Source of the DNA: Halapricum desulfuricans
GTDB lineage: Archaea > Halobacteriota > Halobacteria > Halobacteriales > Haloarculaceae
Length of the DNA stretch: 64,000 bases
Assembly (NCBI RefSeq): GCF_017094465.1
Contig: NZ_CP064791.1
Location: 1,736,001-1,800,000 of the forward strand
Reading direction: 5' to 3'
Shown here: positions 1 to 64,000 of the stretch, piece by piece
Position numbering within the stretch: position 1 is the stretch's first letter
Layout: the number at the start of each line of letters is the position of its first letter
Notes under the pieces: model-generated
The model's database searches: none
Seen by the model: the letters and a program-made list of their open reading frames with translations, nothing else
Told to the model about the DNA's origin: nothing
Program-made: the position numbers and the translations under genes

Positions 1-71
1 GGACGCGGCGTGAGCACCTCGAAGCCAACGATATCCTGGCTGGCGAGGACGACGAGACCGACGAGGAGTAG
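1..71 (+). CDS. C-terminal end of an upstream protein (partial)
   Basis: The window opens inside a reading frame on the plus strand that ends at a TAG at 69-71. The visible 22 residues finish in a run of Asp, Glu and Thr, typical of acidic tails on haloarchaeal proteins. The body of the gene lies outside the window, so no function can be assigned. Confidence 0.5.
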   Translation, partial: TRREHLEANDILAGEDDETDEE

Positions 72-128
72 CGGTTCGGCGTCGCTCCGTTCTGGTTGCG
101 AGTTCCGCCCGTAGAGGGACGACACGGG

Positions 129-917
129 CTAGTCTTCGTAGGAGATGCGTTTGACTCGTCCGGGGACCGACCGGTACTCCCAGATGTGACTCCCGTCCCT
201 GGCCGGCTTGACGCGGTCGACCTGTTCGAGCCCCTGTTTGATGCAATCCCACCACGTCGACTCGGAATCATAGCCCGCCGGGAACTCCTCGTAGAGCGCG
301 TCGACGAAGTCGTTGCGTTTGGCCGTTTCGAGGTCGCGCAACAGCGCGAGCGCGGCTCCGACGGCCCGCCGCCGCCGCGCGACGAGGTCCTCGTCGTACC
401 CGGGAACGTCGATGGTATCGAGATCGGCGATGTCCTCGCCGATGCGGCGATCGGTGTCGTTGATGGCCGTCTGTGAGCTGTAGTTGATCCCGGATCCGAC
501 GCCGTCGCCGAGCCGTTCGCGCGTCTGTGCCACCGCCCGACGGGCGAACTCGTCGAAGCGGTTCGCCTCGACGTTCGAAAGCGCGTGGGCGCTGTCGGCG
601 ATACTCTCGTCCTCGATCCGGGCGACATCGGGTGCGAGGTTCGTACCCATGACTGTCGCCAGGTCGTCGGGATCAGGCGGGTCGGCTTCGACCTCGTGTT
701 CGATCGGCGGCGTTTCGACGTTCTGGAGGTCCATCTCCGTGGCCTGCTCGGCGTACGCGCTCAGCAGCGCGGCGCGCTCGTCGTCGCTGTCGATCGCGAA
801 CCGTCGGCTGACGATCCATTCGAGATACGCCTCACGCGTCTCGAAACCCAGCATATCGGCCTCGACAGCTAGCCCGCGTGCCGTCTCCTCGGACACGTCC
901 AACTCGAACGTGGGCAT
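129..917 (-). CDS. Conserved haloarchaeal protein with ribbon-helix-helix-like N-terminus
   Basis: A 262-residue soluble, acidic protein starting at an ATG. Residues 1-40 (FELDVSEETARGLAVEA, then a glycine turn and TREAYLEWIV) look like a short strand followed by two helices, the pattern of a ribbon-helix-helix or CopG-like fold. The middle is rich in Asp, Pro and Arg, and the last 90 residues hold a Trp-containing region (STWWDCIK). There are no membrane segments or catalytic motifs I recognise. It faces the partial upstream gene tail to tail and lies downstream of tRNA-Thr on the same strand. Function unknown; DNA binding is only a guess from the N-terminus. Confidence 0.8.
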   Translation of the reverse strand: MPTFELDVSEETARGLAVEADMLGFETREAYLEWIVSRRFAIDSDDERAALLSAYAEQATEMDLQNVETPPIEHEVEADPPDPDDLATVMGTNLAPDVARIEDESIADSAHALSNVEANRFDEFARRAVAQTRERLGDGVGSGINYSSQTAINDTDRRIGEDIADLDTIDVPGYDEDLVARRRRAVGAALALLRDLETAKRNDFVDALYEEFPAGYDSESTWWDCIKQGLEQVDRVKPARDGSHIWEYRSVPGRVKRISYED

Positions 918-1020
918 TCGATAGGCGATACACGGGTAGCTGCCTTGAATGTTCCCCGGACAGTCCCGACAACTATCGATCGTGACAAGATGTCTCCGCC
1001 CAGAATTGTACCCAGCAGCA

Positions 1021-1094
1021 AGCCAGGGGAGGGATTTGAACCCTCGAACTCCCGATTACAAGTCGGGTGCTTGGACCACCCAAGCTCCCCTGGC
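1021..1094 (-). tRNA. tRNA-Thr (anticodon UGU)
   Basis: Read on the minus strand, the acceptor arms GCCAGGG and CCCTGGC pair over seven bases, followed by a U discriminator. The D arm is GCTT/AAGC. The anticodon stem CCCGA/TCGGG encloses CTTGTAA, giving anticodon TGT. The T arm is GAGGG-TTCAAAT-CCCTC. No intron and no encoded CCA are seen. A TATA-like CTTAAAG about 22 bases upstream (1112-1120) is a plausible promoter. It sits just after the stop codon of the acetyltransferase on the same strand. Confidence 0.96.
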
Positions 1095-1120
1095 GCGGTT
1101 GTACGTAGTGGGGAGGGACT

Positions 1121-1603
1121 TTAAGACGTATCGCTTTCGACCGACTTTTCGAAGGTCACCCGATGGGGCTGGTAACCACGATCCCGATAGAACTGCCGGG
1201 CCATGTCGTTGTCGGCCATCGCCTCTAGCGCGATCGCGTCCGCACCGTCCTCGGCGAGCACCCGTTCGGCAACGTCGAGCAACTGCGTTCCGACCCCCTC
1301 GCCGCGGGCCTCGGGGACGACGTAGAGATTCTGAATGACACCGCGGGTCGACGATTTCGCGAAGGTGCTGCCCGCCATCGTGAACGTAACGAAGCCGACG
1401 ATCCGGTCGCCCGACCGGGCGATCCGGGCCTCGTCCTGTGCGATCCGCCGGGCGAACAGCTCGCTGATCCGAGTTCGATTGCTCTCGGTCCGGAGATGGG
1501 AGCCGTACTCGCGCTGCCCTGCCGCCAGATCGATCCACTGGACAACGAGCTGGTCGAGGTCGTCCATCGTCGCGGCCCGGATCTCGACTGTCGTCTCACT
1601 CAT
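1121..1603 (-). CDS. GNAT-family N-acetyltransferase
   Basis: A 160-residue single-domain GNAT protein, expected to transfer an acetyl group from acetyl-CoA to an amine; the substrate is unknown. The acetyl-CoA loop is seen as ARGEGVG at residues 99-105, preceded by the strand NLYVVPE and followed by the C-terminal DRGYQP element typical of the family. The frame is open for another 39 codons upstream, but the ATG at 1601-1603 (MSETTVEIRAAT) matches the usual GNAT beginning and avoids overlap with the CBS gene. It is probably cotranscribed with that gene, 31 bases upstream. Fold is certain, substrate is not. Confidence 0.85.
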   Translation of the reverse strand: MSETTVEIRAATMDDLDQLVVQWIDLAAGQREYGSHLRTESNRTRISELFARRIAQDEARIARSGDRIVGFVTFTMAGSTFAKSSTRGVIQNLYVVPEARGEGVGTQLLDVAERVLAEDGADAIALEAMADNDMARQFYRDRGYQPHRVTFEKSVESDTS

Positions 1604-1634
1604 CGCTTGGATCGCCCGAGAGAGGCAGTGGCAG

Positions 1635-2204
1635 TCACGATCGGACATCGCGGCAGTCCGGACAGAGCAACTGCCCGTTGAACGAGACGAGATCGGACGT
1701 GAGCGCGCCGCATCGCTCACAGATCCCCTGATCGCTGTACCCGCCGTCGGCGTTGGCGGCGCCCTCCGGTTCGGATTCGATGCGCGCCGGTTCGACCTCC
1801 TGGTCGGTTGCCGTATCGCCCGGAGTGAACGTCGTCGCCGCGATCACGTCTCGCTGCGTGAGGACGCCGAGCGGTTCGCCGCTGTCGTCGGTCACGACGA
1901 GCAGAGTCGCCGACTGGGCGAACAGCGCGTCGACCGCGGCCTCGATCCCCTGGTCGGCCATAACGCTGGGTACCTGTTCGGACATACACTCCGTCACCGA
2001 TGCGTCGGCGCGCCCGTCGTCGACGAGCCACGAGAGCGCGTCGCTGGCCGTGACGACGCCGACCGGATCCTGTCCCCTGAGAACGACCGCACCCGGAGCG
2101 TCCTCCGCGATCAACAACTTGGCCGTGTCGCGAATGGTATCCGAGCCACTCACCCCCACGAAATCACGGGTCATCGCCTCCTGTACTGTGACGTCACCAT
2201 TCAT
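1635..2204 (-). CDS. CBS-domain pair with C-terminal zinc ribbon
   Basis: A 189-residue protein with two CBS domains (about residues 5-60 and 70-125). Such pairs normally bind adenosyl nucleotides and act as energy or ligand sensors. A low-complexity acidic linker (about 125-155) leads to a C-terminal zinc ribbon with Cys pairs at 162/165 and 181/184. CBS plus zinc ribbon suggests a sensor that touches nucleic acid or another protein, which is inference. The gene precedes the acetyltransferase on the same strand with a short gap, so the two may be coexpressed. There is no attached enzyme domain such as IMP dehydrogenase. Confidence 0.85.
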   Translation of the reverse strand: MNGDVTVQEAMTRDFVGVSGSDTIRDTAKLLIAEDAPGAVVLRGQDPVGVVTASDALSWLVDDGRADASVTECMSEQVPSVMADQGIEAAVDALFAQSATLLVVTDDSGEPLGVLTQRDVIAATTFTPGDTATDQEVEPARIESEPEGAANADGGYSDQGICERCGALTSDLVSFNGQLLCPDCRDVRS

Positions 2205-2321
2205 ACCTGACTTTTCGGGAGGTGTCGTCTAAAAGGTATCTGCAGTACGTTTATACGGCTCTCGACCGTATGCTTATTGTTGCCACAGGCGATTACTCAC
2301 CGGCCGAATACAGGTGATCTC

Positions 2322-3083
2322 TCAACAGTCGAGTTCGACGTCCGCGCCCGTCGCCCGACACTCCTCCAGCGCGTGTTTGGCGGCCATGCCGGCCTCGTCA
2401 GCGCGGCGGCCCTCGCCGACGCCGACCTTGAGTTCGACGCCGACGTCCGCACGGACGTGGTCGATGGCGTCCTGGTAGGCCGCCGCGTCCATCTCCGGGC
2501 AGACCGCGATGATGTTGTCACCGCCGACGAAAAACGAGAGGCTATCGTAGGCCTGTCGCATGTACTTCATGAGTGATGCGTAGCCCTGTTCGATCCGGAT
2601 GAACGTGTCGAACTCGCTGAGCTGGTCGGTGTATTTTCCGGTCGCGTCGTTGACGTCGAAGTGAGCGATGCGGAGGTCCTCGTCGGTCCGGAACTCGTCG
2701 TCGATGTGGCGACCGCGCAGGATCTCCCGGCGGGACTTGTCCTGGGCACTGCCGGCGTCTTGCAGCTGTTCGGTCGCCGTCGCGAGCGCGCCTGCAGGCG
2801 TCTGTCCAGTCGCGACGCTGAGGCTCATGGTGACGGGATAGCGGTTGCGGATCGACTCCTGGAGCGTCGCGTGATCCTCCATCGACGAGCCGTTCGAGAC
2901 CGCGATCATGTTGTCGAATCGGGTGAAGAAGGTGTAGCCGCCGCGGTTGCCAAAAAACTGGGCGAGATCGGCGTACAGTCGCGATTGGAGCGTCTGGAGA
3001 TCGACTTCCCGGCGTGGTTCGGGCGTAACTGTCCAGGGACCGTAGTTGTCGATCTGGACGTGAGTGAGCTGCGTGTTCGTCAC
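2322..3083 (-). CDS. arfA: GTP cyclohydrolase III
   Basis: A 253-residue protein matching archaeal GTP cyclohydrolase III (ArfA, MJ0145 family). This enzyme converts GTP to the formylated ribosylaminopyrimidine monophosphate that feeds riboflavin and F420 synthesis. The N-terminal block THVQIDNYGPWTVTPEPRRE and the FFTRFDNMIAV segment are characteristic. The fold is two tandem cyclase-like palm halves; the second half repeats the pattern (FFVGGDNIIAV). The start is a GTG at 3081-3083. A creatininase-family protein at 23.6 kb is a candidate for the next enzyme, ArfB. The reaction is known for the family; the assignment here rests on conserved blocks. Confidence 0.92.
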   Translation of the reverse strand: MTNTQLTHVQIDNYGPWTVTPEPRREVDLQTLQSRLYADLAQFFGNRGGYTFFTRFDNMIAVSNGSSMEDHATLQESIRNRYPVTMSLSVATGQTPAGALATATEQLQDAGSAQDKSRREILRGRHIDDEFRTDEDLRIAHFDVNDATGKYTDQLSEFDTFIRIEQGYASLMKYMRQAYDSLSFFVGGDNIIAVCPEMDAAAYQDAIDHVRADVGVELKVGVGEGRRADEAGMAAKHALEECRATGADVELDC

Positions 3084-3129
3084 AACTGTCCGGGACTAGC
3101 GGGCCGGGTGATATTGGTGTGTCGATCCA

Positions 3130-3420
3130 CTACGCACGTTCGTAGGGCCAATAGTCAGCCTCGCGCATCGCTCGCCCGAGCGCTTGGTGGAACTCGGGGA
3201 AGTCCTCGAACGTCTCGCTGTCGACATACTCGAAGATGTCCGCGACGCTGACGACGGTCTCGTAGTCGATCCGAACCGGATGGTCGCCGTACCGATCGAC
3301 GTATTCGGTCGCCGTCAGCGGGAAGTCCTCCTCGGAGACTTTCTTCGCGAGGATGGCGTGACCGTACTTGCGCCGGCCCTCACTGCCTTCCTCGCCGTCC
3401 GGATCGTGTGGCCAGTCCAT
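3130..3420 (-). CDS. DUF5785-type small haloarchaeal protein
   Basis: A 96-residue protein beginning MDWPHDPDGEEGSEGRRKYG, which I recognise as the haloarchaeal family usually labelled DUF5785. It is hydrophilic with no membrane segment, no Cys pair and no signal peptide. The middle contains VRIDYETVVSV and a C-terminal helix ending in DYWPY. It lies 46 bases upstream of GTP cyclohydrolase III on the same strand and may be cotranscribed. No function is known. Confidence 0.82.
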   Translation of the reverse strand: MDWPHDPDGEEGSEGRRKYGHAILAKKVSEEDFPLTATEYVDRYGDHPVRIDYETVVSVADIFEYVDSETFEDFPEFHQALGRAMREADYWPYERA

Positions 3421-3510
3421 GTCGAGAACTGTTCCGGTCAGGGCAAAAGGATTGTCCTCCCAGCCGTCGATGGATTGATCCGACCGCCCCGCGAGGCACG
3501 TCCTGAACGA

Positions 3511-4437
3511 ATGTGTGCGAACAGGGGCCGGACGTGGTCACGCCGTGGGGTGCTGGCAGCCAGCACGGCGCTACTTGCGGGTTGTACGAGCGAAGGACCG
3601 CCGGCGACGGACAGCCAACCACCGTCGGCCGATACGGAGACGTCGACGGGCGCGGGGGATGATCTCCGGGACATCGTGTTCCGGGAGACGGCCGACGGCG
3701 CACTAAAACTCGATCTGTATCTGCCGGACAGGGGCGACGCGAGCCCGTTCGTCGTGTTCGCGCACGGCGGCGCCTGGATCGTCGGCGACAAGGGACACCG
3801 ACCGATGTTCGAGCGCCTGACCGCAAGCGGGTACGCCGTCGCGGACATCCAGTATCGACTCGCCCAGCAGGAGCGCTATCCAGGCCCGGTCCGTGACGTC
3901 GTCGCCGCGGTCAAGTGGGTCCGGGACAACGCTGGGGAGTACGACATCGACGCGTCGCGTGGCGCCCTCGCAGGGTACTCCGCCGGCGCGCATCTGGCGA
4001 TGCTGGTCGGGCTCGCACCGGGTCACGAGCGTTTCCGGCCACCGGAGTACAAACCCGGCGTCCCGGCGAGCGTCGACGCCGTCGTCGGCTACAGCGGCCC
4101 GTACGATTTCACGACGCCGGATGCCGACGGCAACCCGGCCGTGACGGCGTTTTTCGGATCGGACGCCAGCGAAGCCACCCTCGCCGAAGGGTCGCCCGTG
4201 ACCCACGTCGATCCCGACGATCCGCCGGTGATGCTCGTCCACGGGACGGACGATTCGATCGTCCCGTACCGGTCCACTACGGTACTCGCCGACACGCTTC
4301 GGGAGGCGGACGTTCCGGTCGAGGTGGTCACCGGGGACGGCGCGGGACACGGGATGATCGACGACCAGGACTGGCGCGAACAGACGCTGCCGCGTCAGAT
4401 CGAGTTCCTCGATACCCATCTCGACGGGACGAGGTAG
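3511..4437 (+). CDS. Secreted alpha/beta-hydrolase (esterase-like TAT lipoprotein)
   Basis: A 308-residue alpha/beta-hydrolase of the esterase/lipase type. The oxyanion motif HGGAW is at 85-89 and the nucleophile elbow GYSAG at 155-159 (Ser157). The likely acid is Asp247 in GTDDS and the likely base His280 in GAGHG. Residues 11-12 are a twin arginine and LLAGC (Cys25) is a lipobox, so it should be exported folded by Tat and anchored by lipid outside the membrane. A Ser/Thr/Asp-rich linker (26-50) separates anchor and catalytic domain. The frame is open upstream, but the ATG at 3511 places the signal correctly. Substrate unknown; carboxylesters or a peptide derivative are possible. Confidence 0.88.
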   Translation: MCANRGRTWSRRGVLAASTALLAGCTSEGPPATDSQPPSADTETSTGAGDDLRDIVFRETADGALKLDLYLPDRGDASPFVVFAHGGAWIVGDKGHRPMFERLTASGYAVADIQYRLAQQERYPGPVRDVVAAVKWVRDNAGEYDIDASRGALAGYSAGAHLAMLVGLAPGHERFRPPEYKPGVPASVDAVVGYSGPYDFTTPDADGNPAVTAFFGSDASEATLAEGSPVTHVDPDDPPVMLVHGTDDSIVPYRSTTVLADTLREADVPVEVVTGDGAGHGMIDDQDWREQTLPRQIEFLDTHLDGTR

Positions 4438-4494
4438 CGTCGGCAGGGGAACAGCCGGACCGCCGCACCGGTCGAAACGGCCCGGCCGCTACGC

Positions 4495-5292
4495 TCACTC
4501 GGTCTCGCCGTTCCGGATATCTCCGACGACGACTTCGTCACCGACCGAGATCGTGCTCCCCCGGGAGTCGGACGGCGTTCGCGTGTTGACCATCACCCGG
4601 TAATAGTGATCGAACCGGTCCTCGTCTGCCCACGGCGGGAGCGTCTCGCGGCGCCGCTCGACGAACGTGGTCCGAAACCCCTCGGTTTCACGGCCGGTAT
4701 CGGGGTCACGCGCGGGAACGACACAGCGCTGGCACGGCCCCATTCCCTCGAACGTGACGCGGCCGACGTCGAATCGGCGACGTTCGCCACTCCCGGCATA
4801 GAGGTGATCCTCCCAGAACGGTTCGGCCTCGACCACGAGATTCGGGCGGAGCCGGCGGCGCATTTCGGTCGGCCCGTCGACGGCGTCGAACCACTCCGCG
4901 ACGGCGTTCAGGGTGCCCGTCGAGATGACCGTCGGCCCCTTGTCAGTCGTGTCGTCGGGGAACCCGAGCCGGTCGTCCGAGTCGAGTTCGATCGACGGCT
5001 CGAAGCGCTCGGTGAGCCACGCCTGCGCGCGTTCCCGTTCGCGTTCGAGATCGAACCTGGCCGTTTCCTCGCCGTCGTCGAACGCCACGATCGTCCCGGC
5101 GGGATCGAAGTCGGCGTCGATGCGATGGACCGCGGCCGTTCGTTTCCCGTTGACGTACTCGCCGTCGCCGTCGACCATCGCGTACTGTCGGTCCCGGGCC
5201 AGGGAGCCGCCGGGGCCGACCGTCGCCGTCTCGACGCTGCGGCCGGGAAGGGACTTGATCGGGTAGACGTAGATCGACTCGACTCGCGGCAT
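4495..5292 (-). CDS. MOSC-domain protein (YcbX/mARC-like)
   Basis: A 265-residue protein with an N-terminal MOSC beta-barrel domain (SIYVYPIKSLPG at residues 5-16) and a C-terminal MOSC domain. The family binds the molybdenum cofactor, often through a Cys, and reduces N-hydroxylated compounds or transfers sulfur. The candidate Cys lies in GPCQRC (Cys187, Cys190), followed by VVPARDPDTG, typical of this class. No 2Fe-2S domain is fused, unlike E. coli YcbX, so an external electron donor would be needed. It is expressed away from the esterase, and a tandem direct repeat sits upstream of its start. Confidence 0.86.
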   Translation of the reverse strand: MPRVESIYVYPIKSLPGRSVETATVGPGGSLARDRQYAMVDGDGEYVNGKRTAAVHRIDADFDPAGTIVAFDDGEETARFDLERERERAQAWLTERFEPSIELDSDDRLGFPDDTTDKGPTVISTGTLNAVAEWFDAVDGPTEMRRRLRPNLVVEAEPFWEDHLYAGSGERRRFDVGRVTFEGMGPCQRCVVPARDPDTGRETEGFRTTFVERRRETLPPWADEDRFDHYYRVMVNTRTPSDSRGSTISVGDEVVVGDIRNGETE

Positions 5293-5329
5293 GTACGGAT
5301 CCAGGTCCGGGCCGATGCAGTCGGTTGCG

Positions 5330-5382
5330 GTTCGAGCAAATTTGGCGAGTATCCCGTGGTGCGAGCAAACGCGGCGAGTACT
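5330..5382. repeat. Two tandem direct repeats upstream of the MOSC gene
   Basis: Two 24-base units, at 5330-5353 and 5359-5382, share GCGAGCAAA or TCGAGCAAA followed three bases later by GGCGAGTA, with a 29-base period. They lie in the about 100-base gap between the GHMP-family gene and the MOSC gene, which are both on the minus strand. Their position before the MOSC start suggests regulatory sites, but a chance repeat or a remnant repeated element cannot be excluded. Confidence 0.4.
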
Positions 5383-5393
5383 GCGGCGGGCGG

Positions 5394-6362
5394 CTACGTC
5401 GAGTCGACGGTTGCACCGCTCGTCGCGGCCTCGACGACGCGCACCCGTCCATCGAGTCCGAGGTCGTCGAGCGCGTCGCGAGCCGTCCGTTCGGCCGCCC
5501 CGGCCGTCTCGGCGTGTGTGATTCCATAGACAGTGGGCCCCCAGGAAGACTGTCCGGCCCCGGAGACGCCGGGAATCGAGTCGAGCGCGTCGACGAGTCG
5601 ACCCGCCGGCGGACGGTAGACTCCGCCCTGTTCGTCGGCGTACCAGGCACCGTTCAGCCGACTCAGTCGTGCGACAGCGCTGCCGAAGGTCTCGTGGTCA
5701 CCCGTCGCGATCGCCGGCAGCAACTGCCGCGTCACCACGAGCGCGATGTCGTCGGCGATCCCCGGATCGGCCCGCTCGACGACCGATCGAATACCCGCGT
5801 CCTCCGGTTCGCCGCTGAGCCCGCGTTCGGTCTCAGGGGTCACCAGCAGGAATCGCCACGCATCGGGCACGTCGTGGCGTGCGATTACCGGTGGGACTGT
5901 CCATTCGCCCTCTGCTGGCGGCTCGCTCGTGAACAGCTCCGTCGGATGACCGGCGTCGGCGACGAACCCGCCGGCCTCGAAGGTCGCGACGCCGACGCCG
6001 CTTCGACCACCGCGACCGATATCGGGCGCGATGGACCTGGCAGCGACGTCCTCGTCGTATGCCCGGGCGATCGCGACCACGCTCGCGAGGGCGAGTCGCG
6101 TTCCACTCCCGAGACCGACGTGTCGCGGGAGGCGCTGCTCGACTGTCACGTCCGCCCCCGGCACGTCGAGTATCTCGACCGCTCGTTCGACGTACGGCGT
6201 CCCACCGGACCAATCACAGCGCACGTCCGACGCGCGCTCGGCGCTGAGAACGAGGCGCGGCTCCGAGAGGCCGACGCCGACGCCACCGTAGAGACGGTCG
6301 TGTGCCAGCGAGAGGTTCTGGAAGCCGAAATGGATCCGACCACCGACCGTAACGCGTGCCAT
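5394..6362 (-). CDS. GHMP-kinase-fold protein, beta-RFAP synthase family
   Basis: A 322-residue GHMP-fold protein resembling beta-ribofuranosylaminobenzene 5'-phosphate synthase. In methanogens that enzyme joins p-aminobenzoate and phosphoribosyl pyrophosphate on the way to methanopterin. The GHMP glycine-rich loop is GLGSGT at residues 83-88. The N-terminus TVGGRIHFGFQNLS and the SSWGPTVYGI segment near the C-terminus fit the family. The frame is open upstream; the ATG at 6360-6362 is chosen because MARVTVGGR is the usual start. Haloarchaea are generally held to use folate, so the true role here is uncertain. A GHMP small-molecule kinase is the alternative. Confidence 0.78.
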   Translation of the reverse strand: MARVTVGGRIHFGFQNLSLAHDRLYGGVGVGLSEPRLVLSAERASDVRCDWSGGTPYVERAVEILDVPGADVTVEQRLPRHVGLGSGTRLALASVVAIARAYDEDVAARSIAPDIGRGGRSGVGVATFEAGGFVADAGHPTELFTSEPPAEGEWTVPPVIARHDVPDAWRFLLVTPETERGLSGEPEDAGIRSVVERADPGIADDIALVVTRQLLPAIATGDHETFGSAVARLSRLNGAWYADEQGGVYRPPAGRLVDALDSIPGVSGAGQSSWGPTVYGITHAETAGAAERTARDALDDLGLDGRVRVVEAATSGATVDST

Positions 6363-6417
6363 ACGTTCACTGATCGGGACTGCTGTAAGTCCCTTCCGAA
6401 CCGAACGAAAGCGAGAG

Positions 6418-7323
6418 TCACTCCGCTCGGTAGTCGGCGATTCGGTTCCGGATTCGTCCGGCGACCTCGAGCGTCCGGTCCCGAGAGCGCTCCATGAGAT
6501 CCACGTATTGATCGTAATAGCGTTCCGCGAACCAGACGGACAGGAACGCCAGCGCGATCCCGGCGACGACATCAGTCGCCCAGTGAATTGCGAGATACAT
6601 CGTCGAGAGACAGACCAACGCGGCGAGCACGACCGCGATCGGCGTCCACAGCGGATAGCGATCGCGAGTTTTGACCGCCATGATGGCGATGGTCGTCGAG
6701 ACGGAGGAGTGCAGCGACGGGAAGACGTTGGTGTTGGTGTTCACCATCGAAGTCAGCAGCTGTGATTCCGGCCACACGTTGTACAGCACTTCGACAGCTC
6801 CGAGATTGTAGTAGTTGCGCGGCCCGTACGCGATAAAGGCGATATACAGGATCACACCGACGACATAGTTGAACGCATAGGCCAGTGACAACGTCCGAAA
6901 CGGTCGAAGGTCGGTCGAAAGGAGGTACGCGAGAAACGGGAACGACAGCAGATACACGTAGCCGAAGACATACACGACCGGGAACAAGAGCCCCGCTCTC
7001 GGTATCGGGAGCGATTGAACCGCAAGTACCACGGTGCCGCCCTCAATCTCGTAGATGAGCGAACTCAACTCGTATCCGACCCGCCAGGAGAGTTCAGAGC
7101 CGACGCTCCGAAGCGTGGCCATCGATCCGAGCACGATCCCGAGAAATACGAAATACGGGAGCGCTCGTCGAATTTGTCTGCCGATGCCTCGACGAGCTAC
7201 TGCACGGAGTTGTGCGACACCGACGATAGCGACGAGAGAAATGCCGAGGAGGACTGCAGTAACCGCTATAATCCGCACCACAATCGCTATCAGGATCGCT
7301 GTCGAGGGATCGTCCAGAACCAT
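6418..7323 (-). CDS. PAP2-superfamily membrane phosphatase
   Basis: A 301-residue integral membrane protein with about six hydrophobic helices and a PAP2 (type 2 phosphatidic acid phosphatase, inositolphosphotransferase-like) active site. Motif 2 is PSLHS at 202-206 (His205), and motif 3 has His247 and Asp251 in YLAIHWATDVVAG. The Arg of the first motif is probably in GPRNYY (167-172). It would remove or transfer a phosphate group on a lipid substrate at the membrane. The ATG at 7321-7323 shares one base with the stop of the binding-protein gene upstream, so the two are translationally coupled. Further in-frame codons upstream fall inside that gene and are rejected. Confidence 0.86.
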   Translation of the reverse strand: MVLDDPSTAILIAIVVRIIAVTAVLLGISLVAIVGVAQLRAVARRGIGRQIRRALPYFVFLGIVLGSMATLRSVGSELSWRVGYELSSLIYEIEGGTVVLAVQSLPIPRAGLLFPVVYVFGYVYLLSFPFLAYLLSTDLRPFRTLSLAYAFNYVVGVILYIAFIAYGPRNYYNLGAVEVLYNVWPESQLLTSMVNTNTNVFPSLHSSVSTTIAIMAVKTRDRYPLWTPIAVVLAALVCLSTMYLAIHWATDVVAGIALAFLSVWFAERYYDQYVDLMERSRDRTLEVAGRIRNRIADYRAE

Positions 7324-9101
7324 TAGTACACGAGGATGTCGTCGTCGGTATAGTGATACCCGGCGTTGCTGAAATGCTTGCGGGCGTTCTCGGTGAACAG
7401 TTCGTCTTCGACTCCTGCGAACGGAACTTCGGGATCGCCGTTGTTCCACCTGAGATCCTCGGGGATCCACGAGTCCTCTAGGACTGGTGTCGTCCGTGGT
7501 TCGGCGTATCCGTCGAAGATCGATTCGACAATCGCACCTTTGTTGATGAGGTGGGCGACGGCTCGCCGAAAGGACGGGTTTCGGAGCGGCCGACGACGCG
7601 TGTTGAACCCGACGTGATACAACGTCCGGGACTCGCTGGTCGCGAGAGAGAGACCGTCCCGACTGACGACCCCTGAAACGATTTTGTTATCGAGTGACGG
7701 GGCGGTAACGTCGGCCGCGTTTTCCCGGAGATAGGCAACCATCGTCAGATCCGAGGGGGTCAGGCTGACGACCAGCTCCGAAAACGCTAGCTGTCCGAAC
7801 CGGTCGGCGAGCGGAGATCCGTCGTCCCGGTTGAGCGGATGCTCCTCGAAGCGACTGAAACGAACCGATTCCCCCTCCGTCCGGTTGGCCAGGGTCATCG
7901 GACCGGACCCGACAGCACCAGTGTTGTCGTGACCAATCGCTCGGGTGATGCCGCGGCGCGCGTTCGAGACGCGAGTCCGGGATCGCCAGACGTGTTTCGG
8001 CAATAGCGGAACCGTGAGCAGAGCGGGGGCGGTCGCGGCGGACGAGTCGACCCGGAACCGGACCGTTCGATCGGTTTCGACTGTCACGGTGTCGACGGCC
8101 TGTGCCTGGCCCTGGAATCGAGGCGCCGGGTACTCAGCGTCTGCATTGCCGAGCGCCGTGTCCTCGAGGAAGTCGTACGTGAACTCGACGTCCTCGGCAG
8201 TGATCGGCTCACCGTCGTGCCAGTAGAGGTCCGACCGGAGGGTGACTGTGAGCTCGTCGTCGTCCGTGACGAGTTCCCAATCTTCGGCGAGCCACGGTCG
8301 AACGGCATCGTCGTAATACCGGGCAAGAGGATCGTACAGCAGCGATGTGACGAGATCGAACTCGTTGATCCAGGGGACGAGTGGATTCAACTGCTGGGTG
8401 ATCGATCCGTCTTTGGTGGTGATCCGAAGGGTCTCGTCGGTCGCCGAGTCCGAGGCGGGTTCGAGTTCGAGCAGCCAGGTCGGATCGCGAAGCGGCGCAC
8501 GCTCCCAGCCCTCGAAGGCGTCGGTGCTGATCGCGGCAATGGCCTGGTCCGTGGCGATCGGAACGAACGGTTGCTCGCCGGCAACCGTATCGAGGACGCG
8601 CCTGATCGTGTCCGTCCGCTCCTCTCCGGTCTGGCGGTGCTGTTGGGCGAGGGACTCGTCCAGCGAGATATCGGCGAAGCCGAAGGGGTTCTGCCATCCG
8701 AGCGCATCCGTATACGTCGACGTCAGTAACGGCCGGAGGTAGTCGGGATCGCGTCCGATCGGCATCGTCCCGACGTACAGATCGAAGTCCCGATCGTACA
8801 GGACCTGTCTGCGGAACTGCCTGGGCGGGACCAGCGGGAACCGTGTGTCGATGCCGACTTTCTTGAGTCGTTCGACGAGCTGGCCAGCGATTTCGTTCGC
8901 CCGTCGATCCCAGTCGGCCGGGGGAGCCATCACACGCAGCGAGATCTGGTCGAGCGACGAGAAACCCAGAAACTGTCGCATCGATCCGAGGCAACCGCCC
9001 AACAGTCCGCTCGCAGCGACAGCCCCACCCGCAGCTACCTGGCGTCGTGTTAACCGTGCTCGGTTATCTTCGTCCATCTGTTTCCACCACAGCGTTGTCA
9101 T
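7323..9101 (-). CDS. Family 5 solute-binding lipoprotein, apparently circularly permuted
   Basis: A 592-residue exported binding protein of the SBP_bac_5 (oligopeptide/dipeptide) class. A twin-arginine signal (RR at 19-20) with lipobox LLGGC (Cys37) marks a Tat lipoprotein. The order of conserved blocks is unusual. Residues 50-212 match what is normally the C-terminal part (ANEIAGQLVERLKKVGI, DFDLYVGTMPIGRDPDY, and the PFVPIATD block). Residues 222-592 match the normal N-terminal and middle parts (LNPLVPWIN, WHDGEPITAEDV, then GFNTRRRPLRNPSFRRAVAH at 498-517), and the chain ends at the helix before the normal hinge. No permease or ATPase genes are adjacent; the coupled neighbour is the PAP2 gene. 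ATG at 9101 is preferred over Met9 because a TATA-like box lies at 9133-9140. Confidence 0.86.
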   Translation of the reverse strand: MTTLWWKQMDEDNRARLTRRQVAAGGAVAASGLLGGCLGSMRQFLGFSSLDQISLRVMAPPADWDRRANEIAGQLVERLKKVGIDTRFPLVPPRQFRRQVLYDRDFDLYVGTMPIGRDPDYLRPLLTSTYTDALGWQNPFGFADISLDESLAQQHRQTGEERTDTIRRVLDTVAGEQPFVPIATDQAIAAISTDAFEGWERAPLRDPTWLLELEPASDSATDETLRITTKDGSITQQLNPLVPWINEFDLVTSLLYDPLARYYDDAVRPWLAEDWELVTDDDELTVTLRSDLYWHDGEPITAEDVEFTYDFLEDTALGNADAEYPAPRFQGQAQAVDTVTVETDRTVRFRVDSSAATAPALLTVPLLPKHVWRSRTRVSNARRGITRAIGHDNTGAVGSGPMTLANRTEGESVRFSRFEEHPLNRDDGSPLADRFGQLAFSELVVSLTPSDLTMVAYLRENAADVTAPSLDNKIVSGVVSRDGLSLATSESRTLYHVGFNTRRRPLRNPSFRRAVAHLINKGAIVESIFDGYAEPRTTPVLEDSWIPEDLRWNNGDPEVPFAGVEDELFTENARKHFSNAGYHYTDDDILVY

Positions 9102-9130
9102 GCTATCCGGGGACCAACCGGACCGGTATC

Positions 9131-9141
9131 GAGCTATATAA
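9131..9141 (-). promoter_or_regulatory. TATA box of the binding-protein gene
   Basis: On the minus strand a GGTTATATAGC sequence is centred about 36 bases before the ATG at 9101. Archaeal transcription starts about 25-27 bases after the box, which predicts a leader of only about ten bases and supports the longer of the two possible starts. Confidence 0.5.
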
Positions 9142-9268
9142 CCGAACTGGACAGTGGCATATCAAGGTGTCGACTCATCGCTACTGTTAGGAATATATCA
9201 ATTACGCCGCGGGGCAGCGCGTATCGACCGTCAGCCTATTACAGCGGTGTGCCGAACGGAAAATAGCG

Positions 9269-10717
9269 ATGCCAGTGGAGCTATCGGGCACACACGCGAC
9301 CGCAACGGTGATGATCGACGACGAGTCGCTTCTGGAGCAGTCGGCCCGCGAGCAGATCCAGACCCTCATCGACCACGAAGCGTTCACCGAACCGGTGGTC
9401 GTCATGCCGGACACACACTGGGGTGCCGGGGCACCGGTCGGATTTACGATGTCACTGCCCGACCGGATCGTCCCGAACGTCGTCGGCGTCGATGTCGGCT
9501 GTGGGATGGCCGCGACGAACCTCGGGGAGACGCTGCCACTGGACGACAGCGAGCGCGAACGCCGCGTCCGCGAGGCCGTCCCAATGGGGCGAGACGTGCA
9601 CGACTACGCGGACGCGCCACACCTGGTCGATCAGTTCCCCTTCGAGCGGGCGAACCAGGTCTTCAAACGGTTCGAGGAGGCCTATCGCGAGCGGTTCGGC
9701 CGGTCGATCGAGCCGATCACCTTCGAGTTCTCGGGCTACGACGAGCAGTACTTCAAGGACCTCTGTGATCGCGTTCTCTCCCGGAAGCGCCAGGGGATCG
9801 GCCACATCATCAAAAGCGCTGGCACGCTCGGTGGTGGCAACCACTTCGTCGAGTTCGCCCGCGCACGCGACTCCGGTGACTACTGGCTGATCATCCACAG
9901 CGGGTCGCGCTATCTGGGGCTGGCCGTGGCCGAATACTGGCAGCAGCGGGCGACCGAACTGCGGAACGCCGACGCGATTCGGGCAGCGATACCCGAGGAC
10001 GACTACCGGTATCTCGAATTCGACCCCGAGTCAGTCAGCGACGCCGAGTTGCACGCCTGGGTCACCGGCGGGATGGGGCAATCCCACATCGACCGTGAGG
10101 CAGTGCTCGAGGATCTCGAGGGGGAAGCGATCGAGCGAACATTCGATCGGCTGAACGGTATCGAACCGGACCCACAGGCGCGCAATACGGATCTGGACTA
10201 CCTCGACGGTCGGGAAGCCCACGGCTACTACGTCGATATGCTGTTCGCCCAGCAGTACGCCCGCTGGAACCGAGAGTTGATGAGCGACGCCATCTGTGCG
10301 GCGCTTTCCGTCGAGTCAGTCGATCGCTTCCAGTCGATCCACAACTACATCGACTTCCACGATCTGACGGTCCGGAAAGGTGCGACGCCGGCCAGGGACG
10401 GACAGCGACTCGTGATCCCGTTCAACATGGCGGACGGCTCGATACTGGCCCGCGGAACGGGCAACGACGACTGGAACGAGACGGCACCCCACGGTGCGGG
10501 CCGGACGATGAGTCGCCGAGAAGCCAGCGAACGCGCGTCAGTCGAGCAACTCCGCGACCGTATGGACGGCGTCTACTCCGAGTCACTGGTCGAGTCAGTG
10601 CTGGACGAAGCGCCGATCGCGTACAAGGACGCCGATCGGATCGCCGCAGCGATCGAACCGACCGCAGAAATACTCGATTGGCTAGAGCCGGTGCACAACC
10701 TCAAGGCGCTGGAGTGA
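9269..10717 (+). CDS. RtcB-family RNA ligase (divergent paralogue)
   Basis: A 482-residue RtcB-fold protein. RtcB joins RNA 2',3'-cyclic phosphate or 3'-phosphate ends to 5'-hydroxyl ends using GTP and manganese, as in tRNA splicing. Candidate metal and nucleotide ligands are all present: Asp75 and Cys78 (GVDVGCG), His192 (GGGNHFVE), His210 (IHSGSR), His358 (SIHNYIDFHD) and the guanylylated His408 (PHGAGR). The MPDTHWGAGAPVGFT block differs from the canonical archaeal form, so this may be a second, specialised copy. The start gives MPVELSGTHA, with an A/T-rich CTATTAC about 30 bases upstream. It converges on glutamate dehydrogenase with a 5-base gap. Repair rather than splicing is possible. 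Confidence 0.88.
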   Translation: MPVELSGTHATATVMIDDESLLEQSAREQIQTLIDHEAFTEPVVVMPDTHWGAGAPVGFTMSLPDRIVPNVVGVDVGCGMAATNLGETLPLDDSERERRVREAVPMGRDVHDYADAPHLVDQFPFERANQVFKRFEEAYRERFGRSIEPITFEFSGYDEQYFKDLCDRVLSRKRQGIGHIIKSAGTLGGGNHFVEFARARDSGDYWLIIHSGSRYLGLAVAEYWQQRATELRNADAIRAAIPEDDYRYLEFDPESVSDAELHAWVTGGMGQSHIDREAVLEDLEGEAIERTFDRLNGIEPDPQARNTDLDYLDGREAHGYYVDMLFAQQYARWNRELMSDAICAALSVESVDRFQSIHNYIDFHDLTVRKGATPARDGQRLVIPFNMADGSILARGTGNDDWNETAPHGAGRTMSRREASERASVEQLRDRMDGVYSESLVESVLDEAPIAYKDADRIAAAIEPTAEILDWLEPVHNLKALE

Positions 10718-10722
10718 CCGGC

Positions 10723-11979
10723 CTACGGGAACAGACCGGACTTTTCGGCGGCGTCGAGGACGCGCTGGATCGAGACAACGTACATCGCAGTCCGGAAGTT
10801 CGGCGTGTCGTGTTCCTCGTGGGCGTCGGTCATCGCGTCGAACGCGTCAGTGGTGAGCCGTTCGAGTTCCTCGTTGACTCGCTGTTCGGTCCAGGCGAAG
10901 CGCTGGCGGTTCTGGACCCACTCGAAGTACGAGACGGTCACGCCGCCGGCGTTCGCGAGGATGTCCGGGACGACGTGGACGTCCTTCTCGGCCAGGATCT
11001 CGTCGGCGTCGGGCGTGATCGGGCCGTTGGCCGCCTCGACGATGACATCGGCCGACACGTCCTCGGCGATCTCGGCGTCGATCGCGTTCTCGAGTGCCGC
11101 GGGCACGAGCAGGTCGACGTCCAGTGTCAGCAGTTCCTCGTTGGTCAACTGTTCGCTCGCACCGTCGTAGCCGACGACGCTGCCGGTCTCGGCCTTGTAA
11201 TCTTTGACCGCCTGCGCGTCGAGCCCGTCAGCGTTGTAGATCGCGCCGCTCGAGTCACTGACTGCGACGATGTCGGCACCCTGTTCCTCGATGAGTCGCG
11301 CGCCGATCGAGCCGGCGTTCCCGTAGCCCTGCACCGCGACGGTCGCCTCGGAGATGTCCTGATCGAGGTACTCGAAGGCCTCTCGGGCGGTGATGCTGAC
11401 CGACCGACCCGTCGCCTCGACGCGACCCTTGCTGCCGCCGGTCTCGAGGGACTTGCCGGTGACGACGCCGGGCTCGGTGGTGTTCTCCAGGGTCTCGTAG
11501 GTGTCTTTGATCCAGTTCATCTCCCGCTGGCCGGTGTTGACGTCCGGCGCGGGGATGTCCTTGTCCTCGCCGATCAGCGGCCGCAGCTCCTTCGCGAACG
11601 TCCGCGTAATCCGCTCTAGCTCGTCTTCACTGTACTCGGCGGGATCGATCTCGATACCGCCCTTGCCTCCGCCGTAGGGGATGTCGACGGCTGCACATTT
11701 GTACACCATCCATCCCGAAAGGGCCTTGACCTCCGCCCGGTTGACACCGGGATGGTACCGGATCCCGCCCTTGTACGGCCCGCGATCGCCGTTGAACTCC
11801 GATCGGTACGCGCGGAACGTCTCGATGGAGCCGTCGTCCATCTCGACCGACAGCGTCGTCTCGAGAACGCGTTCGGGCTGTTTGAGTCGCTCGATCATCC
11901 CCTCGTCGGCGTCGAGGTATTCGGCCGCGTCATCGATCTGCTCCTGTAAACTCTCAAATGGGTTTACTTCGTCCACCAT
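10723..11979 (-). CDS. gdhB: Glutamate dehydrogenase
   Basis: A 418-residue Glu/Leu/Phe/Val dehydrogenase, which interconverts glutamate and 2-oxoglutarate plus ammonia with NAD(P). Glutamate-binding residues are seen in [10 protein letters not shown] (68-77) and the catalytic Lys106 lies in PYGGGKGG. The Asp of PAPDVNTG and the dinucleotide fold motif GYGNAGSIG (about 214-222) are also present. Length is normal for archaeal hexameric enzymes. The ATG is at 11977-11979, and TAACTTTTT about 29 bases upstream looks like its TATA box, so the mRNA is probably leaderless. The gene symbol follows haloarchaeal usage; NAD versus NADP preference cannot be read safely. Confidence 0.94.
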
Positions 11980-12151
11980 ACCCTATCGAAAATCGACGAT
12001 CGGCAAAAAGTTACCGTTATCAGCCCGATGTATATGAACGATTGAACATTTCCTGATCGGGCGCGTCACAGCCGTTACCGGGGATTATCACCGGAATTGT
12101 GCTCCGACAAGGTCGAAGGTGTTAAGCGAGTGTCGGACCCCAGAAGGGGAT

Positions 12152-12748
12152 ATGTCCCGCTGGTTCGCCCCCGGAACGTGGTGGTATGCGCTGCCGCTGT
12201 TGCTGGTCGCGGGGCCACTCATGTTGCTTGCGCCGTCAGTCGGTGCCGGGACGGCGCTCGCGGGACTTGCCGTGCTGTACTTTCATCGCGATCCCGATCG
12301 CGAATCCCCGGACGCGGGGTACGTCTCACCGGCAGACGGGACAGTTTCGGTCATCAGGGAGGAAGGCGATCGGTTGCGCGTCGGCGTGTTCATGAACCTC
12401 CATCACGTGCACGTCAACCGCGCGCCGGCCCCAGGTGAGATACGGGAGACGACACACGAACCGGGAGCGCACCGACCGGCGTTCTCGAAGGAGTCGGATC
12501 GCAACGAGCGACTCCACGTGGACTTTCCGGACTACCGTGTCACACTGATCGCCGGGGCGTTCGCTCGTCGGATCCATCCCTATGTCGAGGGCAGCGAGTC
12601 GGTCGACCGCGGTGAGCGGATCGGTCACATCTCTTTCGGCAGTCGCGTCGACGTACTCTTTCCGCCATCGGTGACACATGCGGACCTGCGGGTCGAGCGT
12701 GGCGAGTCGGTCAGAGCGGGTGAGACGGTGCTCGCGACGGAGCCATAA
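12152..12748 (+). CDS. asd: Archaetidylserine decarboxylase (phosphatidylserine decarboxylase-like)
   Basis: A 198-residue proenzyme of the short phosphatidylserine decarboxylase family, which makes the ethanolamine head group of archaeal lipids. Two N-terminal membrane helices (about 11-27 and 31-45) are followed by DPDRESPDAGYVSPADGTV. The cleavage site that generates the pyruvoyl group is FGS at 162-164, between Gly163 and Ser164, leaving RVDVLFPP on the small subunit. His residues in NLHHVHVNR (82-90) are conserved in the family. The ATG at 12152 is preceded by a GTTAAG box about 30 bases upstream. An inverted repeat (TCCGACA at 12103-12109, TGTCGGA at 12131-12137) flanks that box. Confidence 0.9.
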   Translation: MSRWFAPGTWWYALPLLLVAGPLMLLAPSVGAGTALAGLAVLYFHRDPDRESPDAGYVSPADGTVSVIREEGDRLRVGVFMNLHHVHVNRAPAPGEIRETTHEPGAHRPAFSKESDRNERLHVDFPDYRVTLIAGAFARRIHPYVEGSESVDRGERIGHISFGSRVDVLFPPSVTHADLRVERGESVRAGETVLATEP

Positions 12749-12764
12749 GGCGGTTCGGTGCCGG

Positions 12765-13352
12765 TCAGAGCGTCCCTTTCGTACTCGCGACGTCGGCGCG
12801 ACGGTCGTCGATCCGCGTCGCATCGTCAAGCGCACGAGCGAGACATTTGAACAGCGCCTCGATCTCGTGGTGGGCGTTCTGGCCGTCCACCTCGGCGTGT
12901 AGCGTCAAGCCAGCGTTCATCGCGAGCGAGCGCAGGAAGTGCTGTGCCATGTGGCTGGTCAGCTCGCCGACGTCCGACTGTGAGAAAGCGCCGTCGAACG
13001 CGAAGTACGGCCGCCCGGAGATATCCAGGACGACACCAGCGACGGCCTCATCGAGCGGGACGCAGCGGTCGGCGAATCGCTCGATGCCGCGCTTGTCCCC
13101 GAGTGCCTCCTCGAGCGCCTCGCCGATCGTGATCGCGACGTCCTCGACGGTGTGGTGGTCGTCGATCTCCAGATCGCCGTCACAGGTCACGGTCAGATCG
13201 AACAGCCCGTGCGTCGCGAACGATTCGAGCATGTGATCGAAAAAGCCGATACCGGTGTCGATCGTCGCGTCCCCGTCGCCGTCGATGTCGAGCGTGACCT
13301 CGATCTCCGTCTCGGCGGTGGTCCGCGTCACGGCCGCGGTTCGGTCGGTCAT
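12765..13352 (-). CDS. hisB: Imidazoleglycerol-phosphate dehydratase
   Basis: A 195-residue single-domain HisB, which dehydrates imidazole glycerol phosphate to imidazole acetol phosphate in histidine synthesis. The two manganese-binding histidine clusters are visible as DDHHTVED and [11 protein letters not shown]. The [13 protein letters not shown] block is also typical. The frame extends nine codons upstream, but ATG at 13350-13352 (MTDRTAAV) is the natural start. No phosphatase domain is fused, unlike E. coli HisB. It converges on asd with a 16-base gap, and no other his gene lies nearby, as is usual for the scattered haloarchaeal histidine genes. Confidence 0.95.
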
Positions 13353-13433
13353 ATCAGCACCCACGTGGGCCTGCCCCAAGAGTGTGTCTGGTCGCCGGAC
13401 ACCGGGACTGCGAACAGCTACCCACGGGAGGTC

Positions 13434-14618
13434 TCAGATATTCGGATCGGCGCGTCTGGCGATCAGGACGGTCGGTGCGACGAGGACGGTCATCGCGAGC
13501 GGGATCCACATCGCCGTCCGAATGGAGGTGAGCGCCGCCAGTGCCCCCATCGCGACCGGAACGAGCGCCAGGCTGACCGACGCGACCGAGGTCGAAACCG
13601 CATTGATCGGGCCGCTGTACTCCGGCGCGGCCTGCGTCCCGAACGCAAGCAGTGTCGGAAAGATACCCGAGACGAGCGCGCCGAGAACGACGACCCCGGC
13701 GAAGACAGCGGTGCCGTCCGCGAGGAAGAAGGTCCAGACGAATACGGGTGCGATGAGGATCTCCAGCGCGATGACCAGCGGACCGTACGGGACGCGCTCG
13801 GCGATCAGCGTGTAGACGAACCGTCCGGGGATGTAGGCGACGATGAACGCGCTGAGCAGGAGGTTGGCACGCGTCGCGCCGAGGTCTGCGATCTCGCCGC
13901 CGAAGGTCGGCAGCCAGAGGAACATCGCGCCCTCCAGCCCGGTGTGGAAGACGAGCGCGACGACCGTCGCCCCGACGGCCGGCGTCCGGAAGAGTTCGAG
14001 CGCGCCCGCGACGTCCAGCGCCTCCTCGGCGTCGACGTTGGGAGGATCGAGTCGCCAGACGAGCGCGGCGACGACGCCGAACGCGACCGCGAGCGTGACG
14101 TACGCGTACCGCCAGTTCCCGAGCGCGACCGCGAGGCTCAAAACAGCGGGACCGGACGCCGCGCCGATCGCCCACGCCATATCGTAGAGGTTGAAGACTC
14201 GCCCGCGAGCGTTCGAATACAGGTGGCCCAGCAGCGGGCGATCCAGTCCCCGAGAGACGCCCGTCCCGAGGCCGCGGACGACGAGCAGTCCGAGATACGC
14301 GACGAACACGGGCGCCAGTGCCATCCCGAGGACGCCGAGGACCGTGACGACGATCCCGCCCAGGAAATACCGTCGCGTGTCGATCCGGCCGGCGACAGCG
14401 CCGGCGGCCAGGACCGTGACCGCGAACCCGAGCGTGCCGGCCGGGCCGACCAGCCCCTGCAGTCCCTTGCCGATTCCCCACTCCGCTTCGAGGATCGGCA
14501 ACAGCGGCCCGCGCATCTGCAAGCCCAGCCCTTCGAGCGCGACGAACAACACGATCGCGAGCGTCCACAACGGCCGGGACGTGTCGGTCCGCGGATCCGT
14601 CTGGCCCGTCTCTGCCAT
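13434..14618 (-). CDS. Major facilitator superfamily permease
   Basis: A 394-residue membrane protein with about twelve hydrophobic helices and MFS loop features: AGRIDTRRYFLGG between helices 2 and 3, and a GLGTGVSRGLDRPLLGHL stretch in helix 4-5. A short acidic N-terminus (MAETGQTDPRTDTSRP) precedes helix 1. The ATG at 14616-14618 is chosen over an upstream in-frame ATG because it leaves a normal N-terminus. The substrate is unknown; drug or small-metabolite efflux is the default guess. It is a single gene on the minus strand between hisB and the region before enolase. Confidence 0.85.
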   Translation of the reverse strand: MAETGQTDPRTDTSRPLWTLAIVLFVALEGLGLQMRGPLLPILEAEWGIGKGLQGLVGPAGTLGFAVTVLAAGAVAGRIDTRRYFLGGIVVTVLGVLGMALAPVFVAYLGLLVVRGLGTGVSRGLDRPLLGHLYSNARGRVFNLYDMAWAIGAASGPAVLSLAVALGNWRYAYVTLAVAFGVVAALVWRLDPPNVDAEEALDVAGALELFRTPAVGATVVALVFHTGLEGAMFLWLPTFGGEIADLGATRANLLLSAFIVAYIPGRFVYTLIAERVPYGPLVIALEILIAPVFVWTFFLADGTAVFAGVVVLGALVSGIFPTLLAFGTQAAPEYSGPINAVSTSVASVSLALVPVAMGALAALTSIRTAMWIPLAMTVLVAPTVLIARRADPNI

Positions 14619-14830
14619 ACGTCGAACTCCCGATGAGAAACGCAAAAGCGTTGCGAGATGATCGAGCGACGGTCGGAAGGACTCTCATGGCGAGTGACAG
14701 TTCCGGCCCGAAGACCAGCTAAAACAGCCCGGCCAACGCTGCGAAAAGCATCGATCACTTATAATCGACAGCCCGACCTCTCGGATCGAAATAGATAATC
14801 TTACTTCGGAGGCGAGTAAACACCGATAGT
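14619..14830. other. Intergenic region before enolase with possible promoters
   Basis: This 212-base gap separates the divergent MFS and enolase units. It holds A/T-rich stretches that could be TATA boxes, CTTATAATC at 14757-14765 and AAATAGATAATC at 14786-14797, on a GC-rich background. The second box is placed to serve the small ORF and enolase. I see no tRNA or strong hairpin here. Confidence 0.5.
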
Positions 14831-15004
14831 GTGCCGGAACGTCTCGTCGCGTTCGAACGGTCGCAGACGCTGGCTATGGCCGCGAATGGCCAGTCAGTCT
14901 TTGCGGGGTCGGACGCGACGCCGGTGTCGCTCACGCGCACCGGTCGGTCCCCGAGCGGGCCGCCGGACGACGGCAACGCGACAAACGGAGGCGAACACAG
15001 ATGA
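14831..15004 (+). CDS. Possible small protein overlapping the enolase start
   Basis: A GTG-initiated frame of 57 codons ending in a TGA that overlaps the enolase ATG as ATGA. About 79 percent of its codons end in G or C, close to the real genes here, and a GGAGGCGAG lies about 15 bases before the GTG. The product ([20 protein letters not shown] at its start) is polar, with a Pro/Gly/Asp-rich tail and no known motif. The ATGA overlap suggests translational coupling to enolase. It could instead be a chance frame in enolase's leader; a GGAGG nine bases before the enolase ATG lies inside it. No homologue is recognised. Confidence 0.38.
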
Positions 15005-16200
15005 CACTCATTACGGACATCACGCTCCGACGGATACTGGACTCGCGAGGTAACGCCACTGTCGAAGCCGAGGTCACCACCGAGGACGGTGGCTTCGGTC
15101 GCGGTGCCGCCCCGAGCGGTGCGAGCACGGGCGAACACGAAGCACTCGAACTGCCGGCCGAGGAGGCCATCGAGAAGGCCGAAGCCGACGCCGTTCCCGC
15201 CCTCGTCGGCGAGGTCGACGCCACCGACCAGCGCGCAATCGATGACACGCTACACGAGGTCGACGGGACGGACGACTTCTCGGGTATCGGCGCCAACAGC
15301 GCGGTCGCGATCAGCATGGCCGCCGCCAAGGCCGGTGCCGACGAACTCGGACTCCCGCTGTTCCAGCACCTGGGCGGGACCTTCCGGGGCGATCAGTTCC
15401 CCACGCCGCTGGGCAACGTCGTCGGCGGCGGCGAACACGCCGAGGAAGCCACCAACATTCAGGAGTTCCTCTCGGCGCCGGTCGGCGCACCGAGCGTGAC
15501 CGAAGCGGTCTTCGCGAACGCGCAGGTCCACGCCCGTATCGGCGAACTCCTCGAAGAGAAGGGCGTCCCCGCCAACAAGGGCGACGAGGGTGCCTGGGCG
15601 CCGCCGATCGGCGACGACGAGGCCTTCGAAATCGTCGACCAGGCCACCACCGAAGTCAGTGACGACCTCGGCTTCGAGATTAGCTTCGGCCTGGACATGG
15701 CCGCCGCCGAGATGTACGAGGACGGCGAGTACGTCTACGAGGGTGAGGCCAACCGCTCGACGGCCGAACAGATCGACTACGTCGCCGAAATGGTCGATGA
15801 ATACGACATGGCCTACGTCGAGGATCCGCTGGACGAAAACGACTTCGAGGCCTTCGCCGAGTTGACCGACCGCGTCGGCGACCGGACGCTCATCTGTGGC
15901 GACGATCTGTACGTCACCAACGTTGAGCGCCTCCAGGACGGCATCGACAAGGGCTCCTCGAACTCCATTCTCATCAAGCCCAACCAGATTGGCACCCTCT
16001 CCGACGCCGTCGACGCCATCGAACTCGGGGCGGAGAACGGTATCGTGTCGGCAGTCTCCCACCGTTCGGGCGAGACCGAGGACACGACGATCGCCCACCT
16101 CGCCGTCGGCGCCGCCGCACCCTACATCAAGACCGGCACCGTCGCCGGCGAACGTACCGCCAAACTGAACGAACTCATCCGCATCGAAGAGCAGGTCTAA
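15001..16200 (+). CDS. eno: Enolase
   Basis: A 399-residue phosphopyruvate hydratase, interconverting 2-phosphoglycerate and phosphoenolpyruvate in glycolysis and gluconeogenesis. The mobile loop SGASTG is at 39-44. The general acid/base Glu is in [10 protein letters not shown], metal ligands are in [20 protein letters not shown] and CGDDLYVTN, the catalytic Lys is in [10 protein letters not shown], and [10 protein letters not shown] binds substrate. The ATG is preceded by GGAGG at a nine-base spacing, one of the clearer ribosome binding sites in the window, consistent with a leadered or coupled message. Unlike many archaea, no ribosomal protein or RNA polymerase subunit genes surround it. 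Confidence 0.97.
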
Positions 16201-16240
16201 GCGACGGTACGCCGCTCGACGAGTCGTTTCCGAATTGCTA

Positions 16241-16304
16241 CATTTTTCGTGCTGATCACCGACAGCGGCGGCTACTGTACCTACGACAGCAGAACGGCTG
16301 CTGT
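16241..16304 (+). terminator. Candidate terminator region after enolase
   Basis: Forty bases after the enolase stop there is a T run (ATTTTTCG, 16242-16249), the kind of U-tract that ends archaeal transcription. A perfect hairpin follows (ACAGCAG at 16286-16292, CTGCTGT at 16298-16304, five-base loop) in the gap between the converging enolase and DMT permease genes. The hairpin has no T run of its own. Confidence 0.35.
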
Positions 16305-16329
16305 ACCTGCATCGGCGCGGCGGTTGCTG

Positions 16330-17292
16330 TCAGTCCGCACGCGAGGGGAACGACACCGACTCGCTGTCGCCGCCGGTGGACGTGGGTCTGACGGACCCCC
16401 ACCAGGCGGCGATAGATTCGCTGCCCAGCAGCGCGAACCCGGCGAAGACCGTCAGGAAGCCGACGGCCGTCATCACCGAAATCGTCTCGCCGAGCAGTGC
16501 CCAGCCGCCGAGCGTCGCGACCGCCGGAACGACGTAGAAGACGAGGTTGGCCTTGATCGGACCGGCAGCGTCGATGAGGCCGAAGTAGGCGACGTAGGCG
16601 ACCGCGCCGGCGAATATCCCGACGTATCCCAGTGCGAGCAGCGCTTCGCTCGACCAGACGATCGTCGCCGCGGACTCGCCGGCGGCGGCGCTCATTCCGT
16701 GCGTGAGCAGCGCCGCGAGCGGCAGCCCCCAGGCGATCCGGGCGGTACTCGACAGCGTCGCGTCCGCCCGTCGGACGAGAACCGTCCCGAATGCGCCGCT
16801 GGCGGCGCCGACGAGGATGAGGAGCTTGCCGAGCCCGCCAGCGAGCAGCGTCGCCGGATCGGGATCGACGACGAGCACGACCCCGAGCAGTCCCAGCGCC
16901 ATCCCGGCCGCACCGCGGGCGGACAGCCGCTCGTCGGACAGCAGGACGGCGGCGAACACCGGCGTCAGGATCGGGTTGAGCCCGAAGACGATCGCACCGA
17001 CGGCACTGGTCGCGTACTGCTGGCCGACGAACAGCAGCGCGTTCGCGAGCCCGATCACGAACACGCCAGTCGCGACGATACCGAGCAGATCACTCCGGGT
17101 GCGCGGAACGAGCTCCGATCGGGGAATCGTCGCGACGGCAAACGCCGCCAGCGCGACCGCGGCGATGTCGAACCGGAAGGCGACGAACAGAAGCGGCGGG
17201 AAATACGCCAGTCCGGCCTTCGCGGCGACAAAGGTTCCACCGAACAGCAGACTCGCCGCGGCGAACAGCGCGAGCGTGCGGCGGCCGACCAT
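16330..17292 (-). CDS. DMT-superfamily (EamA) permease
   Basis: A 320-residue membrane protein of ten predicted helices in two EamA repeats (about 5-140 and 150-290). The first repeat starts FGGTFVAAKAGLAYFPPLLFVAFR, whose small-residue and Pro pattern is typical of drug/metabolite transporters. A short Ser/Asp-rich tail follows. Export of an amino acid or other metabolite is the usual role of this class, but the substrate cannot be inferred. It resembles a second EamA protein encoded near 58 kb. It converges on enolase and runs divergently from the HTH regulator. Confidence 0.87.
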   Translation of the reverse strand: MVGRRTLALFAAASLLFGGTFVAAKAGLAYFPPLLFVAFRFDIAAVALAAFAVATIPRSELVPRTRSDLLGIVATGVFVIGLANALLFVGQQYATSAVGAIVFGLNPILTPVFAAVLLSDERLSARGAAGMALGLLGVVLVVDPDPATLLAGGLGKLLILVGAASGAFGTVLVRRADATLSSTARIAWGLPLAALLTHGMSAAAGESAATIVWSSEALLALGYVGIFAGAVAYVAYFGLIDAAGPIKANLVFYVVPAVATLGGWALLGETISVMTAVGFLTVFAGFALLGSESIAAWWGSVRPTSTGGDSESVSFPSRAD

Positions 17293-17436
17293 TCAGCGCG
17301 ACACCTCCGAAACGAGCAGTGAGATCATACCTATCTGTACGGGCTACAACCCGATAGATGTCGTTAGAAAGGGTTTCACGGGTCTGACGCACCCAATACC
17401 GTGCAGCCAACACGGAGGATGCAACAGAAACGCGGC

Positions 17437-17513
17437 GTGCAACAATTGCACGGTCGGTAGGGTAGTGAGGACACGCCGACAGCGTGATCGCTGTCGGAAC
17501 GGACAGCGTTTTG
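17437..17513 (+). promoter_or_regulatory. Promoter and palindromic operator of the HTH regulator
   Basis: Two perfect inverted repeats lie upstream of the regulator start at 17537. One is GTGCAA-CAA-TTGCAC at 17437-17451. The stronger is CCGACAGCG-TGAT-CGCTGTCGG at 17476-17497 (nine-base arms). A third half-site, GGACAGCG, overlaps the TATA-like CGTTTTGC at about 17507-17513. The TATA box is about 27 bases before the ATG, so the message is probably leaderless. The placement fits a self-regulated operator. Confidence 0.55.
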
Positions 17514-17536
17514 CCCCCGTGGACAGATCAACGGAT

Positions 17537-18331
17537 ATGGACTCGGTGCTGGAGGAAGTCGAGTTCCTCGCGCGCTCGGAGAACCGCGTCGAGGTGCTGA
17601 CGGCGCTGGCCGACAGCCGCCGGACGCGACGCGATCTCGAGGCTGAAACCGACGCCTCCCAGGCAACGCTCGGGCGGATCCTCGGTGATTTCCAGGAGCG
17701 ATCGTGGGTTCGCAAGGACGGGAGCGAGTACGTCGCCACCGCGACCGGCACACTCGTCGCCAGGGGACTGACTGACCTGCTCGAAATCCTCGAAACGGAG
17801 TGTGAACTCCGGGGACTGGTCCGGTATCTGCCCACCCACGCGATGGACTTCGACCTGCGCCACCTCGCTGACGCGACGATCACGACACCGACACAGACGC
17901 GGCCGAACGCGCCGGTTCGGCGGTTGCTCGACCTCGTGGAGACGGCAGACGAAGTCAGGGCCTTCTCGCACGCGTTCAACGAACAGAACCTGACAGTGAT
18001 CGAACGGCGTGTCACCGCGGGTGAGCTGTCGTTTTCCGGCGTGCTCTCGCGGAACGCGATCGAGGCACTGGCGGACGATCCCGAACTAAACGACCGCTTG
18101 CGGTCGCTACTCGCGGCCGAGGACACCGAGATTCACGTCCGGGAGGAGGGGATCCCGCTCGCGGTCACGATCGCCGACGACACCGTCCACATGCTCCTGC
18201 GAGACGAAACCGGCGTGTTGCGTGCGTCAATCGACACTGACGACGAGGCTGTCCGATCGTGGGCGACCGATACGTTCGATCACTACTGGCGCACTGCGAC
18301 GTCGCTCGCAGACGATGACCTGCAGGTCTGA
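17537..18331 (+). CDS. Winged-helix transcriptional regulator (ArsR-like with C-terminal sensor domain)
   Basis: A 264-residue haloarchaeal regulator. Residues 1-75 form a winged helix: SENRVEVLTALAD, then RRDLEAETDASQATLGRIL as the DNA-recognition helices, and the wing WVRKDGSEYVAT. The remaining 180 residues are an alpha/beta output or sensor domain of the kind found in archaeal HTH regulators (DUF1724-like), including a long internal helix region and HMLLRDETGVL. The long upstream open frame is ignored because the ATG at 17537 starts the HTH and fits the promoter spacing. Perfect palindromes lie just upstream. Targets are unknown; autoregulation is inferred, and control of the neighbouring tyrA unit is possible. 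Confidence 0.82.
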   Translation: MDSVLEEVEFLARSENRVEVLTALADSRRTRRDLEAETDASQATLGRILGDFQERSWVRKDGSEYVATATGTLVARGLTDLLEILETECELRGLVRYLPTHAMDFDLRHLADATITTPTQTRPNAPVRRLLDLVETADEVRAFSHAFNEQNLTVIERRVTAGELSFSGVLSRNAIEALADDPELNDRLRSLLAAEDTEIHVREEGIPLAVTIADDTVHMLLRDETGVLRASIDTDDEAVRSWATDTFDHYWRTATSLADDDLQV

Positions 18332-18359
18332 TACGGTCGGTTCTAACGATTTACCGGTA

Positions 18360-18382
18360 CGATCGCATAACGGATGCGATCG
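18360..18382. terminator. Perfect nine-base hairpin after the HTH regulator
   Basis: CGATCGCAT at 18360-18368 pairs with ATGCGATCG at 18374-18382 around the loop AACGG. It lies 28 bases after the regulator stop and 87 bases before tyrA. It could end the regulator transcript or act as a DNA-binding site. There is no following T run, so the terminator reading is tentative. Confidence 0.4.
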
Positions 18383-18436
18383 ATCCGGAACAGACTCACA
18401 ACCGATCGTATGAGGCCTCGTTCGGACGATCGAACC

Positions 18437-18468
18437 GCTTTTGACTGCTGAACGGGAATCCCCGTTCG
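18437..18468 (+). promoter_or_regulatory. tyrA promoter with palindrome at the transcription start
   Basis: A TATA-like CGCTTTTGAC (18436-18445) is about 28 bases before the tyrA ATG at 18469. A perfect palindrome, GAACGGG (18450-18456) and CCCGTTC (18461-18467) around AATC, fills the space between the box and the start codon. A protein bound there would block initiation on a leaderless message. Confidence 0.5.
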
Positions 18469-19215
18469 ATGAACGTCCTCGTTGTCGGTGCCGGTGAGAT
18501 GGGTCGCTGGTTCGGGGCTGTCCTGCAAGACGATCCCGATCTGGCAGTCGATCTCGCCGTCACCGACGCCGACCCGGCCATCGCCGAGGCGGCCGCCGAC
18601 GCGATCGCGGCGCGTGCCGTGCCTCTGGAGACTGACGAGCGGTTCGACCTCGTCTGTGTCGCCGTCCCGATCCCGGCGACCCGAGACGTGATTGCCGAGT
18701 TCGCCGACAACGCCACGGCGGCCGTCGCAGATCTAGCCGGCTACATGGCCGGGCCGCTCGCGGCCATGGCCGAGCACGCGCCCGAACGCGAGCGGATCAG
18801 CCTGCACCCACTGTTTGCGGCCGCGAACGCGCCGGGCAACGTCGCAGCGGTCGTCGAGAACGGCGGCGAGATCGCCACAGCGGTCCGGTCCGCTCTGAGC
18901 AGCCGTGGCAACCGCTGGGTCGAGACGGATGCCCCGACCCACGACGAGGCGATGGAGACCGTCCAGGCGAGCGCCCACGCGGCCGTCCTCGCGTTCGCGC
19001 TGGCCGCCCGTGAGGTTCCCGAGGCGTTCCACACGCCAATATCAGCGGGCCTGTTCGACCTCGTCGAGCAGGTGACCGGGAACGACCCGCGCGTCTACGC
19101 GGACATTCAGGAGACCTTCGAGGGAGCCGGGGCGGTCGCGGACGCAGCGGGACGACTCGCCGACGCGGACAGAGCGGAGTTCGTGGAACTCTACAGGGAG
19201 GCAAGCGATGAGTGA
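18469..19215 (+). CDS. tyrA: Prephenate dehydrogenase (TyrA-type)
   Basis: A 248-residue dehydrogenase that oxidatively decarboxylates prephenate (or arogenate) in tyrosine synthesis. The NAD(P)-binding motif GAGEMG is at 7-12, followed by a Rossmann fold. The RISLHPLFA block (about 104-112) contains the His typical of the substrate site, and a helical dimerisation domain follows. There is no fused chorismate mutase or ACT domain. The last eight bases overlap the start of the Rsm22-like gene, so the two are translationally coupled. A palindrome sits right before the ATG. Substrate and cofactor choice cannot be settled from sequence. Confidence 0.88.
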   Translation: MNVLVVGAGEMGRWFGAVLQDDPDLAVDLAVTDADPAIAEAAADAIAARAVPLETDERFDLVCVAVPIPATRDVIAEFADNATAAVADLAGYMAGPLAAMAEHAPERERISLHPLFAAANAPGNVAAVVENGGEIATAVRSALSSRGNRWVETDAPTHDEAMETVQASAHAAVLAFALAAREVPEAFHTPISAGLFDLVEQVTGNDPRVYADIQETFEGAGAVADAAGRLADADRAEFVELYREASDE

Positions 19216-20605
19216 CCAACGGCAGGCGATCCGGGAGAACGCACAGTATCTGCGAAACGTCCGGCCGATCGACCCCGAAGAGATCCACGAATACGTCGAG
19301 GGACAGCCCCACCCAGGTGTCGTCCGGACGACGCTGCGGGAGCTCGCCCCGGAACTCGACCTCGTCGAGCGCGAGGACGGCACGTTCGTCCCCGCACCCG
19401 ACGGCCCGGCCGAGATCGATTTCGACGGCGTCGAGGCGTTCCCGGAGCGATACGCGCGGGCACTGGAAGATATGCTGGTCGAGACGTTCGGACCGGGGTG
19501 GCCGGAGGGGACTAGCGGCGATCGGCTACGCGAGCGGCTGGTCTCGCTGAAGGACGCCTACTTCGACCAGCGATCAGTCGAGTACGACGAGTTGACCGCG
19601 CTCGCGTACGCGATCTACCACCTGCCAAACACCTACGCGGCCACCCAGTACGTGCTGGCGGACCTGGCGCGCGAGGGACGGATTCCGTCACGGCTCCGGG
19701 TGCTCGACGTCGGCGCCGGGACCGGCGGGCCGGCGATCGGACTCGCGGAATTGCTTCCGGACGAGACGCTCGTGGAGTATCACGCGGTGGAGCCGAGCGC
19801 CAACGCGGACGTGCTGGAGCGGTTGCTGTCCGAGACCGGGCGGAACGTCCACGCGACGATCCACCGCGAGCGCGCCGAATCGTTCGATCCGGACGGGACG
19901 TTCGATCTGATCGTGTTCGCGAACGTCCTCAACGAGCTTGCGGAGCCGGCCACGGTACTCGATAAGTATCGCTCCGCGCTCACACCGGACGGCTCGGTCG
20001 TGGCGGTCGAACCGGCCGATCGGAACACTGCGACCGGACTTCGGCGCATCGAGCGGGCTGTCGAAGACGAGTACACGATCTACGCGCCGACCTGCCGGCT
20101 CTGGCCGGACCGGAGGCCCAGTAGCGACTGCTGGTCGTTCGATCGGAAGCCGGACCTGTCGATACCGCCCTTCCAGCAGCGGCTCGAATCGGCCGCCGAT
20201 GGCCGTTTCGAATCCGGTGCGTTCGAGAACGTCGACGTGCAATACGCCGTGTCGATCCTGCGGACGGACGGGGCCGAGCGGGTCGAGTACACGCCGGATC
20301 GATCACGAGTAATCCCGCTCGGTGAGGCCGAATCGGTCGTGACCGACCGGGTCGATCTGGTCGCGATCAAACTCAGCCACGACCTCGCCGACGGCGGCAA
20401 CCCGCTCTTTCTGGTCGGCGACGGCAGCGAGAGCGAGGACGTCTTCGCGGTGCTCGTCGACGACTCGGCACTGACCCGTCCGCTCGCGGAGGCCCCCTAC
20501 GGGGCACTGCTCGATTTTCAGAACGTGCTCGTGCTGTGGAACGGCGACGAAGAAGCCTACAACATCGTAGTCGACGACGAAACGGTCGTCGACGCTGTCG
20601 TCTGA
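19208..20605 (+). CDS. Rsm22-like SAM-dependent methyltransferase
   Basis: A 465-residue protein of the small-subunit Rsm22/METTL17 family. An N-terminal region of about 120 residues precedes a class I methyltransferase core with motif I LDVGAGTGGPA (about residues 162-172), motif II YHAVEPS and motif IV FDLIVFANVLNE. Mitochondrial and bacterial members carry four conserved Cys that bind an iron-sulfur cluster. Here the matching segment reads APTCRLWPDRRPSSDCWSF, keeping only two. Family members assist assembly or methylation of the small ribosomal subunit; activity here is unproven. The gene overlaps tyrA by eight bases. It converges on mptE with a 44-base gap. Confidence 0.82.
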   Translation: MSDQRQAIRENAQYLRNVRPIDPEEIHEYVEGQPHPGVVRTTLRELAPELDLVEREDGTFVPAPDGPAEIDFDGVEAFPERYARALEDMLVETFGPGWPEGTSGDRLRERLVSLKDAYFDQRSVEYDELTALAYAIYHLPNTYAATQYVLADLAREGRIPSRLRVLDVGAGTGGPAIGLAELLPDETLVEYHAVEPSANADVLERLLSETGRNVHATIHRERAESFDPDGTFDLIVFANVLNELAEPATVLDKYRSALTPDGSVVAVEPADRNTATGLRRIERAVEDEYTIYAPTCRLWPDRRPSSDCWSFDRKPDLSIPPFQQRLESAADGRFESGAFENVDVQYAVSILRTDGAERVEYTPDRSRVIPLGEAESVVTDRVDLVAIKLSHDLADGGNPLFLVGDGSESEDVFAVLVDDSALTRPLAEAPYGALLDFQNVLVLWNGDEEAYNIVVDDETVVDAVV

Positions 20606-20649
20606 GCGCGACGATACAGCGATACCGTCGCGTAGCGACCGCACCAACG

Positions 20650-21342
20650 CTACGGGTCGATCGGATCGATCCCGTCACGTCGTCCGTCGAGCACGCCGAA
20701 CCGATCGCCGCGGCGGCGTTCGAGCCAGTGAAGCAGCCGTTCGGCCCAGCGGAGTTTGCGGCGCTTCGTCGGGCCGACCGTCGGATCGTCGAACGCCCAG
20801 CCGGGGAAGACGAGCTCGCTCGCGCCGAAGTGATCGGCCAGAAACGCCGCACGGTCGCCGTCCGTGAACCCGCCGAAGTTCCGAACCGGGTGACGCGGGG
20901 CGGCCTGGGTGGTGGGAATCACCGAATCGAGCCGACAGCGTGGGACGTACTCCCGGATCACGATCGCGTTGTCGCCGTGGGCGTGGATCGCGACCGGCGT
21001 CTCGTAGTTCGTCAGTCGGACGGCAGTGTCTGGCTCCCCGTCGAGATCAGTGACCAGACAGTCCACGGCGATCCCGTTCGCGAGCAACCGCTGTCCGGCG
21101 CTTGAGGCGGCGACGACGGTGTCAGCCGCACGAGCAGTGGCCAGTTCGTCCTCCAGGGAAGGGGCCGCGCCGGCGATCGCCACGCGCTCACCGGTGAAAT
21201 CGAGCCCGTCGCCGAAGGTATCCGCCTCCGATGCGCGCAGGAGTCCGGCGTACACGTCGCGGGCGCGCTCGTCGTCCACCCGGTCGTAGCCCATGTCGGC
21301 GAGGATCCGCTCGTAGACCGGTTCCCAGGTGTTAAAATCCAT
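20650..21342 (-). CDS. mptE: 6-hydroxymethyl-7,8-dihydropterin pyrophosphokinase, MptE type
   Basis: A 230-residue protein of the archaeal MptE family, which transfers pyrophosphate from ATP to 6-hydroxymethyldihydropterin; it is unrelated to bacterial FolK. Characteristic motifs are GAAPSLED (58-65), TDLDGEPD (96-103) and HAHGDN (118-123), followed by NFGGFTDGDRA. Its ATG at 21340-21342 begins one base after the folP stop, so the product of MptE feeds the enzyme encoded immediately upstream in the operon. The earlier in-frame codons lie inside folP and are rejected. The order and spacing strongly support the folate role. Confidence 0.93.
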   Translation of the reverse strand: MDFNTWEPVYERILADMGYDRVDDERARDVYAGLLRASEADTFGDGLDFTGERVAIAGAAPSLEDELATARAADTVVAASSAGQRLLANGIAVDCLVTDLDGEPDTAVRLTNYETPVAIHAHGDNAIVIREYVPRCRLDSVIPTTQAAPRHPVRNFGGFTDGDRAAFLADHFGASELVFPGWAFDDPTVGPTKRRKLRWAERLLHWLERRRGDRFGVLDGRRDGIDPIDP

Positions 21343-21343
21343 C

Positions 21344-22528
21344 TCAGTCGAGCCGCTCCGCGATCGTCGCGAGTGCGTTGCCGAGGGCGCCACCGTCGAT
21401 ATCGCTCGCCAGCGCACGGAGCGCGGCCGGCGACCCGACCAGCAGGTCGCTGTCGCCGTCGCCCGGCGCGTAGACGCCGCCGTGTGCCGGCACGTGCGTG
21501 TCGAGCCGATCGCGCTCGGTCGGCGACAGTCCCGTGAGTTCGAAGACAGAGACGACCGACTGCGTGGCCGTCGCCGGCTCGGCACCGACGCGCTCGCAGT
21601 GGCGCTCGGCATCGCCGACCGTCTGCACGTCGAGTTCCTCGATGTCGATCGCGCCGTCGTCGATACGCTGACGGGTGAACGCGTCCCCGACCAGGGCGGC
21701 GTCACGCGTCTCGGCCACGTCGTGGGTTCGAATGACATGTGCGCCACGTTCGACCGCCATCGACGTGGCCGCCAGACTGACCGGCAACGCCTCCTCAGTC
21801 GAGCGATCCGCGATCGACCGGAGGAAGTTCTTGCGGTTGATCGAGACCAGGAGTGGTCGTCCAAGTCCCCGAAACTCCCGGAGCCGTCGGAACGTCTCAC
21901 GGTCGTCCTCGATCGTCTGGGACTCGCTCCAGCCGCCAAAGGCCGGATCGACGATCGTCTTCTCGGTGAGGCCGTGCTGTTTGAGCGCCTCGTAGACCTG
22001 ATCGACGTACTCGGCCTGGCGTGCCCACTCCGGCGACCGTCGATCGGCCCAGGGCGTCTCCTCGACGGCGCCGGGCCGTTCCAGATCCGGCGGACTCGCC
22101 ATCTTCGCCACGGCGACGTCGTACTCCCTGCAAATCTCGGGCATCTTCGGGTCCGCGAACCCGGCGATGTCGTTGATCATATCGAACCCCCGATCGATCG
22201 CGCGCTCCGCGACCTCGTGATAGCGCGTCTCGATGGAGAACACGGCGTCGCCGCCCACCGACTCGATCGTCTCGATCGCGATATCGAGTCGGTCGAGTTC
22301 CTCCTGTGCGGAGAGCACGTCGAAGCGCTTGTTCGCCGATTCGAGCCCGATATCGACGATATCGGCGCCCTGGTCGATGAGTTCGCGATCGACGTATGCG
22401 GCCGCCTCGCTCGGGTCGTCATAGACGCTCGGATCGTACGGTGACTCGCGGCTGACGTTGAGTACACCCATGATACGCGGCGGATACCCGTCGCCGACCT
22501 GCAAGCCGGCAGCGTCGACAGTCTGCAT
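21344..22528 (-). CDS. folP: Dihydropteroate synthase with C-terminal extension
   Basis: A 394-residue protein. Residues 15-285 form a DHPS TIM barrel that joins p-aminobenzoate to dihydropterin pyrophosphate. Motifs include IMGVLNVSRES, the ELIDQGADIVDIGLES region, the DPAFGGWSES loop and IRTHDVAETRDA at the end of the barrel. About 110 further residues (VGDAERHCERVGAE to the end) form an extra domain seen in haloarchaeal versions; its last part (GGALGNALATIAERLD) looks like a compact alpha/beta unit. In Haloferax FolP is fused to FolC, but this tail is too short to be FolC. The next gene is mptE, one base away. A lipoprotein gene ends 44 bases upstream. Confidence 0.92.
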   Translation of the reverse strand: MQTVDAAGLQVGDGYPPRIMGVLNVSRESPYDPSVYDDPSEAAAYVDRELIDQGADIVDIGLESANKRFDVLSAQEELDRLDIAIETIESVGGDAVFSIETRYHEVAERAIDRGFDMINDIAGFADPKMPEICREYDVAVAKMASPPDLERPGAVEETPWADRRSPEWARQAEYVDQVYEALKQHGLTEKTIVDPAFGGWSESQTIEDDRETFRRLREFRGLGRPLLVSINRKNFLRSIADRSTEEALPVSLAATSMAVERGAHVIRTHDVAETRDAALVGDAFTRQRIDDGAIDIEELDVQTVGDAERHCERVGAEPATATQSVVSVFELTGLSPTERDRLDTHVPAHGGVYAPGDGDSDLLVGSPAALRALASDIDGGALGNALATIAERLD

Positions 22529-22572
22529 GTCCGTCCAGACGACCCGGGAGAAGAAAAACGGCAGGGAGGCGG

Positions 22573-23454
22573 CTAGCCCGTCGTGTTGACGTTGTCAGTC
22601 CAGTCCGGCTCCTCGACGGTCGTCGCGTCGACATCCGTCACCGTATACTGGTAGGCGAGAGTGAGCTCGGCGCCCTGGACGGTCGTCCCCGAGGCGCGGA
22701 TCGTCGTCCGCGTGATCAACCCGTCGTCGGTGACGAGCATCGTCGCGTTGAACGTCTCAAGTTCAGAGAACGACGAGCCGATGCCCGAGGAGAGTGCAGG
22801 TAGTCGGTCCCGACCGCTCGCGGTGTACTTCTGGACGGTCTCGTTTTGGAACTCGGTCGTTCCGTCCTCTAGCAACGACGCGTTCATGTTGTCGTACAGG
22901 GTCGTCCACCCGACCGACGTGAAGTTGACCGGCGTCGGTTGTGCGGACATGTTGTACGGCTCCTGGTCGTAGTAATACTGCGCGTCCTGGACCTGTGTCG
23001 AGTTCGTCCGCTGGAACGTTTCGTCCCCAGCCGTGTATTTCACGGAGTTCTGCTGCAGCGAACCCTGTGACGATGACTGACTTACTGCGGCAGTCTCCAG
23101 CCCGACCTGTTCGGCAAGGTCGTAATACGTGACGACCTCGGTGGTCGAAACGCTCGGACTCCCGTTGACCGTATACTGCTCGAGTATCTGCGCGCCCTCG
23201 GTCAGCGAGTCCGCGGATTCGACCTGCGTCTCGTGGCCGGCAGCTAATTCGTCGAAGTCGACGTCACTTTGCGGTGTCGTCTCGTTCGGTGTCGTGGTCT
23301 CTCCTGGTGTCGTCTCGTTCAGCGGCTCGCCGTCAGTGGACGTGACGCTGGGGGTTCCGTCGCCGCCGGTGTTACAGCCGGCAAGCGCGACGAGCCCCAC
23401 CGCCAACAGGACGAGCAGCACCTGTTTGGTCTTCGGGGACAGTAGTCGGTCCAT
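22573..23454 (-). CDS. Haloarchaeal lipoprotein (resembles DUF7537)
   Basis: A 293-residue secreted lipoprotein. A hydrophobic signal with lipobox LAGC (Cys at about 27) is followed by a Thr/Glu/Pro-rich spacer (28-62). The extracellular domain of about 230 residues is rich in Tyr, Asn, Ser and Thr, with many N-x-T/S sites suited to N-glycosylation. The layout and blocks such as QKYTASG and LTLAYQYTVTDV recall the LolA/LppX-like DUF7537 lipoproteins of haloarchaea. It has no twin arginine, so export is probably by Sec. It precedes folP on the same strand by 44 bases, but a shared function is unlikely. Confidence 0.78.
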   Translation of the reverse strand: MDRLLSPKTKQVLLVLLAVGLVALAGCNTGGDGTPSVTSTDGEPLNETTPGETTTPNETTPQSDVDFDELAAGHETQVESADSLTEGAQILEQYTVNGSPSVSTTEVVTYYDLAEQVGLETAAVSQSSSQGSLQQNSVKYTAGDETFQRTNSTQVQDAQYYYDQEPYNMSAQPTPVNFTSVGWTTLYDNMNASLLEDGTTEFQNETVQKYTASGRDRLPALSSGIGSSFSELETFNATMLVTDDGLITRTTIRASGTTVQGAELTLAYQYTVTDVDATTVEEPDWTDNVNTTG

Positions 23455-23631
23455 CGACTCGCTATTTCATATGAACGGGGATAAGTGATGTCTTTCGTGC
23501 GGACTGCTGTAAGCGGTTCCGGAGTGACTGCCCGAAGTCGGGCGGTCGTGGCGATGAGCCTTCAGCAGTCCGTATGGTTCCGAGTTGCCCCTCTCGGCAC
23601 GTTGAAGTGGCCACTCGCCCGTACGTGTCGT

Positions 23632-24402
23632 ATGTACCTCGCTGCGGAAGCGTGGCCGGATCTGGAATCGTATTTCGAGTCTGAATCGCTCGCGATCGTC
23701 CCGCTCGGCTCGACTGAACAGCACGGCCCACATCTCCCCGAAGGGACCGACCACCTGATCGCCGAGGGGTTCGCTCGCGAGACCGCGTCCCGGACCGGAT
23801 ATCTCTGTACCCCGACGATCAACGTCGGCGTCAGTCCCCACCATCGGCAGTTCCCCGGGACGATGTGGGTCGATCCCCCGGTGTTCCGGGACTACGTCGA
23901 AAGCTTCTCTCGAAATCTCGCGTATCACGGGATCGACCGAATCGTGTACGTGAACGCTCATGGCGGCAATGTCCAACACCTCCGGGAAGTGGGTCGGCGT
24001 TTGCACGAAGACGAGGTGGCGTTTGCTGTGGAGTGGATGTGGGACGAGAGTATCCCTGAGCTGGTCGACGACGTGTTCGAGCAGAACGGCCCGCACGGCG
24101 GTCCCAAGGAGACCGCACTGATCCAGTATCTCGAATCCGACCTCGTTCACGAGGATCGCCTCGAAGACGCCAGAGACGGTGGCGTGCCGGACATCGAGGC
24201 CGCCGAGACGACGAAGTTCGGCGCTCGGACCTTTTACGACGCGGTCGACAACTCGGACAACGGCGTGTTCGGCGACCAGACCGACGCGACAGCCGAAAAA
24301 GGCGAACGGCTGTTCGAGGCAGCTACCGATCAGCTCGTCCAGCTCTGTGACTGGCTCGACGGCCAGGACATCGAGGAGTTACTCCCCGAACCGCGCGTCT
24401 GA
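23632..24402 (+). CDS. Creatininase-family amidohydrolase, candidate ArfB deformylase
   Basis: A 256-residue protein with creatininase-family metal ligands: Glu29, His31 and Asp40 in GSTEQHGPHLPEGTD, and the His of NAHGGN (108-113). A later Glu is in GPHGGPKETAL. The family includes creatinine amidohydrolase and the archaeal formamide hydrolase ArfB, which removes the formyl group from the product of GTP cyclohydrolase III. Since ArfA is encoded 20 kb away and haloarchaea make F420 and flavins, ArfB is a reasonable inference but not proven. The ATG at 23632 is chosen because upstream in-frame codons encode no recognisable element. The last residues are acidic. Confidence 0.8.
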   Translation: MYLAAEAWPDLESYFESESLAIVPLGSTEQHGPHLPEGTDHLIAEGFARETASRTGYLCTPTINVGVSPHHRQFPGTMWVDPPVFRDYVESFSRNLAYHGIDRIVYVNAHGGNVQHLREVGRRLHEDEVAFAVEWMWDESIPELVDDVFEQNGPHGGPKETALIQYLESDLVHEDRLEDARDGGVPDIEAAETTKFGARTFYDAVDNSDNGVFGDQTDATAEKGERLFEAATDQLVQLCDWLDGQDIEELLPEPRV

Positions 24403-24443
24403 GCGGTTCCGTCGAGACGATTACGCCACCACGACGTGCGGAG

Positions 24444-24605
24444 TCACTCTTCTTTGCGGGACTTGAGCCACCGATCCAGACACTCCCGGATCGCAGCGTC
24501 GCGATTGCCGCGGTGCTCGGTGAACGCCACGTCGTCGAGCGCCTGCAGCGTCTCCTCGTCGAACTCGATGGTGACCGTGTCCATGTCGAGAAACGTCTCG
24601 TCCAT
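24444..24605 (-). CDS. Ribbon-helix-helix (CopG-type) small DNA-binding protein
   Basis: A 53-residue protein starting MDETFLDMDTVTIEFDEETL. The pattern of a beta strand (TVTIEFDEE), a helix (LQALDDVAFTE), a GN turn and a second helix (RDAAIRECLDRWL) is a textbook ribbon-helix-helix fold, which dimerises and inserts the strand into the DNA major groove. A second possible start is the Met eight codons later, and the frame is open upstream to a Cys-rich extension that I reject. No partner toxin gene is adjacent, so this is more likely a stand-alone regulator than an antitoxin. Confidence 0.78.
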   Translation of the reverse strand: MDETFLDMDTVTIEFDEETLQALDDVAFTEHRGNRDAAIRECLDRWLKSRKEE

Positions 24606-24687
24606 TACCCACAACTGGGGTGTTTCGGGCCCAAATAGGTTCGTCAGACGCGCGTCACAGAACGAACAGCAACCCACCAGGCCAGGA

Positions 24688-25173
24688 CTACTCGTCGATG
24701 AGCTCTTCGAACTCGGGCAGGATGTCCTCGTCCGTGTCAGCGTCCGTCGTCTCGCGATCGGCTGACGCCTCGTCGGTGTCGGAGGCAGTCTCCTCGGCTG
24801 TCGATGTCTCGTCGCTCTCCTCGTCGTCCGATTCGTCCTCGATCTCCTCGATTTCGAGGACTTCCAGCGGGATGTTCTCCAGACGCTGCCCGATCTCCTT
24901 GCGTGCGATCCGGGCCGCGTGTTCGTCGCGTTCGACGTTGAACACCGTCATCTCCAGTTCGAGTGCGACGAGGCTCTCGTCGGCGGCGATGTACGCGGGT
25001 TCGAGTTCCTCACCACAGTGTGGACAGGACCGACTGCCCATGTTGATCTCGACGTAGTTGAGATCGGGATTGAGCATCTCGCCCGTCTTCGAGATGGCGA
25101 TCCGAACCGCTTCGTCGGGTGTCTCCACGTCGTAGACGGGAACGGCAGCCTCGACGACAACTCGACAGTTCAT
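24688..25173 (-). CDS. UPF0212 (DUF555) protein
   Basis: A 161-residue protein. The first 110 residues match the archaeal UPF0212/DUF555 family almost throughout, with the Cys pair at 50 and 53 (SCPHCGEEL) that suggests a bound metal or a redox pair. The family has no established function; conservation across archaea points to a basic cellular role. The last 50 residues are a low-complexity Asp/Glu/Ser/Thr tail, a haloarchaeal extension. The ATG is at 25171-25173, with ATATTGG just upstream. The gene is divergent from the OGG1-type glycosylase. Confidence 0.9.
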   Translation of the reverse strand: MNCRVVVEAAVPVYDVETPDEAVRIAISKTGEMLNPDLNYVEINMGSRSCPHCGEELEPAYIAADESLVALELEMTVFNVERDEHAARIARKEIGQRLENIPLEVLEIEEIEDESDDEESDETSTAEETASDTDEASADRETTDADTDEDILPEFEELIDE

Positions 25174-25258
25174 ATATTGGTATTACTGTCCCACCGATAT
25201 GAAGGTTAGCCACAAGGAACCGCAACCGAAAAGCGACTGGCTCCCCGAGCGCGACCGA

Positions 25259-26182
25259 ATGAACGCTGGACGGATCGACGTGGCTGAACTGGACGGCGGG
25301 CTCGATCTGCAGGCGACCATCGAGAGCGGGCAGTCGTATCTCTGGCGACGCCCGGACGGAGAGATGTACGACGGCGACGAGCAGCGCGGCGGCGACGCCT
25401 GGTACGAGACAGTAGTCCGGATCGACGACGGATCGATCCGTCTCGACGCCGGCGACCCGGTCGTCGTTCGCGTCCGTCAGGACGACAGCCACCTCGACTG
25501 GGAGTCGACGACCGACGCCGAGTGGATCGTGCGATCGCTGCTCCGGCTGGACGACGACCTGCCGGCGATCCGCGCGGCAACGCCCGACGACGAGTTACTC
25601 GAACGCGCCTACGACCGATACTGGGGGCTGCGTCTAGTGGCTGATCCGCCCTTCGGCACGCTGATCTCGTTCATCTGTTCGGCACAGATGCGCGTCTCAC
25701 GGATCCACGGGATGCAGGTCGCACTGGCCGAGACGTTCGGCGAGACGGTAACTGCCGACGGGCGCTCGTATCCGGTGTTTCCGACGCCGGAGCAACTCGC
25801 GGCCGCCACGGAGTCCCAGTTGCGCGATCTCGGGCTCGGCTACCGCGCCCCGTACGTCCAGCGGACCGCGGAGATAGTCGCCTCCGGAGACGCCCACCCC
25901 GAGTCAGCACGCGACCGGCCCTACGAAGACGCCCGGGAGTACCTGACACAGTTCGTCGGCGTCGGCGAGAAAGTCGCCGACTGCGTTCTGCTGTTCGCGC
26001 TCGACTTTCTGGAAGCGGTCCCGCTAGATACCTGGATCCGGACGACGATCGAGGAGTACTACCCCGACTGTGACCGCGGCAGCTACGCCGAGACGTCCCG
26101 GGCGATCCGACAGCGTCTGGGCGGCGAATACGCCGGGTACGCACAGACGTACGTCTTTCACTACCTTCGCAACGAGGAGTGA
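25259..26182 (+). CDS. ogg: OGG1-type 8-oxoguanine DNA glycosylase
   Basis: A 307-residue HhH-GPD glycosylase closely resembling OGG1, which removes 8-oxoguanine from DNA and nicks at the abasic site. ESGQSYLWRR (22-31) corresponds to the N-terminal domain of OGG1. LISFICSAQMRVSRIHGM (135-152) and LGLGYRAPYV (191-200) are OGG1 signatures. The helix-hairpin-helix FVGVGEKVADCV holds the catalytic Lys238, and Asp257 in VPLDTW is the second catalytic residue. There is no iron-sulfur cluster. The ATG at 25259 gives a normal N-terminus; the twenty codons before it are not conserved-looking. It complements the endonuclease III encoded at 53.8 kb. Confidence 0.9.
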   Translation: MNAGRIDVAELDGGLDLQATIESGQSYLWRRPDGEMYDGDEQRGGDAWYETVVRIDDGSIRLDAGDPVVVRVRQDDSHLDWESTTDAEWIVRSLLRLDDDLPAIRAATPDDELLERAYDRYWGLRLVADPPFGTLISFICSAQMRVSRIHGMQVALAETFGETVTADGRSYPVFPTPEQLAAATESQLRDLGLGYRAPYVQRTAEIVASGDAHPESARDRPYEDAREYLTQFVGVGEKVADCVLLFALDFLEAVPLDTWIRTTIEEYYPDCDRGSYAETSRAIRQRLGGEYAGYAQTYVFHYLRNEE

Positions 26183-26228
26183 GTCGTCCTGAGTTCGAAA
26201 AGAGACTCGCCTTTGCCGCGTGCGCCGT

Positions 26229-26415
26229 GCGTTCCTCGTAGGGTTCGAATCGGCTGACGATTACAGTCGCTCGCGGGTTTGCGAGCGACAGAAATGCGTG
26301 GGACCGGATTCGAACCGGACCGAGAAATGCTCGCTCCCGATGGTCGCTGCGCGTTCCTCGTTGGGTTCGAATCCTCATCACGATTTTGTCACTCACGGTT
26401 TGTTCGTGACAAAAA

Positions 26416-26439
<24 letters not shown>
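26229..26439 (-). repeat. Two tandem units carrying the 3' end of tRNA-Leu and a hairpin
   Basis: Two units with a 121-122 base period. Each holds a block GCGTTCCTCGT-x-GGGTTCGAAT (26229-26250 and 26351-26372), an ACGATT, a hairpin (GTCGCTCGC/GCGAGCGAC at 26266-26289; weaker GTCAC/GTGAC at 26388-26410) and the 3' end of tRNA-Leu(GAG). That end is a 27-base identical segment at 26292-26318 and 26413-26439, the second copy being the tRNA gene itself. On the minus strand each tRNA end is followed by a T-rich stretch and the hairpin, so a tRNA transcript would run through both units. This looks like tandem duplication of the tRNA 3' end plus its terminator. Confidence 0.75.
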
Positions 26440-26500
<61 letters not shown>

Positions 26501-26650
26501 ACGCTGTGGGATTCTGCATCCGTGTATTTCCGAGGGGGAGTAAAATGACTGTCGGTTCGGTCCGCCTCCGGGAGTCAGTGACGTGTCGCCTCCGGTCGAG
26601 ACGGAATTCAAAACGGTTGTTTCAAGACGACCAATCCATAATACGGAGGT

Positions 26651-27154
26651 ATGGCAAAATACTCGACCGGCGGTGGTTCCGGCGACACCGGCGGGAGCTG
26701 CGAGCTCTGCGGTGCGACCGACGCCTCGCTCGAGACGGTCAACATCGCTGGCGCACAACTCCAGGTGTGTTCGAGCTGTGCCCAGCACCGCGACGACGCG
26801 AAAGGCACCACAAGCGAGACCGACTCCGAGAGGACGGATACCGACCGAAAAAAGCGGGCCGCCCAGAACGCGGCACGGATCCACGACGCCCAGCAAGCCG
26901 ACGCATCACACTGGGAGGACGGCGCGGACTACGACGACGATCAGCTCCCATACCTCGTCTCCGATTACGGACGGCGTGTGACCGAGGCGCGACAGGACGC
27001 GGGTCTGCAACGCGAGGAGTTGGCCGACGATCTCGGCATCGACGAATCGGAACTGCTCGCGGTCGAACAGGCCCGTGCGACCCAGGCCGGCATCGGCGGC
27101 TCCGTCATCACCGCTCTGGAGGACCGACTCGACATCGAACTGGCCGACACCTGA
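26651..27154 (+). CDS. Multiprotein bridging factor aMBF1
   Basis: A 167-residue archaeal MBF1. An N-terminal zinc ribbon has Cys pairs at 17/20 and 40/43. A charged linker (48-105) follows, then an XRE/cro-type helix-turn-helix (about 105-160): YGRRVTEARQDAGLQREELADDLG and SELLAVEQ. Eukaryotic MBF1 bridges TBP and activators; the archaeal protein is linked to the 30S ribosome subunit and translation. The start ATG has GGAGGT directly against it, too close to act as a normal ribosome binding site, so leaderless initiation is likelier. It is followed by the HAD phosphatase gene in the same direction. Confidence 0.92.
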   Translation: MAKYSTGGGSGDTGGSCELCGATDASLETVNIAGAQLQVCSSCAQHRDDAKGTTSETDSERTDTDRKKRAAQNAARIHDAQQADASHWEDGADYDDDQLPYLVSDYGRRVTEARQDAGLQREELADDLGIDESELLAVEQARATQAGIGGSVITALEDRLDIELADT

Positions 27155-27232
27155 CTCATTCTCACGAAAAGCTGGCCTCTCACACACCGCGACGGGCGAA
27201 GTAATTAGGCGATACCGGCCGAAACCGCACAC

Positions 27233-27766
27233 GTGAGCGACGCGTACGAGGCCATCGTCTACGATCTCGACGGGACACTGGTAGAACTGGATGTCGACTG
27301 GGGACAAGTCCGTCAGGAGGTCGCTGCCATCCTCGAAGCACGCGGCGTCGATACTGACGGCGCGACGCTGTGGGACCTGTTCGATCGCGCTAGAGCGGCC
27401 GAAGAGCACCCCGCCGTCGAGCAGCGGGTCGCGGAGTTCGAACGGGAGGGCGCCCGAACGTCGAGGCGTCTCCCGCTGGCGGCGGAACTGCCGCGCGAGG
27501 AGGCGACCGGGGTCGTTTCGCTGAACGCCGAATCAGCGTGCCGGATCGCGCTCGAAGTCCACGGACTCGACAGCGCCGTCGACGTGCTGGTCGGGCGTGA
27601 CACGGTCGACGAATCGAAGCCGCACCCCCAGCCGTTGCGGGCCGCGCTTGCGTCCCTGGACGCGTCTCCGGATCGATCCCTGTTCGTCGGGGACTCGGCG
27701 TCGGACGCCGAGACGGCACGACGGGCCGGCGTCGACTTTCAGTCAGTCTCGGACCGGCTCGACTGA
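27233..27766 (+). CDS. HAD-superfamily phosphatase
   Basis: A 177-residue HAD hydrolase. Motif I is DLDGT (Asp11 nucleophile and Asp13), motif III Lys is in DESKPHPQPL, and motif IV is GDSASDAE near residue 153. The cap domain is small and helical (about 18-80), as in the phosphoglycolate phosphatase-like group. A small phosphorylated metabolite is the likely substrate, unspecified. The start codon is a GTG at 27233; there is no better ATG. Its last 28 bases overlap the tail of the DUF5822-type gene on the opposite strand. Confidence 0.85.
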   Translation: MSDAYEAIVYDLDGTLVELDVDWGQVRQEVAAILEARGVDTDGATLWDLFDRARAAEEHPAVEQRVAEFEREGARTSRRLPLAAELPREEATGVVSLNAESACRIALEVHGLDSAVDVLVGRDTVDESKPHPQPLRAALASLDASPDRSLFVGDSASDAETARRAGVDFQSVSDRLD

Positions 27767-27987
27767 CGGCGCGCGTACACGTACACGAAAGTCGCAGTCA
27801 GGAACCAGACGAGGGCACCGACCCGCACTGCGAAGGCGGCGCGTGCGCCCCACGACGCGAGCTCGACGAACGCCGAGGTGACTGCGACGACCGGCGCGCC
27901 GACGACAATCGTCGTGACGAACGTGACCTGCATGACCCAGCCGTAGTCGACGCCGTCCGGATCGGTCGTCTCGACGCGGGCAGGCAT
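27739..27987 (-). CDS. Small membrane protein, DUF5822 type
   Basis: An 82-residue protein with two hydrophobic helices (about 16-40 and 50-72) and a short basic C-terminus (YARRQSSRSETD). The start VETTDPDGVDYGWVMQVTFV is the signature I associate with haloarchaeal DUF5822. Function unknown. It overlaps the 3' end of the HAD gene by 28 bases tail to tail, an arrangement common in these compact genomes. The ATG at 27985-27987 is used. Confidence 0.8.
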   Translation of the reverse strand: MPARVETTDPDGVDYGWVMQVTFVTTIVVGAPVVAVTSAFVELASWGARAAFAVRVGALVWFLTATFVYVYARRQSSRSETD

Positions 27988-28041
27988 GTCAGCCGATCCG
28001 CGCTCACGACTCGAATCCGTTTCGGTTCTGGCAAGCCGACT

Positions 28042-28074
28042 GGGTTTTTCCTTCTCCCGCCCGAACGGTCGGGC
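28042..28074 (+). promoter_or_regulatory. panB promoter with palindrome at the start
   Basis: A T-rich GGGTTTTTCC (28042-28051) sits about 29 bases before the panB ATG at 28075, fitting a leaderless message. Between it and the ATG is a perfect palindrome, GCCCGA (28059-28064) and TCGGGC (28069-28074) around ACGG, which ends right at the start codon. This suggests an operator covering the transcription start. Confidence 0.45.
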
Positions 28075-28884
28075 ATGCGCGCGAAGGACATCCGGGAACG
28101 GAAGGGCGACGACGAACCGCTGACGATGCTAACGGCCTACGACGCGCCAACAGCCGCAGTCCTCGAAGAGGCAGGGGTCGAGATGTTGCTGGTCGGCGAT
28201 TCGGTCGGGAACCTCCGGCTCGGCTACGATTCGACGATTCCCGTCACCGTCGACCAGATCGCGAGTCACACGGCCGCGGTCGCACGGGCGAGCGACGAGG
28301 CGATGGTCGTCGCCGACATGCCGTTTCTCTCGTTCGGCGCCGATCCGGACGAGGCGGTCGAACACGCCGGACGGATGCTCAAGGAGGCCAACGCCGACGC
28401 TGTCAAGATCGAGTCCGGTCCCCACACGGTCGAACTCACCAGGCGACTCACGCAACTCGGCGTCCCCGTGCAAGCACACCTCGGGCTGACACCGCAACAC
28501 GAAAACGAGACCGGCCTCTTCCGACAGGGCACCGAGGAGTCCGCCGCCAAGCAGATTCTCGATCTGGCCCACAAACACGAACGTGCGGGGGCGTTCTCGC
28601 TGGTGCTCGAACACGTGCCCGCGAACGTCGCCCGGCAGGTGACCGAAGCGATTTCCATCCCCACGATCGGCATCGGGGCCGGTCCGGACTGTGACGGCCA
28701 GGTGCTGACCGTCGACGAAGTGATCGGCCTCTCCGAATCTGCCGCGCCCTTCTCGGAGGTGTTCGGGGACGTCCGCGGCGAGATGCGCTCGGCCGTCGAA
28801 TCCTACGTCGCCGCCGTCGAATCCGGCGAGTTCCCGGCCGACGACCACAGCCACTACGAGGACGACATCGACGACCTGCACTGA
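28075..28884 (+). CDS. panB: 3-methyl-2-oxobutanoate hydroxymethyltransferase
   Basis: A 269-residue PanB, which adds a hydroxymethyl group from methylenetetrahydrofolate to 2-oxoisovalerate, giving ketopantoate for coenzyme A. Recognisable elements: TMLTAYDAPTAAVLEEAG, the metal-binding LLVGDSVGNL, VVADMPFLSFG, VKIESG, VQAHLGLTPQ, the catalytic Glu in FSLVLEHVPA, and IPTIGIGAGPDCDGQVL. Length and order are normal. The C-terminal tail is acidic with His residues. It needs a folate cofactor, which the mptE-folP pair at 21 kb would support. It is a single gene between DUF5822 and the DUF7127/CDC48 operon. Confidence 0.96.
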   Translation: MRAKDIRERKGDDEPLTMLTAYDAPTAAVLEEAGVEMLLVGDSVGNLRLGYDSTIPVTVDQIASHTAAVARASDEAMVVADMPFLSFGADPDEAVEHAGRMLKEANADAVKIESGPHTVELTRRLTQLGVPVQAHLGLTPQHENETGLFRQGTEESAAKQILDLAHKHERAGAFSLVLEHVPANVARQVTEAISIPTIGIGAGPDCDGQVLTVDEVIGLSESAAPFSEVFGDVRGEMRSAVESYVAAVESGEFPADDHSHYEDDIDDLH

Positions 28885-29023
28885 TCCCGGTGGTGTGCCA
28901 ATGGCACGAACAACCCGCCGTTCAGTGTTGTCGTACCCGACCGCCGGGCAGCCCCAGAGTGTGAACCGCAATTCAGCCGTTATGTGCTAAACCGACCCCG
29001 TACCCCACCAAATCTAGGAAAGA

Positions 29024-29055
29024 TTTATATAGAAGTACTACTAACTTGGAGTTAG
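29024..29055 (+). promoter_or_regulatory. Promoter of the DUF7127-CDC48 operon with palindrome
   Basis: A strong TATA box (TTTATATAG, 29024-29032) lies about 29 bases before the ATG at 29057. A perfect inverted repeat, CTAAC (29041-29045) and GTTAG (29051-29055) around TTGGA, fills the gap between box and start codon. The message should be leaderless, and the repeat is placed where a repressor would block initiation. Confidence 0.55.
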
Positions 29056-29056
29056 C

Positions 29057-29287
29057 ATGACTGCAACCCAACGGTTAGACGAGGACATGCCGGTGAGCCG
29101 CTACGAGTACGATGACAGCGTGGTGTTGGCGGCCGATCTGGGCGCGAGCGAGGCCACCGCCGAGATCGTCGGCGACACAGTCATTGTCGTCGCCGAGCCC
29201 GAGCAGTACGATCTGGCCCTGCCCGAGGGTGAGGATGCACGAGCGTTTATCAAAAACGGCGTTCTCACTGTCGAGGTGGAGCGATGA
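29057..29287 (+). CDS. Small beta-rich protein (DUF7127 type) coupled to CDC48
   Basis: A 76-residue protein. Its strands ([60 protein letters not shown]) resemble part of an Hsp20/alpha-crystallin fold: the LALPEG and KNGVLTVEV segments match the end of that domain. I associate it with haloarchaeal DUF7127. Its TGA overlaps the CDC48 ATG (ATGA), so the two are made together. A role as substrate adaptor or small chaperone for the unfoldase is an inference from coupling and fold. The promoter upstream carries a perfect palindrome. Confidence 0.82.
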
Positions 29288-31554
29288 AACTCACTGTCAA
29301 ACCGCTCAAGCAGAAGGACGCGGGCCGGGGGCTCGCCGCGATCGACCGGGTCGCGATGGACGAACTCGACCTGGAGAACGGCGATTACATCGTCCTCGAG
29401 GGTCGCCAGGGCGGGCGCGCCGTCGCGCGCGTCTGGCCGGGGTATCCCGAGGACAGCGGCGAGGGTGTCATCCGGGTCGACGGACGGCTCCGCCAGGAGG
29501 CCAACGTCGGGATCGACGACGCGGTCGAAGTGGAGAAGGCGGACGTCAAGCCCGCCCGGTCGATCACGGTCGCACTCCCGCAGAACCTCCGCGTGCGCGG
29601 GAACATCGGCCCGCACGTCCGCAACAAGCTCAGCGGACAGGCTATCACGCAGGGTCAGACCGTTCCGTTCTCGCTGGGGCTGGGCCCGATCTCGAACGTC
29701 GGCGGCCAGAAGATCCCGCTGAAGATCGCCGAGACCGACCCCGAGGGGACGGTCGTCGTGACCGACCAGACCGAGATCGAGATCAGCGAACAGCCCGCCG
29801 AGCAGATCACCGAAGGGACTGCCCAGGACGAACGCGAGACGCCAAACGTCACCTACGAGGACATCGGCGGGCTGGACGACGAACTCGAACAGGTCCGGGA
29901 GATGATCGAACTCCCGATGCGCCATCCCGAACTGTTCCAGCAGCTGGGGATCGAACCGCCGAAGGGCGTCCTGTTGCACGGCCCGCCGGGGACCGGCAAG
30001 ACGCTGATGGCCAAGGCCGTTGCCAACGAGATCGACGCCTACTTTACGACGATCTCGGGGCCGGAGATCATGTCGAAGTTCTACGGCGAGAGCGAAGAAC
30101 AGCTCCGGGAGATCTTCGACGAGGCCGAGGAGAACGCGCCGGCGATCGTCTTCATCGACGAACTCGATTCGATCGCGCCCAAGCGCGGCGAGACCTCCGG
30201 TGACGTCGAGCGCCGCGTGGTCGCCCAGCTGTTGAGCCTCATGGACGGGCTCGAAGCACGCGGTGACGTGATCGTCATCGGCGCGACCAACCGCGTCGAC
30301 GCGATCGATCCCGCGTTGCGCCGCGGCGGTCGTTTCGACCGGGAGATCGAGATCGGCGTCCCCGACCGGGACGGCCGCAAGGAGATCCTGCAGGTCCACA
30401 CCCGCGGGATGCCCCTCGTCGAGGGCATCGATCTCGATCACTACGCCGAGAACACCCACGGGTTCGTCGGGGCCGACCTCGAGCAGCTGAGCAAGGAGGC
30501 CGCGATGAACGCGCTCCGACGGATCCGTCCGGAGATCGACCTGGAAGCCGACGAGATCGACGCCGAGATCCTCGAGTCGATGGAGGTCACCGAGACTGAC
30601 TTCAAGGAGGCCCTGAAGGGGATCGAGCCCTCCGCGCTCCGTGAGGTCTTCGTCGAGGTGCCGGACACCACCTGGGAGGACGTTGGCGGTCTGGAAGACA
30701 CGAAAGAGCGCTTGCGCGAGACGATCCAGTGGCCACTGGAGTACCCGCAGGTCTTCGAACAGATGGACATGCAGGCCGCGAAAGGCGTCCTCCTGTTCGG
30801 CCCGCCGGGGACCGGCAAGACGCTGCTTGCCAAGGCCGTCGCCAACGAAGCCCAGAGCAACTTCATCTCCGTGAAGGGGCCGGAACTGCTCAACAAGTAC
30901 GTCGGGGAAAGCGAGAAGGGCGTCCGCGAGGTCTTCGAGAAGGCCCGCTCGAACGCCCCCACGGTGGTGTTCTTCGACGAGATCGACTCCATCGCCGGCG
31001 AGCGCGGCCAGGGCATGAGCGATTCCGGCGTCGGCGAACGGGTCGTCTCCCAGCTGCTGACTGAACTCGACGGGATCGAAAGCCTCGAAGACGTGGTCGT
31101 CATCGCGACGACGAACCGGCCGGACCTGATCGATTCCGCGCTGTTGCGTCCGGGCCGGCTGGACCGCCACGTCCACGTGCCCGTTCCCGACGAGGAGGCA
31201 CGCCGGAAGATCTTCGAGGTCCACACGGTGGACAAACCGCTGGCCGACGACGTCGATCTAGACGAACTCGCCGCCGAGACCGACGGCTACGTCGGTGCGG
31301 ACATCGAAGCGCTGTGCCGCGAGGCTTCGATGGCTGCCAGCCGGGAGTTCATCAACAGCGTCTCGCCGGAAGAAGTCGACGAGAGTATCGGCAACGTCCG
31401 GATCAATCGCGAGCACTTCGAGGCCGCGATGGACGAGGTCGGCCCAAGCGTCGACGAGGAGACGCGCGAGCGCTACGAGGAGATCGAGGAGCGCTTCGAT
31501 ACCGCCGAGAGCGAACTCGACGACAGCGGAAGCGTCAGCCGGACGTTCCAGTAG
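29284..31554 (+). CDS. cdc48: CDC48/VAT-type AAA ATPase
   Basis: A 756-residue hexameric unfoldase. The N domain (1-190) carries the double-psi barrel ([21 protein letters not shown]). D1 has Walker A GPPGTGKT at about 232-239 and Walker [15 protein letters not shown]2 has Walker A GPPGTGKT at about 506-513 and Walker [15 protein letters not shown], and both have Arg fingers (RRGGRFD and RPGRLDRH). It pulls ubiquitin-like-tagged or unstructured proteins apart and can feed the proteasome. The tail is acidic without an obvious HbYX proteasome motif (it ends SVSRTFQ). It overlaps the DUF7127 gene by four bases. Confidence 0.96.
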
Positions 31555-31621
31555 CGAGCCGGTCTGATTTCTGCGGCCGCCGACCGATACGCTCTTTTCG
31601 ACGCCCGCGCGAACTCGACGC

Positions 31622-32602
31622 ATGAGTCACCAGATCGCGGTGATACCCGGCGACGGAATCGGACAGGAAGTAACGCCTGCAGCCGTCGAAGTACTGGAAA
31701 CGCTCGATATCGATTTCGAGTTCGTCGAGGGCGAGGCCGGCGATTACGTCGCAGAAGAGACCGGCGAGCCGCTCCCCGAGGCGACCGCCGACCTCGCACG
31801 CGATGCGGACGCCACGCTGTTCGGCGCGGCCGGCGAACACGCCGCGGACATCATTCTCCCGCTGCGTGAGATCGTCGGCTCCTACGCCAACGTCCGCCCG
31901 GCGAAGGCGTATCCCGGGCTAAACGCCGTCAAACCCGAGACGGACATCGTGTTCATCCGCGAGAACACCCAGGGCGTCTACTCGAAGATCGAAAGCGAGA
32001 TCGCCGACGGTGTCTCCACGCTGACCCGCGTGATCACCCGCGACGCCTCCCGGAAGATCGCGGAATACGGTTTCGCGTACGCCGAGGAACACGGCTACGA
32101 GAACGTCACCATCGCCCACAAAGCGAACGTCATGCGCGAAACCGACGGGATGTTCCTGGAGGCTGCCGAGGACGTAGCGGCCGAGCGAGGGGCCGACTAC
32201 GACACCGCGCTAATGGACGCGCTGGCGATGAAGCTCGTGATGAACCCCGAAGACTACGGCGTGATCATCACGCCGAACCTCGCTGGCGACGTCCTCTCGG
32301 ACCTGGCGGCCGGACTCGTCGGCGGACTCGGGCTGTTGCCCAGCGCCAATATCGGCGACGACAACGCACTGTTCGAACCGGTCCACGGCTCCGCGCCCGA
32401 CATCGCCGGCCAGGGCATCGCGAACCCCTCAGCGATGATCCTCTCGGCCGCGATGTTGCTCGATCACCTCGGATACGACGAACAGTCGACCCGCGTCACC
32501 GAAGCCGTCGAAGCCGTGCTGGCTGACGGGCCACACACGCCGGATCTGGGCGGCGACGCCTCGACCGAGGCGTTTACGGCAGCCGTGATCGACCAGCTGT
32601 AG
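31622..32602 (+). CDS. leuB: 3-isopropylmalate dehydrogenase
   Basis: A 326-residue NAD-dependent decarboxylating dehydrogenase. [17 protein letters not shown] at the start, the RPAKAYPGL and [11 protein letters not shown] substrate-binding segments, the catalytic Lys in [15 protein letters not shown], the metal-binding [23 protein letters not shown] region, and [20 protein letters not shown] near the C-terminus are all in place. Length and ENTQGVYS fit the leucine-pathway enzyme, but homoisocitrate or 3-isopropylmalate-like substrates cannot be separated by eye. No leuA, leuC or leuD lies next to it in the window, although these usually cluster in haloarchaea. Confidence 0.88.
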
Positions 32603-32710
32603 ACGTTACGAACAGTACTGGCCGACCGGAGACGGATCGACCCGTTTATCACTCCCCGCCGAGTCAACACCGGCTAGTAGACCGCGCCGTGTGACGGCGT
32701 GTCGATAGCC

Positions 32711-33625
32711 ATGATACTGACAGTAACACCGAATCCGGCAGTCGACCAGACGATCGAGATGGAGGAACCGCTCGAAGCCGACGCCGTTCAGCGCTCGACC
32801 GGCGCACACTTCGACTCTGGGGGCAACGGGATCAACGTCTCGCAGTTCGTCACTGCGCTGGGCCACGAGACACGGGCGACCGGCATCGTCGGTGGCTTCA
32901 CCGGCTATTTCATCAAGCAAGATCTCAAGCGATTCGACGTGCCGATCGACTTCTGTGAGGTCGACTCGGCGCCGACCCGTATGAACACGGCGATCCTGGC
33001 GCCGAATCACCAGTACCGGCTCAACCAGTCCGGCCCCGAAGTCGACGGCGAAGTCGTCGACGAACTCGTGGCCGTCCTCGAGGAGTACGACCCCTCGATC
33101 GTCAACATCGGCGGCAGCCTCCCACCGGGAATGGAACCGGAGGACATCGACCGGCTCGCGGGGGCCGGTGACTGGGACACCGCTCTGGACATCCACGGCG
33201 ACGACATGATGGCCCTGGAGGGGACCTACGAGTACGTCAAACCCAACGAGATCGAACTGGAGGAAGCGACCGGCATCGAAGTGACGGACATCGACGACTG
33301 TGCGGAGGCCGCCCGACAGCTCCGGGGCGAAGGGTTCGAGCGCGTCATCGCGTCGCTCGGCTCGGAAGGGGCGATGATGGTCACGCCCGAGGAGACGCTG
33401 TACGCGCCCGCCCTCGACGTAGAGGTCGTCGACACCGTCGGCGCCGGCGACTCGATGTTCGCCGCCATCATGTGGGCCTACGAGCAGGGCTGGGACGATG
33501 AGCGAGCGCTGCGTGCCGGCGTGGCCACCTCGGCGAAAGTCGTCGGTCACTCCGGGACAGGCGTCCGCCAGCTCGACCCGACGGATCTGATGGACGACGT
33601 CCGGGTCTGGACGCTCAAAGGCTGA
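32711..33625 (+). CDS. pfkB: 1-phosphofructokinase (PfkB family)
   Basis: A 304-residue PfkB-family kinase expected to phosphorylate fructose 1-phosphate to the 1,6-bisphosphate. The N-terminus ILTVTPNPAVDQTIEM is typical of 1-phosphofructokinases and tagatose-6-phosphate kinases. SGGNGINVSQFVTALG (36-51) and the anion-hole motif DTVGAGDSMFAA with the catalytic Asp are present. The ATG at 32711 is chosen over one four codons upstream. A hairpin-like AGCCGTTCGGCT with following T residues lies right after the stop (33625-33640), so readthrough to the HPr gene 75 bases on may be partial. Pairing with HPr and enzyme I fits fructose metabolism. Confidence 0.9.
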   Translation: MILTVTPNPAVDQTIEMEEPLEADAVQRSTGAHFDSGGNGINVSQFVTALGHETRATGIVGGFTGYFIKQDLKRFDVPIDFCEVDSAPTRMNTAILAPNHQYRLNQSGPEVDGEVVDELVAVLEEYDPSIVNIGGSLPPGMEPEDIDRLAGAGDWDTALDIHGDDMMALEGTYEYVKPNEIELEEATGIEVTDIDDCAEAARQLRGEGFERVIASLGSEGAMMVTPEETLYAPALDVEVVDTVGAGDSMFAAIMWAYEQGWDDERALRAGVATSAKVVGHSGTGVRQLDPTDLMDDVRVWTLKG

Positions 33626-33700
33626 GCCGTTCGGCTGTTTGCTACCGCCACAGTTCTGTATCGCCGAAAGAGGTAACGAGTAGCCTGTGCAATAGACTGT

Positions 33701-33973
33701 ATGGAACGAAAAATAACAATTGTCCCGGAAGCAGGGTTGCACGCACGGCCGGCGTCGAAACTGGTCGAGACGGCCAACGAGTTCGAGTCCGAACTGCAGA
33801 TCGCCGCCGACGGCGAGGACCCGGTCGACGCGCGTAGCATGCTCGCAGTGTCGAGTATGGCCGCCGAGCAGGGCGAGGAAGTCCGACTGATCGCCGACGG
33901 CGATGACGCCGAGGCCGCGCTGGACGCGCTGGAGCGGGTCCTCACAACGCCGGAGGACGAGTACGATGAGTGA
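33701..33973 (+). CDS. ptsH: Phosphocarrier protein HPr
   Basis: A 90-residue HPr. The phosphorylated His14 lies in GLHARPAS, and Ser46 occupies the position of the regulatory serine in RSMLAVSSMA. In the sugar phosphotransferase system HPr passes phosphate from enzyme I to EIIA or, in some organisms, to the DhaM subunit of dihydroxyacetone kinase. It overlaps the enzyme I gene by eight bases (GATGAGTGA holds both the start and the stop). Haloarchaeal PTS genes are thought to come from bacteria by transfer. No EII gene follows. Confidence 0.94.
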   Translation: MERKITIVPEAGLHARPASKLVETANEFESELQIAADGEDPVDARSMLAVSSMAAEQGEEVRLIADGDDAEAALDALERVLTTPEDEYDE

Positions 33974-35657
33974 ACGGACGCTAGAAGGAATCGGCGTCAC
34001 ACCGCTGTCTGGCGTCGGAACGGTCGTCTGGTATGACCAGGAAGTCGAACTATCCGAGCCGCCCGCGCCGGAGGACGTCGATACCGACGCCGAACACGAT
34101 CGCTTCTCGAACGCGCTCGGCACGGCGCGCGAGGAGCTGCAGGCCGAACGCGACCGGACCGCCGAGGAAGTCGGCGAAGACGAGGCCGAGATCTTCGACG
34201 CACACCTGCAGTTCCTCGACGATCCGCAGATCACCGGTGCCGTCGAAGACGCGATCGACGAGGGGCTGCCCGCCGAGCACGCCATCCAGGAGGGTTTCGA
34301 GGGCGCGATCGAACAGCTGGAAGCGGCAGGCGGCCGGATGGCCGAGCGCGCGGACGATCTGCGTGACATCCGCGACCGATTGCTCCGGATCGCCACCGAC
34401 GCCGAGCGTCTCGACCTGTCGGAACTGCCCGAGGGAACGGTCCTGCTCGCGGAGATGCTCACGCCCAGCGACACCGCACAGCTCGATCCTGATCGGGTGG
34501 CCGGCTTCGCGACCGCGAAAGGCGGTCGGACCTCCCACGCGGCGATCTTCGCCCGCTCGATCGGCATCCCGGCGGTCGTCGGCGTCGGGGAAGACCTGCT
34601 CGACATCGAAGCCGACGCCGAGGTCGTCGTCGACGGGGACGCCGGCAACGTGATGGTCGACCCCGACGAGGAGACCCGCGAGCGCGCCGCGGAGGGCCGC
34701 GACGTTGAGATCCGGACGGACCGCGTCGAGACGGCCGACGGCCAACCCGTCGAAGTGGCGGCGAATATCGGCACCGCCGCGGAACTGGAGGGCGCAGTCG
34801 CGCAGGGCGCCGACGCAGTCGGGCTGTTCCGGACAGAGTTCCTGTTTCTCGACCGGGAGACGCCGCCGGACGAGGACGAGCAACTGGAGACGTACGTCGA
34901 AGCGCTTGACGCGTTCCCGGAGGGGCGCGTGGTCGTGCGGACACTGGATATCGGCGGCGACAAGCCGATCCCGTACGTCGAGGCCGAGGAGGAGGACAAT
35001 CCGTTCCTTGGAACGCGGGGGATCCGCCGGTCGCTCGGGCCTGACGCGGAGCTGTTCCGCACGCAGCTACGGGCGTTGTTGCGTGCGGGTGCCGAGGGCG
35101 ACGGTGACCTGGCCGTGATGTTTCCGATGGTCGCGACTGTGGAGGAGGTCGACCGGAGCCTGGAGATCGTCGAGGACGTGGCGTCGGAGTTAGACGAGGC
35201 GGAGATTGACTACGCCGTGCCCGAACTCGGCGTGATGATCGAGACGCCGGCCGCGGTGTTCATGGGCGAGCAGCTGGCCGAGCGGCTCGATTTCTTCTCG
35301 ATCGGGACCAACGACCTCACCCAGTACGTGATGGCCGCATCACGCCAGAACGAGGCGGTCGCGGACCTGCACAACCCGCGCGACCCGGCCGTATTGCGCG
35401 CGATCGATCAGGCCGTCGACGCGGCCCACGCTGGCGACGCCTGGATCGGCATGTGCGGCGAGATGGCGGGCGATCCCGAGCTAACCGAGTTGCTGCTCGG
35501 ACTGGGGCTGGACGAACTGAGCATGAGCGCGGTGACGATCCCGGACGTGAAGGCGAACGTGGTCGAGACCGACACGGCCGAGGCCCGGGAGTTCGCGGAG
35601 CGAACTCTCGCGAGCGAGACGAAGGCACAGGTGAGCGAACTGCTCGACAGTCGATAG
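33966..35657 (+). CDS. ptsI: PTS enzyme I (phosphoenolpyruvate-protein phosphotransferase)
   Basis: A 563-residue enzyme I. The N-terminal HPr-binding helical domain (about 30-140) is followed by the phosphohistidine domain with His191 in GGRTSHAAIFARS. The C-terminal PEP-binding TIM barrel has FLFLDRETPPDEDEQ, RTLDIGGDKPIPY, the metal site and the Cys of WIGMCGEMAGD. The ATG at 33966 is set by overlap with HPr; the longer upstream frame is inside that gene. It takes phosphate from phosphoenolpyruvate. A perfect hairpin 13 bases after the stop is a candidate terminator. EIIA, EIIB and EIIC genes are absent from the window. Confidence 0.95.
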   Translation: MSERTLEGIGVTPLSGVGTVVWYDQEVELSEPPAPEDVDTDAEHDRFSNALGTAREELQAERDRTAEEVGEDEAEIFDAHLQFLDDPQITGAVEDAIDEGLPAEHAIQEGFEGAIEQLEAAGGRMAERADDLRDIRDRLLRIATDAERLDLSELPEGTVLLAEMLTPSDTAQLDPDRVAGFATAKGGRTSHAAIFARSIGIPAVVGVGEDLLDIEADAEVVVDGDAGNVMVDPDEETRERAAEGRDVEIRTDRVETADGQPVEVAANIGTAAELEGAVAQGADAVGLFRTEFLFLDRETPPDEDEQLETYVEALDAFPEGRVVVRTLDIGGDKPIPYVEAEEEDNPFLGTRGIRRSLGPDAELFRTQLRALLRAGAEGDGDLAVMFPMVATVEEVDRSLEIVEDVASELDEAEIDYAVPELGVMIETPAAVFMGEQLAERLDFFSIGTNDLTQYVMAASRQNEAVADLHNPRDPAVLRAIDQAVDAAHAGDAWIGMCGEMAGDPELTELLLGLGLDELSMSAVTIPDVKANVVETDTAEAREFAERTLASETKAQVSELLDSR

Positions 35658-35670
35658 AAGGAATTCGGCA

Positions 35671-35694
35671 GGAGCCGAACGGCACATCGGCTCC
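35671..35694. terminator. Hairpin between enzyme I and the DUF4397 gene
   Basis: GGAGCCGA (35671-35678) pairs perfectly with TCGGCTCC (35687-35694) around an eight-base loop. It sits in the 46-base gap between two converging genes, so it could stop transcription from both sides. There is no T run, which makes it a weak intrinsic terminator by archaeal standards. Confidence 0.45.
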
Positions 35695-35703
35695 AGTGTG
35701 TGA

Positions 35704-37794
35704 CTACTGAGTGCTGTCCTGCGCGACAAGTAGATCGAACGCCTCGTCGGCCGGCTCGTCGTCCGGGGTCAAATAGCCCGCTGCGAAGGCCGTATAGACC
35801 GTCCCGCCGCCGAGGCTGACATCGAAGTCGGCAACGACCTCGCCGTCGTTTGTGTCGGTGTCGCCGCGGATCTCGACTGTGTAGTCGTTGGCCGCGACTT
35901 CGACGTAGCCGGAGCCACCGTACGGGACGCCGTCGAAGAGCACGACGTCGCCGCCGGCCGCCGTCACGTCGACTGCGGGCGCGTCCGGCGACACGTGGAC
36001 GACCCGGAGACGCGACTGATCGGAACCGACCTCGCTGTTGTCGTCTTCGAGTACGAGCGGCTCGAACGGTTGATCCGCGTCGTCCCCAAGTTCCCCGGTT
36101 GCTGCGACCGTGTAGTCAGTGTCCGGGGCGACCGTCACCGGACCGGAGAACACGGACGTGTCCGGATCGCCGGCGGCCGTGATTTCGATCTCGTGTTCGG
36201 CGGCCGGCACGGTCAGGTAACTGCTCACGGCACCGAAGGCGACGTCCTCCAGTACGGCGTCACCGTTCACGTAGACGTCGACGTTCGGCGCGTTCGGTGA
36301 CATGTGAGCGACGCGGAGACGACCCTCAGGTTCCGGCGCCGGGCCGCGACCGTCGACAGTCGCCACGAGCAGGTCGAACGGGGTGTTCGCGGGCTCGTCG
36401 TCGGGCGTCAGGTAGCCCGCGGCGAAGGCCGTGTAGACGGTCCCGCTCTCCAGCGTGAGTTCGTAGCTCGCGACGATGTCGCCGTCGTTGTCCTCGGTGT
36501 CCCCACGGATCTCGACTGTATACGTCCCGGCCTCGATGTCGACGGTCCCAGACTGGCCGTACCCGACGCCGTCGAAGAGGGTGACCGCGCCCCCGTTGGC
36601 TGTGATGTCGACGGCTGGTGCGTCCGGCGACGCGTGGATGACCTTGAGGCGGGCAGTCTCGTCGTCCAGTTCACTGTTGTCGTCGTCGAAGACGAGCGGC
36701 TGGAAGGGCCTGTCTCCATCATCGCCGAGTTCGCCGCTCGCCGAGATCGTGTAGTCGGTGTCGCCTTCTACGGACACCGTTCCAGTGAAGACCTCGGTGT
36801 CCGGATCTCCAGCGGCCGTGATCGTCACGTCGTGATCGCCCGCCGGGACCGACAGATAGCCACTCACCGCACCGAACGCGACGTCTTCCAGCACCGCGTT
36901 GCCGTCGACGTAGACATCGACGTTCGGAGCGTTGGGCGACATATGTGCGACCCGGAGCCGTCCCTCGGGTTCCGGTTCCGGTGCGGGGCCGCGCCCGTCG
37001 GCAGTCGCCACGAGCAGGTCGAATGGGGTGTTCGCGGGTTCGTCGTCGGGCGTCAGATAGCCGGCAGCGAAGGCCGAATAGGTGGTGCCGCCCTCTAGCG
37101 TGAGTTCGTAGCTCGCGACGATATCGCCGTCATTGTCCTCGGTGTCGCCGCGAATTTCGACAGTGTACGTGCCCGCATCGACCTCGACGGTCCCGGACTG
37201 ACCGTACGCGACGCCGTCGAAGAGGGTGACTGCGCCCCCATTGGCCGTGATGTCTACGGCTGGTGCGTCCGGCGAGGTGTGGACGGCCTGCAGACGGGCC
37301 GTCTCCTCGTCGAGTTCGCTGTTGTCGTCCGCCAGCACGAGCGGTTCGAACGGCTGATCCGCGTCGTCGCCGATCTCACCGATGGCTGCGACCGTGTAGT
37401 CGGTGTCGGGGTCAAGCGTGACCGTCCCCGAAAAGACTGCCGTGTCGGGCGTCCCCGCGGGCGTGATCTCGACGTCGTGGTCGCCGGCCGACACGGAGAG
37501 ATACCCGCTCACGGCACCGAACGCGACGCCTTCCAACACCGCGCTACCGTCGACGTAAACGTCGACGTTCGGGGCGTCGGGCGACATATGCGCGACTCTG
37601 AGCCGAGCCTGCTCCGGTTCGGGTGTCGGCGTGTCGGTCGCCGTCTCCGTGTCGGTCTCCGTTTCCGTATCGGTGTCCGACTCGGTCGTCCCGTTGCCAT
37701 TCCCGTCTCCGTCAGTACAGCCGGCCAGTGCGATGGTCGAGCTCGCTCCGATCCCCACCAGCAGTTTGCGCCGCGTCGTTAGCTTGTCTGTCAT
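35704..37794 (-). CDS. TAT lipoprotein with three tandem DUF4397 double modules
   Basis: A 696-residue cell-surface protein. RRK at 8-10 and lipobox LAGC (Cys26) mark a Tat lipoprotein. A Thr/Glu/Asp spacer (27-60) leads to three large repeats at 64-278, 279-491 and 492-696. Each repeat holds two DUF4397 halves, one starting RLRVAHMSP and one starting near HASPDAPAVD, and each ends with a conserved FAAGYLTPDDEPA block and a Gly/Pro/Glu linker. DUF4397 is an immunoglobulin-like surface domain of unknown binding. The ATG at 37792-37794 is used; the open frame before it is A/T-rich leader. Repeats 1 and 2 are nearly identical, so duplication is recent. Confidence 0.9.
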   Translation of the reverse strand: MTDKLTTRRKLLVGIGASSTIALAGCTDGDGNGNGTTESDTDTETETDTETATDTPTPEPEQARLRVAHMSPDAPNVDVYVDGSAVLEGVAFGAVSGYLSVSAGDHDVEITPAGTPDTAVFSGTVTLDPDTDYTVAAIGEIGDDADQPFEPLVLADDNSELDEETARLQAVHTSPDAPAVDITANGGAVTLFDGVAYGQSGTVEVDAGTYTVEIRGDTEDNDGDIVASYELTLEGGTTYSAFAAGYLTPDDEPANTPFDLLVATADGRGPAPEPEPEGRLRVAHMSPNAPNVDVYVDGNAVLEDVAFGAVSGYLSVPAGDHDVTITAAGDPDTEVFTGTVSVEGDTDYTISASGELGDDGDRPFQPLVFDDDNSELDDETARLKVIHASPDAPAVDITANGGAVTLFDGVGYGQSGTVDIEAGTYTVEIRGDTEDNDGDIVASYELTLESGTVYTAFAAGYLTPDDEPANTPFDLLVATVDGRGPAPEPEGRLRVAHMSPNAPNVDVYVNGDAVLEDVAFGAVSSYLTVPAAEHEIEITAAGDPDTSVFSGPVTVAPDTDYTVAATGELGDDADQPFEPLVLEDDNSEVGSDQSRLRVVHVSPDAPAVDVTAAGGDVVLFDGVPYGGSGYVEVAANDYTVEIRGDTDTNDGEVVADFDVSLGGGTVYTAFAAGYLTPDDEPADEAFDLLVAQDSTQ
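35707..37605 (-). repeat. Three tandem about 640-base repeats within the DUF4397 gene
   Basis: Copies lie at 36961-37605, 36322-36960 and 35707-36321 (coding order 1 to 3). Copies 1 and 2 share most codons over long stretches; copy 3 is more diverged. Lengths are 645, 639 and 615 bases, the differences being mainly in the Pro/Glu linkers. Such arrays change copy number by recombination. Confidence 0.85.
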
Positions 37795-38131
37795 GGACAC
37801 CTGTATCTGACAATGAAAGACGGTTAACAATTTCCGAAGATCAGACTCAAATTCGTCGCGAAAGTGCCGAAGTTCACGCGTAAAACCCTTCACAATCCAA
37901 TCTGTTTTTGAGAGAGAATTGCGTCTGATCTACCAAAACCCATATCTTGTTGGTTCGGATAGGTCAGACCGATGGGTTCGTTCATGCGGCCACACCCGCT
38001 CATACCAGGCGCTGCCGACAGCCGCTGCCGCCTTCGAGCCTCTCGGTCGGACAGCCGCCGATCGCCAACTCCCGGAAAGGGAAGTGTCCGACCGATGGGT
38101 TATTTTGTGCCGAGAGCGGATCAAATGGCAT
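37795..38131. promoter_or_regulatory. Divergent regulatory region with inverted repeat and leaderless promoter
   Basis: This 337-base gap separates the divergent DUF4397 and winged-helix genes. GACCGATGGGTT occurs at 37968-37979 and again at 38090-38101. A perfect 11-base inverted repeat, TCGGTCGGACA (38043-38053) and TGTCCGACCGA (38085-38095), has a 31-base spacer. Right after the second arm comes a TATA-like TTATTTT (38100-38106), about 28 bases before the ATG at 38132, so the winged-helix message is probably leaderless. The A/T-rich half nearer the DUF4397 gene should hold its promoter. No other gene is seen here. Confidence 0.55.
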
Positions 38132-38407
38132 ATGGAGGCGGTGCTATGGCAAACGTTAGCCGGGACGCGGGGCGGTCCCAACCGGGCGCGTATTCTGCGT
38201 GCGCTCGACGACCGGCCGCGCAACGCCAACCGCCTCGCGGAGGAGCTCGATCTCGCGTACAACACCGTCAGACATCACCTCGATGTGCTGGAAGACAACG
38301 AGATCGTCACGAGTACCGACGAGAGTTACGGCGTAGTGTACCTCCCGAGCGGGCGGGCGCGCCAGCACTGGGACACCATCGAGGAGATCGCCTCACAGGT
38401 AGAATAA
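38132..38407 (+). CDS. Small winged-helix transcriptional regulator
   Basis: A 91-residue winged helix-turn-helix protein. NRARILRALDDRPRNANRLAEELDLAYNTVRHHLDVLEDN is the ArsR/MarR-like core with the recognition helix TVRHHLDVL. The wing is IVTSTDESYGVVYLPS, and the protein ends with a short helix. There is no metal-binding Cys cluster. Upstream open codons are rejected because the TATA box lies 28 bases before this ATG. A perfect inverted repeat upstream is a likely autoregulatory site. The next gene encodes a three-helix membrane protein, so the pair may be a membrane-linked regulatory unit, as seen for other small haloarchaeal HTH genes. Confidence 0.85.
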   Translation: MEAVLWQTLAGTRGGPNRARILRALDDRPRNANRLAEELDLAYNTVRHHLDVLEDNEIVTSTDESYGVVYLPSGRARQHWDTIEEIASQVE

Positions 38408-38453
38408 TGACCGACAGCCGAACTCGAACGCGCGGGGCACAGGGAGACCGACT

Positions 38454-38762
38454 ATGACGTATCTCGAAACGCTCCTGGACGCTGCGCGTGTCGCGGCGAC
38501 ACTGAATATCGTCCTGTTGACGGCATTGATCGTCATCTGGGGACGGCTCTATCGGGAGATCAGATCGACGTTCACGCTCGGCTCGATCGTCTTCGCCGGG
38601 TTTCTCCTCGCGGAAAACGTCGTCGCGCTGTGGTACTACTTGAGCGCACCGACCGCCACGCCCGCGCTGCTGACGGTCCCACTCGCTGTCGAAGTCATGA
38701 TGGCCCTCCAGATCCTGGAAGTCTTCGGCATCGCGACGCTGCTGTACATCACCTGGCAGTGA
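38454..38762 (+). CDS. Small three-helix membrane protein paired with the winged-helix gene
   Basis: A 102-residue membrane protein with three hydrophobic helices (about 12-31, 42-64 and 72-100) and a basic cytoplasmic loop (GRLYREIRST). It has no catalytic motif and no Cys. It starts 46 bases after the winged-helix gene in the same direction and is probably cotranscribed. The pairing suggests a sensor or effector for that regulator, but this is inference. No homologous named family is recognised. Confidence 0.8.
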   Translation: MTYLETLLDAARVAATLNIVLLTALIVIWGRLYREIRSTFTLGSIVFAGFLLAENVVALWYYLSAPTATPALLTVPLAVEVMMALQILEVFGIATLLYITWQ

Positions 38763-38785
38763 GAGCGGTTGTCCCGAGTTCGGAA

Positions 38786-38798
38786 ACACCTTTTACCC
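38786..38798 (+). promoter_or_regulatory. TATA box of the SBDS gene
   Basis: CACCTTTTACCCG is centred about 27 bases before the ATG at 38820, the spacing of a leaderless haloarchaeal transcript. No ribosome binding site is seen between the box and the start. Confidence 0.5.
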
Positions 38799-38819
38799 GT
38801 CCCCAAGTAGGACCGATAT

Positions 38820-39545
38820 ATGATATCCCTTGACGAAGCAGTCACGGCTCGCCTGGAGAGTCACGGCGAGCGCTTCGAAGTGTTAGTCGATCCGGACGCT
38901 GCCCTGGCGATCAAGCGTGGGGAGTTCGACGGCGAGCTCGAGGACGTCATCGCCGCCGAGGACGTCTTCGAGAACGCCTCCCGAGGGGACCGCCCACCCG
39001 AGAACGCGCTGGAGGAGGTGTTCGACACGACCGATCCGCTGGAGATCATCCCGGAGGTGATCGAGCGCGGGGAGATCCAAATCACGGCCGAACAGCGCAA
39101 GGAGATGCAAGAACAGAAACGCAGGCAGTTGATCCAGCGGATCACGCGCAACGCGGTCAACCCGCAGATGGACGATGCGCCCCATCCGCCCGAACGCATC
39201 GAGTCCGCCCTGGAGGAGGCCGGCTTCCGAGTCGACCCGATGGAGCCAGTCGAAAATCAGGTCGATGAGGCGCTGGACGCGCTCCGGCCGGTGATCCCGA
39301 TCCGGTTCGACGAGGTGACCATCGCCGTCCAGTTGCCGCCGGATTATGCGGGCAGTGGGCAGGCCAGGATCCGCGAGTTCGGCGAACTTCAGCGCGAGGA
39401 GTGGCAGAACGACGGCTCATGGGTCGGGGTCATCCAGTTCCCGGCCGGTCTGCAGAACGACTTCTACGACCTCGTCAACGAAGTCTCCAGTGGGAGCGCC
39501 GAAACGCGGATGATACAGGACGAGGACGACATCAGCCGGCGGTAG
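38820..39545 (+). CDS. Ribosome maturation protein SBDS
   Basis: A 241-residue archaeal SBDS. The FYSH domain (1-90) has the segments FEVLVDPDAALAIKRGE and EDVIAAEDVFENASRGDRP. The middle helical domain contains GEIQITAEQRKEMQEQKRRQLIQRITRNAVNP and the C-terminal ferredoxin-like domain includes LPPDYAGSGQARIREFGELQREEW. With EF-2-like GTPase action it releases the anti-association factor aIF6 from the large ribosomal subunit. Length is typical. In many archaea it sits beside exosome and proteasome genes; here it stands alone with a leaderless-type promoter. Confidence 0.95.
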   Translation: MISLDEAVTARLESHGERFEVLVDPDAALAIKRGEFDGELEDVIAAEDVFENASRGDRPPENALEEVFDTTDPLEIIPEVIERGEIQITAEQRKEMQEQKRRQLIQRITRNAVNPQMDDAPHPPERIESALEEAGFRVDPMEPVENQVDEALDALRPVIPIRFDEVTIAVQLPPDYAGSGQARIREFGELQREEWQNDGSWVGVIQFPAGLQNDFYDLVNEVSSGSAETRMIQDEDDISRR

Positions 39546-39553
39546 TGAGGGGA

Positions 39554-39994
39554 CTACTCCGGTACGTCGAGAGTGAGTTCCCCGGTACGGACCGCGTCGA
39601 CGAACTCCCAGGGGAAGTAATGCGACCAGCCGTCGACATACGAGAGGTCCTTGTCGTCGACGACGACGTAGCCGTCCGCATCCGGGAACAGCTCCGCGAG
39701 CATCTCGACGCGGCGGGCACGGCGGGGCCAGCCGTCGACGCTGTCGTCGTCGTCAGTTTCGGTAAACTCCCGATACCACTCGTTTTCTAGTTCCAGGACG
39801 GCCTCGCGAACGCCAGGGATCCCGGCCTCCGATTTCAGCTCCTGGTTGCCGATCGCCCAGACCTCGTGGTTCGTCTCGGCGTCCCAGTGTTCGATCCAGG
39901 AGAGCGGCACCGCCTCTTTGTTCGCGGGCGGGTTCACATCGACTGTCTGATCACGATCGAACGCCAGTATCAGTTGTCCAGGTGTAGTTGACAT
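39554..39994 (-). CDS. Haloarchaeal HAD-like protein of unknown role
   Basis: A 146-residue protein. The N-terminus LILAFDRDQTVDVNPP has the DxD arrangement of a HAD nucleophile site, and VVVDDKDLSYVDGWSHY near the C-terminus resembles the terminal acidic motif. No clear motif II or III is visible, so activity is uncertain. WAIGNQELKSEAGIPG and WPRRARRVEMLAELFPDADGY are conserved-looking blocks that I recognise from other haloarchaeal hypothetical proteins. The ATG at 39992-39994 is used. The FUN14 gene lies 16 bases upstream on the same strand. Confidence 0.78.
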   Translation of the reverse strand: MSTTPGQLILAFDRDQTVDVNPPANKEAVPLSWIEHWDAETNHEVWAIGNQELKSEAGIPGVREAVLELENEWYREFTETDDDDSVDGWPRRARRVEMLAELFPDADGYVVVDDKDLSYVDGWSHYFPWEFVDAVRTGELTLDVPE

Positions 39995-40010
39995 ATGTCC
40001 CGAGAGTAGA

Positions 40011-40325
40011 TTACGCTTTTTTGAATCCGACGGCGAACCCGCCGACGAAGCCGGCACCGACGCCGGCAGTGGAGATGAACGTCTCGACCCAGCTCTGGGC
40101 CTGCCTCGTGCCGGTTTCGCCGGCTTTCGTCAACCCGGCCGTCAGCCGGTTCCAGTCGACGGAGATGATCCCCCGCGATTCGAGATACTTGAACAGCACG
40201 AGTTCGGCACCGACGATGACCGCGATCACCTTCGCGATTTTCTTCGCAGCGAACCCGATGAACAGCCCGAGCGCGCCGCTACCGCCGACTTCTAACCCGA
40301 GTTGGGTCATATCGAGCTCTACCAT
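40011..40325 (-). CDS. FUN14-family membrane protein
   Basis: A 104-residue membrane protein with the FUN14 pattern: a Gly-rich first helix (GGSGALGLFIGFAAKKIAKV), a second helix with AELVLFKYLESRG, an amphipathic middle and a C-terminal Gly-rich helix (GVGAGFVGGFAVGFKKA). Eukaryotic FUNDC1 works in mitochondria, but archaeal members have no known role. The start at 40323-40325 is ATG; the Met five codons on is an alternative. It is probably cotranscribed with the downstream HAD-like gene. Confidence 0.86.
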   Translation of the reverse strand: MVELDMTQLGLEVGGSGALGLFIGFAAKKIAKVIAVIVGAELVLFKYLESRGIISVDWNRLTAGLTKAGETGTRQAQSWVETFISTAGVGAGFVGGFAVGFKKA

Positions 40326-40385
40326 ATTCCTGTTGTCACTGTCGGGCGTAATGACTCTTGTGTCCCCTTGCAGACCATGTCGTGT

Positions 40386-40886
40386 TCACACGGGAAGCGA
40401 AAACTCCCGGACCGGCACGTTCCGGTGGCTGTCCCAGACGGACAGCCGATCGGCCGTCCAGCGGACCGGTTCGATCTCCCGGTCGGTAAGCCGACGCGCC
40501 GCGGCCAACTCGCCACCGCGTGCGATCGTCACGTGTGGCGTGTAGTCGTCACCTTCGATCCCCGCAACCGGATCGAACACCGTACACAGCCGCTCGTGTA
40601 ACGCCCGGAGTGCGGGGCTCTCCACGGAGAGATACACGACCGGGGCAGAACCGGTCGGCGCCGTCTCGAACAGATCGATACCGGTCACTCGGAGGTCGAA
40701 CGGCTCGACGCCCGTCAGTTCCGTGTGCACCTGCGTAGCGAGCCGAGCGCCGTCTCCATCGCCGAGTCGCTTGCCGACGAGCGTGTGTTGGCCGCGCTGG
40801 CGAGTACGGGCGCGCGGGAGCTCCCGCGCGAGTTCGCCGGCCAGTCGTGTCACCGTCGACGGCGGCGGGACGTTCAGGCTGTACAC
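40386..40886 (-). CDS. 2H phosphoesterase (2'-5' RNA ligase family)
   Basis: A 166-residue protein with the two catalytic motifs of 2H phosphoesterases: HTLV at 34-37 (His34) and HVTI at 118-121 (His118). These enzymes act on 2',3'-cyclic phosphates or 2'-5' linkages in RNA; the family name comes from tRNA half joining by ThpR. The spacing between the motifs is 84 residues, normal for the family. The start is a GTG at 40884-40886 (MYSLNVPPP). With RtcB at 9.3 kb it gives the genome two routes acting on cyclic-phosphate RNA ends; any link is inferred. Confidence 0.86.
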   Translation of the reverse strand: MYSLNVPPPSTVTRLAGELARELPRARTRQRGQHTLVGKRLGDGDGARLATQVHTELTGVEPFDLRVTGIDLFETAPTGSAPVVYLSVESPALRALHERLCTVFDPVAGIEGDDYTPHVTIARGGELAAARRLTDREIEPVRWTADRLSVWDSHRNVPVREFSLPV

Positions 40887-40979
40887 GGTCCTCGATAGAC
40901 GGCTGCCGACAATAAGCGTCGCGATCCGACAGCCGCTACCAGTGGCAATCTGCGCGGAGATCGGCGCTTGCCAGCGGTC

Positions 40980-41153
40980 CTACAGGCGGTCGAACAGCCA
41001 CAGCACGATCAACACGACGATCACCAGACCCAGCAGCGGCCGAAACGGTCCGAGTAACCAACCGAGGATCCCGAGGATTTCGCCAACGATCTCCAGGAGG
41101 ACCAACACGACGACCAGTACGAGAACGATCTTCAGGAGGTCTTCCGCGTCCAT
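40980..41153 (-). CDS. Small membrane protein, DUF7554 type
   Basis: A 57-residue, almost wholly hydrophobic protein, MDAEDLLKIVLVLVVVLVLL at its start, with two membrane helices split near WLLGPFRPLL. I associate it with haloarchaeal DUF7554 and no function is known. The frame is open further upstream, but the ATG at 41151-41153 removes a polar region unlike family members. It is divergent from the 76-residue protein at 41340. Confidence 0.75.
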   Translation of the reverse strand: MDAEDLLKIVLVLVVVLVLLEIVGEILGILGWLLGPFRPLLGLVIVVLIVLWLFDRL

Positions 41154-41339
41154 GGATAGACGTGTGTCTGACACTCCCAAAGGTGTTGTGGCTGCGCCCG
41201 TATCGGATTCGATGCCGCACCGAGAAGCCGTGAGGCCGCTGCGTCGTTCTCTCATGATGTGTGATAACACCCATATAAGAATTAACTCGCCTCCGAATAA
41301 AGACTTATTACCGTCTGGCGTCTACAGTTAGATACAATC

Positions 41340-41570
41340 ATGGCTGCAACACTACAATCCCAGCACACGGCACCGTTTACGATCAGTGAGGCGGATAGTG
41401 ACGCGTTTCCCGGGACTGCGGTAGTCGCGAAAACGAAGCGCTACACCTTCTACTGGCTGGCCGGCGAGGAGCCGATCCTCCTGACAGTCAAAGACTACGA
41501 TGGAACGAACGTCACCGGCGAGGTCGATCCGCCCGATAGCATGATCGAGCGGGTCGCACAGGCTGGCTAG
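41340..41570 (+). CDS. Small haloarchaeal protein of unknown function
   Basis: A 76-residue soluble protein. The sequence alternates short strands (TAVVAKTKRYTFYWLAG, ILLTVKDYDGTNVTGEV) that suggest a small beta barrel, and ends in a short helix (SMIERVAQAG). There are no Cys and no membrane segment. A TATA-like ACTTATTA is centred about 30 bases before the ATG, fitting a leaderless message. I do not recognise a named family. It converges on uppS with a 14-base gap. Confidence 0.7.
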   Translation: MAATLQSQHTAPFTISEADSDAFPGTAVVAKTKRYTFYWLAGEEPILLTVKDYDGTNVTGEVDPPDSMIERVAQAG

Positions 41571-41584
41571 GAAAGACGCCGCGA

Positions 41585-42505
41585 TCAGTCCGCGGGTCGT
41601 TCGATGTCCGCCTGTTCACACAGCGCATCGGCCTGTTCGCGCGGGAGCCGATCGCGGAGCCGCCGCAGGATTCGGCCGCCGTCGCCGCGCTCTGATTCGA
41701 TCGCGCGAACCAGCGCGAGCGCGCGCTGTACCCTGGTTTTGCGCCAGGACTGTGCCCTGGACTCGTAGGTCCGGATCGCACGCAGCAGGTCGACCTTCCG
41801 GAACTCCGGCCAGTACGGCGCACAGAAGTAGACGGCCGCCTCGTTGCCGTTGGCGTGCCACGGCAGGAAATTTGAGGTCCGTTCGTCACCGCCCGTCCGA
41901 ATGATGAGATCGACGTCCCGGGTCGGCCCGTCGTAGAGTCGGTTCTCGATCGTCTCGACGTCGACGGCCGCGGGATCGATCTCGCCGTCGCGAACGTCCC
42001 GGGCGATGTCGCTGGCTGCGCCCAGCAGTTCCGCCCGTCCGCCGTACGCCAGCGCCACGTTGAGGTGGAACTGATCGTACGAACGCGTGCGTCTGTCGGC
42101 GTACGCAACGGCGTCCTGGACGCGCTCGGGCAGGCGATCGATCTCGCCGATCGCCCGGATTCGGACCCCGGACTCGTGAACCCGATCGGCATCGGCGAAC
42201 TCGCGGAGTTTCTCCTCGAGCAGGTCAAAGAGCGCCTCGCGCTCCTCCGGCGGCCGGTTGAAGTTCTCCGTCGAAAAGGCATACAGCGTCAGTTCCTCGA
42301 TATCCAACTGGGCACACCAGTCGAGCACCGCCTCCGTCGTCTCGGCGCCCTCGCGGTGTCCGTCGGTCGTCTCGGCCCCCTGCTTGCGGGCGTAGCGTCG
42401 GTTCCCATCCTGGATGACGGCGATGTGGTCCGGCGTTCCCGACAGTTCCCACTCCAGCAGCGTCTCGTAGAGGCGTGTTGCAGGTCCTCGAAGCAACGAT
42501 CGCAC
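41585..42505 (-). CDS. uppS: Isoprenyl diphosphate synthase, cis-type (UppS family)
   Basis: A 306-residue cis-prenyltransferase, which extends farnesyl or geranylgeranyl diphosphate with isopentenyl diphosphate. In haloarchaea the product becomes the dolichol-type carrier for N-glycosylation. Catalytic Asp33 lies in HIAVIQDGNRRYAR. Other motifs are LTLYAFSTENFNRP, LNVALAYGGRAEL, DLIIRTGGDERTSNFLPW and the acidic PYWPEF. The start is a GTG at 42503-42505. The C-terminal 40 residues form a basic, Arg-rich extension. It uses isopentenyl diphosphate made through phosphomevalonate decarboxylase at 49.9 kb. Confidence 0.93.
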   Translation of the reverse strand: MRSLLRGPATRLYETLLEWELSGTPDHIAVIQDGNRRYARKQGAETTDGHREGAETTEAVLDWCAQLDIEELTLYAFSTENFNRPPEEREALFDLLEEKLREFADADRVHESGVRIRAIGEIDRLPERVQDAVAYADRRTRSYDQFHLNVALAYGGRAELLGAASDIARDVRDGEIDPAAVDVETIENRLYDGPTRDVDLIIRTGGDERTSNFLPWHANGNEAAVYFCAPYWPEFRKVDLLRAIRTYESRAQSWRKTRVQRALALVRAIESERGDGGRILRRLRDRLPREQADALCEQADIERPAD

Positions 42506-42594
42506 GTTTCAGTAGTGACGGCGAGTCGATATGAGTGTTGTGTTCCGACCCGGACATCGTGAGGCGTATTAGGCCGGATGACACAGATCCACTA

Positions 42595-43008
42595 ATGCCC
42601 GAGGAGATCATCGACGAGGAACTGTACCAGCAGGCCGAAGAACTGCTCGAGCCGGGCGAGATCGAGCTCAACGGCCTGATCGTACACACGGATCTCGGTC
42701 GCGACAAAGAGGCCGAACTGAACCAGACGACCATCGAGATCGGCGACATCGTCGCGGAACACGCTGCGCCCGACGAGGAGACGTTCGTCTATTCGGGCAC
42801 GGACGACCCCGAGTTCGGACTCAACCAGCATCAGGGACTGACGCTCGAAGACGAGGAATTCGTCTGGGAGTGCCAGCAACTCCTCCGGGACGGAACGTTC
42901 CGCATCGTCTTCTATTACGAAGCCGACACCGACCAGGACGCGGTCCTGGAGGCCGTCTCCGAAGCCGGGTACACAGTCGTCGGTGTCGAGGGGCCACACT
43001 CTGAGTGA
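42595..43008 (+). CDS. DUF5778-type haloarchaeal protein
   Basis: A 137-residue acidic, soluble protein. The helix EEIIDEELYQQAEELLEPGEIELNG is followed by alternating strands and a C-terminal block with EADTDQDAVLEAVSEAGYTVVGV, which recalls an ACT-like or ferredoxin-like fold. I associate the sequence with haloarchaeal DUF5778; no function is known. The ATG at 42595 is used because the upstream frame adds only a poor leader. It runs divergently from uppS and in the same direction as hemA, 110 bases later. Confidence 0.8.
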   Translation: MPEEIIDEELYQQAEELLEPGEIELNGLIVHTDLGRDKEAELNQTTIEIGDIVAEHAAPDEETFVYSGTDDPEFGLNQHQGLTLEDEEFVWECQQLLRDGTFRIVFYYEADTDQDAVLEAVSEAGYTVVGVEGPHSE

Positions 43009-43118
43009 CCCCGAGTGTGTCACACCGACACATCGGTCTTGGACAGATTTAGATACTGGCGGACGTAATATGACCTAGAGACAGACACCGTGATCGCATC
43101 GATAGCAGGTGAGAGTAC

Positions 43119-44456
43119 GTGACAACGTCGACAGGCGTCATTACCGGTGTGAGCGTATCTCATCGGCAGGCCGACGTGGGCGAGATCGAGTCGGCAGCGG
43201 CGAGCAGTCAGCGCGCCGCGGTCGAGCGTCTCCTCGACCATGCGGCCGTCACGGAGGCGTTTGCCATCCAGACGTGCAACCGGGTCGAAGCCTACGTGGT
43301 CACCGACGACGCCGGGGCCGGACGGGCCGTCCTCGAATCGTACGCGGCCGACATCCCCGACTCGGTCCTCGAGTGGCTGGACCACGAGGCGAGTCTCCGT
43401 CACATGATGCGCGTGGCGAGCGGTCTGGAGTCGCTGGTCATCGGAGAAGACCAGATCATCGGCCAGGTCAGAGACGCCTACGAGGACGCCCGGAGTATCG
43501 GGGCCGTCGGGCCGGTGCTGGAAAGTGCGATCACCAAGGCGATCCACGTCGGCGAGCGCGCCCGCTCGGAGACGGCGATAAACGACGGAGTCGTCTCGGT
43601 CGGGAGTGCCGCCGTCGAGTTGGCCGCCACCGAGCACGACCTGACGGATGCGACGGCGACCGTGGTCGGGGCCGGCGAGATGTCGACGCTCGCGGCGAAA
43701 GCACTGGACGCCCGGACGGACGCCGATCGGTTGCTCGTGGTGAACCGGACGGTCGAACGGGCCGAACGCGTCCTCGATGCGGTCGAAATGGACGGACAGC
43801 CCCTCGGCATGGACGCGCTGGAGCGGGCAGTGTCGGCCGCCGACGTCGTCGTTTCGGCGACCGGTAAGCCTGACCCCGTCATCGATCCCTCGCTGGTAGC
43901 CGCGACCGGCGAGACCGTGGTCTTCGATCTCGCCCAGCCACAGGACGTGCCGGAGTCGGTCGGCGAACTGGCGAACGTGACGCGATACGATCTCGACGCA
44001 CTCGAATCGGTGACGGAAGAGACGCGCGCCAAGCGTCGGGAAGCCGCACTGGCGGTCGAGGAGGTGATCAACGAGGCGTTCGAGGAGTTGCTCACCCAGT
44101 ACAAGCGAAAGCGAGCCGACGAGGTCATCTCCGCGATGTACGAGGGTGCGGAACGTCGGAAGACGGCCGAGCTAGAGCAGGCGTTTGCAAAGCTCGATCT
44201 CGACGAGGAGGAACGCGAGGTCGTTGAATCGATGGCCGACTCGATCGTCAACCAGTTGCTCGCGCCGCCGACGAACGGGCTTCGGGACGCGGCCGAGGCC
44301 GACGACTGGTCGACGATCAACACGGCCCTGCAGCTGTTCGATCCGTCGTTTACCGACGAGGAGACGGACGGACTCGCGGCGATCGCCGAACACGCATCCG
44401 GAGGGAGCGAGGGGATGCCGCCGGCGATCCGAGATCGGCTCGACGACAGGACGTGA
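43119..44456 (+). CDS. hemA: Glutamyl-tRNA reductase
   Basis: A 445-residue HemA, which reduces glutamyl-tRNA to glutamate-1-semialdehyde, the first step of heme synthesis. The catalytic Cys53 is in IQTCNRVEAY. LESLVIGEDQIIGQVRDA and the NADPH-binding VVGAGEMSTLAAKAL (about 187-201) are present, with the C-terminal dimerisation helix after RRKTAELEQAF. The start is a GTG with AGGTGAG six to eight bases upstream, one of the clearer ribosome binding sites. In many haloarchaea the siroheme synthase-like gene precedes hemA; here DUF5778 does. The DUF502 gene follows 52 bases later. Confidence 0.94.
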   Translation: MTTSTGVITGVSVSHRQADVGEIESAAASSQRAAVERLLDHAAVTEAFAIQTCNRVEAYVVTDDAGAGRAVLESYAADIPDSVLEWLDHEASLRHMMRVASGLESLVIGEDQIIGQVRDAYEDARSIGAVGPVLESAITKAIHVGERARSETAINDGVVSVGSAAVELAATEHDLTDATATVVGAGEMSTLAAKALDARTDADRLLVVNRTVERAERVLDAVEMDGQPLGMDALERAVSAADVVVSATGKPDPVIDPSLVAATGETVVFDLAQPQDVPESVGELANVTRYDLDALESVTEETRAKRREAALAVEEVINEAFEELLTQYKRKRADEVISAMYEGAERRKTAELEQAFAKLDLDEEEREVVESMADSIVNQLLAPPTNGLRDAAEADDWSTINTALQLFDPSFTDEETDGLAAIAEHASGGSEGMPPAIRDRLDDRT

Positions 44457-44508
44457 TCGTCACACGCTGGCGGTCAACTTTTTTGCGGCTGCCGTCGGAG
44501 ATGTACAC

Positions 44509-45183
44509 GTGAACTGGAAGCGCCGAATCCGGAGCAGCTTCGTCACTGGGACGATACTGGTCGCGCCGCTCGTCGTCACGCTCGTCGCGTTACGGTTCGC
44601 ACTCGGCTGGCTGACCGGCTTCGTCGAGCCGGTCGTCTCCGCGGGGAACCTCGCGCAGTTCACCGGCGACATCGAGTTTCTCGCACGGTTGCTGGCAGTC
44701 GTGGTCATGATCGTGTCCGTAGGCTTGGTCGGACTGTTCGCTCAGTGGAGCGTGACCAGCCGGTTCTTCGGGGGGTTCGGTCGACTCGTTGGCTTCATTC
44801 CGATGGTCCGCGTGATCTATACGGGCGTGCAGGGGGTCGCGAACTCGCTCGTCGAGTCGACCGACCGCTACAAGAGCGTCGTACTCGTAGAATACCCACG
44901 GGACGACGTCTATTCGCTCGGGTTCATCACCGCCGAAAGCCCGGAGAGCGTCACGACGGAGATCGGCGAGGCGTACAACGTCTACATCCCGAACAGCCCG
45001 AATCCGACCAACGGCCATCTCGCGCTCGTTCCGGAGTCGGAAGTCCACGAAATCGATATGTCGGTCCGGCGTGGCGTCCGATTGATGGTTACGACCGGGA
45101 TCGCGGAGACGAAAGACGAACTCGAACAGTTCGACGCCGACATCAGCGGGGCCGTCGAGGCTGCGACCGAGTCGGACGACTAG
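44509..45183 (+). CDS. DUF502 membrane protein
   Basis: A 224-residue membrane protein. It begins NWKRRIRSSFVTGTILVAPLVVTLVAL, the DUF502 signature, with two membrane helices (about 12-33 and 58-80). The hydrophilic rest carries FIPMVRVIYTGVQGVANSL, VVLVEYPRDDVYSLGFIT and NVYIPNSPNPTNGHLALVP, all typical of the family. Function unknown. The start is the GTG at 44509, as no in-frame ATG is near. It ends three bases before the converging acetyltransferase gene. Confidence 0.9.
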   Translation: MNWKRRIRSSFVTGTILVAPLVVTLVALRFALGWLTGFVEPVVSAGNLAQFTGDIEFLARLLAVVVMIVSVGLVGLFAQWSVTSRFFGGFGRLVGFIPMVRVIYTGVQGVANSLVESTDRYKSVVLVEYPRDDVYSLGFITAESPESVTTEIGEAYNVYIPNSPNPTNGHLALVPESEVHEIDMSVRRGVRLMVTTGIAETKDELEQFDADISGAVEAATESDD

Positions 45184-45186
45184 GGA

Positions 45187-45939
45187 CTATAGATACGCCG
45201 CGTCCCAGCGGGTCGGTTTGCGGCTGTTGCCGCAGTTGTCACATTCGATTCGACCCATCGCGTCCATCGCGTTGGCGAGTTGTTCGCAACTGCCACAGTA
45301 GTAGCCGTACCGTTCACCGCGGTCCCGATCGGCATACACAGGGTAGAACGGCCCCAGCGAGCCCCGTTCGGCGTCGTCCCGATCGGCGTACACCGTCTCA
45401 CCGTCCGGCGTCTCACAGGCAGTGAGTCCGGACGGCTCCTCGATGTAGATGTTCTCGACGTGGGTGCGGCTGGCGATCTCGACGTCACGGCGGCCGATCC
45501 GCTGGAATCCCTGGCGTTCGAAGAAGCCGTTGCCCTCGCTGTTCTCCGCGAGCACCCGGCCCTGAATCGCGCTTGCTCCGCGTTCGTGGAGGCGATCCCG
45601 CGTCGCCTCGAACAGTTCGGTGCCGATGCGTTCGCCACGGTACGACGGATCGACGTGCAACCACAGCAACATCGCCGTTTGCTGGGTGTCAGACCGCTCG
45701 AAGACGGCCGCGTCCTCGAGTGTGCTCTCGGAGAATCCGACGACCTGGTCGTCGCGCTCCGCGACCAGCAGGAGGCTGTCCTCGTCGTTCAGTCGTTCAC
45801 ACAGGTTGTCTTCGGTGTACCACTCCTCAATCGCGCCGGTGATGGCTTGCGGGCTCAGCGAGTAGGACGTCTGCAGCGACCGCCGGGCGATGTCCCGGAT
45901 CGCCGGCCGGTCCGCAGGCGTGGCAGGACGGACGTTCAT
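45187..45939 (-). CDS. GNAT acetyltransferase with C-terminal zinc ribbon
   Basis: A 250-residue protein. Residues 1-150 form a GNAT domain: VRPATPADRPAIRDIARRS, VDPSYRGERIGTELFEATRDRL with the acetyl-CoA loop, and GFFERQGFQRIGRRDV. The C-terminal part has a Tyr/Asp-rich linker and a zinc ribbon with Cys pairs at 215/218 and 233/236. The ATG at 45937-45939 is chosen over longer upstream frames that run antisense to the HD gene. A zinc ribbon on an acetyltransferase suggests binding to a nucleic acid or protein substrate; the substrate is unknown. Confidence 0.86.
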   Translation of the reverse strand: MNVRPATPADRPAIRDIARRSLQTSYSLSPQAITGAIEEWYTEDNLCERLNDEDSLLLVAERDDQVVGFSESTLEDAAVFERSDTQQTAMLLWLHVDPSYRGERIGTELFEATRDRLHERGASAIQGRVLAENSEGNGFFERQGFQRIGRRDVEIASRTHVENIYIEEPSGLTACETPDGETVYADRDDAERGSLGPFYPVYADRDRGERYGYYCGSCEQLANAMDAMGRIECDNCGNSRKPTRWDAAYL

Positions 45940-46046
45940 GCCGGAATGTTCGTCCCCAGTCGTTAAAAAGACAGCCGCTCGTGCGAATTCTGCGCTCGTG
46001 GCAGGGGAATCATAAGAGTGTCGTAACGCTAAAGAGTCAAACACGC

Positions 46047-46090
46047 CTTTTAGTAGGTAACATGAACAACGAACGTGCAGTCGGGAGGGG
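46047..46090 (+). promoter_or_regulatory. Promoter and ribosome binding site of the HD gene
   Basis: CTTTTAGT at 46047-46054 is a candidate TATA box, predicting a start of transcription near 46077. GGGAGGGG at 46083-46090 lies five bases before a GTG at 46096. Together they favour the GTG at 46096 over the in-frame GTG at 46075. Confidence 0.5.
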
Positions 46091-46095
46091 GTTCT

Positions 46096-46812
46096 GTGGG
46101 TGTCGAGATTAAGGAGTCGCCGGTAACGGACGCCGAATTCGAGGCGATGCAGGAGTTCGTGCGCGACTACCTCAGGGCCAGCGTCGAGACCGAGGACGAG
46201 GGGGGCCGCATGCGGTGGTACCCCTGGCACTCGGCGAAGTACCGGTTCAACCACATCCTGAACGTCGTCGACCTCGCCGAGGAGATCGCTCGAAAGGAGG
46301 GCGCCAACGCCGACGTGACTCGAGTCGCGGCGCTGTTTCACGACGTCGCAAAGCTCGAAGCCGAGCAGGACCGCCACGCCGAGGTCGGTGCGAAGATCGC
46401 ACAGGAGTACCTGACCACGCATGGGGACTATCCGCCGTCGTTCGTCGAGCAGGTCGTCGACGCGGTACGGGACCACTCCTATCAGGGCGAGCTAACGGAT
46501 CTCGCGCTGGAGACGCAGTGTCTCATCGAGGCGGACATCCTCGACAAGGTCGGTGCCAACGGCGCGACGCTCTTGCTGTTGCGGATGGGCTATGAGTCCC
46601 GGACACACATGGACGCCGCCGAGATGGTCGGGCGCGTCCTCGAACGCGGACGGGACGCCAAAGAGCGCATCCGCAGCGACACCGCCGAAAGCGTCGCCCA
46701 CCGCCGCATCAAGCGGGTGAAGTGGCTCAAGGAGTGGCTCGAAGCCGAGGTCGCGGATATGGACGCGGACGACCCATTCGATCCCGACAACGACGACCAA
46801 ACAGAGCAGTAG
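46096..46812 (+). CDS. HD-domain phosphohydrolase
   Basis: A 238-residue HD-superfamily hydrolase. Metal ligands appear as His53 in FNHILNV, the HD pair at 82-83 in ALFHDVAKL, and later Asp residues in VRDHSYQG and EADILDKVGANG. Conserved Trp and Arg in GRMRWYPWHSAKYR precede the domain. The substrate may be a nucleotide or phosphorylated metabolite. The GTG at 46096 is preferred because of the GGGAGGGG ribosome binding site upstream. The C-terminal tail is strongly acidic. It faces the LysE exporter gene tail to tail. Confidence 0.85.
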   Translation: MGVEIKESPVTDAEFEAMQEFVRDYLRASVETEDEGGRMRWYPWHSAKYRFNHILNVVDLAEEIARKEGANADVTRVAALFHDVAKLEAEQDRHAEVGAKIAQEYLTTHGDYPPSFVEQVVDAVRDHSYQGELTDLALETQCLIEADILDKVGANGATLLLLRMGYESRTHMDAAEMVGRVLERGRDAKERIRSDTAESVAHRRIKRVKWLKEWLEAEVADMDADDPFDPDNDDQTEQ

Positions 46813-46852
46813 ATCGGATCGGCGACTCCAGCCAGTCGATCGGTACCGACAA

Positions 46853-47536
46853 TCAGAGGAGGGTACGTACCGCGTCGATGACGAACAGCGCGCCGAACCC
46901 GGCGAATGCGACCGCACTCAGCGTCGCGACCGCCGGAGCGAAGCGATCGACACGCTCGCGGCCGGCGACCAGCGCCGCCGGGAACGCGACGATCCAGAGG
47001 ACGATCCCGGCGAACAGCCCGGCGATCAAAAGCGGCGTCCCGGTCCTAACGATCAACACACCGGCCAGCGGCGACTCCGAGGACAGCGCCGTCGCCAGCA
47101 CGTCGATCCGTCCCGGATCGAGCAATCCGACGCCGACAGTGAGCCAGAAGACGATCTGATAGGGGTTGGTGATCGCGAGCGTGAACGCCTTCAGGAACCC
47201 GTGTCCGGTCGTCTCCGAATCCTCGCCCTGAAACGTCACGGAGAGATCCCGGACGGCATCGTAGGCGAAATACCACAAGAGAAGCCCACCGATACCGACC
47301 ATGAGTCCCTGGACCGTGGGAGAGCGCTGGACGACCGTGACGGCACCGAGCAGCGACAGCGCGAGAAAGCACGCGTCGGCGATCATCGCCCCGAGCCCCG
47401 CGGTAAAGCCCGCACGCCAGCCCCTGACGACGCTCTCTTCGGCAATGACGGCGTTCATCGGTCCCGGCGGTGCGGCCAGCGCGAGCCCGAAGACGGCACC
47501 TGCACCCGCGGTCGCGAGCACCTCGAAGAAACTCAT
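46853..47536 (-). CDS. LysE-family amino acid exporter
   Basis: A membrane protein of about 227 residues with six helices and the LysE signature near the start: GAVFGLALAAPPGPMNAVIAEESVVRGW. GLGAMIADACFLALSLLG and FTLAITNPYQIVFWL also fit. The family exports lysine, arginine, homoserine or similar amino acids. The ATG at 47534-47536 is preferred because helix 1 follows directly; a GTG at 47582-47584 would add 16 residues. It lies downstream of the PAC2 gene on the same strand and is probably cotranscribed. Substrate is not predicted. Confidence 0.87.
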   Translation of the reverse strand: MSFFEVLATAGAGAVFGLALAAPPGPMNAVIAEESVVRGWRAGFTAGLGAMIADACFLALSLLGAVTVVQRSPTVQGLMVGIGGLLLWYFAYDAVRDLSVTFQGEDSETTGHGFLKAFTLAITNPYQIVFWLTVGVGLLDPGRIDVLATALSSESPLAGVLIVRTGTPLLIAGLFAGIVLWIVAFPAALVAGRERVDRFAPAVATLSAVAFAGFGALFVIDAVRTLL

Positions 47537-47604
47537 CAGCGTGGTTTCGGGGCTGTCGGTGAAAAGCCCGACGAGTTCAGCCACCGGTGCCCCGACGGGT
47601 TCAC

Positions 47605-48342
47605 CTACTGATACATCCCCACGGGCTGAGCCTGTGAGCTCTCGTCGCCGGCCTGTTGCATCCGCTGGGCGAGGCGCTCTTTGGCCTCGCTGATCTCCTG
47701 GGCCTGCTCGACCAGCGTCTCCGTCTCGACTTCGACGTCGGCGATCGGCTCGACGACCCGGTCGAGGACCGCCTTCGCCGCGGCCGGGTCCGGGAACTTC
47801 GGGGACGCCTCGACGACGAACCCGAGCGCCTCCAGCCCCGCTCGTTCGGCGTGATAGATGAGCGCGCCGGTCGGCCCGCTGACGACGCCGCGCTCGCCGG
47901 GCGTCGAGACGTCGACGCCGTCCAACTGCGCGCCCGCTCCGGCGATCGAGAGGCCGACGACGTCGGTCGTCTGGCCGTCAGAACGCTGGGTGCCCGAGAT
48001 ATACAGCGGGAGCGCCCCCTGTTCGTCGATCCAGTTCGTAACGCAGGCGGCGAACTCCTCCGCGGCCGACGGCGAGATCGGGACGTCGCTCTGCAGGACC
48101 AGTAGATCGCGTTCCGCGTCCGCGTGGATCCGGACCGGCGGCTCGACGCCGTGGCCGCCCTCGTCGTAAATCGCGACTTCCGGCAACCCCTCGCAGTGAA
48201 TCGACGCGTAGCGGTCCATCCCGTAGGTCTCGACGAGGTGGTCGGCGGCGATCTTGCCGACGAGACCGAGTCCAGGGAGTCCCTCGATCAGGACCGGCTC
48301 GTCGAGCTGGATATCGTCACGGTGTACGTTCACATGCGCCAT
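47605..48342 (-). CDS. PAC2-family protein (proteasome assembly chaperone-like)
   Basis: A 245-residue protein of the PAC2/PbaB family. Conserved features are PVLIEGLPGLGLVGKIAADHL (Gly-rich N-terminus), the strand LLVLQSDVPIS and GALIYHAERAGLEALGFVVEAS. Yeast and archaeal relatives help assemble 20S proteasomes, though archaeal PbaB's true partner is debated. A coiled-coil-like C-terminal helix (AQEISEAKERLAQRMQQAG) ends in a Gln/Met-rich tail. It is divergent from the RNA methyltransferase and precedes the LysE gene. The ATG at 48340-48342 gives the usual start. Confidence 0.88.
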   Translation of the reverse strand: MAHVNVHRDDIQLDEPVLIEGLPGLGLVGKIAADHLVETYGMDRYASIHCEGLPEVAIYDEGGHGVEPPVRIHADAERDLLVLQSDVPISPSAAEEFAACVTNWIDEQGALPLYISGTQRSDGQTTDVVGLSIAGAGAQLDGVDVSTPGERGVVSGPTGALIYHAERAGLEALGFVVEASPKFPDPAAAKAVLDRVVEPIADVEVETETLVEQAQEISEAKERLAQRMQQAGDESSQAQPVGMYQ

Positions 48343-48420
48343 GTGACATCATACGGCGGGACGTGGCTTACCGTTTGGCCTTCGAAACCCACAAGCCCCG
48401 AGTTCGCCAAGGGACGGTCG

Positions 48421-49329
48421 ATGGACGTGCTGTCGCGATACGAGCCGATCGTCGAGGACTACGAGGCCTTTCTGTCGGCCTGTGAGCGGCCGCTCCCCTC
48501 GGTCGTCCGGGTCAATACGATCAAAGCGACCGTCGAACGTGCCAAACGGGGACTCGCGGAGGCCGGCATCGAGCTCGATCCGGTCGAGTGGCACCCGCGC
48601 CTGTTTCGGTTGCCGGCGGACCAGCCGGGCGCCAACTGGCCGTACTCCCACGGCTGGATCCACGGCCAGGAGGAGGTCTCGGCCATCCCGGCGACCGTGC
48701 TCGATCCCGACCCCGGCGAGCGGGTCTGGGACGCGACTGCCGCCCCGGGGAGCAAGACCACGCAACTGGCCGCACTCATGGACGACCGCGGACTGCTCGT
48801 CGCGACCGACAGCAATCTCGGCCGCCTGTCCGCGCTGCGCTCGAACACCGAACGGCTGGGCGTGACGAACGTCGCCGTCACCAACGAGGACGCGCGCAAC
48901 CATTCGCTGAAACCGTTCGGGGGCGAGCCCTACGACAAGGTCCTGGTCGACGTGCCCTGCTCGTGTGAGGGGACGATCCGCAAGAACCCGGACACCCTCG
49001 AGGAGTGGTCACTGGGCCACGTCACGGGCATTGCCGACGTACAGCGGGCGATCCTCGAACGGGCGATCCAGACGACCCGCGAGGGCGGCACGGTCGTCTA
49101 CTCGACGTGTACGTTCGCGCCCGAGGAGAACGAGGCCGTGCTGGATTACGCGCTCGACGCCGAGGACTGTCGGCTCGTCGAGTTCGAGTTGCCGCTAACG
49201 TATCGGGACGGCGTGACCGAGTGGGATGACGAGGTTTTCGACCCGCAAGTCGAGCGGGCGAAGCGGATCTATCCACATCACAACGACACGGGCGGCTTTT
49301 TCGTCGCGAAACTGGAGGTGCTGGGATGA
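48421..49329 (+). CDS. RNA cytosine-C5 methyltransferase (NOL1/NOP2/Sun family)
   Basis: A 302-residue m5C methyltransferase. SAM motif I is WDATAAPGSKTTQLA (103-117). Motif IV is DVPCSCEG (Cys180) and motif VI is YSTCTFAPEEN with the nucleophile Cys230. The catalytic core is complete, but the protein stops at GGFFVAKLEVL without the PUA-like RNA-binding C-terminus of related enzymes. Its TGA overlaps the ATG of the next gene (ATGA), whose product looks like the missing domain. The target may be tRNA C49/C48 or rRNA. The upstream open frame antisense to PAC2 is rejected. Confidence 0.92.
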   Translation: MDVLSRYEPIVEDYEAFLSACERPLPSVVRVNTIKATVERAKRGLAEAGIELDPVEWHPRLFRLPADQPGANWPYSHGWIHGQEEVSAIPATVLDPDPGERVWDATAAPGSKTTQLAALMDDRGLLVATDSNLGRLSALRSNTERLGVTNVAVTNEDARNHSLKPFGGEPYDKVLVDVPCSCEGTIRKNPDTLEEWSLGHVTGIADVQRAILERAIQTTREGGTVVYSTCTFAPEENEAVLDYALDAEDCRLVEFELPLTYRDGVTEWDDEVFDPQVERAKRIYPHHNDTGGFFVAKLEVLG

Positions 49330-49838
49330 GCGAGAACGTCAGCCATCGGTTCGACCGACTGCCGGCCACGGAAGCCAAACGGGACGTCGAGAGTCGACCG
49401 ACCCGTGAGGCGATCGTAGACTTCTGGGCGGACCGGTTCGGGGTCGACCCCGAGGCGTTCGAGGCCTACACCTTCTGGGAGCGGGGCAACGGAAAGGTCT
49501 GGGCGTTCGCGGACGACCTGGAGACGCCGGTCGACGTCGAGGCGCTGGGGATGTCGTTCATGCGCACACGCCAGGAGCACTGGAAGCCGACGACCGAGGC
49601 CGTCCAGCGGTTCGGGGCCCGGGCAACTCGAAACGTCATCCACCTCGACCGCGGGGCGGCCGAGCGCTTCCTGGCCGGCGAGGACCAGCAACGAGAATGG
49701 GACGGCGACTGGGGGTATCTGATCGTTACGCACGACATTGCAGGCGAGCCCGAGCCGATCGGTGTCGGCCTCTACGTCCACGGGGAGTTGCGCTCGCAGA
49801 TTCCCAAGGGCCGTCGCCGCGAGTTCGGCGGCGAATAA
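49326..49838 (+). CDS. RsmF/PUA-like C-terminal partner of the m5C methyltransferase (DUF7122 type)
   Basis: A 170-residue protein coupled to the methyltransferase by an ATGA overlap. The segments KVWAFADDLETPV, EALGMSFMRTRQEHWKPTTEAVQRFG, AERFLAGE and GLYVHGELRSQIPKGRRREF resemble the C-terminal region of RsmF/NSUN-type enzymes that binds RNA. I associate it with haloarchaeal DUF7122. Together the two genes look like one enzyme split into a catalytic and an RNA-binding chain. RNA binding is inferred from sequence resemblance, not shown. Confidence 0.8.
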   Translation: MSENVSHRFDRLPATEAKRDVESRPTREAIVDFWADRFGVDPEAFEAYTFWERGNGKVWAFADDLETPVDVEALGMSFMRTRQEHWKPTTEAVQRFGARATRNVIHLDRGAAERFLAGEDQQREWDGDWGYLIVTHDIAGEPEPIGVGLYVHGELRSQIPKGRRREFGGE

Positions 49839-49896
49839 CGCCGGTTTCGGCCGTTCGAGACGGCAGCGATAAGTGCGCCGGGACGGATCCACGGGT

Positions 49897-50862
49897 ATGC
49901 ACGCGACTGCGAAGGCCCACCCGATCCAGGGGCTGGTCAAGTACCACGGGATGCGCGACAGTGAGCTTCGGTACCCGTATCACGACAGCATCAGCGTCTG
50001 TACGGCACCGAGCCACACGAAGACGACCGTCTCCTTCGAAGCGGAGGCGGAGACCTACGTCGTCGACGGCGAGACGGTGACCGGCCGCGGCGCCGAGCGG
50101 ATCCAGTCAGTCCTCGACCGCGTTCGCGAACTGGCCGACATCGACCGTCCGGCCCGCGTCGAGAGCGAGAACTCCTTCCCGACGAACGTCGGGTTCGGGT
50201 CGTCGTCGTCGGGCTTTGCCGCGCTCGCGATGGCCGCCGCCGACGCCGCCGGGCTCGATCTGACTCGCCCCGAGATCTCGACGATCGCCCGTCGCGGGTC
50301 GGCGTCGGCGGCCCGAGCGGTCACCGGCGGCTTCTCCGTTCTCTATTCAGGCAAAAACGACGAGGACTGCTACGCCGAGCGGATCGAGACCGACTTGGAC
50401 GAGCAGCTACACGTCGTCGCGGCGCTCGTCCCGACCTACAAGGAGACGGAAGCCGCTCACGCCGAAGCGACCGAGAGCCACATGTTCGACGCCCGGCTGG
50501 CCCAGATCCACGAACAGATGGACGAGATGCGCGACGCGCTCCGGGCTGGCGACTTCGGACGAGCCTTCGAGTTGGCCGAGCGTGACACCCTCTCGCTGGC
50601 GGCGACGACGATGACCGGCCCGTCGGCGTGGGTCTACTGGCAACCGCAGACGATCGAGATTTTCAACGCCGTCCGACAACTCCGGTCCGAGGGCGTCGAA
50701 GTGTACTTCTCCGGTGATACGGGCGCGAGCATCTACGTCAACACGACCGAACAACACGTCGAGAGAGTCCAGGAGACGATCTCGGAACTCGGCATCGAGA
50801 CGCGCCACTGGACGGTCGGCGGCCCCGCTGAAGTACTCGCCGACGAGCAAGCGCTGTTCTGA
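49897..50862 (+). CDS. mvaD: Phosphomevalonate decarboxylase
   Basis: A 321-residue GHMP-fold decarboxylase. HATAKAHPIQGLVKYHGMRD is the N-terminal block, SENSFPTNVGFGSSSSGFAALAMAA is the phosphate-binding loop, ARRGSASAARAVTGGFSVL is the SARS motif, and VYFSGDTGASIYV is the C-terminal GHMP motif. In haloarchaea this enzyme acts on phosphomevalonate to give isopentenyl phosphate, later phosphorylated by a separate kinase. That sets it apart from eukaryotic diphosphomevalonate decarboxylase, which it resembles. The ATG at 49897 is used. A short inverted repeat, GCCGT/ACGGC, lies upstream of GATAAG, a candidate TATA box. Confidence 0.93.
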   Translation: MHATAKAHPIQGLVKYHGMRDSELRYPYHDSISVCTAPSHTKTTVSFEAEAETYVVDGETVTGRGAERIQSVLDRVRELADIDRPARVESENSFPTNVGFGSSSSGFAALAMAAADAAGLDLTRPEISTIARRGSASAARAVTGGFSVLYSGKNDEDCYAERIETDLDEQLHVVAALVPTYKETEAAHAEATESHMFDARLAQIHEQMDEMRDALRAGDFGRAFELAERDTLSLAATTMTGPSAWVYWQPQTIEIFNAVRQLRSEGVEVYFSGDTGASIYVNTTEQHVERVQETISELGIETRHWTVGGPAEVLADEQALF

Positions 50863-51172
50863 GCGGTCGCTTGGGAGGAGTGCCCACGATATGAACCCGC
50901 ATACAGAAGTATCGCCAGCGGACCGGCAGGGACGGCAACCACAGTTCTCCCGTCCGGCGGTCTACCCGTATGACAGTGAGAAACAATGACCCCCTCGACC
51001 GGAATCCTTTAATAGCAGAAAACTGTAGAAGGAGGTACCAGAACGCTCCTGGCGTTCGGCAGCATCGTGCGACGCCCAACATGACAGGGAATCTCGTTAT
51101 CAGGCGCCAGCCGACTTCTAGCGGTGTCTCTGTCACAAACGGGAGCTGTATGGCATCGGAGGGTTTCAAACC
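50863..51172. other. Intergenic region before the coiled-coil gene
   Basis: This 310-base gap contains a candidate TATA box (CTTTAATAG, 51007-51015), which would give a 5' leader of about 130 bases. It also holds a perfect hairpin (GAACGC at 51041-51046, GCGTTC at 51052-51057) and CGGAGGG at 51156-51162, about ten bases before the next ATG. A 32-codon frame at 50891-50989 has GGGAGGAG before it, but its codon use is not clearly coding. I see no tRNA. Confidence 0.45.
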
Positions 51173-52063
51173 ATGGCAGACTCGATAGACGAATCCAAGA
51201 ACGTATCGGTAACAGACGAAGAACTCGAAACGAAGTCCAAAGGCGAGCTTATCAAGCTCGCTGGCAAACTTCGGGATCGACGCAACGACCTCAACCAGCT
51301 CGCTTCTGAGCGCGCGTCCGACCGCGACGATCTGAACGCGAAGACGCGCGAGAAAGTCGACGAAGCACAGGAGCACCGCGAGAAGCGCGACGAGCTCAAC
51401 GAGCAAGTGCAGGAACACAAAGAGAGCCGAAACGAGCTCAACGCGGAAGCAAACGAGCTGTTCGAGGAGGTCGAGCAGAAGAAAAACGAGCTCGAACTCG
51501 ACGAAGGCAAGAACATCGACCAACTCGAAGACGAGATCGAGGATCTCGAGTTCAAACAGCAGACAGAAGTCCTGGGTGCCGAAGAGGAGCGCGAGCTGAT
51601 CGAGAAGATCGAGCAGAAACGCGAGAAGCTCCAGGAACGCAAGGAGAAGCTCGAACAGACCGGCGACATCGACGAGCTCAAAGAGGAGGCCGAGGAGATC
51701 CGATCCGAGGCGTCCCGCCATCACCAAAAGGTCACGGAGCTGGCCGACGAGGCCCAGAAGCACCACAACAAGATGATCGAGGCCTATCGCGAGGCCGACG
51801 AGATCCGTGACGAGGCCGACGAGATGCACGAGAAATTCGTCGAGGCCCAGGAAGCGGCCGACCAGCACCACGAGGACTTCGTGCGCGTCCAGAAGCGTCT
51901 GCGCGAGCTAGACAAGAAGGAAGAAAAGGAAGAGCGCCAGGAGCGCGAGCAGAAACAGGAAGCCGCCCGCGAGGAGGCCGAGGAGATCTACCAGAAGTTC
52001 AAAGACGGCGAGACCCTCGAAACCGAGGATCTCATGAAGCTCCAGAAGACGGGGCTGCTGTAA
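51173..52063 (+). CDS. Long coiled-coil protein
   Basis: A 296-residue, highly charged protein. Residues 25-270 are almost entirely Glu/Lys/Arg/Leu heptad-like helix, including a His-rich stretch (RHHQKVTELADEAQKHHNK) and runs such as EEKEERQEREQKQEA. There is no signal, membrane segment or catalytic motif. The C-terminus EDLMKLQKTGLL is a conserved-looking cap. Homologues are sometimes labelled phosphoserine phosphatase, which this sequence does not support. It may be a structural or nucleic-acid-associated scaffold. CGGAGGG before the ATG is a plausible ribosome binding site. Confidence 0.85.
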   Translation: MADSIDESKNVSVTDEELETKSKGELIKLAGKLRDRRNDLNQLASERASDRDDLNAKTREKVDEAQEHREKRDELNEQVQEHKESRNELNAEANELFEEVEQKKNELELDEGKNIDQLEDEIEDLEFKQQTEVLGAEEERELIEKIEQKREKLQERKEKLEQTGDIDELKEEAEEIRSEASRHHQKVTELADEAQKHHNKMIEAYREADEIRDEADEMHEKFVEAQEAADQHHEDFVRVQKRLRELDKKEEKEERQEREQKQEAAREEAEEIYQKFKDGETLETEDLMKLQKTGLL

Positions 52064-52105
52064 TCGAGCGCTGTTCTGTCGTCGCTGTGAACGCGAAGTG
52101 TCGAA

Positions 52106-52118
52106 GGTTTTTATAGAT
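52106..52118 (+). promoter_or_regulatory. TATA box of the DUF373 gene
   Basis: GGTTTTTATAGAT lies about 26 bases before the GTG at 52138. The spacing fits a leaderless message starting at or near that GTG, which supports the start despite the lack of a ribosome binding site. Confidence 0.55.
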
Positions 52119-52137
52119 TCGCCGTCTGCTCTGTGCT

Positions 52138-53286
52138 GTGACAACGCTGGTCGTCAGTATCGATCGGGGTGGGGCAGTCACGGGCGGGATGGATGCCCCC
52201 ATCGTCGGATGGGACGCCGTCGAGTCGCTAGTGGCGGAGTTCGGCGTCAAAGACCCGGAGGACAGCCAGGTGAACTGCCTGCTGGAATCGCTCCGGGTCG
52301 CCCGCGATCTCGAAGACAGCGGCGAGGACGCGGTCGTCGCGATCCTCTCGGGCGTTGGCGATCCGGTCAGTATCGACCGGGCAGTCGCACGCCAGACCGA
52401 CCAGCTCCTCGCGGAACACGACCCCGATTCGGCCGTCGTCGTCGTCGACAGTGCGGAAGACGAGCGGCTGGTCCCGATCATCGAGAGTCGGATCACCGTC
52501 GACGCGGTCGATCGGGTCGTCGTCCGGCAGGCCCGCGATATCGAGTCGACGTACTACCTGCTCAAGCAGTTCCTCGGTGACGAGGAACTCCGGGAGACGG
52601 TGTTCGTGCCGGTCGGCGCGGCGCTGATCATCTTCCCGGTCCTGCTACTGGTCGGCAGCGTTGCCGTCGCATTCGGTGCGATAGCGGCCGTGTTCGGTGG
52701 GTTTCTCCTCTACAAGGGACTCGGAATCGACGAGTTCCTCGAAACCGCAACGGCACAGATCCAGCAGGCGCTGTATTCGGGGCAGGTCGCGATTGTCACG
52801 TACGTGGTGGCGGCCGGACTGGCGTTGATCGGCATCTTCGCCGGCGTGCTCGGGGTCTCGAATATCTCGACCGACGCCGAGCTCCTGATCGGTATGCGGT
52901 TCATCTACGACGCCATCCCCTGGGTGACCGGCGCGGCGCTGGCAGCCAGTACCGGTCGGCTCGTCGACGAGTTCATCCGCGACGAGAGAGTTCACAGCGC
53001 GTACCTGAATCTACCGTTCGGGGCGGTCGCTGTCGGACTGGTCGTCCGCGGGATCGCTGCGTACTTCCTGACGCGAAGCGAGACGGTGGCGCCGGTCACG
53101 GTCCCGGCGATCGAATTCGGACCGCTCAGAATCGCCGAGACCGCCCTGGATCCCGGCGTTGGACTCGGGCTCTACCTGACCGCCGGCGTGCTCGTGAGTC
53201 TGCTCGGCGTCCGGTTCGCGGCGTATCTGAACGCGACGACCGGCGACGAGGCAGACGCCGCGGGCGAGGGCAACTCGCCGGGCTAG
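52138..53286 (+). CDS. DUF373 membrane protein
   Basis: A 382-residue archaeal protein. The N-terminal 150 residues form a soluble alpha/beta domain (TLVVSIDRGG, AVVAILSGVGDPVSIDRAVARQ, ARDIESTYYLLKQFLGDEELR). The rest holds six or seven membrane helices, including VFVPVGAALIIFPVLLLVG and LYLTAGVLVSLLGV. This matches DUF373, for which no function is known. A GTG start at 52138 has a TATA box 26 bases upstream. The DUF371 gene follows 40 bases later. Confidence 0.9.
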   Translation: MTTLVVSIDRGGAVTGGMDAPIVGWDAVESLVAEFGVKDPEDSQVNCLLESLRVARDLEDSGEDAVVAILSGVGDPVSIDRAVARQTDQLLAEHDPDSAVVVVDSAEDERLVPIIESRITVDAVDRVVVRQARDIESTYYLLKQFLGDEELRETVFVPVGAALIIFPVLLLVGSVAVAFGAIAAVFGGFLLYKGLGIDEFLETATAQIQQALYSGQVAIVTYVVAAGLALIGIFAGVLGVSNISTDAELLIGMRFIYDAIPWVTGAALAASTGRLVDEFIRDERVHSAYLNLPFGAVAVGLVVRGIAAYFLTRSETVAPVTVPAIEFGPLRIAETALDPGVGLGLYLTAGVLVSLLGVRFAAYLNATTGDEADAAGEGNSPG

Positions 53287-53326
53287 AGGACAATCCCTAT
53301 GAATGCCGGGGCACCGACCCCGCCGT

Positions 53327-53740
53327 ATGGACGAAACGATCCACGCGACCGGCCACGAGAACGTCACTGCGACTCACGAGAGTACCTTCGAGTTAACCAG
53401 CGACGACTACCTCACGCCCGCTGGCGACTGTATCCTCGGGGTGGAGGCCGACCGAGTGCCGACCGATTTCGACGAGGCGTTCGTCGCCGCGTGTCAGTCC
53501 GCGGGCGCGACGATCACCGCCACACTCGAAGCCGGCGATCACACGGTGACCGTCACGGGTCGCGGGCACCCGGATCTGTCTTTCGAGAACGACCGCTCGA
53601 TGGTCGCCCGCACGAGCGAGTACGTCGACGACCGCACGATCATGATCGGAGCCGAGGCCGCCGCGTCGAATCTCGATCGCGGCTTGATCGAGGCGCTGTC
53701 GGCTGGTGCCGAGTTGACGCTGACGCTCTCGGTCGAGTGA
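53327..53740 (+). CDS. DUF371 protein
   Basis: A 137-residue soluble protein. It begins DETIHATGHENVTATHESTFEL and continues DDYLTPAGDCILGVEADRVP, the DUF371 signature. ITATLEAGDHTVTVTGRGHP and RTIMIGAEAAASNLDRGLI follow, giving a mostly beta fold with a closing helix. The single Cys lies in GDCILG. The family is archaeal and of unknown function. The ATG at 53327 is used. The endonuclease III gene starts 38 bases later in the same direction. Confidence 0.88.
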   Translation: MDETIHATGHENVTATHESTFELTSDDYLTPAGDCILGVEADRVPTDFDEAFVAACQSAGATITATLEAGDHTVTVTGRGHPDLSFENDRSMVARTSEYVDDRTIMIGAEAAASNLDRGLIEALSAGAELTLTLSVE

Positions 53741-53778
53741 CCGCGGCGTTTTTTCGATTCCGACCCGGAGTACTCCGT

Positions 53779-54579
53779 ATGTCCGACGACGAGCCAGCCG
53801 AAAACATCAGCGGCGGCGACGCGGGCGGCGGACAGGCCACGGTCTTCGAGACCGGGCAACCGGCGACCCGTGCCGAAGCCGTCGTCAATCGACTCGGGGA
53901 GTTGTACTGGCAGAAGACCTACGGCGGCCGGGACGCCTTCGAGTCGCTGGTCCGGACGATCCTCAGCCAGAACACCTCCGATACGGCCAGCCAGCCCGCC
54001 CACGACAGTCTGATGGAGCGGTACGGGTCTGGAGATCTGGTGGCGAGCCTGGCCGAGGCCGACCAGCAACGCCTCGCCGAGACGATCTCCTCGGCGGGGC
54101 TGTACAACCAGAAGTCCGAGCGGATCGTCACGATCGCCGGGCGAATCCGGGAGCAGTACGGGAGCGAAGCGGCCTTCGACGAGTTCGTCCGCGAGGGCGA
54201 CGCCGACGAGGTTCGCGATTCCCTGCTCGCGTACAACGGCGTCGGCCCCAAGACGGCGGATTGTGTCTTGCTGTTCTCGGGCGGGCAGGACGGCGTCTTT
54301 CCCGTCGATACCCACGTCCATCGGATCGCTCGCCGGATCGGACTGGCGCCGCCTGACGCCGACCACGAGACGGTCCGGGAACACCTGGAACGGGACGTGC
54401 CCGGCGAGAAATGTGGCTTCGGGCATACGGCGATGATCCAGTTTGGCCGGGAGTACTGCAGCGCACGCAAACCGGCGTGTCTGGACGACCCCGAGGCCTG
54501 CCCGATGGCCGATCTCTGCGATCAGGTCGGGGTCGACACGGTGGGCGAGGTCGTCGACCCGAGCGAAGCGGCAGACTGA
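53779..54579 (+). CDS. nth: Endonuclease III
   Basis: A 266-residue HhH-GPD glycosylase/AP lyase that removes oxidised pyrimidines. The helix-hairpin-helix YNGVGPKTADCVLLF holds catalytic Lys158, and Asp177 lies in FPVDTHVHRIARRIGL. A C-terminal iron-sulfur cluster is supported by Cys227, 234, 241 and 247. Their spacing (X6, X6, X5) differs from the usual C-X6-C-X2-C-X5-C by a four-residue insert. An extra N-terminus of about 30 residues (SGGDAGGGQATVFETG) is haloarchaeal. The ATG at 53779 is chosen. Confidence 0.93.
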   Translation: MSDDEPAENISGGDAGGGQATVFETGQPATRAEAVVNRLGELYWQKTYGGRDAFESLVRTILSQNTSDTASQPAHDSLMERYGSGDLVASLAEADQQRLAETISSAGLYNQKSERIVTIAGRIREQYGSEAAFDEFVREGDADEVRDSLLAYNGVGPKTADCVLLFSGGQDGVFPVDTHVHRIARRIGLAPPDADHETVREHLERDVPGEKCGFGHTAMIQFGREYCSARKPACLDDPEACPMADLCDQVGVDTVGEVVDPSEAAD

Positions 54580-54666
54580 GAGGGGGAGGTATGGTGGCGG
54601 TCGCATTTCGGGCCGGAAACGGTGAAAGTGGATTTTTATACACGCCGTCGTCTACACCCGACTACG

Positions 54667-55707
54667 ATGCGCGTAGACAGACGGTCGATTCTCGTCGGGT
54701 TCGCTGGTGCCGGTGCCGTCCTCGCGTTGTTGCTGTGGGTGATCGGTATCGACGGAGTCGTTTCCCATCTGAGCGAAGCGCGGCTCCCGGTCGTCGCGGT
54801 CCTATTCGGCCTCGTTCCGGTCTGGCTCACCGCCTGGGGGCTCTGTCTCCACACCGTCCTGCGTGCCCTCGGAACGCCAATGTCCCGAGTGCGTTCGGTC
54901 GTCGTGTTCGTCGCCGCGACCTTCGCCAACCAGGTCACGCCGTTCGGACAGGCGGGCGGCGAGCCGATCAGCGCGCTGTTGATCTCCGAGGCTGCCGGCA
55001 CCGAGTATGAGAACGGGCTGGCGGCCATCGCGAGCGTCGATACGCTGCACTTTTTCCCGTCAATCGGTCTGGCAGTCGTCGGGTTCGGCCTGTTCGCGCT
55101 GCGCGGGTTCGAGTTCGGTCGGAGCGTGCTCGTGGCCGGCGCCGCCGTCGCGGTACTCGTCGCCGGGGTCGCCAGCGCGCTGGCGCTCGGCTGGCGGTTC
55201 CGAGACTGGATCGAATCGATGGCCATTTCGCTTCTCACACCGGTCGCCCGGCGGGCGGGCCGTATACTGCCCCGAGTCAGCCCGCCGAGTCGGGACGGAA
55301 TCAGCGAGCGCGTGGACGGCTTTTTCGTCTCGATCGAACGCGTCGGCCGCAACCGGCGGCTGCTGGTGCTGGCCACGACGTTCTCGTTGGCGGGCTGGTT
55401 CACGCTGGCAGTCTGTCTCTGGGTTGCGCTCGCCGCGATCGGGTTCGTCGTCCCCTTCCCGGCGATGCTGGTCGTACTGCCCGTGGCGAGCATCGCGGGC
55501 GTCTTTCCGGTCCCGGGTGGTCTCGGCGGCGTCGAGGCGGCGTTCGTCGTCATGATCGTCTCCACCACCAGCGTCGCGACGACCGCCGCGACGGCGGCCG
55601 TCGTCATCTATCGGGGGGCGACCTACTGGCTTCCGATGCTGGTCGGTGGCGGTATCGCTGCCGTGCTCGTCGACGGTCGTCGTCGTGCTCCGAGCAGCGG
55701 ACAGTGA
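54667..55707 (+). CDS. Flippase-like membrane protein (LPG synthase TM / UPF0104)
   Basis: A 346-residue membrane protein of about eight helices. FANQVTPFGQAGGEPISALLI (about 93-113) and FPVPGGLGGVEAAFVVMI near the C-terminus are hallmarks of the lysylphosphatidylglycerol synthase transmembrane region (UPF0104), also found in putative lipid-linked sugar flippases. There is no soluble aminoacyltransferase domain. The gene lies 36 bases before a glycosyltransferase in the same direction, so a role in moving or priming lipid-linked sugars is plausible inference. The ATG at 54667 is used. Confidence 0.87.
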   Translation: MRVDRRSILVGFAGAGAVLALLLWVIGIDGVVSHLSEARLPVVAVLFGLVPVWLTAWGLCLHTVLRALGTPMSRVRSVVVFVAATFANQVTPFGQAGGEPISALLISEAAGTEYENGLAAIASVDTLHFFPSIGLAVVGFGLFALRGFEFGRSVLVAGAAVAVLVAGVASALALGWRFRDWIESMAISLLTPVARRAGRILPRVSPPSRDGISERVDGFFVSIERVGRNRRLLVLATTFSLAGWFTLAVCLWVALAAIGFVVPFPAMLVVLPVASIAGVFPVPGGLGGVEAAFVVMIVSTTSVATTAATAAVVIYRGATYWLPMLVGGGIAAVLVDGRRRAPSSGQ

Positions 55708-55743
55708 GCAACTTTTTTTGCGTTCCTTCGGGACCGTTGACGT

Positions 55744-57009
55744 ATGCCCTCCCTGAGTCGAGTCGTTCGTGGGTCCGTCGGCATCGCCCTCGTCGGGCTC
55801 GTCGTCTTCCCGGTGTTGGTGAGCGACGTCGCACGATTCGACACGTCCGTCTCGCCCCCTACTCTGCTTGAAACGCATGTGTTGCTCGGGGCTGCGCTCG
55901 CCGTCTTCGCAGGCTCGCTGCTGTTGTATCTGGTCTCGCTGCTCGGCGAGGATCCAAATGCGGTTGTCTACTCCGGTCGATCCGTCGAAGCGCTGGTACC
56001 CGTCTACGACGAACCCGACGTCCTGCATCGGTCCGTCGAGCGGCTGCTGGCCTCGTCGTACGAGAATCTGACCGTCACGGTGGTCTGTGAACCCGGCGAC
56101 CGCCCCTCGATCGAACGGGCTGCCGAACTGACAGCGGATCACGACTGTGCCCGATACATCGTCAACGGGCGTCCCGGATCGAAAGCAGGAGCACTCAACT
56201 ACGCTATCGAACGCAGCGATGCCGATGTCGTCGCGCTGTTCGACGCCGATCAGGAACCCCATCCGGATCTCATCGCTCACGGAATGGCCGCACTCAAAGA
56301 TCACGAGGTCGCTCGCGTCCGCAGTCTTCCGCGATCGGACGGTCTCTTGGAATCGATCGTCTACTACGAGTATCTGTTGCTCTTTTTCCTGCCGCAGAAA
56401 CTGGTTCGGACTCTGCTTGGGCTGGGGTTCGTCGGCACCCGGAGCGTGTTGATCGAGCGATCGGTGTTCGAGACGGTCGGTCTGTTCGACGAAGACGCGC
56501 TGACCGAGGATATGGACTTCACCCATCGGTGTCATCAGGCGAGTCTCTCGATCCGTGAGCTGTCCTATTACCCCTGTTTCGAGGAGTCAGCACACACGCT
56601 TCGGGACTGGTGGGGCCAGCGCGTCCGCTGGATGACTGGGCACGTCTCCGTCTGTCACGGCCACCTCCGGAGGTGGCGAAACGCGCTCGATACCGAGTTC
56701 GCAGGTTCGATGCTGACGCTGGTTGGCACGTTCACAGCCGGAGTCGGCCTGACAATGACGATCCCGATGCTCGTCGTGGCGGCCGCCGCCAACCCCGCTC
56801 TCATCACCGCGGAGGTGGGCGGGATGTACGCTGTTATGCTCGCGACCCGGGTGGTCGACAACCGCGTCGCGGACCTTGACGGGCTCGATCTCGGATGGCT
56901 ACTTATGCCCATCGTACTGACGGCGTTCGGATTCGTTATCGTCCGGGCCGTCGTCGGCTACGCCGTCGGCGAAGGCGTGAGATGGTATCAGGTCGACAAG
57001 CACAGCTGA
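55744..57009 (+). CDS. Family 2 membrane glycosyltransferase
   Basis: A 421-residue glycosyltransferase. Two N-terminal helices (about 8-28 and 45-68) are followed by a GT2 domain: VEALVPVYDEP, VVCEPGD, GSKAGALNYAIE, the DAD motif in VALFDADQEPHPD, ALTEDMDF as the base motif and WWGQRVRWMTGH as the QxxRW motif. Three or four helices close the protein. This is the layout of processive or dolichol-linked synthases such as cellulose and hyaluronan synthase relatives. The donor and acceptor are unknown. It is likely coexpressed with the flippase-like gene upstream. Confidence 0.9.
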   Translation: MPSLSRVVRGSVGIALVGLVVFPVLVSDVARFDTSVSPPTLLETHVLLGAALAVFAGSLLLYLVSLLGEDPNAVVYSGRSVEALVPVYDEPDVLHRSVERLLASSYENLTVTVVCEPGDRPSIERAAELTADHDCARYIVNGRPGSKAGALNYAIERSDADVVALFDADQEPHPDLIAHGMAALKDHEVARVRSLPRSDGLLESIVYYEYLLLFFLPQKLVRTLLGLGFVGTRSVLIERSVFETVGLFDEDALTEDMDFTHRCHQASLSIRELSYYPCFEESAHTLRDWWGQRVRWMTGHVSVCHGHLRRWRNALDTEFAGSMLTLVGTFTAGVGLTMTIPMLVVAAAANPALITAEVGGMYAVMLATRVVDNRVADLDGLDLGWLLMPIVLTAFGFVIVRAVVGYAVGEGVRWYQVDKHS

Positions 57010-57279
57010 GTCGGTCGGGGCACCCAGTTCACAGCCGGGCCGGACGACGCGTCCCCCCACTCGACCGGAATCCGCCGTTCCCGCGTTTCCGCGCGATCGA
57101 GCAGCCGTTCGATCCGCTCGTCCATCGAAGGGGCGCGTCGGAAGGAGACGCGTCAGGACCCCGTCTTTGTCGCCCTGAACGTACAGCGCCGCAAGCAGCC
57201 CGCGTTCGGCGCCCCCAGAGGGGCGACAGCGACACGCGGATGATCGATCCCCAGCGACGAGCGGAGCCGGCCGGCTCAT
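56988..57279 (-). pseudogene. Possible frameshifted small gene
   Basis: On the minus strand a frame from ATG at 57277-57279 reads ACRCRPSGGAERGLLAALYV and continues to about 57125 with good third-position G/C, then loses that bias. From there a second frame, starting ATG at 57123-57125, has 82 percent G/C-ending codons over 45 residues (MDERIERLLDRAETRERRIP at its start) and ends at a TGA overlapping the glycosyltransferase tail. A single indel near 57125 would join them into one protein of about 95 residues. I recognise no family. A separate real 45-residue gene, or chance, are alternatives. Confidence 0.33.
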
Positions 57280-57324
57280 ACGCGTATCAACGGACGGACA
57301 GCGTTCACTTTTCGCGACTCCCGG

Positions 57325-58251
57325 CTACCTCGACAACGGGGTCGCCCGACGCCAGCGTTCGACCTCGCGTGCCAGTTCCCGTCGTTTCAGGAGGGCGAAG
57401 CCGCCGAATATCAGCAGGAAGCCGACGCCGGTCGCGGCGTCGATGACTTCCCCGAGAAACGCGAATCCGACGACCGCCGCCACGACGGGGGCAAGGTAGG
57501 AGACGAGGTTGATCTCGACGGGGCCGAGCTTTTCGAGCAGATCGAAATAGACGAGAAAGCCGACAGCGCTGGCGACGATCGAGAGATAGCCCAGGGCGAC
57601 GACTGCCCGCGGCGTCCAGTCGATCGCCGCGATGGACTCGCCGGGCAGCGCCAGCGCAAGCAGGTGCATCAGGAGGGCCCCGCCGACCATCGACCACGCC
57701 TCGAGGGTCTCGATGGGGAGTCCGGCGTCGAGCCAGCGAGTGAGGACACTCCCGAACGCGAACGACAGCGCGGCGCCGAAGATCAGCCCCACGGAAACCG
57801 TATCACGGGTGAACAGGTTCGCCGGATCGGGGCGGACGAGTACGATCACACCAGCCAGCCCGAGCAGGAGTCCCGCGATGCCGACCGTCGTCAGCCGTTG
57901 TTCGGGCAGCAGCAAGCGAGCGAATCCGGTCGTGAGGACGGGCGAGAGGCTCACCACGACGGCGGCCGCGGCACTGGTCGTGCCCTGTTCGCCGACGAAC
58001 AACAGGGCATGATAGCCCGCGATCAGAAAGACCGATCCGACCGCGACGGCGGCCAGCTCGCGACGCCCCGTCGGATACCATCGGTCGACAGCCACGGCCG
58101 CGTAGCCGAGGACGAGCACGCCCGCGACGTCGTATCGGATCGCAGCGAACAGCACGGGCGGGATGTCAGCCAGCCCGGCCTTGATCGCGACGAAGGCGCT
58201 GCCCCAGAAGACGGCCAGCGCGACGAACAAAAGGACGTTCCGGTAGCGCAC
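57325..58251 (-). CDS. DMT-superfamily (EamA) permease
   Basis: A 308-residue ten-helix membrane protein of two EamA repeats. FWGSAFVAIKAGLADIPPVLFAAIRYD opens repeat one, and FAFGSVLTRWL with FLVYFDLLEKLGPVEINLVSYLAPV lies in repeat two. It is clearly related to the other DMT permease at 16.3-17.3 kb. The C-terminal tail is basic (REVERWRRATPLSR). The start is a GTG at 58249-58251, two bases after the stop of the upstream CBS gene, so the two are translationally linked. The substrate is unknown; the CBS protein could regulate the transporter. Confidence 0.87.
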   Translation of the reverse strand: MRYRNVLLFVALAVFWGSAFVAIKAGLADIPPVLFAAIRYDVAGVLVLGYAAVAVDRWYPTGRRELAAVAVGSVFLIAGYHALLFVGEQGTTSAAAAVVVSLSPVLTTGFARLLLPEQRLTTVGIAGLLLGLAGVIVLVRPDPANLFTRDTVSVGLIFGAALSFAFGSVLTRWLDAGLPIETLEAWSMVGGALLMHLLALALPGESIAAIDWTPRAVVALGYLSIVASAVGFLVYFDLLEKLGPVEINLVSYLAPVVAAVVGFAFLGEVIDAATGVGFLLIFGGFALLKRRELAREVERWRRATPLSR

Positions 58252-58253
58252 GT

Positions 58254-58748
58254 CTAGACCGAGACACCCCGTTCGCTGAGCGTTCGGAGCACGTCCTCGC
58301 GGGAGATGATCCCGACAAGCTGGTCGTCCTCGACGACCGGCAGTCGGTTGATGTCCCGGTCGGGATCGGCCAGGTGATCGATGACAGATTCGACGCTGTC
58401 CTCCGGCGAGACAGTCACGACATCGGTTATCATCACGTCGCGGATCGGTTTGCCGGCGTTTTTGACGAGGTCGACGCCGACGTCGAGGTCGCTCCAGGAG
58501 AGATCAACGCTGTAGGTCAGCGTCTCGACGAACGGCGGGAAACCGACCGGGATCCACAGCCGTCGGTTCGACGGCTGGAAGAGATCGACCAGATCCGTTT
58601 CCGTGACGATACCGACGACCGCCCCGTCTTCGACGACCGGAAAGCCGCTGAAGTCCGCTTTCGCGAGGCGAGTCAGTACGTCGCTCACGTCGTCGTCGGG
58701 CGTGACCGTTTCGACCGGACTGGTCATGATCTCGCGGGCAGTGACCAT
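58254..58748 (-). CDS. CBS-domain protein
   Basis: A 164-residue protein made of two CBS domains: MTSPVETVTPDDDVSDVLTRLAK with FSGFPVVEDGAVVGIVTETDL, and MITDVVTVSPEDSVESVIDHLAD with NRLPVVEDDQLVGIISREDVL. A linker of about 35 residues with WIPVGFPPFVETLTYSVDLSW lies between. Pairs of this kind bind AMP, ATP or S-adenosylmethionine. The next gene, two bases on, is the DMT permease, suggesting nucleotide-linked control of transport, which is inference. The ATG is at 58746-58748. Confidence 0.89.
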   Translation of the reverse strand: MVTAREIMTSPVETVTPDDDVSDVLTRLAKADFSGFPVVEDGAVVGIVTETDLVDLFQPSNRRLWIPVGFPPFVETLTYSVDLSWSDLDVGVDLVKNAGKPIRDVMITDVVTVSPEDSVESVIDHLADPDRDINRLPVVEDDQLVGIISREDVLRTLSERGVSV

Positions 58749-58872
58749 ACGCGGGACAACGGCCGGCCGGGCCGTATGCGTTCCGGTGATGCCTGTCCGA
58801 CCCGGTGATGATCGACGTACCGTCGCCGTGTCGGAGCCACAGTTTTACGTAACTGGACCACGAACTGCTGAT

Positions 58873-59496
58873 ATGGCCGCATACGGCCGGCCGTCACTTC
58901 GAGATCTGTTCGACGAGTCGCCGACGCCGCACATCGCGCATCCGCCCCGGACCCATCACCGTGATTTCTACGTCGCCACCGACGGGTCCCTTCGGGACGA
59001 CGGGGGCGGACTCGGCGTCGTCATCGAGACGCGCGACGGCGAGCGCGTCGACCGACTCTCGCTTGACCACACTGTCTCTGACAACAACGTCGCGGAATAT
59101 CGGGCGTTGCACCTCGGACTGGACGTGCTCGCCGATCGCACGCCGTCCGACGCTCGCGTTGGTGTGCTCGTCGATCACGACCAGCTGGCCAGCAACGTCA
59201 ACGCCGCGGTGCTGGACGCCTGTCGATCGACAGCCCCGTCACCCCATCAGCTCGTGATCCCGCCGGCGACGACTCACCACTGGCGTGGCATCCGTGCTCG
59301 GATCAACGGGTTCGACGAGATCCGCGCGGCACGGATCGCGAGCGCTGACAACCCCGCCCACCCGCTCGCAAACGCACCCGGGGAATACGGACACGTCAAC
59401 GACGGCCCAGACCGATGCATCCGACCTGACCCGATCTCCTCGTCCGATCGGCCGATCCCGCCGCCGTCGCGTTCGGATCGCGGTGCGAGCGACTGA
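58873..59496 (+). CDS. Ribonuclease H-like protein
   Basis: A 207-residue protein with an RNase HI fold. Acidic residues of the active site appear as Asp37 in VATDGSL, Glu75 in NNVAEYRAL, Asp101 in VLVDHDQ and Asp159 in ASADNPAHPLAN. This is the archaeal/bacterial RNase HI arrangement that cuts RNA in RNA-DNA hybrids. An N-terminal piece (SLRDLFDESPTPHIAHPP) and a Pro/Ser/Arg-rich C-terminal tail flank the domain. The ATG at 58873 is used; upstream codons run antisense to the CBS gene. Activity is likely but not shown. Confidence 0.82.
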   Translation: MAAYGRPSLRDLFDESPTPHIAHPPRTHHRDFYVATDGSLRDDGGGLGVVIETRDGERVDRLSLDHTVSDNNVAEYRALHLGLDVLADRTPSDARVGVLVDHDQLASNVNAAVLDACRSTAPSPHQLVIPPATTHHWRGIRARINGFDEIRAARIASADNPAHPLANAPGEYGHVNDGPDRCIRPDPISSSDRPIPPPSRSDRGASD

Positions 59497-59613
59497 TCGT
59501 TCGGGACACGGGCCAATCCGGCGAATCGACGTGGCCGATGGCTCCCGTCGTACGGCAGACCGAGTTCTGATCGGTTCAAAACGCGCGAAAAAGCGTTAGA
59601 CGGGGCCGACCGA

Positions 59614-60786
59614 TCAGTTCCCGGTCGAATCGCTATCGGATCCGTCGCCCGTCTCGTTGAACTCCTCCGAGCCGGGCATCTCGGCGTCCATCTCGTCGAT
59701 GACTTCGTCGGGATCTTTGATCTCGGTGTCGTCGGCGCCCTGTTTGACCGCCTGGGCCTGTTCTTCCATCTCCTCGACGTCGACCTCGGCCTCCTGGTCG
59801 ATCTGTCCGAGGATCTCCTCGATGTCGTCCAGCCCGAGCATCTCGCGGGTCGCCTTGTCGAACTCCATTCCTTCGAGTTCGTGACCGTCTGTTTTGGTGT
59901 CGCTACCCGTGAGATGTTTGCCGTAGCGGCCGACAAGCGAGGTGAGTTCCTGGGGCAGGACGAACTTCGTCGACTCGCCCTTGCCGATCTCCTCCAGAGT
60001 CTCCATCCCGCGCTCGATGACGGCACGTTCACCCATCGATTCGGCGGATTTCGCCCGCAGCACCGTCGAGATAGCGTCACCCTGGGCTTCGAGGATCTGA
60101 CTCTGCTTTTCACCCTGCGCGCGGATGATGTTGGACTGCTTTTCACCCTGGGCCTGCTCGACGGCGGAGCGCCGTTCACCCTGGGCTTCGAGAATCATCG
60201 CACGGCGGCGACGTTCCGCGGAGGTCTGCTGTTCCATGGCCTGCTGGACGTCCTTGCTCGGGTTGACTTCCCGAACCTCGACGCTCTCGACGCGGATCCC
60301 CCACTCGTCGGTGGGTTCGTCCAGCTCTTTGCGGATCTTCGCGTTGATCTCCTGTCGTTTGTTGAGCGTATCGTCCAGTTCCATGTCGCCCAGCACCGCC
60401 CGCAACGTCGTCTGGGCGAGATTCGAGACTGCACGCTTGTAGTCGTCGACCTGCAGGTACGCTTTCTTCGCGTCCATGACCTTGATGTAGACGACCGCGT
60501 CGGCGGTCACCGGCGAGTTGTCGCGGGTGATCGCCTCCTGGCGCGGCACGTCCAGGGTCTGGGTCCGCATATCGAACGTGTGTGTATTCGAGACGAACGG
60601 CGGGACGAACGCGATGCCCGGCTCCAGGAGCTTCCGGTACTCCCCCAAGACGGTCAGCGCTTTCTTCTCAGTAGCATCCGTGATGACGACCATCTGCCAG
60701 ACGACGGCGACAGCGACGGCCAAAATGATGAGGCCGACAAGTGCCAGACCGCCCCCCAACAACTGTAGCGGGACCAGTGCAAACAT
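59614..60786 (-). CDS. SPFH/band 7 (stomatin-like) membrane protein
   Basis: A 390-residue protein. One N-terminal membrane helix (about 8-32) is followed by the SPFH domain (LEPGIAFVPPFVSNTHTFDMRTQTLDVP, TRDNSPVTADAVVYIKVMD, NLAQTTLRAVLGDMELDDTL). A long coiled-coil helix then repeats the pattern ILEAQGE / AQGEKQS four times (about 196-240), and the last 90 residues are a strongly acidic tail. Stomatins scaffold membrane microdomains. The NfeD gene just upstream on the same strand is the classical partner, often cleaved or bound by stomatin-linked systems. Confidence 0.94.
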   Translation of the reverse strand: MFALVPLQLLGGGLALVGLIILAVAVAVVWQMVVITDATEKKALTVLGEYRKLLEPGIAFVPPFVSNTHTFDMRTQTLDVPRQEAITRDNSPVTADAVVYIKVMDAKKAYLQVDDYKRAVSNLAQTTLRAVLGDMELDDTLNKRQEINAKIRKELDEPTDEWGIRVESVEVREVNPSKDVQQAMEQQTSAERRRRAMILEAQGERRSAVEQAQGEKQSNIIRAQGEKQSQILEAQGDAISTVLRAKSAESMGERAVIERGMETLEEIGKGESTKFVLPQELTSLVGRYGKHLTGSDTKTDGHELEGMEFDKATREMLGLDDIEEILGQIDQEAEVDVEEMEEQAQAVKQGADDTEIKDPDEVIDEMDAEMPGSEEFNETGDGSDSDSTGN

Positions 60787-60875
60787 GCGTCCGGGCCTTC
60801 GGCCGACCAGGTAAAAAGTGTTCGGTGACCATCACACTCGACCGCTATCGACCGATTGCCTGCGACAGCGATCGG

Positions 60876-61433
60876 TTACGCTACTTCGGGGTCCGGTTCG
60901 CGGTCGCCGTCGTCACGTTCCCGGGCGAGTTCGCGGTCGATCTCGTCTTCCTCCAGATCCTCGAAGTTCTCGACGGTCAGGACGTTGCCGCCGCCGGGAT
61001 CGACAACGATGATTTCGGTCCCCTCTTCGATCTCACCGCTGAGCGCGCGAGCCTGATAGTTGGGGTTGAACCCACCCTCGTCGAGCTTGACCTCGCCGCT
61101 GGTCTCGGTGACGCGTGCGGTGACGCGACCGGTCTTCCCCTGCAGCGAGTCCGAGTCGCTCGTCCGTGCCGTCCCTTTCCCCCCGTAGATATCGAACTCC
61201 CGATAGCCGTAGAGAGCTGCTCCACCGATGAGCATAACCGTCACAGCCAGCACGAACATCGTCGCGATCGCACCGAGCGAGCCGGGCAACGCCAGGCCGA
61301 CCAGCCCGGCGCCGAGCAGCGCGATCCCGAGAACGATGAAATGCGCCCCGGGGACGAACGCCTCGGCGATGACGAGTCCGGCACCAGCCAGTAACAGGAG
61401 CGTCGACAGGCCGAAACCGAGCCACTCAACCAT
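60876..61433 (-). CDS. NfeD-like membrane protein
   Basis: A 185-residue short NfeD. Three or four hydrophobic helices (about 5-80) have the pattern LLAGAGLVIAEAFVPGAHFIVLGIALL. The C-terminal OB-fold reads LQGKTGRVTARVTETSGEVKLDEG and GTEIIVVDPGGGNVLTVENF. The Ser protease domain of long NfeD proteins is absent. It lies 89 bases upstream of the SPFH gene, in the pairing seen in many genomes, and 40 bases after a small membrane-anchored protein gene. The ATG at 61431-61433 is used rather than the polar upstream frame. Confidence 0.92.
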   Translation of the reverse strand: MVEWLGFGLSTLLLLAGAGLVIAEAFVPGAHFIVLGIALLGAGLVGLALPGSLGAIATMFVLAVTVMLIGGAALYGYREFDIYGGKGTARTSDSDSLQGKTGRVTARVTETSGEVKLDEGGFNPNYQARALSGEIEEGTEIIVVDPGGGNVLTVENFEDLEEDEIDRELARERDDGDREPDPEVA

Positions 61434-61473
61434 ATAGATCCGTTCGGCTTCCGACTGGATAATCCTTCGGTCC

Positions 61474-61770
61474 CTACGGTCCCGCACCGGCCAGGTAGAA
61501 CTGCAGGAAAAACGCGAGCGCCAGCAGGACGCCGACGATCAAAAACAGGACGTTCTCGAACGCCGGCGACCCGGTCTCGATGACCTCGCTGTCGCTGGTC
61601 GGGGAGCCGAAGACGTTGCCCTCGACCGCGCTCTGATCGTCGTCCAGGTCAGAGAGAGAAAACCGCCACTCGCCGGAGGTGTCGCCGTCGTCCACAACAT
61701 CGCCGCCGTTGCCCTCGCTCTCGTCCATATCGTCGGCACCGAACTCCCAATCAGACTCGTCGTCAGCCAT
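61474..61770 (-). CDS. Acidic tail-anchored protein (DUF7312 type)
   Basis: A 98-residue protein. The first 70 residues are almost all Asp, Glu, Gly and Ser with the short motif SGEWRFSLSDL. One C-terminal membrane helix (VLFLIVGVLLALAFFLQFYL) anchors it. I associate it with haloarchaeal DUF7312. Function unknown. It is encoded on the same strand as, and between, metG and the NfeD-SPFH pair, so it may be part of that membrane unit. The ATG at 61768-61770 is used. Confidence 0.82.
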   Translation of the reverse strand: MADDESDWEFGADDMDESEGNGGDVVDDGDTSGEWRFSLSDLDDDQSAVEGNVFGSPTSDSEVIETGSPAFENVLFLIVGVLLALAFFLQFYLAGAGP

Positions 61771-61823
61771 ACGGGAACCAACGAGTTCAGTACCAAAAGG
61801 ACTGGCGCTGCTGGGAGTGTGCG

Positions 61824-63920
61824 CTACTGGATGCGCATGCCAACCGGCGCGTCGTCGTGCGTCGTCAGCAGGTCGGCCTCGTCGCCGGCGGCCAGAATCA
61901 TCCCGTTCGATTCGAACCCGAACAGCTCGGCTTGCTCCATGTTCGCCAGCAGGATTATTTTCGTGCCGGGCAGCTCCTTGAGGTCGTGAAGTTGCTTGAT
62001 TCCGGCGACGACCTGTCGGGTCTCGACGCCGATGTCGACCTCCAGACGGACGAGCTTGTCCGAATCCTCGATCGGTTCCGCTGTCTCGATGCGGCCGACG
62101 CGCATGTCGATCCCTTCGAAGTCATCGAAACTGATCCGGTCTTCGACGAGCGGCTCCAGATCCATATCCCCGGATTGGTCTCCGTCAGTGTCGTCACTTT
62201 CGGTTTCCGCGTCGTCTTCCGCTGTTGCCTCCTCGACGCGCGCTTCGAGCTTCTCGTTGAGCTGTTCGACTCGGTCCGCCTCGATCTTCTCGAACAACTC
62301 GTCGGGCTCGCCGAAGGTCTCGGGCGGAGCGTCGTGAACGGCCTCGGTGGTCGTCTCGTGGACGCTGCCGCCCTCGCCGAGTTGGTCCCAAAGCTGCTGG
62401 GCCTTGCCGGGCGTGAGCGGCTCCAGCAAGATCGCGAGTGCCTTCGCGACCTGGACGCAGTCACGGATGACCTGCGCGGCCTGTTTGGGATCTTCATCGG
62501 TGAGCTTCCAGGGCTCGTTGCGCTGGATGTACTCGTTGCCGAAAGCCGCCAGCTCCACTGCAGCTTGACCCGCCTTGCGGATCGAGTAGTCGTTGATCGC
62601 CTCGCGGTAGGCGTCTACGGCTTCGTCGATCCGGTCGCTGACTTCCCCGGACACGTCCGCGTCGGGCGTCCCGTCGAAGTTCCGATGGGCGAAGAGCAAC
62701 GACCGATAGAGGAAGTTCCCGACCGTGCCGACCAGTTCACCGTTGACGCGCTCGCGGAACTTCGACCACGAGAAGTCCACGTCTTGCTGGAAGCCGCCGT
62801 TGGTGGCAAGATAGTACCGCAGCAGGTCCTCGTGGAACCCTTCTTCCAGGTACTCACGCGCCCAGACTGCCCGGTTGCGCGAGGTCGAGAATCCCTTTCC
62901 ATTCAGCGTCATAAACCCGCTGGCCATCACGGACCGGGGTGCGTTGTAGCCCGCGACCTTCAACATTGCCGGCCAGAAGATGGTGTGATGCTGGATGATA
63001 TCCCGGCCGATGATGTGAACGATCTCGCCGTCCGATTTCCAGGCCTCTTCCCAGTCGTATACGTCCGGACCGACCTGCTCGGTGTACTGCTTGGTCGAGG
63101 CGATGTACTCGATGGGCGCGTCGACCCAGACGTACAGGACGAGATCCTCCGCGCTCGATTCGTCGTCACCGTCGATTTCGGGATAGTCAAAGCCCCAGTC
63201 GAGATCGCGGGTGATACACCAGTCCTGCAGGCCGTCCTCGATCCACTGGCGGGGCTGGTTACGGGCGTTAGGCGTCCCCTCTAGGCCGTCGAGGAACTCG
63301 GTGAGATACTCCGAGAGTTCCGAGACCTCGAAGAACTTGTGCGTGCGATCGCGGTACTCGGCGCGATTGCCCGAGATCGTCGAGACGGGGTCCTCGATCT
63401 CGCCGGGTTCGAGATGGCGGCCGCACCCCTCGTCACACTCGTCGCCGCGGGCCGTCGCCCCGCAGTACGGACAGGTCCCCTCGACGTATCGGTCGGGGAG
63501 GGGCTGATCGTCCTCGGGGTCCCAGGCGACCTTGATCTCCTTCTCGTAGATGTACCCTTCCGCTTCGAGTTCGCGAACGATCTCGTGGGTCAGCTCGCGG
63601 TTGGTCTCCTGGTGGGTGTGGCCGTAGTGGTCGAACTCGACCGCGAACTTCGGGAACGTCTCCTTGTACTGCTCGTGATATTCGAGGGCGAATTCCTCGG
63701 GATCGACGCCCTCCTGGATGGACTGGACGGCGATGGGCGTGCCGTGCATGTCCGACCCGCAGACGAAGGCGGTCTGCTGACCCAGTTTCTCCAGGGCGCG
63801 ACTGAACACGTCGCCGCCGACGTAGGTCCGGAGGTGGCCGATGTGCAGGTCGCCGTTGGCGTAGGGCAACCCGCAGGTCACCACCGCGGGCTCGTCGGTC
63901 GGAAACTCCTCGTGGCTCAT
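61824..63920 (-). CDS. metG: Methionyl-tRNA synthetase
   Basis: A 698-residue class I synthetase. HIGH at 26-29 (DLHIGHLRT) and the modified KMSKS loop GKGFSTSRNR are present, the latter a form seen in archaeal enzymes. A zinc-binding insert has Cys150, 153, 162 and 166. The anticodon-binding helical domain is at about 410-560, and an acidic linker follows. The C-terminal 100 residues form an EMAP-like tRNA-binding domain (FDDFEGIDMRVGRIETAEPI), fused here as in many archaea and bacteria. The ATG at 63918-63920 is chosen; the longer frame upstream is a poor leader. Confidence 0.97.
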   Translation of the reverse strand: MSHEEFPTDEPAVVTCGLPYANGDLHIGHLRTYVGGDVFSRALEKLGQQTAFVCGSDMHGTPIAVQSIQEGVDPEEFALEYHEQYKETFPKFAVEFDHYGHTHQETNRELTHEIVRELEAEGYIYEKEIKVAWDPEDDQPLPDRYVEGTCPYCGATARGDECDEGCGRHLEPGEIEDPVSTISGNRAEYRDRTHKFFEVSELSEYLTEFLDGLEGTPNARNQPRQWIEDGLQDWCITRDLDWGFDYPEIDGDDESSAEDLVLYVWVDAPIEYIASTKQYTEQVGPDVYDWEEAWKSDGEIVHIIGRDIIQHHTIFWPAMLKVAGYNAPRSVMASGFMTLNGKGFSTSRNRAVWAREYLEEGFHEDLLRYYLATNGGFQQDVDFSWSKFRERVNGELVGTVGNFLYRSLLFAHRNFDGTPDADVSGEVSDRIDEAVDAYREAINDYSIRKAGQAAVELAAFGNEYIQRNEPWKLTDEDPKQAAQVIRDCVQVAKALAILLEPLTPGKAQQLWDQLGEGGSVHETTTEAVHDAPPETFGEPDELFEKIEADRVEQLNEKLEARVEEATAEDDAETESDDTDGDQSGDMDLEPLVEDRISFDDFEGIDMRVGRIETAEPIEDSDKLVRLEVDIGVETRQVVAGIKQLHDLKELPGTKIILLANMEQAELFGFESNGMILAAGDEADLLTTHDDAPVGMRIQ

Positions 63921-64000
63921 ACCCGTTGTTATCGCTATTCGGGACAAAAACCCGCTGGTTTGCCACGCCGAGACGGTACCCAACACGTGCCGCTGCACAC
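63921..64000. other. Region upstream of metG at the window edge
   Basis: Eighty bases precede metG. They include GGACAAAAAC and TATTCGGG on the plus strand, whose complement could carry the promoter. No gene or clear motif can be called before the window ends. Confidence 0.3.

Follow-up and report, generated by a model that had tools for sequence, protein, structure and literature searches.

The window (the whole 64,000-nucleotide stretch of Halapricum desulfuricans DNA that we analysed) carries a gene for a family 5 solute-binding protein (SBP), here called P0001, and directly downstream of it, on the same strand, a gene for a PAP2-family membrane phosphatase; the SBP stop codon and the PAP2 start codon overlap by one base (TGATG). 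The features of this pair are collected in Table 1. A Pfam search with P0001 that admitted E-values up to 1 returned SBP_bac_5 (PF00496; 158.8 bits against a cut-off of 32.4) and no other match, and the best stretch, residues 267–588, corresponded to positions 2–284 of the 368 in that profile, the end of the profile being missing on the C-terminal side. The start codon of P0001 is likely Met9 (position 9077), as the twin-arginine segment and the lipobox come right after it; that the protein is exported is inferred only from this signature, which is visible in the sequence. In permuted relatives, the N-terminus was matched by the signal portion of the canonical profile (described below).

Table 1. 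Positions in the window of the SBP gene, its parts and the adjoining PAP2 gene.
Feature	Position	Strand	Basis
Gene of permuted family 5 solute-binding lipoprotein P0001 (592 aa)	7323..9101	-	ORF, Pfam, profile and AlphaFold
Tat-type signal LTRRQVAAGG and lipobox LGGC, ending at Cys37	8991..9077	-	Sequence itself
C-terminal lobe of the family 5 fold, now N-terminal (residues 45–212)	8466..8969	-	Profile, profile-profile, structure
Linker across the old C- and N-termini (residues 213–221)	8439..8465	-	Gap between the two profile matches; variable in the family alignment
N-terminal two thirds of the fold and first C-lobe helix (residues 222–592)	7326..8438	-	Pfam, profile, structure
Helix at the new termini (residues 570–579)	7365..7394	-	AlphaFold model, rotated alignment rows
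PAP2-family membrane phosphatase gene	6418..7323	-	PAP2_3 50.3 bits, PAP2 44.3 bits (cut-offs about 27)

Swapped order of the two parts of P0001

The initial annotation had proposed, from sequence alone, that the halves of an oligopeptide-type binding protein are swapped here by circular permutation, with the old termini joined and new ones cut at the hinge, and had named a single collinear match over residues 60–592 as the outcome that would refute this. Our canonical profile, built on 29 haloarchaeal family 5 SBPs of canonical order, was compared with P0001 and 29 relatives from other genomes. In P0001, residues 217–544 matched profile positions 34–339 (122 bits, 3e-38), and residues 55–208 matched positions 373–539 (15 bits, 1e-5). 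All 30 family members showed this reversed two-block order, with profile positions ~35–340 found at residues ~220–545 and positions ~370–526 at residues ~50–190; E-values for the N-terminal block reached 1e-12 at best, that of P0001 being the one given above. A profile-profile comparison of P0001 with a template of 561 columns gave the same arrangement, residues 219–586 matching columns 49–383 (E = 3e-48) and residues 46–206 matching columns 378–551 (E = 6e-13). When sequences were rotated, most permuted relatives gave a single collinear match with a raised score, and canonical SBPs gained nothing.

The full AlphaFold model of P0001 (67 sequences; mean pLDDT 89.7, pTM 0.87) agrees with these alignments. 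Residues 218–592 superposed on Bacillus subtilis AppA 17–355 (Z 22.8, 2.9 Å over 330 positions) and residues 223–592 on Escherichia coli DppA 1–345 (Z 20.7). As Foldseek is a sequential method that covered one part of the protein only (TM about 0.4–0.45 when used alone), we modelled residues 45–217 separately; this model was of moderate confidence (74.6), and it matched DppA 335–504 (Z 9.1) and AppA 342–516 (Z 9.8), nearly all chains listed as its structural matches being family 5 SBPs. The two pieces thus tile DppA 1–504 in swapped order with all elements of the bilobed cluster C fold present, and by sequence and model P0001 is a circularly permuted family 5 'Venus flytrap' protein. The proposed swap of the halves held by profile, profile-profile and AlphaFold evidence, as did the joining of the old termini; both parts matched family 5 profiles as separate blocks in reversed order, and the refuting collinear match was not obtained. 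The proposed cut at the hinge held only in part, the new termini lying inside the C-terminal lobe just past its first helix (residues 570–579), the canonical counterparts of which run straight on into the part now found at residue ~54.

Misassembly or a frameshift as the source of the swapped order is ruled out, since the identical order occurs in some 70 of the 145 related genomes searched, as full-length collinear relatives of P0001. Family members occur at 79 named loci in about 35 genera of haloarchaea, and a search of 393 sampled genomes of the phylum, at a strict cut-off of 1e-60, found them only within the same taxonomic order.

Further cut positions among family 5 SBPs

For the topology sorting, all rotations of the proteins were scanned against the canonical profile and against separate C-lobe and tail profiles; the labels are our own. 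T0 is the canonical order, and the permuted family 5 SBPs have four cut positions: T1 near profile position 380–392 (the P0001 type), T2 near 354, T3 near 469, which brings the last ~60 residues to the start of the chain, and T4 near 155. The type protein of T2, P0002, is a second permuted family 5 lipoprotein of the same genome, encoded 10 kb outside the window (G000:C1:1724565-1726448, minus strand, or L064:8565-10448, minus strand) at the head of a complete dppBCDF-like operon. It is cut about 30 residues earlier than P0001, so the terminal helix of P0001 is the starting helix of P0002. Its unpermuted sisters L202 and L203 are 44–46% identical to it, and when its two blocks are compared separately with L202 they are 44% and 42% identical. 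T4 is represented by L167/L246 (G047:C1:627694-629403, minus strand), which in two parts is 71% and 62% identical to P0002. L167 belongs to a dpp operon in which the four partner genes are all present, and its old ends are rejoined via a Gly/Asp-rich linker resembling that behind the lipobox; we conclude that it is an already permuted gene that was cut a second time.

These younger cases bear on a different explanation of P0001, namely that it is a new fusion in which the C-lobe of a different SBP was placed in front, i.e., domain shuffling as considered for the permuted Treponema pallidum protein. In favour of this, the N-terminal block of P0001 scores far below the rest (15 against 122 bits), and because of this weakness a single donor cannot be proved for the old P0001 event. 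Against it, in the P0002–L202 and L167–P0002 comparisons the two blocks are at similar distances from one and the same protein, and no remnant C-lobe is left at the C-terminus of P0001. We consider such a fusion very unlikely and retain circular permutation of a single gene.

T3 is represented by seven proteins (L170, L171, L173, L214, L215, L217 and L241); L219 and L223 are T3-like on weak evidence and were left out of the tree described below. T1 extends well beyond the P0001 family: the permuted T1 SBPs L178–L187, L251, L253 and L254 are only about 22–28% identical to P0001 and lie in transporter operons where the context is visible, and L177 and L192 were assigned to T1 by the two-block match only, with no score gain on rotation. 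Alphaproteobacterial plasmids (Nitratireductor, Roseomonas, Microvirga and Neorhizobium) encode T1-type proteins 33–39% identical to a haloarchaeal T1 protein over about 90% of its length; three of these checked by profile (L251, L253 and L254, from Nitratireductor, Roseomonas and Microvirga plasmids, respectively) are permuted, so T1 is not specific to haloarchaea. In the annotated Nitratireductor and Roseomonas records the T1 gene heads an ABC transporter operon. M28 peptidase genes adjoin the alphaproteobacterial T1 genes in some annotated cases.

A tree was computed for 78 proteins, using the core common to all topologies; the groups had been named after the profile matches were seen. One permuted ancestor for all permuted SBPs was ruled out by the AU test, which rejected a single clade of all permuted proteins (p = 2e-7). 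A single T3 clade was also rejected (p = 5e-46, and p = 5e-4 without L241), and so was T2 without T4 (p = 1e-9), for which reason T4 is placed inside T2; P0002 has a separate origin on the tree. A single T1 clade was not rejected (p = 0.15) and T1 is therefore counted once. We arrive at at least six topology changes (T1, T2, T4 and three for T3), some of which are possibly reversals.

The duplication-fusion-trimming model of permutation predicts fused tandem copies (PMC3320104), and one is present in the genome we label G010, where a single frame of 1582 codons (L206:6114-10859, minus strand) holds two SBP copies 70% identical to each other, the second without a signal. We infer that this fused tandem fits an origin by duplication, fusion and trimming; as it lies in a different part of the family, it shows that intermediates exist and not the route taken by P0001 itself. 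For P0001 the most likely route, by inference, is that an SBP gene was duplicated in tandem and the copies were fused in frame, after which the first copy lost its front portion downstream of the signal and the second copy its back portion; the N-terminal signal kept by the permuted proteins is what such a loss would leave. Most known cases of natural circular permutation are single events of old date. In contrast, this family has unpermuted, permuted and re-permuted members ~40–70% identical to one another in the same kind of transporter operon, together with a fused tandem duplicate, and this makes the model testable in close relatives.

The PAP2 gene and the ligand site

In 77 of the 79 P0001-family loci, and for 89 of 101 SBP copies, the next gene on the same strand is a PAP2 gene, with a median overlap of 1 bp. 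Of the 12 copies without a detectable PAP2 gene directly behind them, most are second copies from Natrinema. Natrialbaceae-type genomes often carry the pair in tandem, SBP-PAP2-SBP-PAP2 (L068, L070, L079, L094, L110 and similar loci). In the Natrinema tandem loci the second PAP2 is either absent or too diverged for detection. Residues H206, H248 and D252 of the PAP2 partner are invariant in 90 sequences, from which we infer that it is likely an active enzyme; in the window partner Thr242 stands where the classical PAP2 'SR' motif has its arginine. As for ABC transporter genes, the 79 loci gave only stray, distant matches to permeases or ATPases, and in the window neither adjoins P0001 directly. 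A contrast set of 20 loci with distant SBPs of the same cut (L174–L193) had a PAP2 neighbour only at L188, which clusters with the PAP2-linked family on the tree; nearly all of the others have dppB/dppC-type neighbours.

E. coli DppA holds the dipeptide through R383 and D436, which bind its carboxyl and amino group and also touch the scoop loop of DppB (PMC12136057). When we aligned rotated sequences with DppA from E. coli K-12, each of these anchors was present in 26 out of 30 canonical haloarchaeal SBPs, compared with 1 of 40 (R383) and 0 of 40 (D436) in the P0001 family, and P0001 itself has neither. Given this loss a dipeptide ligand is unlikely, and the family is likely not a peptide importer.

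P0001 could nonetheless serve an ABC importer in the ordinary way, docking to a DppBCDF-type permease whose genes lie elsewhere in the genome, with the linkage to PAP2 being incidental. A complete dpp-like operon is present in the same genome (L064), one permease is common to five SBPs, DppA1–A5, in Pseudomonas aeruginosa (PMC4206461), and the closest permuted relatives of P0001 outside its family are transporter-linked. Against this reading, permease and ATPase matches are stray and distant in loci of which nearly all have PAP2, the lost dipeptide-binding residues are also the DppB scoop-loop contacts, and the dpp operon of the genome already has its own, differently permuted SBP (P0002). The importer reading is weakened to the point of being unlikely, though it is not excluded. 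The lost anchors would also suit a degenerate or purely structural envelope protein that binds no ligand, yet the family is widely conserved in Halobacteria and both lobes contain many invariant residues (e.g., GWQNPF and HDGxxxTAxDV), and we regard this possibility as very unlikely.

We favour, with moderate confidence, the explanation that the permuted flytrap is a ligand-binding, membrane-anchored partner of the PAP2 phosphatase. In this proposal the P0001 lineage would have left a dpp/opp operon, its dipeptide-clamping residues being gone, and come to lie directly upstream of a PAP2 gene; that gene order is shown, and co-translation, inferred from the overlap, is probable. The lipoprotein would bind a ligand outside the cell, possibly a head group that is phosphorylated or lipid-linked, and may present it to the phosphatase at the outer face of the membrane or regulate the enzyme there. 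This function is inferred, with no experiment linking the SBP and the phosphatase, and gene order alone cannot separate a functional SBP-PAP2 pair from an old operon. A large haloarchaeal family that resembles transporter SBPs probably has another role, linked to a membrane phosphatase. A bolder reading, to which we give rather less than even credence, is that family 5 is a permutation hot spot (the at least six changes, four cut sites and one re-cut) and that SBP and PAP2 form a new two-gene receptor-phosphatase unit conserved across Halobacteria, in which one lineage of the permuted flytrap has become the half that binds the ligand outside the cell.

Known systems and the wider neighbourhood

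P0001 shares the fold, sequence family and lipoprotein export of the cluster C, family 5 proteins DppA, OppA and AppA, but differs from them in the rotated order of its pieces, the absence of adjoining transporter genes, the loss of R383 and D436, and the PAP2 partner; against the NCBIfam equivalog model for DppA it scored 30.7 bits, the cut-off of 1005 not being reached. The initial annotation as an oligopeptide-type binding protein accordingly held for the fold family, whereas the context, in the form of the PAP2 partner and the lost anchors, argues against a component of an oligopeptide transporter. That annotation had missed that the permutation of P0001 is one of several within family 5, while its claim that the permutation had not been described held for family 5, of which we found no circular permutation described in the literature searched (most subscription journals were not covered). 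Among 60 of the 103 PDB chains that match the permuted profile there was no solved permuted family 5 SBP, which does not exclude that one exists.

Permutation of an SBP is in itself already known. TpMglB-2 (Tp0684) of T. pallidum is a permuted glucose-binding lipoprotein of type I, termed 'Type Ic / Cluster Bc' (PMC4990184), and shares with P0001 that it is an ABC-type binding lipoprotein whose circular permutation is natural and conserved; it differs from P0001 in having the type I glucose-binding fold and another cut, and was described as a single lineage. What is new here is the permutation of family 5 SBPs, its repeated and serial occurrence being the more surprising part. P0002 is a permuted family 5 lipoprotein as is P0001, and differs in its T2 cut and its operon. 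The permuted T1 SBPs from haloarchaeal and alphaproteobacterial dpp-like operons share the cut and rotated order of P0001 and are annotated, if at all, as ABC transporter substrate-binding proteins; annotation that depends on the order of the parts overlooks part of the permuted SBPs.

Clustering of the further neighbours in the P0001-family loci gave no other clearly conserved real gene besides those for the SBP and PAP2, several clusters being antisense frames. In the window a GHMP-family kinase gene lies behind the PAP2 gene (5394-6362, minus strand) and an RtcB gene is divergent from the pair (9269-10717, plus strand); this order of GHMP kinase and RtcB genes, not kept in the remaining loci, is kept in Halapricum hydrolyticum (L065).
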